Positions 1 to 22,358 of a DNA stretch of 22,358 nucleotides are shown piece after piece (within the stretch, counting starts at the first letter, position 1; each line of letters begins with the position of its first letter). Where the stretch lies: contig NW_014577264.1 of the NCBI RefSeq assembly GCF_000485595.1, positions 39,698 to 62,055 of the forward strand. The letters run 5' to 3'. The stretch is from Priapulus caudatus (Eukaryota > Priapulida > Priapulimorpha > Priapulimorphida > Priapulidae). Both the position numbers and the translations under genes were made by a program. A model generated the notes under the pieces. It was not told the origin of the DNA. It made no database searches and saw nothing but the letters and a program-made list of their open reading frames with translations.

Positions 1-44
<44 letters not shown>
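1..44. repeat. (AC)22 microsatellite at the window edge
   Basis: Uninterrupted AC dinucleotide run that continues past the left edge. One of several CA/TG tracts in the window. Confidence 0.97.
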
Positions 45-46
<2 letters not shown>

Positions 47-722
47 CGTAGAATAATTGACAGACAAACAGTGAAGTAATTCGTAACCCTGGCCTAGATG
101 TAATAACTTCTAAAGAGAGTATGAAGTCACTCGCGACCGTATGCCGGTGAAGGTTGGTGGTCAAAGAATCATATCTAAATATTAACCTCAATACAGGCTT
201 AAGGGTCGTGACTGCTTTCTTGTTGAATGAGCCAACTGACATTTACGCTGAGTAGCCGACCCTGATATATTCAATAGTCACACTTGTTAGCCTTCTTACG
301 GATTCACTCGAATGCGTGTGTGGAAATGAAAACAATAATTATATAACAGTACTGAACGATGGGAACGATGGGACGACGAGATAACAAGATGGGACGATGA
401 TCAAAATGTTTGTTGGTATGTAAGTCGATCAATACTCACTTAAATTTAATAACCATGGATAATGTTATCCTTCTCATTGTTATTGATCATCCACAAAGAT
501 ATTTTGGAGGTGAAGTTTGTTTAGTGGGTTTTACAGAGCTTCTAAAAAACGTGTCCCATCTTACCCAGTTCTCTCCTACGACGGCGTGCACTAATCATAG
601 ACGAGAACTACTACACTACAGTGTAGTACCTACATGATTATTATATAAACTCGTGAGACAGCGCTATTTTAGAACGCAGATAAAACTTCTCTGCCATTTA
701 TGAAAAACAAAATAGCTGGTGA
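45..722. other. No supported gene; one short perfect palindrome
   Basis: A plus-strand open frame of 75 codons (410-637) has no recognisable domain and no convincing splice borders. Positions 609-628 form a 9-bp perfect inverted repeat with a 2-base centre (TACTACACT / AGTGTAGTA). GATGGGACGA is repeated loosely around 359-400. If the minus-strand exons at 723-1120 are real, this stretch would be their 3' side. Confidence 0.5.
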
Positions 723-865
723 TCATTTGGAGGAGTAACACCAGGTAGAATCCATGAACAGTTTCACAGAGGTTAGTGCAATCAATGTTCTTAATAGCTG
801 CTCAGGCATCTGTGAACCAGCGCGTAAGCGCACATCCCCAAACATAGACAGCCCACGTCCATGAA
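723..865 (-). CDS. Candidate terminal exon, protein of unknown function
   Basis: On the minus strand a CATTTTAG acceptor is followed by an open frame of about 47 codons ending in TGA at 723-725. The acceptor continues the phase left by the exon at 905-1120 (phase 1, codon C|TT). The residues look protein-like and include LRAGSQMPEQLLRTLIALTS, an amphipathic helix pattern. I recognise no family. If the intron 866-904 were not removed, translation would stop eight codons after the donor. An alternative is that a donor before the TGA leads to further exons. The call rests on splice logic and composition only. Confidence 0.38.
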
Positions 866-904
866 CTAAAATGAATTGTTAAAAAAAAGTCGGCCAATAC
901 TCAC
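866..904 (-). other. Putative 39-nt intron
   Basis: Read on the minus strand it begins GTGAGT, has an eight-T tract and a TTAAC branch-like word, and ends ATTTTAG. Removing it joins two open frames in phase. At 39 nt it is shorter than most animal introns, so it is either a mini-intron or a coincidence. Confidence 0.35.
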
Positions 905-1120
905 GCATACCATGCCTCGCAGCGACACCCGCCCCTGTTTGAGCTTTTAAGATCGTTAAGAAAACAGTATACAGTAGGTAATCCGCTTGTGAGAGGTCAC
1001 GTCTAACTACACAGGGTGTATATAGTCTACTTAGAAAGTCAACTATGGCTGGTGATGAGAAATCATGGGCAGACAGTAATATATGCCACACATCAGTATT
1101 CGTGGCGCGAATCGCTACGC
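905..1120 (-). CDS. Candidate internal exon, protein of unknown function
   Basis: 216 bp on the minus strand between a TTCGATTAG acceptor (1121-1129) and a GTGAGT donor (899-904). The length is a multiple of three with phase 1 at both ends. The translation is about 72 residues without a stop and includes LSAHDFSSPAIVDFLSRLYT followed by a second hydrophobic helix-like stretch (YLLYTVFLTILKA). It has no signal peptide, cysteine pattern or known motif. The upstream candidate exon (1936-2110) ends in phase 1 and joins as G|GC, a glycine. I cannot name the family. The chance of an open stretch this long arising in background DNA is low but not negligible. Confidence 0.42.
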
Positions 1121-1329
1121 CTAATCGAATATTATACAGTTAACAATAAAATGTCTGCATGAATTTACTAAATCTTACTAAATAAAATATCCCGACACGT
1201 AACACGTTCATACACGGACAAGCGCATATAACATGACACTAACACACTGATAGTAAACAAACGGTAGTAAGTAGTATGTAAGTAAGCAATGTACATAATA
1301 TAGGCCTATATATTATAAACATATATTAT

Positions 1330-1451
1330 ATATATGCGTGCGCGTGTGCTTGATACGTAAACGTGAGTGTGGCGTCAGGGGTGCCGTGTGTTTATTGTGT
1401 GGTGCTGTTTATTAGTCAATGTGTGTGTGTTATTGTGTGTGTGTGAGTGTG

Positions 1452-1526
<75 letters not shown>

Positions 1527-1690
1527 GGTGTGTGTGTGTGCGTCGCGCGCGTGAGTCGGTGTGCCGTGTGCGGGTGTTGCTGTCTAATGGTGGTGTGTGT
1601 GTTTTTGTGTGCGTTGCGTGCGTGGTGGCGGTGCGCGCGCGCGTGCATTTGTGTGATATTGTACGTGCGCGGCGCTGTGTCGTGTGCGCC
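1330..1690. repeat. TG-rich simple repeat with a 71-bp pure TG core
   Basis: A pure TG run spans about 1453-1523, flanked by degenerate TG/CG-rich sequence. The alternating purine/pyrimidine composition leaves several long stop-free frames on both strands. These are artefacts of composition, not genes. It lies in what would be the intron between the candidate exons at 1936 and 1120. Confidence 0.95.
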
Positions 1691-1935
1691 ATATATAACT
1701 ATATATTACACTATAGTTACTATAGTATTGTATTATTATTCAGCCAACGCAACTACATATCATCGGCATGCCACAAATATACAGCCAAATGTATAAATGG
1801 CGCATACCAATCTTCCTTTGTTGGCGATACCACTACCCTAAAACTTCTTCAGTAAAAATCTTTCGTGATTTAGATTACTGGCGCATTCGTATAGTCAAAC
1901 ATTAACATAATAACCAGTAAAACAGAAATATTCAC

Positions 1936-2110
1936 CTCGTCTTGACCGCTGATATCCAATGTCGTTTCGCCTGTCACAAAAGTCGTCGATATAAATCAGC
2001 TCGTCCTTATACCGCCTGTTCGTTGTCTGCGCGCCGTTTCTCCACGAGTAACGCAAACTCGCGTCGGTGTGGTTCACAAGCCGCTCCCAGCGACCTTTTA
2101 TAGCTAGCCT
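1936..2110 (-). CDS. Candidate upstream exon of the unknown gene, or untranslated first exon
   Basis: Minus-strand open frame from just after a TGA (2111-2113) to a GAG|GTGAAT donor at 1935. It ends in phase 1, the phase required by the exon at 905-1120. No ATG lies in frame, so it is either an internal exon or an untranslated first exon driven by the TATA box at 2094-2102. The segment is richer in CpG than its surroundings, which favours a promoter or first exon. The encoded stretch includes YKDELIYIDDFCDRR and matches nothing I know. Its size and role are uncertain. Confidence 0.3.
2094..2102 (-). promoter_or_regulatory. TATA-box-like core promoter motif
   Basis: TATAAAAGG on the minus strand in a CpG-rich neighbourhood. 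An inverted CCAAT-type word (CCAATGAA) and a CRE-like TTACGTGA lie upstream (higher coordinates). Transcription would start near 2065-2075 and run toward the candidate exons. The same bases can also be read as open frame, so the promoter and coding readings compete. Confidence 0.4.
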
Positions 2111-2397
2111 TCATTGGCGTCTTTTGCACTTGGCTGGAGTATGCGCGTTCCACGCCACACCTTGAACACTCCCGCCTACTCAGTCACGTAAGCCAAGGAT
2201 TGCCCAATGCGGCTATGAGTACAACCGGCCGTAACGCTTACAGTGCCTTCATCAACATCACACGTTCTGTCTTTGAACAGCAAATAACTGCGCGAGGAAT
2301 GCACCTGTATTGTTTGTTTGTTTGTATAGTCGTTTTGGCCACAACACCAAGGTTACTATGACTGTCTAAAGAAAAAAATGAATGGACACAGACAAAT

Positions 2398-2530
2398 TCG
2401 CAGGGACACGCTCATGCACGCACGAACGGAAGCACGTACACACACACGGACGCACGGACGCACGCACGCACGCACGCACACGCACACACATACACACACA
2501 TGCGCACGCACACATACACACACAAGCACG
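2398..2530. repeat. CA / ACGC simple-repeat tract
   Basis: Mixed ACAC and ACGC units; the clearest ACGC block is about 2455-2480. It is followed by an A/T-rich TATTTATT tract. Open frames here are compositional artefacts. Confidence 0.93.
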
Positions 2531-2539
2531 CATATTTAT

Positions 2540-3650
2540 TTATGTATTTATTTATTTATACTATTATTTAAGTTTAAATAATACATGTGTTATTAATTTC
2601 GTTATTCCGTTTGAAATGCAATCTAAATTATACGTATTGGTGACCTTCTGACAAGATTATGATATTTATTACTTCAGACTTCTCACTTCTTCTTTAAAAT
2701 CTAATGTGTGGCAAAAACATATTTATTGCGCAAATCGATGCTATGTCAAAAATCCCCAATACTGGAAACAGTAGGTCATTGGTGCAAGTAGCTATAGACA
2801 ATCGCTAATTCAACTAAAACAGATGCATGCAGCAAAATTAATTGACGGGATTAAGATTACATAGAAGACGAATGATTATTTGAACGTTGACGGACTCATG
2901 ATACGTACGTAGATGTATATAGATTAATTTTATTTGTACGTCGCGCTTGAAGCCGTACAGTCAGCACACTCTGAGACTCTGACAGAACAATTCTTGACGT
3001 AGAATCCTAGAATTATATACTTCCGCGACCACTTATAGATCTGTGAACGAGATGATCGCATGTCGAACGTAGCCCTCGATTCGCGCATCGAAATAGTTTT
3101 AGATCATCGTGCATGCGTCGGGAAATGTTTAAAGGAACTGGGAAAATGTATTGATGCAGATATATTTTGAAATAAAACCCTAAAACAGACAGAAATTCGA
3201 CCAGGTAATTCATATCACTGTAACGATGATTTGCGAAAATGACGTGCACTAACCTGTACGTATATGATGAAGATATTATTATAGTAAAAACGTTATGATT
3301 AAAATTTGCTCGCTGTCCATTGAAATATAGTAGTTTCTAACGTTTTACTATAGTATGAACTGAGCACGGGTAGACAAGCGCACGTAATTGCTCAATGAAG
3401 TTGTGAGCAAGATGTACGGTAGCGGTGTTCAATTTCGTTCCGAGATAAACGAGAACGTTTTTCAAAAAAACTAACTAACCGTGAGGCATTGGGACGCGAT
3501 GTACACGCAAGCAAAGAGCTTATAATGATAAGAGGTGACACTCGCCAGAAATAGTGTAATTGCCTCAACAGTGCTGCCGCACTGCGGCCGTCTTGATAGG
3601 CTACTTGCAGCGATCATGGCTGCTGCTAATTAAGAAGACAAAGCGAAATG
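2540..3650. other. About 1.1 kb with no supported feature
   Basis: A/T-rich intergenic or intronic sequence. A minus-strand open frame at 3013-3249 and a plus-strand one at 3560-3808 show no domain, no convincing splice borders and no start context. Confidence 0.5.
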
Positions 3651-3712
3651 AAAAATACACAATACACAATATAGATAATATATTACATACAACGAGACAC
3701 GATAAATTAATA
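3651..3712 (+). repeat. 62-bp direct repeat, copy 1
   Basis: Matches 3889-3950 with one mismatch (AATACACAAT against CATACACAAT near the start). The spacing is 238 bp. Such near-identity implies a recent local duplication or two ends of a short direct-repeat element. Confidence 0.9.
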
Positions 3713-3888
3713 CGTTGTACACGTGGGACAGTATTATTCAATTCAATAATTACAGAAACAAACAACAAAATAATAGAATTTAATAATACATATAAACTGA
3801 GAAAATAACCACGGCATGATCTTGTACTGCACGTTGTAGGCCCCTACAATAACCGAATAAGTGAAAAACTGTACACAATACCAAAATA

Positions 3889-3950
3889 AAAAATACACCA
3901 TACACAATATAGATAATATATTACATACAACGAGACACGATAAATTAATA
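3889..3950 (+). repeat. 62-bp direct repeat, copy 2
   Basis: Second copy of the unit at 3651-3712. The 176 bp between the copies is A/T-rich and carries no coding signal. Confidence 0.9.
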
Positions 3951-4179
3951 AATCAACACATATAATAAATGTAACTTTTTGGTGTTCCTTTTACCTAAGC
4001 ACCAGCTTTCTCGCTATAGATCTACAAAACAGTCAGGCGATGCAATAGTACACTACTAGCACAGCAGACTGTCAGTACTCAGGAGAGACTGCTACGCAGG
4101 ATCCCGGATGTCCTGTATTACACACACTCTAGGGAGGTGAATCGGCGCCTTTCGGACTTGGGAGACGCGCTGCCCCTAG

Positions 4180-4260
4180 ATGCAATCAAAGCAGGAGGAT
4201 GAGCTTGTTGAAATGTGGCAGGAACGCCCGTGTCTTTTCGACATTACGAGTGGTCTGTAC
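4180..4260 (+). pseudogene. Truncated MADF / Myb-SANT-like DNA-binding domain
   Basis: Starting at ATG 4180 the frame reads a glutamate-rich lead, then DELVEMWQERPCLFDITSGLY. That is close to the first helix and turn of the MADF domain, whose usual form is LI.LW.ERPCLYD.....Y. A complete MADF domain needs about 80 residues. The similarity here stops after about 27, exactly where a GC-rich hairpin (4278-4331) begins, and the frame then reads unrelated sequence to a stop. MADF proteins occur as host transcription factors and as partner proteins of PIF/Harbinger transposons. This is most likely a broken fragment of one of those. A CCCCTAG just before the ATG could be a splice acceptor. Confidence 0.5.
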
Positions 4261-4277
4261 AGTGCATGCCGGGTCCC

Positions 4278-4331
4278 GCACACGTGGCGATTAGTAGCGC
4301 CAGTACTAGCGATAAAAATCGCCACGTGTGC
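4278..4331. repeat. 15-bp perfect hairpin
   Basis: Arms 4278-4292 (GCACACGTGGCGATT) and 4317-4331 are perfect reverse complements with a 24-base centre. It lies directly after the point where the MADF similarity ends and may mark an insertion or rearrangement junction. Confidence 0.85.
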
Positions 4332-4820
4332 GCCGAGCTTAAACATTCGATTCTTGTTCACGGCGACCGAACATGCGCCGGGCTGCAAATCGCAATCGCA
4401 ATAAATTGGATTGCAGAGCATTAAGGCCCATTCACACCAGAGCTACGCTCATCACGATCGCCCCATGCTCCAAAAATTTGCCCGAGCGTAGTGAGCGTGG
4501 TTGAGAGCGTGGCCAATTGGGCCCCAGCCGGGCCCAGCGCCGATACTACGATCTAATTACGTCGATACTACGATCTAAGTGCGTCTTTACCCCGATCTCA
4601 TTGCGCTCAACAAGCTTTCACCACGCTCAACACCACGCCCGCATCACGCTTGCACTGCGCTCACTGCGTCTTTATTGCGACCAATCAGATCGCATTGCGT
4701 TCGAACGACGCTTGCACTGCGCCTAAGCAACGCTCACCGCGCCTCAACTGCGCGTCAGTCACGCTCCTAGTGCGACTTAATCACGCTCTAGGCAGGCGCC
4801 GACTGCGCTGGCAACGACCA

Positions 4821-4830
4821 TATAAATACC
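4821..4830 (+). promoter_or_regulatory. TATA box inside the 4424-5642 transposon
   Basis: TATAAATACC followed about 100 bp later by an ATG (4934) that opens only 15 codons. It looks like the leftover promoter and leader of the parental autonomous element. Confidence 0.4.
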
Positions 4831-4931
4831 GCGCCGCGTTCTAGACATCATCATTCGTTCTGCCGTGCTGTTCACATCAAGATTATTTTCTACTGATTTT
4901 ATACCCATAATAGTATAATAGTATGCTACAA

Positions 4932-5057
4932 CTATGCCGCCAAAAGAGTTCTATTTCTCCTCCTCATCCTCCTCAGCATGATGAAGGCTTGGCAATCAAT
5001 TAATTCAAGTTGTCCTTCTACGAGAAACATGGCATGGAGTAGTGTTGCCTCATCCAT
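4932..5057 (-). pseudogene. Possible relic of a transposase N-terminus
   Basis: A 41-codon minus-strand frame from ATG 5057 contains LLHAMFLVEGQLELIDCQAF followed by an arginine-rich LRRMRRRNR stretch. Acidic-hydrophobic then arginine-rich starts are typical of PIF/Harbinger transposases, which this transposon's ends also suggest. The downstream DDE domain is missing. The overlapping plus-strand ATG at 4934 is an alternative, so this reading is tentative. Confidence 0.25.
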
Positions 5058-5645
5058 AGTGGACACTGGTGGAGTGGCCAGGGTAGCACCCCAATTTATA
5101 CCCCAAGTTCGCAGGACGTGATCTGAGCGTAACTAACACGTAATGCGAACGCCACAACGGCGTGGTCTGAGCGTGTTGGGCGTAGTACAATCGTAGTACG
5201 AACGGGTCGAGCTTGCTAGAGACGCACCATGGTCATAGCGATATATAGCGTGGTCAGGTCGCAGAGACATCTCCATGGACGTAGTAACAGCGTGATGAAA
5301 ACGTATTGACATCGTGCTGAGAACGGGGCGACAATTTTCACGCACCCGACATGCTTGCGATACGATCATTAAGTTCGTACTACGCTCGAGTTACGTGGGT
5401 ACTACGCCTTCCACGTCTCTAATACGCCCGCACTGCGCTGTCTTTCCGCCATGCTCGCACCACGATTGTTTTGAACATGTTCAAAGTTTGGCCACGCTCT
5501 CCACGCTCATGGTGACTGCACCGCGCTCGATCGCGATCGCAGTACGTCCATATACGTTCATACTGCGTTCTACACGTTTCCACCACGCTCTTAGAGCGTA
5601 GTACGAGCGTAGTGAGATCGGGGCCCTGGTGTGAATGGGGTATTA

Positions 5646-6495
5646 ATTGTCTCACAGAGGTTTTGGGGTACACTACGTATACACGCCAGGAAAATCGTGA
5701 TCCATGTGACGTAAGTCACACAAATAAGTTTAACGTTTGGATATAGGCCTATTTGTAAAATTATTGTCTGAGAATTCAGGAAAATATATTTTGTCATATG
5801 TTAAATCAGAACTAAACAATTCTAGGAGGTGTATGGCATGCCGAAAGAGAACAAAGAGAATTCCATGTATTAGCCGTAGCCCTTTCGTGATTTATGTGTA
5901 CCTCAATCAATACGAACTGAACGGTTACTACAAATATCCAAGCGACCTAGCTCAAAATTGTTTTCCCTGTACATGTTCACAATCCAGAAAGATTAGGCGA
6001 CAGCACCGCTCTGCAGGCAACACTGATTCTCAGCGGGTAATAGGCCTATTTGGTTTGAATTTTATGGTACGTGACATGATATGCACCAATCTGCTAGTAT
6101 ATACGCGCGGCGCCCTGTTCGCAAGACATTTTAGCTGGCACTTTCAATCACATATTCTATCCTTTCCATTTTCTAGCCCCAATACTATACCGCGTTTCTC
6201 ACAACATTCCCTATACCCAACAAATATCCCAGGACGAAGTAATATATTTCTTACTGGGTAAGACAGCCAAACACCTCTATTACTCGCTCTAACATTTTAT
6301 TATGCTCTCACAAACCCCTAGAAATGTCCCATTAATCCTCAAACATATGGAAACAAACAAGACAACAGTGACTCTTAAAAATACATTAGGCCATAACTAT
6401 GTCCATGTCCAATCAGTGTCATACACATTTCCGGTAAACCATGAGACAGGCATGAATATTCATGTCGCTTGGGACGATGCCGAGCGAGGGATACG
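5646..6495. other. No recognised gene; one unexplained 174-codon open frame
   Basis: The plus-strand frame 5737-6261 has no motif, no helix or strand periodicity I can read, and no neighbouring splice signals, so I do not call it a gene. A GTGACGTAAGTCAC palindrome-like word lies near 5706-5719. TAGGCCTAT-type words occur at about 5745 and 6041. Confidence 0.4.
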
Positions 6496-6499
6496 CGTC

Positions 6500-6560
6500 A
6501 GTAAGCGACAGCAGGGGTAAGCAGTAAGCAGGGGTGCAGTAAGCAGGGGTAAGCGACAGC
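6500..6560 (+). repeat. Short minisatellite with AGTAAGC-AGGGGT units
   Basis: GTAAGCGACAGCAGGGGTAA, GCAGTAAGCAGGGGT and a third similar unit follow one another. The repeat is imperfect with unit length about 15-24 bp. Confidence 0.8.
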
Positions 6561-7037
6561 GGGCCCCTCCCATGTAAATACGTAGTAGTAATCTTCGTAA
6601 GATCGCATGATTTCAGACTGCTGTTAGTGATTTGTGTTATAAACATGCATTCGTTCTCTTTTGTTTGCGACTGCCCGCAGATCGATGATGAAGCGAGTTG
6701 CAATGAAAATATTTGGGAAACAGTAGCTATTGTATGTGGAAATTGTTCGCTATATCAACATATAGGACTGTAGGGAGGGCAACTGGCAGTTTCACGCCTA
6801 AGACCAATGCAGGTGCTAATATATAATAAATAGCCAATGACGAATACAAACCGCGCATGAAATTTTCATTTACAGAATAAATTAATTAATTATGCCTCCG
6901 ATATATGTTACCTTGAATTTGATAAAGATTATAAACTATTGGACTTTTAGAGGTAAAACTGCAATATAAATAACTGATTCCTCGGGGAATTGGACAGTGT
7001 CATTTTTATTCAAATATATAAGGTACGCACAAGTAGG

Positions 7038-7133
7038 TACACTGAACGCACGCCGCTGTGAACAAACAACACAAATATAGAGATATGTATCTATATCTGT
7101 GTTGTTTGTGCACAGCAGCGTGCATGCGGTGTA
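7038..7133 (-). other. Long imperfect hairpin, pre-miRNA-like or MITE
   Basis: Arms 7038-7085 and 7088-7133 pair over about 46 positions with six substitutions and a 2-nt bulge. On the minus strand three of the substitutions become G-U wobbles, so a minus-strand transcript would fold better. The loop is only about 2-3 nt, which is atypical for an animal pre-miRNA unless the arms open at the tip. The outer arm halves also resemble hAT-type termini (CAGYRGCGTRC), so a palindromic transposon remnant is at least as likely. Confidence 0.55.
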
Positions 7134-7196
7134 TTTATGTGATGCAGAGGAGCATTTGAACGGCATTTACAGGAAATTGTTACTAATAATACGCGA
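7113..7196 (+). repeat. Dispersed repeat with hAT-like terminus, copy A
   Basis: Begins CAGCAGCGTGCATGCGGT and shares GGAGCATTTGAA, ATTTACAGG and TTACTAATAA in the same order with 7964-8052. The start resembles the CAGTGGCGTA end of many hAT transposons. Confidence 0.6.
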
Positions 7197-7963
7197 AAGA
7201 GAGTAGAGAAACATTAAGACTTTGGTAGTAAATACATTTCCTGTTTATTTACAATCTTTTTATTGAAGCGTACCAAGTGCCTGTGGTTACCATTACGGGA
7301 TTACAAGATTACGATACGTAATTTGTAAATAATGACTAATCGCGGCAAGAAACCAAAATTTAGTCCTACGTAATTTCTTGGAAAAATGGGCGCGTGTTTC
7401 CACCCAAGAGTGGTATGCTCAATTTTTGTAAAATATAATGTATGTATACCCAGTTTCAAACATGTCCGAGGGATCATCTTTGATACATGCAATATCCTGC
7501 GAGACATTCTTTGGTTTGTTCAGTATCCGGTTTCTTCTATACGAGTGTAATTAATTTTTACCATATTGATATTGTATTAATGCTTGTGAATTGCAATGTA
7601 TAGCTCAACTCATGTAGCTCTTCGATAAGCTGGTTAATTTTAATTAACATTAAAAGATGCCATTGTAATTGAGATATTCATAATACAGTCAGAAAGCATT
7701 AATAATATTATGTTAAAAAGCCACTTTATTTGCCTTTCCTACTGGTTGACTTCAAACTTTCAATTTCTATTAGCCTAGCTGTGGGCACAAACATGTGTGT
7801 CGTTTCATTATTAAAATGATTGTAAATAAATCAATTATATTTACTACCAATGCCTAAATGTATATTATTATTCCTTATTATTCTCTATCGCATATACAAA
7901 TTTACAGAAACATATATTCCTGTGTACAAACTCACAGAAACAACTACTTTGTGCGGATATGTG

Positions 7964-8052
7964 CAGTGGCGTACGTGCGGTAAGATAGCGTGTTCTATAG
8001 GAGCATTTGAAAATAATTTACAGGGATTGGAATTATTACTAATAACAGGCGA
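7964..8052 (+). repeat. Dispersed repeat with hAT-like terminus, copy B
   Basis: Begins CAGTGGCGTACGTGCGGT, a very good hAT-type end, and runs parallel to copy A. No matching opposite end with an 8-bp target duplication was found by eye. Confidence 0.6.
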
Positions 8053-8900
8053 GCAACTTTAGCTCCACTTTAAAGCAAACATTTAAAAGAAAGGCTCATT
8101 CGGTGCACTGCTTGCACCATCAAAAATGCTGACTGATTTGTTAAAGCAAGTAGAAAATAGGTTTTAAGCATTTCAATTCATGGCTGGATAACTAGCAGCT
8201 CGATTCCAGCAGATCTGATTGAAGATGTGTATACTCATGTTGGTGTTTCAGCATTATAGAGTCATGCCCGTTGCACCCTACTACATGAAGCAACCCAGTT
8301 TTCTATACGTACGATGCAAGATGTGTTGTTTTTTTCAGACATGAAACGCAAAAGTTGATTAAAGAACCTGTTTAAGACCTTGCCGAAAAGCTTGGTCAAT
8401 TATGCACGAATAAAAGAAAAATGCAATTAAAAATTACGCTGTTCATAAATTTTATTGAGTAAAGATGTGAGGCAAGTGTAAGGGATTAGTGTGTTAACAT
8501 ATATAGGAGTGAAGACAATATTAATGATTAATTTGAATTTGTAGGGCACTAAGACCTATATCCCGATTAGGGTAATTTGAGGACGTATAATTTCCACGTG
8601 TAATTTGAGGAAATTGTTTGTACACAAATGCATAATTTTTTTGGTAAAGGGAGAATGATCCAACCCGCGACTTGTTTTTAATATATTTTAACATGTTCAA
8701 TTTTAAGTGAAAAGTACAAAAAGTATTGCGTTTTATTGTTATTAAAAAGCCATAATTGATTTAATAAAAAATAGCAAGCCAAGATTGTCTTAGGGTAGGC
8801 CTACTTTACTGGTTACAGTTTTTATCTCGACTTCAACGACGCTCCGTGTCCAAGCGAACAATCCAGATGAGAGACCGGATACCAGAGAAGCGTCGCCTGA
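8053..8900. other. No supported gene
   Basis: A/T-rich. Around 8180-8340 the plus strand has short open pieces (for example TSSSIPADLIEDVYTHVGVS) broken by stops. They could be very old coding debris, but I match them to nothing. The stretch rises in GC from about 8830 toward the palindromes at 8945. Confidence 0.4.
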
Positions 8901-8944
8901 GAGGTGTTGATCCTGCCCGCTAAGCACGGATCTTTCGCGCCGCA

Positions 8945-8976
8945 GTTCCGCGGCAAGGCGCACGCAACCGCGGAAC
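8945..8976. repeat. 9-bp GC palindrome
   Basis: GTTCCGCGG (8945-8953) and CCGCGGAAC (8968-8976) form a perfect stem around 14 bases. It lies in a CpG-rich patch of about 8870-9060. Confidence 0.85.
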
Positions 8977-9000
8977 GTCCTACGAAAGTATCACGCGCTG

Positions 9001-9054
9001 GCAGCTATTGATCCGTGCGCCAATCGAAAGCGCGGCGCACGGATCAATTGCTGC
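9001..9054. repeat. 21-bp near-perfect hairpin
   Basis: Arms 9001-9021 and 9034-9054 (core ATTGATCCGTGCGCC) pair with one mismatch across a 12-base loop. Its position beside other GC palindromes suggests the subterminal part of a transposon. Confidence 0.9.
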
Positions 9055-9140
9055 AGGAACAGTCTCGAATTTTAGCGGGTCTAATTCACTGGCAAACATA
9101 TGCACACGCCATCGCGCAGGTCTAATTGCGATGTTTCACG

Positions 9141-9148
9141 TGACGTCA
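9141..9148. promoter_or_regulatory. Perfect CRE palindrome, left end
   Basis: TGACGTCA, the full CREB/ATF consensus, also nested in an 8-bp inverted repeat CACGTGAC / GTCACGTG (9137-9144 and 9157-9164). It is part of the element's terminal inverted repeat. Confidence 0.6.
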
Positions 9149-9261
9149 TAGATCAGGTCACGTGTATTTGTTATGTGTTGTTGGTTGGCAGAAGCGAAGC
9201 GTGCTGCTTGACATTTACAAATGAATGACCACATGTTCTGATAGAAAGCGCTGTTTATGTA

Positions 9262-9789
9262 GTGCACGTACACGTGCGTGCGTGTGTGCGTGCGTGCGTG
9301 TGCACTGTGCACGTACACGTGCGTGCATGCGTGCGTGCGTGGGCACGTACACGTGCGTGCGTGCGTGCATGCGTGCGTGTGTGCGTGCGCGTGCGTGCGT
9401 GGGCACGTACACGTGCGTGCATGCGTGCGTGCGTGTGCACGTAAACGTGCGTGCGTGCATGAGTGTGCACGTGCCACGTGCGTGCGTGCGTGAGTGCGTG
9501 TGCACGTACACGTGCGTGCATGAGTGTGTGTGTGCACGTACACGTGCGTGCATGCGTCCGTGTGTGTGCACGTGCACGTGCGTGCGCGTGTGTGCGCGCG
9601 TGTGCAGGTACACGTTCGTGCGTGCGCAGGTACACGTGTGTACATGTGTGCAGGTACACGTGCGTGCGTGCATGCATGTGCACGTAGACGTGTGTGCGTG
9701 CGTGCGTGCGTGAGTGCGTGTGCACGTACACGTGCGTGCATGAGTGTGTGTGTGTGCACGTACACGTTCGTGCGTGCGTGCGTGTGCTT
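9262..9789. repeat. CACGTACACGTGCGTGC minisatellite
   Basis: About 530 bp of imperfect units around the core TGCACGTACACGTGCGTGC with variable TGCG spacers. Nearly every step alternates purine and pyrimidine, favouring Z-DNA, and CACGTG / ACGTG words (E-box, hypoxia-response core) recur throughout. Alternation removes stop codons, so long open frames appear on both strands; none is a gene. Confidence 0.95.
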
Positions 9790-9849
9790 GTATCGAACAA
9801 TATCACGCATCTGCTTGCTGCCAACCGTTAAACTCCGCCTGTGCGCATA

Positions 9850-9857
9850 TGACGTCA
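9850..9857. promoter_or_regulatory. Perfect CRE palindrome, right end
   Basis: TGACGTCA, mirror partner of the site at 9141-9148, followed by the palindrome ATGTTTATAAACAT whose halves resemble forkhead sites. Confidence 0.6.
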
Positions 9858-9997
9858 ATGTTTATAAACATGAAACATCGCTATTGCATGAGAATCATTG
9901 AAAAACTGCTCCGCCAATCACGCGAAACGCAAGAGAAATTCAACGACGGCGAAATATACAGCTGTGTTACACACACGCAGCTAGGGCCTGCATAGCT

Positions 9998-10039
9998 CCC
10001 AAATCCCATTGGTTGATACAAATCACGTACCTCAAACTC
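9998..10039. repeat. 42-bp inverted repeat, left arm
   Basis: Pairs with 10307-10348 at 38 of 42 positions. It contains CCCATTGGTTGATACAAATC, a CCAAT-type word on the opposite strand. Confidence 0.9.
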
Positions 10040-10060
10040 CTGTTTTATGGTGCATTGTGA

Positions 10061-10082
10061 CCCTAACCCTAACCCTAACCCT
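10061..10082 (+). repeat. Interstitial telomeric repeat
   Basis: Three CCCTAA units plus CCCT, the complement of the TTAGGG telomere repeat used by most deuterostomes and many other animals. It lies inside the 42-bp inverted repeat pair. Confidence 0.9.
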
Positions 10083-10189
10083 ATAAACCAAAAAAAAATA
10101 TTTGTTGTTATTAAATTGGTGTAAATAAATCATGTAAATATGGATAAACATAGAAAAATACAGAAAACAGGAAAATAATGAAAAAACAG

Positions 10190-10254
10190 ATTGGATTCGA
10201 TCCAACGACATTTCAGCCGTGTCGTCTCTGCTCTAGGCGTTCAGCTATTGAGGC
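10190..10254 (-). repeat. tRNA-like SINE head or tRNA pseudogene
   Basis: On the minus strand the sequence reads GCCTCAATAGCTGAACGCCT, then AGAGC, an anticodon-arm-like stem (CGACA..TGTCG), and a full T arm: GTTGG, loop ATCGAAT, CCAAT. The A-box region and the B box (GGATCGAATCC, one change from consensus) are readable. The 3' acceptor strand does not pair with GCCTCAA and the sequence runs on into a T-rich tail, so it is not a working tRNA. A tRNA-derived SINE head transcribed by RNA polymerase III is the likeliest origin. Confidence 0.65.
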
Positions 10255-10306
10255 ATTGGGTTTTTGTGTTATGGATGTGCCTTGACAACACTGTGGCGTT
10301 ATTGAA

Positions 10307-10348
10307 GAGTTTGAGGCACATGATTTGTATCAACCAATGGGAATTCGG
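10307..10348. repeat. 42-bp inverted repeat, right arm
   Basis: Partner of 9998-10039. The 267 bp between the arms hold the telomeric tract and the tRNA-like unit. Confidence 0.9.
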
Positions 10349-10594
10349 AGGGCCACGTCACCGAGTAAACATCGTGAGTGGCATGCGGTGGGCGTAGTCA
10401 TTGAGGTAATTAGGGTTATTTAAGTTTTATTATAGTTTTTCGTGCACTTTTAAATGCCAAAAATTTTCAATGATGCTACGATGACATGCTTACCAGCAAA
10501 CACTGTGTCAAGTCAGTCACTGTTGCCCACGAATTCAGATTAGACGAATTCCCAGTGAATTCCCATATGTAATTCCCTGTTTTGTATTAAATTG

Positions 10595-10608
10595 CCAGTA
10601 GGGGGAGC
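10595..10608 (+). promoter_or_regulatory. CTCF-like motif
   Basis: CCAGTAGGGGGAGC agrees with the bilaterian CTCF core (CCASYAGRKGGCRS) at 13 of 14 positions. A motif match only. Confidence 0.3.
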
Positions 10609-10734
10609 GTGCTGCTGCATATATGAACTCAAACCTTCGGTTTGCACAAGGACGGGCCGTCCGGGGGCACCACTAGTCAAGAACAATGCGAATTGAGTGT
10701 GGAAATTTACACAGCCACTCCGCACACGAAGGTA

Positions 10735-10828
10735 GAATGGCTCGAAAATAGGTTGACTGGCGGGTTCCAAAATAGGACGTTCAACTCTCTCCCATAGGAG
10801 TAACAACTGTATACAATTTGAAACATGT
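10735..10828 (+). repeat. Older dispersed repeat, copy 1 left part, split by the foldback element
   Basis: GGCTCGAAAATAGG to AAACATGT matches 14640-14735 in the same orientation. Its continuation (GGGTCAAACGGTTCTTGAG, GTTATCGTTGACCGTAG) is found on the far side of the 10829-14418 element at 14423-14459. Confidence 0.85.
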
Positions 10829-11439
10829 TAGTGGGGCGGATGTGTCTGAGGTATGCACTTCTGGAAAGAAGCATGAAAATTTGCCCTAGGGGTTTTTTAA
10901 GTATGCCGATTTAAAAAAATTGCGGGAAACACGATGTCACTCCAACGTTTCCCGCCAAAAAATCCAAAATTGAAAATGGCCACCACAAAACACAGTTTTT
11001 CCCATAAATCAGCTGTAAGTGCCCCAAGTACCATGATCTCGTTCTCTATACATATGTTTTTGAGGTCAATGAACACCATAGAACAGGTATAGAACACATG
11101 TGATCTATCATAACATCTTCCTGCCAAAAAAATTAATTTAAAAGGGCTGCTACAAACGCATTTCTTTGCCATAAAATAGCTATACGTGCCACGATTACCA
11201 GGATCTAGGTATCTATACCTGTTTTTATGTCAAGGAACCCGATGGAAAACATGAAATATCCTAACATACATCTTCAAATGAAACAAATACAATATAAAAT
11301 GTTTTTAGGTCAAAGAACTCGGTAGAACACATGTGAAAAATTATGATGAAAACATAAAAATAATGCCATCTATACTTCAGTTCACAATTACTGTTACACT
11401 TTGGAAGGTACGCCTGCGCTCCTGCCAAAACGTCGTTCC
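10829..11439. repeat. Left arm of the foldback element (two tandem units)
   Basis: Reverse complement of 13633-14418 with scattered substitutions. It contains two related units of about 165-175 bp with the pattern CATAAA-T-AGCTGTA-GTGCC, then ACCATGATCT or ACCAGGATCT, then TATACATATG or similar, and TTTTGAGGTCAA. Confidence 0.9.
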
Positions 11440-11579
11440 ATCAGATTTCATAAAGACGCAGTGCATGCAATAGAAGGCATGCGCGTATGCCATGTAAAAG
11501 CAATCCAATGGTGTGTCATGTATTATGTTAAAACATTAAATGATCTCTGTCAGTATCTCATATGATCAGATTTGCTTGC

Positions 11580-13640
11580 TTATTCTTTGTTACACTGTCC
11601 TGAACAGAAACACAACTGTGTACACTCGAGATTTGCTTTGACACACTTGCATCTTTTTGTACAAGACTTTTTGCATCCACATTTTAACAGTTTCTGACTA
11701 GCTTTGGCTGCCTCTGGAAGAGTGGTCCAGCATGGAGTCCATGGGGAATTATCTGTCACTCTCTCCCAGCCCCATAAATCTAGCGATGAAACTTCAGGGT
11801 CTCCTATAAGTGACTGTCCCCAGATGTGCCCTGCCTGATAAACAGCCCTTTTCACATGCTGTTCCAGGGCATGCAACGTTGGAGGAATGTTTTCCATCTT
11901 ACGCTTCTGAGTGAACAACTGCTTCCTGGCTTCATTCACATGGCTGAGTGCTGATGTTCGCTGATATAAGAGAACAACATATCTCTCTATTTGCTCCATG
12001 TCGTCGGGGGATACCTGGCTTGGAGCATGGGATAATCGAGCAAAAATCGGTTTGCAATGAGGCATACTGCACCCAACAGCCCAAGCTGTTCTCTTTCCAA
12101 TTCCATGGAAGGCAGAAACAGTATCACATCCTGATATTGCGTGGAAGAATAGAAGACCCCATGATGCATCGTTGCCTAATTCAGCTGCAATTAGGTGGCA
12201 CTGAATGTAACGTAGTTTAGCACCATGACCAAATGCTATCAATATTTCCCAGTCCTGTAAAACACTTGACACTGCAATTGCGATAACCACCACATCAGTA
12301 TCTGTTGCATGTACATCAGTATCTGTTGCATATGCATCATCAGCTTGGTAAACCCATGATGGAATGAATGGGAAGCATGAAACAGGAGCCGTGTGTCTGC
12401 TTCTTCGTGAGTGCAGAACAAATCTGACAGGTAAGCTATGGGAGATGATACAGCATTCTGGCCATGTGTGGAGATCACTAGCTTCTGTGGAGGAGGTTGA
12501 AACTCTTGTATTGCATTGGCTAGAAGTTGGAGCAGTTGAACACAACAAAGGAAGTTCTTCCAGTTAACAGCAATCTTGGAGTTATTGTCCACCCTGAGAT
12601 GATTACCAGATCCACGGTTCTGTCGTGTTTGTGCCTTTAGGCTGTCCTCCCTGTAGACATCCCAGACAACATCTACGCGAACGGCGTGTAGCATTTGTTC
12701 TATATAAGGCAAGAACACCAATTGCGAATAGTTCTGGAATGTTTTGACAGAAAGTTGATACTTCTTTGGGTCAAGCATGTGCACAATGGCAGCACCGTCA
12801 ACAATTTTGACATCAACATTTGGAACAGTATTCCGGTTGTGGTACCAATGATTCCAAGCATTCCATCAAGTCAGATTTGCTTGTTTGGTGCATGATACCA
12901 TTTGATGCCAACGATGGAGGCCAATCATGATTTTCATGTGCGAAGAAGGCATCCATATCACTTTCTCTAGCTTGACACGATATATACAGCCGTGAGAAAA
13001 GATGAACATCATTGTGCAGGTTTTAAATCTTGGAAGTGGACTTCGCAGTTTTCTTTCCTGAACTAGAATTCAACAGAGGCAGATTGTTCCTATGTATGGT
13101 GTCATTGAATGCAGTGATATTGTCATTGATACGCTCCGCAACACATTTCTGGTACTGTGTTTTGCCTATGTCTTCTGCGGACCTTATAGTATCTACCACA
13201 CTATCGGACATTATCTGTTCATCTACCACACTTGGTATTTGTTCATGGTGGCGTTCTGTGTCCTTCGTTTGAATGTTTGTCATCATACTCTATTAATAGT
13301 CTAACGGTTTCTGGACCTGCCACCATCCACCGTCTCAGTGCTGCTTCATTTTCAGTGATACCTATTACGCCTCCATCTCCCTTCACCATTGCATTCAGCT
13401 GTTTATGAACTTGATCATGGGCTAGTGCTGAGAATTTGTGCATGGTCTACAGTGTCACAAAGTTGCCTTTGAGGAACTCTGCATGTGTGGTAGGGCAGGT
13501 AATCTCGAGGGCAAGTAGATCTCTCCATCATCCAGCGAGCATAGTGATAGTGGTCAAGAGCAAACATCCACGGAATAATCTTTCCAAGTGACTCCACATA
13601 GGCAACATATTTTTGTTCACGCTGTGATCTAAGGAACGAC
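11580..13640 (-). pseudogene. Degraded gene of a conserved unnamed invertebrate family (PIN/FEN1-like motifs plus CXC cysteine cluster)
   Basis: Minus-strand coding sequence runs from about 13640 to TAA at 11580-11582. In order I read: PWMFALDHYHYARW; FSALAHDQVHKQLNAMVKGD; GITENEAALRRWMVAGPE; HHEQIPSV; DVVWDVYREDSLKAQTRQNR; HEEADTRLLFHASH; ATDTDVVVIAIAVS; HAISGCDTVSAFHGIGKRTA; RTSALSHVNEARKQLF; HVKRAVYQAGHIWGQ; and a C-terminal C-x-C-x3-C-x3-C-x-C-x6-C-x3-C-x-C-x3-C cluster resembling the tesmin/TSO1 CXC DNA-binding motif. I know this block order from many uncharacterised multi-copy invertebrate proteins. The spaced Asp/Glu motifs suggest a PIN/FEN1-like nuclease fold (inference). Damage: frameshifts near 13520, 13275, 12830 and 12340, TAG at 13447-13449, TAA at 13023-13025. 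The N-terminal part is missing at the right-arm boundary. The longest intact piece is 322 codons (11580-12548). Confidence 0.82.
12292..12333 (-). repeat. 21-bp in-frame tandem duplication in the pseudogene
   Basis: Two 21-bp units differing by one base duplicate the residues ATDTDV, giving YATDTDVHATDTDVVV. It doubles the most nuclease-like acidic motif of the protein. Confidence 0.88.
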
Positions 13641-14418
13641 GTTTTGGCAGGCGTGCAGGCGTACCTTCCAAAGTGTAACAGAAATTATGAACTGAAGTAT
13701 AGATGGCATTATTTTTAAGTTTTCATCATAATTTTTAACGTGTGCTACCGAGTTCTTTGACCTAAAAACATTTTATATTGCATTTGTTTAATTTGAAGAT
13801 GTATGTTAGGATATTTTATGTTTTCCATCGGCTTCCTTGACATAAAAACAGATATAGATACCTAGATCCTGGTAATCATGTCACGTATAGCCATTTTATG
13901 GCAAAGACATATGCGTTTGTGGCAGCCATTTTGGATTAAATTTTTTTGGCGGGAAGATGTTATGATAGATCACATGTGTTCTATACCCATTCTATGGGGT
14001 TTATTGACCTCAAAAACATATGTATAGAGACCAAGATCATGGTACTTGGGGCACTTACAGCTGATTTATGGGCAAAACTGTGTTTTGTGGTGGCTATTTT
14101 GAATTTTAAACTTTTTGTCAGGAAGATACATCTTATGATATTTGACATGTTTTATTGCATTCTTTGACTTCAAAAACATAGGTATAGACCCCAAGATCAT
14201 GGTAATAGACTAATCGGGGCACTTACAGCTGATTTATGGGAAAAGTTAACATGTTTTCTGGCCGCCATTTTGAATTTTTGGGCGGGAACCGTTGGAGTGA
14301 CATCGTGTTTCCCCCAATTTTTGAAATCGACATACTCAAAAACCCCCTAGGGCAAATTTTCATGCTTCTTTCCAGATGTGCACACTTCAAGTAAAAAACG
14401 TCACATATCCGCCCTACT
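13633..14418. repeat. Right arm of the foldback element (three tandem units)
   Basis: Inverted partner of 10829-11439 but about 176 bp longer because it holds one more tandem unit (compare 14030-14110 with 14190-14275, both containing GGGGCACTTACAGCTGATTT). The inner end continues in frame into the pseudogene. Confidence 0.9.
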
Positions 14419-14422
14419 ATGT

Positions 14423-14639
14423 GGGTCAAACGGTTCTTGAGTTATCGTTGACCGTAGGCAGACACTGAAAAATGCATAGTGAAATTGCCAAAATCTACCT
14501 AATTTGCATAATAAAAAAAAATCAAAACCCCTGTGATATGTTTGGGGGGGGGGGCAGTCGTTATTCATTCACATACCAAAAATGAGCAAAATCCGTTGAC
14601 CTGAACTGAGTTATGGCCATTTCCATTTTTGCAAAAAGT
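14423..14639 (+). repeat. Older dispersed repeat, copy 1 right part and spacer
   Basis: GGGTCAAACGGTTCTTGAG and GTTATCGTTGACCGTAG continue the repeat split by the foldback insertion. The spacer then carries an 11-G run (14544-14554) and leads into copy 2. Confidence 0.75.
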
Positions 14640-14851
14640 GGGCGTGGCTCGAAAGTAGGTCAACTGGCGCGCTCCAAAATAGGACGTTCACATCTCTCCC
14701 ATAGGAGTAACAACTGTATGCAATTTCAAACATGTGGGTCAATCGGTTCTCAAGTTATCGTTGACCGTAGCCAAATGTTGACGGACGGACGGACGTACGA
14801 CGAACGACGCCCCATGGCAATAGCTCATCTTGACGATGTCAAAGCGAGCTA
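14640..14851 (+). repeat. Older dispersed repeat, copy 2, with GACG tail and terminal hairpin
   Basis: An uninterrupted copy giving the empty-site sequence AAACATGTGGGTCAATCGG. It ends with ACGGACGGACGGACG and the hairpin 14821-14834 / 14838-14851 (TAGCTCATCTTGAC, loop GAT; 12 of 14 pairs). Related ends lie at 21287-21350 in the opposite orientation. Confidence 0.8.
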
Positions 14852-15190
14852 AAAATGGGGGGGGGGGGCTCTAGAACTAACCCAGACCTGAAAATGGGGG
14901 TCTCTGGAACTAATGGTTGTTGAGACAAAACAAGAACAACAGCAGCAGCTGACCATCCATCCATCCATATGTGCACGCGCTGCATGCATGCCTTCACGGC
15001 CCGGCTTCAACGTATTCTGAAGTACGATGCACTGGAACGGAAATGTTAAAAACTAGGGTCTCCGGAACGGCAAAAATGTAAGATCTGCATGGTAACTAAA
15101 CTTGTGATGCCCTGGAACAAGATATTCTTAAAAATGCGATGCACTGGAACGGAAGTTTAGGGTTGAAAATGGGGGTCTCTCCCGCGGCAC
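14852..15190 (+). repeat. Degenerate tandem repeat of GGGTCTCTGGAAC units
   Basis: Units such as GAAAATGGGGGTCTCTGGAA and GATGCACTGGAACGGAA recur about five times with gaps. A 12-G run sits at 14857-14868 and a CCAT tract at about 14954-14966. Confidence 0.7.
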
Positions 15191-15245
15191 ATACTTACCA
15201 TGCAATATATATGGAGTCCCCCCCCCCGTCTCTAATCTACCATAG

Positions 15246-15382
15246 CCAACAGGTATCTAGCCGAGCCAACACTCAACGTGAGATTACAAACGCAGTACAC
15301 TTTGATTTAACAGCCAAATACCTGCAATTAGGTGACCTTACTACATACTCTGAATCCGACGAAGGGATTGAATTTGGGGCGG
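15246..15382 (+). CDS. Weak candidate exon
   Basis: A C-rich tract (10 Cs at 15218-15227) and ATAG form an acceptor-like border, and GCGG|GTAAGG a good donor. The 137 bp between are open and read plausibly (EITNAVHFDLTAKYLQLGDL). No family is recognised and no partner exon is seen, so this may be chance. Confidence 0.2.
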
Positions 15383-15448
15383 GTAAGGAATTAATGTACC
15401 GCGCTCACACATGGCATATTTAAAGACTACCGTGTGCCAACACGCGCA

Positions 15449-15485
15449 CGCTCTCTCTCTCCCTCACACACGCACGCACGCACCT
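15449..15485. repeat. CT then ACGC simple repeats
   Basis: CTCTCTCTCTC, then CACACACGCACGCACGCAC. Confidence 0.9.
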
Positions 15486-16618
15486 CCACGCAAAGACACC
15501 GAACATCGAGTATACTACTTTTCCGAAAAGTATTACCATACGACACCATAGACTAATTGGTATTCCGGTAGCTTACGTTGCGGCCAAACCGGCACGAACT
15601 AAACTGACGCCACAATAAACCAAACGCGCTCGTTATTTAGTATGTTTGAGAGTTAAAAATGACGATATACTGCATATTAAACCATTACTACACCATGAAC
15701 AATTAAATGACTGTTTATTTGGGACTTGATAAACAGGTGCTCGATCAATTATAGCACAACAGTTAGAGGGCATTACAACTTTGGTAAATTGTGTATTGAT
15801 GATAGGCAACTATGTTTCTGAGCTATAAATCGATGACCTGGAACGTACAGAGGGAAGGAACACACATTTAAAGGATATAAATCATGGTAATACAGACTAT
15901 ATTTTCTCAATGATTCTTTACTTAGATATCAGCAAAATGACGGTGATATTGATATTTCGGTCAATAACCGAGACGTAATCGCGTTTACACGCTTTCGTGT
16001 TTCACATACATGCGCGTTCTCCAAGAAGGAATGAAACTACAGCTGCTGAGATCACAACGAACTTCTACAGTGAACACACTACGTTCTTCTCTCAAAACCT
16101 CCGACGCGTGCAGCCTGGAATGCTTGTTCTCTAGGATAGGTGTAATAGCCTGACGTAAATACTAGTAACCACGTCACCGGTCGCGTATTTGTACTGCCCA
16201 TCTTATACGAACACGATCAATACAGAAACGCTCAGACACAAAACTAAACTGCAATGTGTCAAGTATACGTGTGGGTCATATGATGATGAAGATAGCGACC
16301 ATATTACATGACTGTAGCCTGAGCAAATTTCGAAGAACAGGCCGGGTATGTAAAATTTTGCCTCCCGACTAATTACGAGAGAATATGGATGCTTTTATGG
16401 ATTCGAGAAATGAGCTGCATAGAGAATAATATTGGGGTGAATAGCAAAATTTGTTATAGTGTTTATTACATTTACGTTATGGTTATTTACATTAATTTGC
16501 CAATTTTTTCTCCAAAATCTAAACCACACAGCTGCGCCTTTGCTACAGTCCTTTTAGTAGCGATTCCGAGAGATTCCATATTGAGTTATAATCTATATGG
16601 AATATATGTGCTACATGC
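15486..16618. other. About 1.1 kb with no supported feature
   Basis: A/T-rich. The open frame beginning at 16389 on the plus strand ends in the TG microsatellite and has no domain. Confidence 0.5.
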
Positions 16619-16682
<64 letters not shown>

Positions 16683-16718
16683 CGCGTGCGTGCGTGCGGT
16701 GCGTGCGTGCGTGCGTGT
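16619..16718. repeat. TA-TG-CG-TGCG composite microsatellite
   Basis: A TA run passes into about 43 bp of TG, then CGCGCG, then TGCG units. The block changes suggest stepwise expansion of an alternating tract. Confidence 0.95.
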
Positions 16719-16884
16719 TCGAAATAATTATACGCTCACTGCTTATAGACAATAAATTGGAATGAAACGACGGTGGCTTAACAAAACAATTTTCACCAAC
16801 TCACGACAGCAATATAAACGAATTGATATATACACATATTCACACACTCCATTCTACAGCCCTGCGCTCTGCTTAAGCATCAGG

Positions 16885-17054
16885 TTATTCACGTACGAAT
16901 TCAATTCACGTACGAATACATGTATGAATTCATGTACGGATTTACGTGCTATTTACGTACGCATTTACATGTTATTTACGTACGTGTTCACGCGCTATTT
17001 CAAATAATTTGCATACGTAGTTATGTGCCTGTTTACGTGCTATTTGCGTACGAA
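16885..17054. repeat. TTTACGTAC / TTTACGTGCTA minisatellite
   Basis: About 14 degenerate 11-13-bp units around ACGTAC, such as TTCACGTACGAATTCA and TATTTACGTACG. Many units contain the self-complementary words CGTACG or TACGTA. Confidence 0.8.
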
Positions 17055-19370
17055 CCGCTATCCTTCTCGGCTTAAGGTGTTCGAAGCAATGAAACTGTAG
17101 CTTTCATGCAAAATCTATAAGAAAATAGCCCAATGAATACATTATTGATGGCAGTACATTTATACCTATTAAACCTAATAACATATCGCCTGACTATATA
17201 TCGTGGGATCGTTTTTAACTACCGATAATCTCTACATATCACACGATACACTCTTCGCCGCCTCTAACGATTTAGACATACCAGTAAAGCTACCAAGTGG
17301 TACAATCATATAGAACTTACAAACACAGAGTGCGACTAGCGCACATCGTAAAAACTAGTTTCCCCCAAATATCCAGAGCCTACATAAAATTAGGGGCCTA
17401 CACGTGATTCAACCCAAATTTGCTGCGCCGATTATCGCACTCTTTACTCGAGTTGTGCGTGTTAAGAAGGATACGCAAGCACTATTTTGAATGAACCGAG
17501 TTTGACCATAACAAACAATACATGGACAAATTTGGCCACATGTATACGACTAGTTTTGCACTCATTTGGGAGACGAGATGGATCGTTTTAGATTGCTTAA
17601 ACCCATTGTGAAATTTCTAATCTAGCAGGAATGCATTTTTATGGGAGATATAGCGAAAGTATAAATAGTAATATTATTGTAAAGACGTTAATTATGATTT
17701 AATTATCGTCAAGAACCAGCCTAGTACAGATCTAGGCCGAGATACTGACAATATGCGGAGAACTGTGCTGATCCATTATTTTGAGGGTCATTGAAATCCC
17801 TTCTATGCAGAGGAAAAAATGCATAGGAAAAGGAGTGATTAATTTGTTAAATTATATCGTTTGATTTTGTTTCCCTGCAGTTGCTACATTACCCTTTTAA
17901 GCGATAGGATTTGCCAGATACCAGAAATCATAAAAATGACAATATTTATAGATATAGCTTATAGCAAATAGCATCAACAACCACCAGCCATAAATGCTAG
18001 TTACGGAAATATAAAATAAATTAGTTATAACGTTTTCCACTTCTAAATTAAAGCATGCCATCATTATATATCGTCGATAAAAAGTTAGTTATAAAAAGTC
18101 GATAGTATAATATCACCGCCAAATTTACCACGAATTAAGACCCTGCGTTTGGTGTTATAAATATACTGAGAGTGTAAACACAACAATGGTATGCCATATA
18201 TTCAATCTTTAAAACAAAGACTATTAATACACGCAGGTCCTTTACTTCAGTAGTGGAATCTATAGATGGCAAAGCAAAACTGATTTATAACAAAAACATG
18301 TTCGCAATGTTATAAGTTATTTGCCAAATTACTAGCCAGTGGGCATATTCGATATATTAAGCATTCTTAAAATGTGAACTAGTGGCCCTGGTGCACGCCA
18401 CTTTGCTACAAGTATAAGATCTATAAATTTTAGTTATAAATGATACAAGTTAAGAAAATTCTCGATTATCAGTTTGGAGTTTTACACTGACATTTGCCTT
18501 AAATACTTTTTAAAACGGTCTCTTATTGCTACTATGAGACAGACGTGTCATAGCAATGGACTAGTATAACAGAGGCCGATTAGTGTGACGTAAAATATGA
18601 GTAACACGAAAATGAGAACATAAATGAGCAAATTATAATGGCAACAAATTAGCGAACTTTGTCCAAGCACCAAAAGAGACGTACGGGTTATAGAGTTTTA
18701 ACTCCGTCACCAAGCCATACCAAAATGACTGCCAGCAAATTAACTTATTGGAAATTAAGTCAAACACAATACTAGCACCCAGCCTAATTACGTTTACTTT
18801 ACGTGAGACACTTTTCGTGGCTAACCCACCTGAGGATAGTGTATTGGAGATACTATATGCATACTTATACATATGCTCATAATAATGGCGATGATATATG
18901 ACTCATCAAAATCAGTTCCAAACCAAACCGTTCCAGTGTCAATTTAGAAATTGTGCTTTTCAGAACAGCAGAGAATGCGTGAATCATACTTGGTATAATT
19001 ATAAGGTTTACCCAAAGGGCTTTCTCAAAAACTGTCTAGACCCTATCTGTGTCATTAAAAACACGTACAGGCATGCCCAGATGACTAAAATATGACTAGG
19101 ATATAACTAAAAAATCACATTTAGTACAACACTTTTTTGTTACACCTGGAAACGCTCATGATATATAATACACAATGACTGAAAACCCAATACGTTTCAA
19201 TAAGCAAACGTTATTATAAAATGCACGAACAAGAACGACTAGAAGTTTTCCTGGACAGTCTAATTAGAGCCACAGTAAATGCCTGTAAGAACAACAGACC
19301 TAGAATGTAAAACTATGGGATACATGGTTTCCCTATTGCCATTGAAGATTAGTTGCAATACCCATAGCTC
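17055..19370. other. About 2.3 kb with no supported feature
   Basis: A/T-rich intergenic or intronic sequence. Open frames at 18633-18872 (minus) and 18898-19095 (plus) have no domain; the latter has two cysteines and a histidine that do not fit zinc-finger spacing. Confidence 0.5.
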
Positions 19371-19371
19371 A

Positions 19372-19454
19372 ATATATATATATATATCAGGAGTTAATGA
19401 GACAAATTTGTTAAATGAGACAAATTGAGACAATGAGATTTGTCTCATTAACTC

Positions 19455-19493
<39 letters not shown>
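19372..19493. mobile_element. 70-bp palindromic element inside a TA microsatellite
   Basis: CAGGAGTTAATGAGACAAAT (19388-19407) and its perfect reverse complement (19438-19457) enclose 30 bases. Both sides continue as TA runs (19372-19387 and 19458-19492), so the total perfect stem reaches about 36 bp. The 30-base centre repeats AATGAGACAAATT. A mini Tc1/mariner-type element inserted at TA would look like this. Confidence 0.55.
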
Positions 19494-19495
<2 letters not shown>

Positions 19496-19744
19496 CATAA
19501 TATGCAGACATTGGGAAATTTGGTTTAACAGTGTCAACCACGTATAGCTGTGTAAGAAGGTACATAAATACATTAGGTACATGAATTGCACAAATGATGG
19601 AAAAGAATAACATATTTAAAATCTGTGTAATTCTGGACATCTGTTCCTTTGAAAGTACAATAGTACTAAGGAAGTACTTCTGCAAGCCAACGTGCCCTGT
19701 CTGAACTGTACAATATTTAACATTCAATAGAATACTTTATAAAT

Positions 19745-19862
19745 ATACATACACATGCAACACATGAACACCTACGCACACATACGCTCACACACGCACG
19801 CACATACACACCCGCATACACGCATGCACACACGCACACATACACATACACATACACATACA

Positions 19863-19930
<68 letters not shown>

Positions 19931-19940
19931 CACACACACT
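19745..19940. repeat. CA / ACGC microsatellite with about 70 bp of pure ACGC
   Basis: CACA and ATACAC units lead into an uninterrupted ACGC run at about 19860-19929, then AC and ATAGAC units. It lies 400 bp downstream of the CRTC stop codon and could be in its 3' untranslated region. Confidence 0.95.
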
Positions 19941-20039
19941 AGAACACATAGACATAGACATAGACATATACATATAAATAAACGTATATACTTATATAGA
20001 CTGTGAAAAAACAACAACCAAAATCATTTTATGATCATA

Positions 20040-20326
20040 TTTGATAAGCTCCTTGTAAAACCTGTCAAAAGCCTGGGTGCATGGAATGTGCCACTGTGTG
20101 AGCTCCCTCACTAGCTCACTCGCTCTGCATGTACACCCTTGCCAGAAGCAATCTTAGACCTAACTTATGTATACATTTCGAAACTGGACGCCACACGTGT
20201 CGATAGGAAAACACCTTTCTCCAGCAGGTGCGTGGAGATGCCATGACAGTACAAGACAGCAAGTACAAATCAGCTGTGCGCAACATGTTTGCAGAATCTG
20301 GATGTCTGCCCATGCTGCACTATCAG
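20040..20326 (-). other. Probable start of the CRTC 3' untranslated region
   Basis: Sequence directly after the CRTC stop codon on the minus strand. No canonical AATAAA was seen on that strand within this stretch, so the transcript end is unknown. Confidence 0.4.
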
Positions 20327-20529
20327 CTACAAACCATCGAGCCGAAAGGAGTCGTCACATGCGGAGTCTGCCACCAGGTCAGGGTCGGCCAGCATCTGCA
20401 GTCCATCAATGTCGAGTGGGTCAAGGCCATCCTTGAGGGCTTCATCAGATGGAAAGAAGTCCGTGTCAAATCCAGCCATCGCATTTCCAATGTCTCGCAC
20501 TAGGTCCTGCCGTAGGCCCTCGTCTGCTC
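20327..20529 (-). CDS. CRTC: CREB-regulated transcription coactivator, terminal exon
   Basis: CRTC (TORC) proteins bind the bZIP domain of CREB in the nucleus and activate cAMP- and calcium-responsive genes. In the cytoplasm they are held phosphorylated by SIK/AMPK kinases. This exon encodes the extreme C-terminus, part of the transactivation domain: FDTDFFPSDEALKDGLDPLD, then LDIDGLQMLADPDLVADSAC and a DDSFRLDGL end before TAG (20327-20329). Vertebrate CRTC1 ends with the same order: acidic F/D stretch, LDGL-ML-DPD, then a D-F-MDRL tail. The exon starts after GATCGTAG (acceptor at 20530-20531) with a TTACTGATT branch-like word upstream. The intron phase is 1, and a preceding G would give glycine. 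The first 30 or so residues align loosely. No other CRTC exon is visible up to the window end. CRTC identity is well supported; which paralogue cannot be told. Confidence 0.88.
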
Positions 20530-21286
20530 CTACGATCAACCACCAAGAACAATCAGTAACAACGACGCTCACTAATGTGCTCCGGTAATATGTACTTAAA
20601 GCATTAATTACGAGAATTCTCCAGTGTTTTCCCCACTTGAGTAACAGCAATTCAATGTCTAGAGTAACAATAAAATGTCTTAGTATAGATCCTTTGTATT
20701 CACCAATACATGCACAATTACAATTTTGCTTTCTGTTTTTGATTTCGCTGCCATTTCCTGGACTTTCTCGCGATAGCGCAAGACATTGACCAGGGTGCAG
20801 TAATGCAAATAATTACACTGCAACAATTTTGGTCCGAGTGTAAACACAGATGTTCAGACTAGCGTAACAGGAGTGTAGGGCCTAATACTGATGCCACGTA
20901 AAGTTTGTTATTAGAGAAGCTTGCGGATTACCAGTCAGATAGTAACATGGGAATGACAATGACAGAAAGTGTTGAATGGCGGATGTATCAGACCAACACT
21001 CGGCTGATATCTTCTCCGAAACAGAGCCGCGTACCGCAACCAGTACACGGCAGTCTACTCTCTAGTATTGACAAAAAACGCGTTCTCCTTTTCTCCGAAC
21101 TTCAAAGTACACGTCCTACTGCTTTCATGGTTGTTTGATTTGTGCTAGTCTAACAACAAACTCGCTCACAAAAGCACCTCGCTGCTGAGCTTCACTGCGC
21201 ATGGCAAGTCAATAATTCTTACTACACAAAATCAAATGCCCCTTTGTTTTAATCAGGTGCACTTGTTTTGAAGGTGCCATTTGTTT
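20530..21286. other. Presumed last intron of CRTC (left part)
   Basis: No coding exon recognised. A plus-strand open frame at 20905-21138 shows no domain. If the gene continues past the window edge, this and the following repeats are intronic. Confidence 0.45.
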
Positions 21287-21449
21287 TTAGCTCAGCTGAC
21301 GGAGGTCAGATGCAGCTTGTAGAATCGCATGTCTGTCCTGTCCGTGCGTCTGTCAACAGTTGGGCACAAATCTTAACTGCTCGATGTACGGTCTTGATAT
21401 TTGGGACGTCGGTGGGGATCGCGAAAAGGACCCGGGATGTCGAATTTGG

Positions 21450-21469
21450 GGGTCAAGGGTCAAAGGTCA
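21450..21469 (+). promoter_or_regulatory. Triple nuclear-receptor half-sites (overlapping DR1)
   Basis: GGGTCA-A-GGGTCA-A-AGGTCA: three half-sites each spaced by one base, the DR1 arrangement bound by RXR, HNF4 and COUP-TF type receptors. Carried by tandem unit 1 of the repeat. Confidence 0.5.
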
Positions 21470-21622
21470 AGATGTGTCAATGGAAGGGAAATATTTCCCC
21501 CTTAACTTAAGGTATAGGAGGAAATACGGAATTGCAGCACAAATCTCAACGGCTCGACCTACGCTCTTAATATTCGATATATAGTGTGATGGGGAGCAAA
21601 CCCACCACCAGCGCGAAATTGG

Positions 21623-21635
21623 AGGTCACAGGTCA
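21623..21635 (+). promoter_or_regulatory. Perfect DR1 nuclear-receptor site
   Basis: AGGTCA-C-AGGTCA in tandem unit 2, at the position corresponding to the triple site of unit 1. Confidence 0.5.
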
Positions 21636-21649
21636 AAGGGCAGTGGGAA

Positions 21650-22358
21650 AAAGGTCAGATATCAGACATTTTCTGAGAACATGGTCTAATGGACCGAGTG
21701 CAAAACTTTTTTGTTTCAACGCTGACCTACCATTTTTATCACTTTATTGAAAGGACCATGAAATCTACTTTCCGCTGACGTGTGAAGAGTAACTGTCTGA
21801 TATAGTGATAACCTTTTGACCCTCAAGAGAAGGGTTAAACATGGATTTGTTTACTGTTAACAAAGGACTGAACTGCTCATGCTATTAGAGCCCCCGTCAA
21901 CCGCCCCTTCTCCCACCACCACCACTACGCTCGCACTCGACGCATATCACGCATATCCATGATAACATGTTAATATAGCGAAGTCATTAAAGTTACACAG
22001 CTGTATCTTTATTACTGGACTATCGGTATAGCAAAGCAAATCATAGATTTTAGATCTGTATTAGTAGTATCCTAGATATATGCTATGAGCGCGAACACGG
22101 TGGCGGGAGGGCGCACTTGACAAACTGCAGCCGGATAAACGCGCGAAGCGCGAACAGCGCCACACTGGCGCCATCTATGGACAACTCGCTGCCCTATATT
22201 AGAATACTTTTCACGAGGCCTTTTAGGTATAGGATAAAGCCGTAGAATCGGTCAATTCAGCAGTTCTGGCCATTGCAGAAGTCTTTCGGCTTTGCACGTA
22301 GGGCGAGAATAAATCGTCGTTTTTGTTGCTTTGTGGCTCGGCGCGCGTGCTTTTCATG
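21650..22358. other. No supported gene; CpG-rich patch near the edge
   Basis: From about 22088 the sequence is richer in CpG, with palindromes GCGCGAAGCGCG and GCGCCACACTGGCGC. It could be a regulatory region or the edge of another repeat. No exon of CRTC or another gene is recognised. Confidence 0.4.
22165..22180 (-). promoter_or_regulatory. CTCF-like core
   Basis: On the minus strand, CCATAGATGGCGCCAG contains TAGATGGCGC, the core of the insect and vertebrate CTCF motif. The upstream CCA is one base out of register, so the match is partial. Confidence 0.25.

Follow-up and report, generated by a model that had tools for sequence, protein, structure and literature searches.

Two long inverted arms enclosing a degraded gene raise the question of whether that gene belongs to a mobile element or was captured by one, and of what kind of element this is. 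The locus was analysed within a window of 22,358 nucleotides, meaning the whole stretch of DNA considered here. The window comes from an animal genome, since it also contains coding sequence for the C-terminus of a CRTC/TORC protein (20330–20512, minus strand; Pfam TORC_C, E 4.5e-15), and the element lies about 6 kb downstream of this sequence. Genes of the kind found between the arms are presumably often listed as uncharacterised invertebrate genes.

Arms, ends and target site

The element spans 3,591 bp, from 10829 to 14419, and its termini are TAGTRGGGCGGAT. Its inverted arms, put at 610 and 786 bp in the initial annotation, were borne out by self-comparison, with the lengths given in Table 1. 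Positions 10949–11439 pair in inverted orientation with 13633–14124 (91.9% over 494 columns, E 0.0), and positions 10847–11247 with 13990–14389 (74.9%); in a gapped global alignment the pairing extends to the ends of the element. This pairing is well beyond chance. Both arms contain internal repeats, spaced some 167–169 bp apart and 67–74% alike: in the left arm the unit recurs at a distance of about 169 bp (74% over 136 columns), and in the right arm at about 167 bp with one further copy that makes up most of the length difference between the arms.

The only other inverted matches in a self-comparison of the whole window (E 1e-6) were a single 44-nt pair and pairs within simple-repeat tracts. 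The former makes up a small hairpin at 9996–10350, whose arms (9996–10039 and 10307–10350, 91%) enclose 267 bp and which holds a short CCCTAA run and, as judged by eye on the minus strand, a tRNA-like stretch. It is possibly a MITE or a tRNA-derived element; ARAGORN found no tRNA anywhere in the window. Long simple repeats of the CGTG/CACG type lie at 9262–9784 and 19774–19939 and form mutually inverted pairs.

The element is inserted in one of two copies, about 90% identical, of a host repeat of 129 bp. The interrupted copy comprises 10738–10828 and 14420–14460, the element-free sister copy lies at 14645–14773, and without the element the two are separated by 313 bp. When the flanks were joined, with the element omitted and a single TGT retained, they aligned over 129 bp without a gap to the downstream sister copy and its empty site, at 89.9%, so that the target duplication flanking the element on both sides is TGT, of 3 bp. 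Reading the duplication in this way gives the element symmetric starts, TAGTGGGGCGGAT on the left and TAGTAGGGCGGAT (reverse complement) on the right; the left junction passes from AAACATGT into TAGTGGGGCGGAT, and the right junction from ATCCGCCCTACTA into TGTGGGTC. A target duplication had been claimed earlier, as ATGT. The duplication stands, but by the evidence of the empty site it is one base shorter: the 4-bp reading would need an extra base at the left end and would leave the ends asymmetric, and 4-bp readings also disagree in the second element described below. The end of the element, formerly placed at 14418, is correspondingly at 14419.

An inverted terminal motif, TAGTRGGG, is common to this element and to the second one. 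The window contains three copies of TAGTAGGG, two of them at the element ends; since 2 of 100 shuffles also reach three, it is the position of the motif and not its count that carries weight here. The third site (8276–8283, minus strand) lies outside the element, and because the arms match nothing there it is probably due to chance.

A shortened and decayed gene

Relatives of the gene were sought by a profile scan of genome contigs, with a query alignment made up of a piece from the window and two further rows. The scan matched 54 stretches, two of them encoding a relative. One of these, L001, is a contig of 6,512 bp deposited as part of a Planctomycetota MAG. Its open frame covers 1,466 amino acids and runs off the contig at the N-terminal side, so that the protein has at least 1,466 residues. 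A transposase-like region, FEN/XPG-like acidic motifs and a CXC-like tail follow one another in this same open frame. The motif TAGTRGGG is absent from the contig, which therefore displays neither end of its own element.

In tblastn comparisons the window is collinear with L001 over residues 1204–1443 (35%) and 1034–1195 (29%), linked at E 1e-40, and over residues 757–831 (28%) and 714–752 (31%), linked at E 8e-11, and no convincing match was obtained upstream of residue 714 or so. The window retains only residues 714–1443 or thereabouts, interrupted by frameshifts and stops, and the break in the gene coincides with the inner edge of the right arm. By this alignment the gene at the locus, initially described as one degraded gene, represents the C-terminal half of a protein that is much longer. 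The remnant measures some 2.05 kb (13627–11583, minus strand) and is split into five segments that differ in frame and are interrupted by two in-frame stops, as befits the degraded gene first reported at the centre of the element.

Table 1 Coordinates of the element, its target site and the pieces of its gene (L001, uninterrupted relative)
Feature	Position in window	Strand	Basis or remark
Left TGT copy of target duplication	10826–10828	.	Empty site in sister copy, gapless 129-bp alignment
Left inverted arm, 611 bp, starts TAGTGGGGCGGATG	10829–11439	+	Self-comparison, global alignment
Stop codon of C-terminal piece	11580–11582	-	
C-terminal piece, 242 aa, open; DTD motif, GCDTVSAFHGIGK motif, cysteine-rich CXC-like tail	11583–12308	-	tblastn against L001
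21-bp tandem duplication at frame break between the two nuclease-like pieces	12292–12333	-	
163-aa piece in other frame; VDGAAIVHML, VWDVYREDSLK and CTHEEADTR motifs	12332–12820	-	Matches L001 1034–1195
Linker piece, frame 0, one in-frame stop	12821–13262	-	Read-through blastp, collinear with L001
End of transposase-like region, HDQVHKQLNAMVKGDGG	13264–13446	-	Non-glutamate at position aligned with L001 E799
First surviving piece, PWMFALDHYHYARW	13523–13627	-	Aligned around L001 D745
Right inverted arm, 787 bp, starts (reverse complement) TAGTAGGGCGGATATG	13633–14419	-	Self-comparison, global alignment
Right TGT copy of target duplication	14420–14422	.	Gapless alignment of joined flanks
Element-free sister copy of target	14645–14773	+	Empty site ACATGTGGGTC at 14730

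The transposase-like region of L001 is matched by Pfam DUF6589 at residues 559–760, below the curated cut-off (E 0.003 for the whole protein; 2.9e-4 when the segment was searched as one of nine pieces). Residues D552, D745 and E799, picked by eye, are a candidate catalytic triad, and the first two sit in or beside the weakly matching region. Of these three residues of L001, the first lies in a stretch that is missing from the window, the second is conserved there, and the third is replaced by a residue other than glutamate.

The region at 1035–1330 of L001 is likely to be a nuclease. Its acidic motifs (FDAMAV at 1035, PDRYF at 1079, EEAD at 1182, PDTD at 1207 and GCD...GKGK at 1264) stand in the order of those in FEN1/XPG enzymes, an order that is also visible in the FEN sequences used. 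Alignment of L001 with human FEN1 by hhalign brought EEAD, PDTD and GCD into register with 'EAE', 'EDMD' and 'GSDY...GIGPK' (P 0.052, one sequence); when a core was aligned with six FEN sequences, P was 0.28 and the 47 aligned columns covered the last motif only. A motif pattern written after viewing both sides is shared by four of the six FEN sequences and by L001, though not by the window's own piece, and none of 20,000 shuffles of L001 951–1400 complied with it, a count that applies to a pattern composed post hoc. Up to E 10, no piece matched Pfam XPG/FEN. AlphaFold modelled the nuclease region poorly from a five-row alignment (mean pLDDT 43.5), and with this low-confidence model Foldseek returned no match at E ≤ 0.001 and 273 matches up to E 10, with unrelated folds among the matches listed, as expected for such a model; the model of the transposase region, from three rows, was poor as well (mean pLDDT 41.4). 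It is the occurrence of the motifs in FEN order, set against weak hhalign scores, no match to Pfam XPG and poor models, that leads us to grade the nuclease as likely.

For the two longest gene ORFs of the window, Pfam gave no family up to E 10. L001 gave three matches within the same limit; there was no helicase and no CACTA transposase among them, in a protein whose N-terminal portion lies beyond the contig end. The CXC-type tail was weakly matched by Pfam TCR in L001 (E 1.1) and in the second relative, L002 (E 0.07), and among the pieces of L001 and the window a match to preSET_CXC (E 1.7, below cut-off) was not counted as chance. Other sub-cut-off matches of these pieces, to a Tc-complex binding domain (E 0.012/0.079), ParcG (0.069) and DUF237 (0.13), were taken as chance. 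Rfam returned nothing at gathering score, NCBIfam nothing, and PHROGs a single match at E 0.081. Searches of the PDB by sequence yielded three matches for the window ORF, one for the L001 protein and four for the A4 profile (best E 0.39, 1.6 and 0.13, respectively), all of them to unrelated molecules. By tblastn, phages were without a match to the 114-aa joined piece and plasmids without a match to the L001 protein; scans of viral contigs gave no confirmed relative, and a literature search on DUF6589 found no paper.

A second short element and the ownership of the gene

L002 is a contig of 3,431 bp filed under a Bathymodiolus brooksi gill symbiont, and a transposon-like element fills nearly all of it (86–3367 of 3431). 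The motif TAGTAGGG occurs at 86–93 and, inverted, at 3360–3367, its sole two matches in the contig, where 0.09 would be expected and where none of 200 dinucleotide shuffles had two. The element is flanked by TTA on either side, a 3-bp duplication, and the flanks disagree when extended to 4 bp; an inverted motif pair with equal 3-bp flanks did not arise in any of 2,000 mononucleotide shuffles. The gene part of L002 is spread over more than one frame and is related to residues 1176–1456 of L001 (linked E 3e-26) and 1104–1133 (E 0.007). The upstream half of L001 found no convincing match in L002, which therefore also looks like a shortened copy, and the DNA of L002 does not align significantly with the arms in the window (best E 0.21), which makes it a distant relative rather than a member of the same family of copies. 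We infer that both contigs are eukaryotic DNA inside the assemblies in which they are filed: L002 is apparently host DNA in a bacterial assembly, with bivalves as the presumed source group, and L001 may be a similar case.

As L002 has the same gene half within the same ends, with a 3-bp duplication of its own, the gene most likely belongs to the transposon itself rather than being a passenger. This agrees with the original suggestion of a DNA transposon, with inverted ends and a short target duplication, as the element to which the gene family belongs. The same annotation had allowed that the gene might be a captured passenger; capture of a host gene by a foldback element of some other superfamily we consider very unlikely. 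Arms that resemble those of a foldback element with internal repeats would suit such a capture, as would a gene at the locus without the part that holds the first candidate catalytic residue of the transposase. L002, however, repeats the arrangement in DNA that differs from the arms, and two captures by elements with the same ends are improbable; moreover, the transposase-like region of L001 lies upstream in the same open frame.

A full element would carry a single long gene encoding a DDE-type transposase-like region, a FEN/XPG-like nuclease region and a cysteine-rich CXC tail, and in a full-length copy the complete gene would be expected between similar arms. Cleavage by the transposase would take place at the TAGTRGGG ends, with insertion at a staggered cut of 3 bp accounting for the TGT duplication, and the nuclease may help to process the ends. 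The window copy lacks the gene upstream of residue 714 or so, which brings a long arm up against the middle of the gene, and the remainder has degenerated through frameshifts and stops; after the deletion, movement would have been possible only through protein supplied in trans by an intact copy.

The nuclease-like half is present, and the transposase half not seen, in both the window element and L002. Such elements might instead be stable derivatives, in which the nuclease and CXC half is under selection and the transposase is made elsewhere. Lesions in the window are biased five to one towards the upstream part (P 0.039, one-sided binomial), but a shift of the boundary that moves one frameshift turns this into four to two (P 0.14), and the lesion bias was given no weight. 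L002 was retrieved with the nuclease motifs, so its keeping that half is a selection effect, and the nuclease-like half is in any case frameshifted in the window and spread over more than one frame in L002. Selection of this kind is accordingly judged highly improbable. Very little probability likewise attaches to a lineage outside Academ whose short copies keep the nuclease-plus-CXC half within long repeat-built arms and use a transposase in trans, the nuclease half having a mobilisation role of its own.

Superfamily placement and comparison with known systems

The superfamily was assigned from domain order and the length of the target duplication, set against published descriptions of Academ. 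Because a transposase followed by a nuclease-like region, together with a 3-bp duplication, fits the description of AcademX, the element is probably a dead, non-autonomous, internally deleted cut-and-paste DNA transposon of Academ type, of the AcademX lineage. The nuclease of AcademX is labelled XPG. The earlier statement that the transposon is not assigned to a named superfamily is then probably wrong, as far as the available portions of those descriptions go. An unlikely alternative is that the TAGTRGGG ends, the 3-bp duplications and the DUF6589-like transposase mark a superfamily still without a name, which resembles Academ in its working but is not part of it: Academ membership depends on domain order and duplication length, and the nuclease and transposase assignments are statistically weak. 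Against it, a nuclease combined with a 3–4 bp duplication is the very description of AcademX in the available part of one account (PMC10045372), and Academ is, in the available part of another, common in the genomes of bivalves, the presumed source group of L002 (PMC10294476).

If the AcademX placement holds, the picture of transposon diversity is unchanged and the find is largely an ordinary one. What it offers is a simple rule, TAGTRGGG plus a 3-bp duplication, for recognising genes of this kind as mobile-element genes; the rule is based on two elements, the window copy with its empty site and the second element in another contig.

EnSpm/CACTA elements have the ends 5'-CACTA...TAGTG-3'. The present elements resemble them in their short duplication and in having the letters CACTA, facing outward, at one element end. 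Their own ends, however, read 5'-TAGTR...YACTA-3', and this opposite orientation, seen in both elements, rules out CACTA membership; L001, too, is without a match to a CACTA transposase (Pfam, E 10). Foldback elements of the FB type have in common with the window element its long inverted arms with internal repeats, but foldback is an arm structure and not a family, whereas the lineage here is defined by its gene and its ends.

Within Academ, the accessible text of PMC10045372 gives duplications of 3–4 bp for AcademX and 9–10 bp for AcademH, a difference seemingly tied to whether a nuclease or a helicase is encoded. AcademH belongs to the same superfamily, and the resemblance of L001 to DUF6589 may reflect the superfamily's fungal side; AcademH differs in its SF2 helicase and 9–10 bp duplications, the duplications here being of 3 bp and L001 having no helicase match in Pfam up to E 10. 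In the available sections of a mollusc survey, Academ ranks third among DDE superfamilies, after TcMar and hAT, and is almost limited to bivalves, where curated Academ elements have a mean length of 5,565 bp (PMC10294476); arms together with a gene of some 4.4 kb would suit this mean. The available part of a further source includes a table of bivalve genomes with Academ-1 at 0.27 and 0.31 in two columns (PMC8905726). Compared by description with AcademX, the window copy differs in being truncated and broken and in having long arms made up partly of repeats of about 167 bp. The likeness lies in the 3-bp duplications, TGT in the window and TTA in L002, which fall within the 3–4 bp given there, in the terminal inverted repeats formed by inverted TAGTRGGG in both elements, and in the long protein of L001, transposase-like and then FEN/XPG-like.
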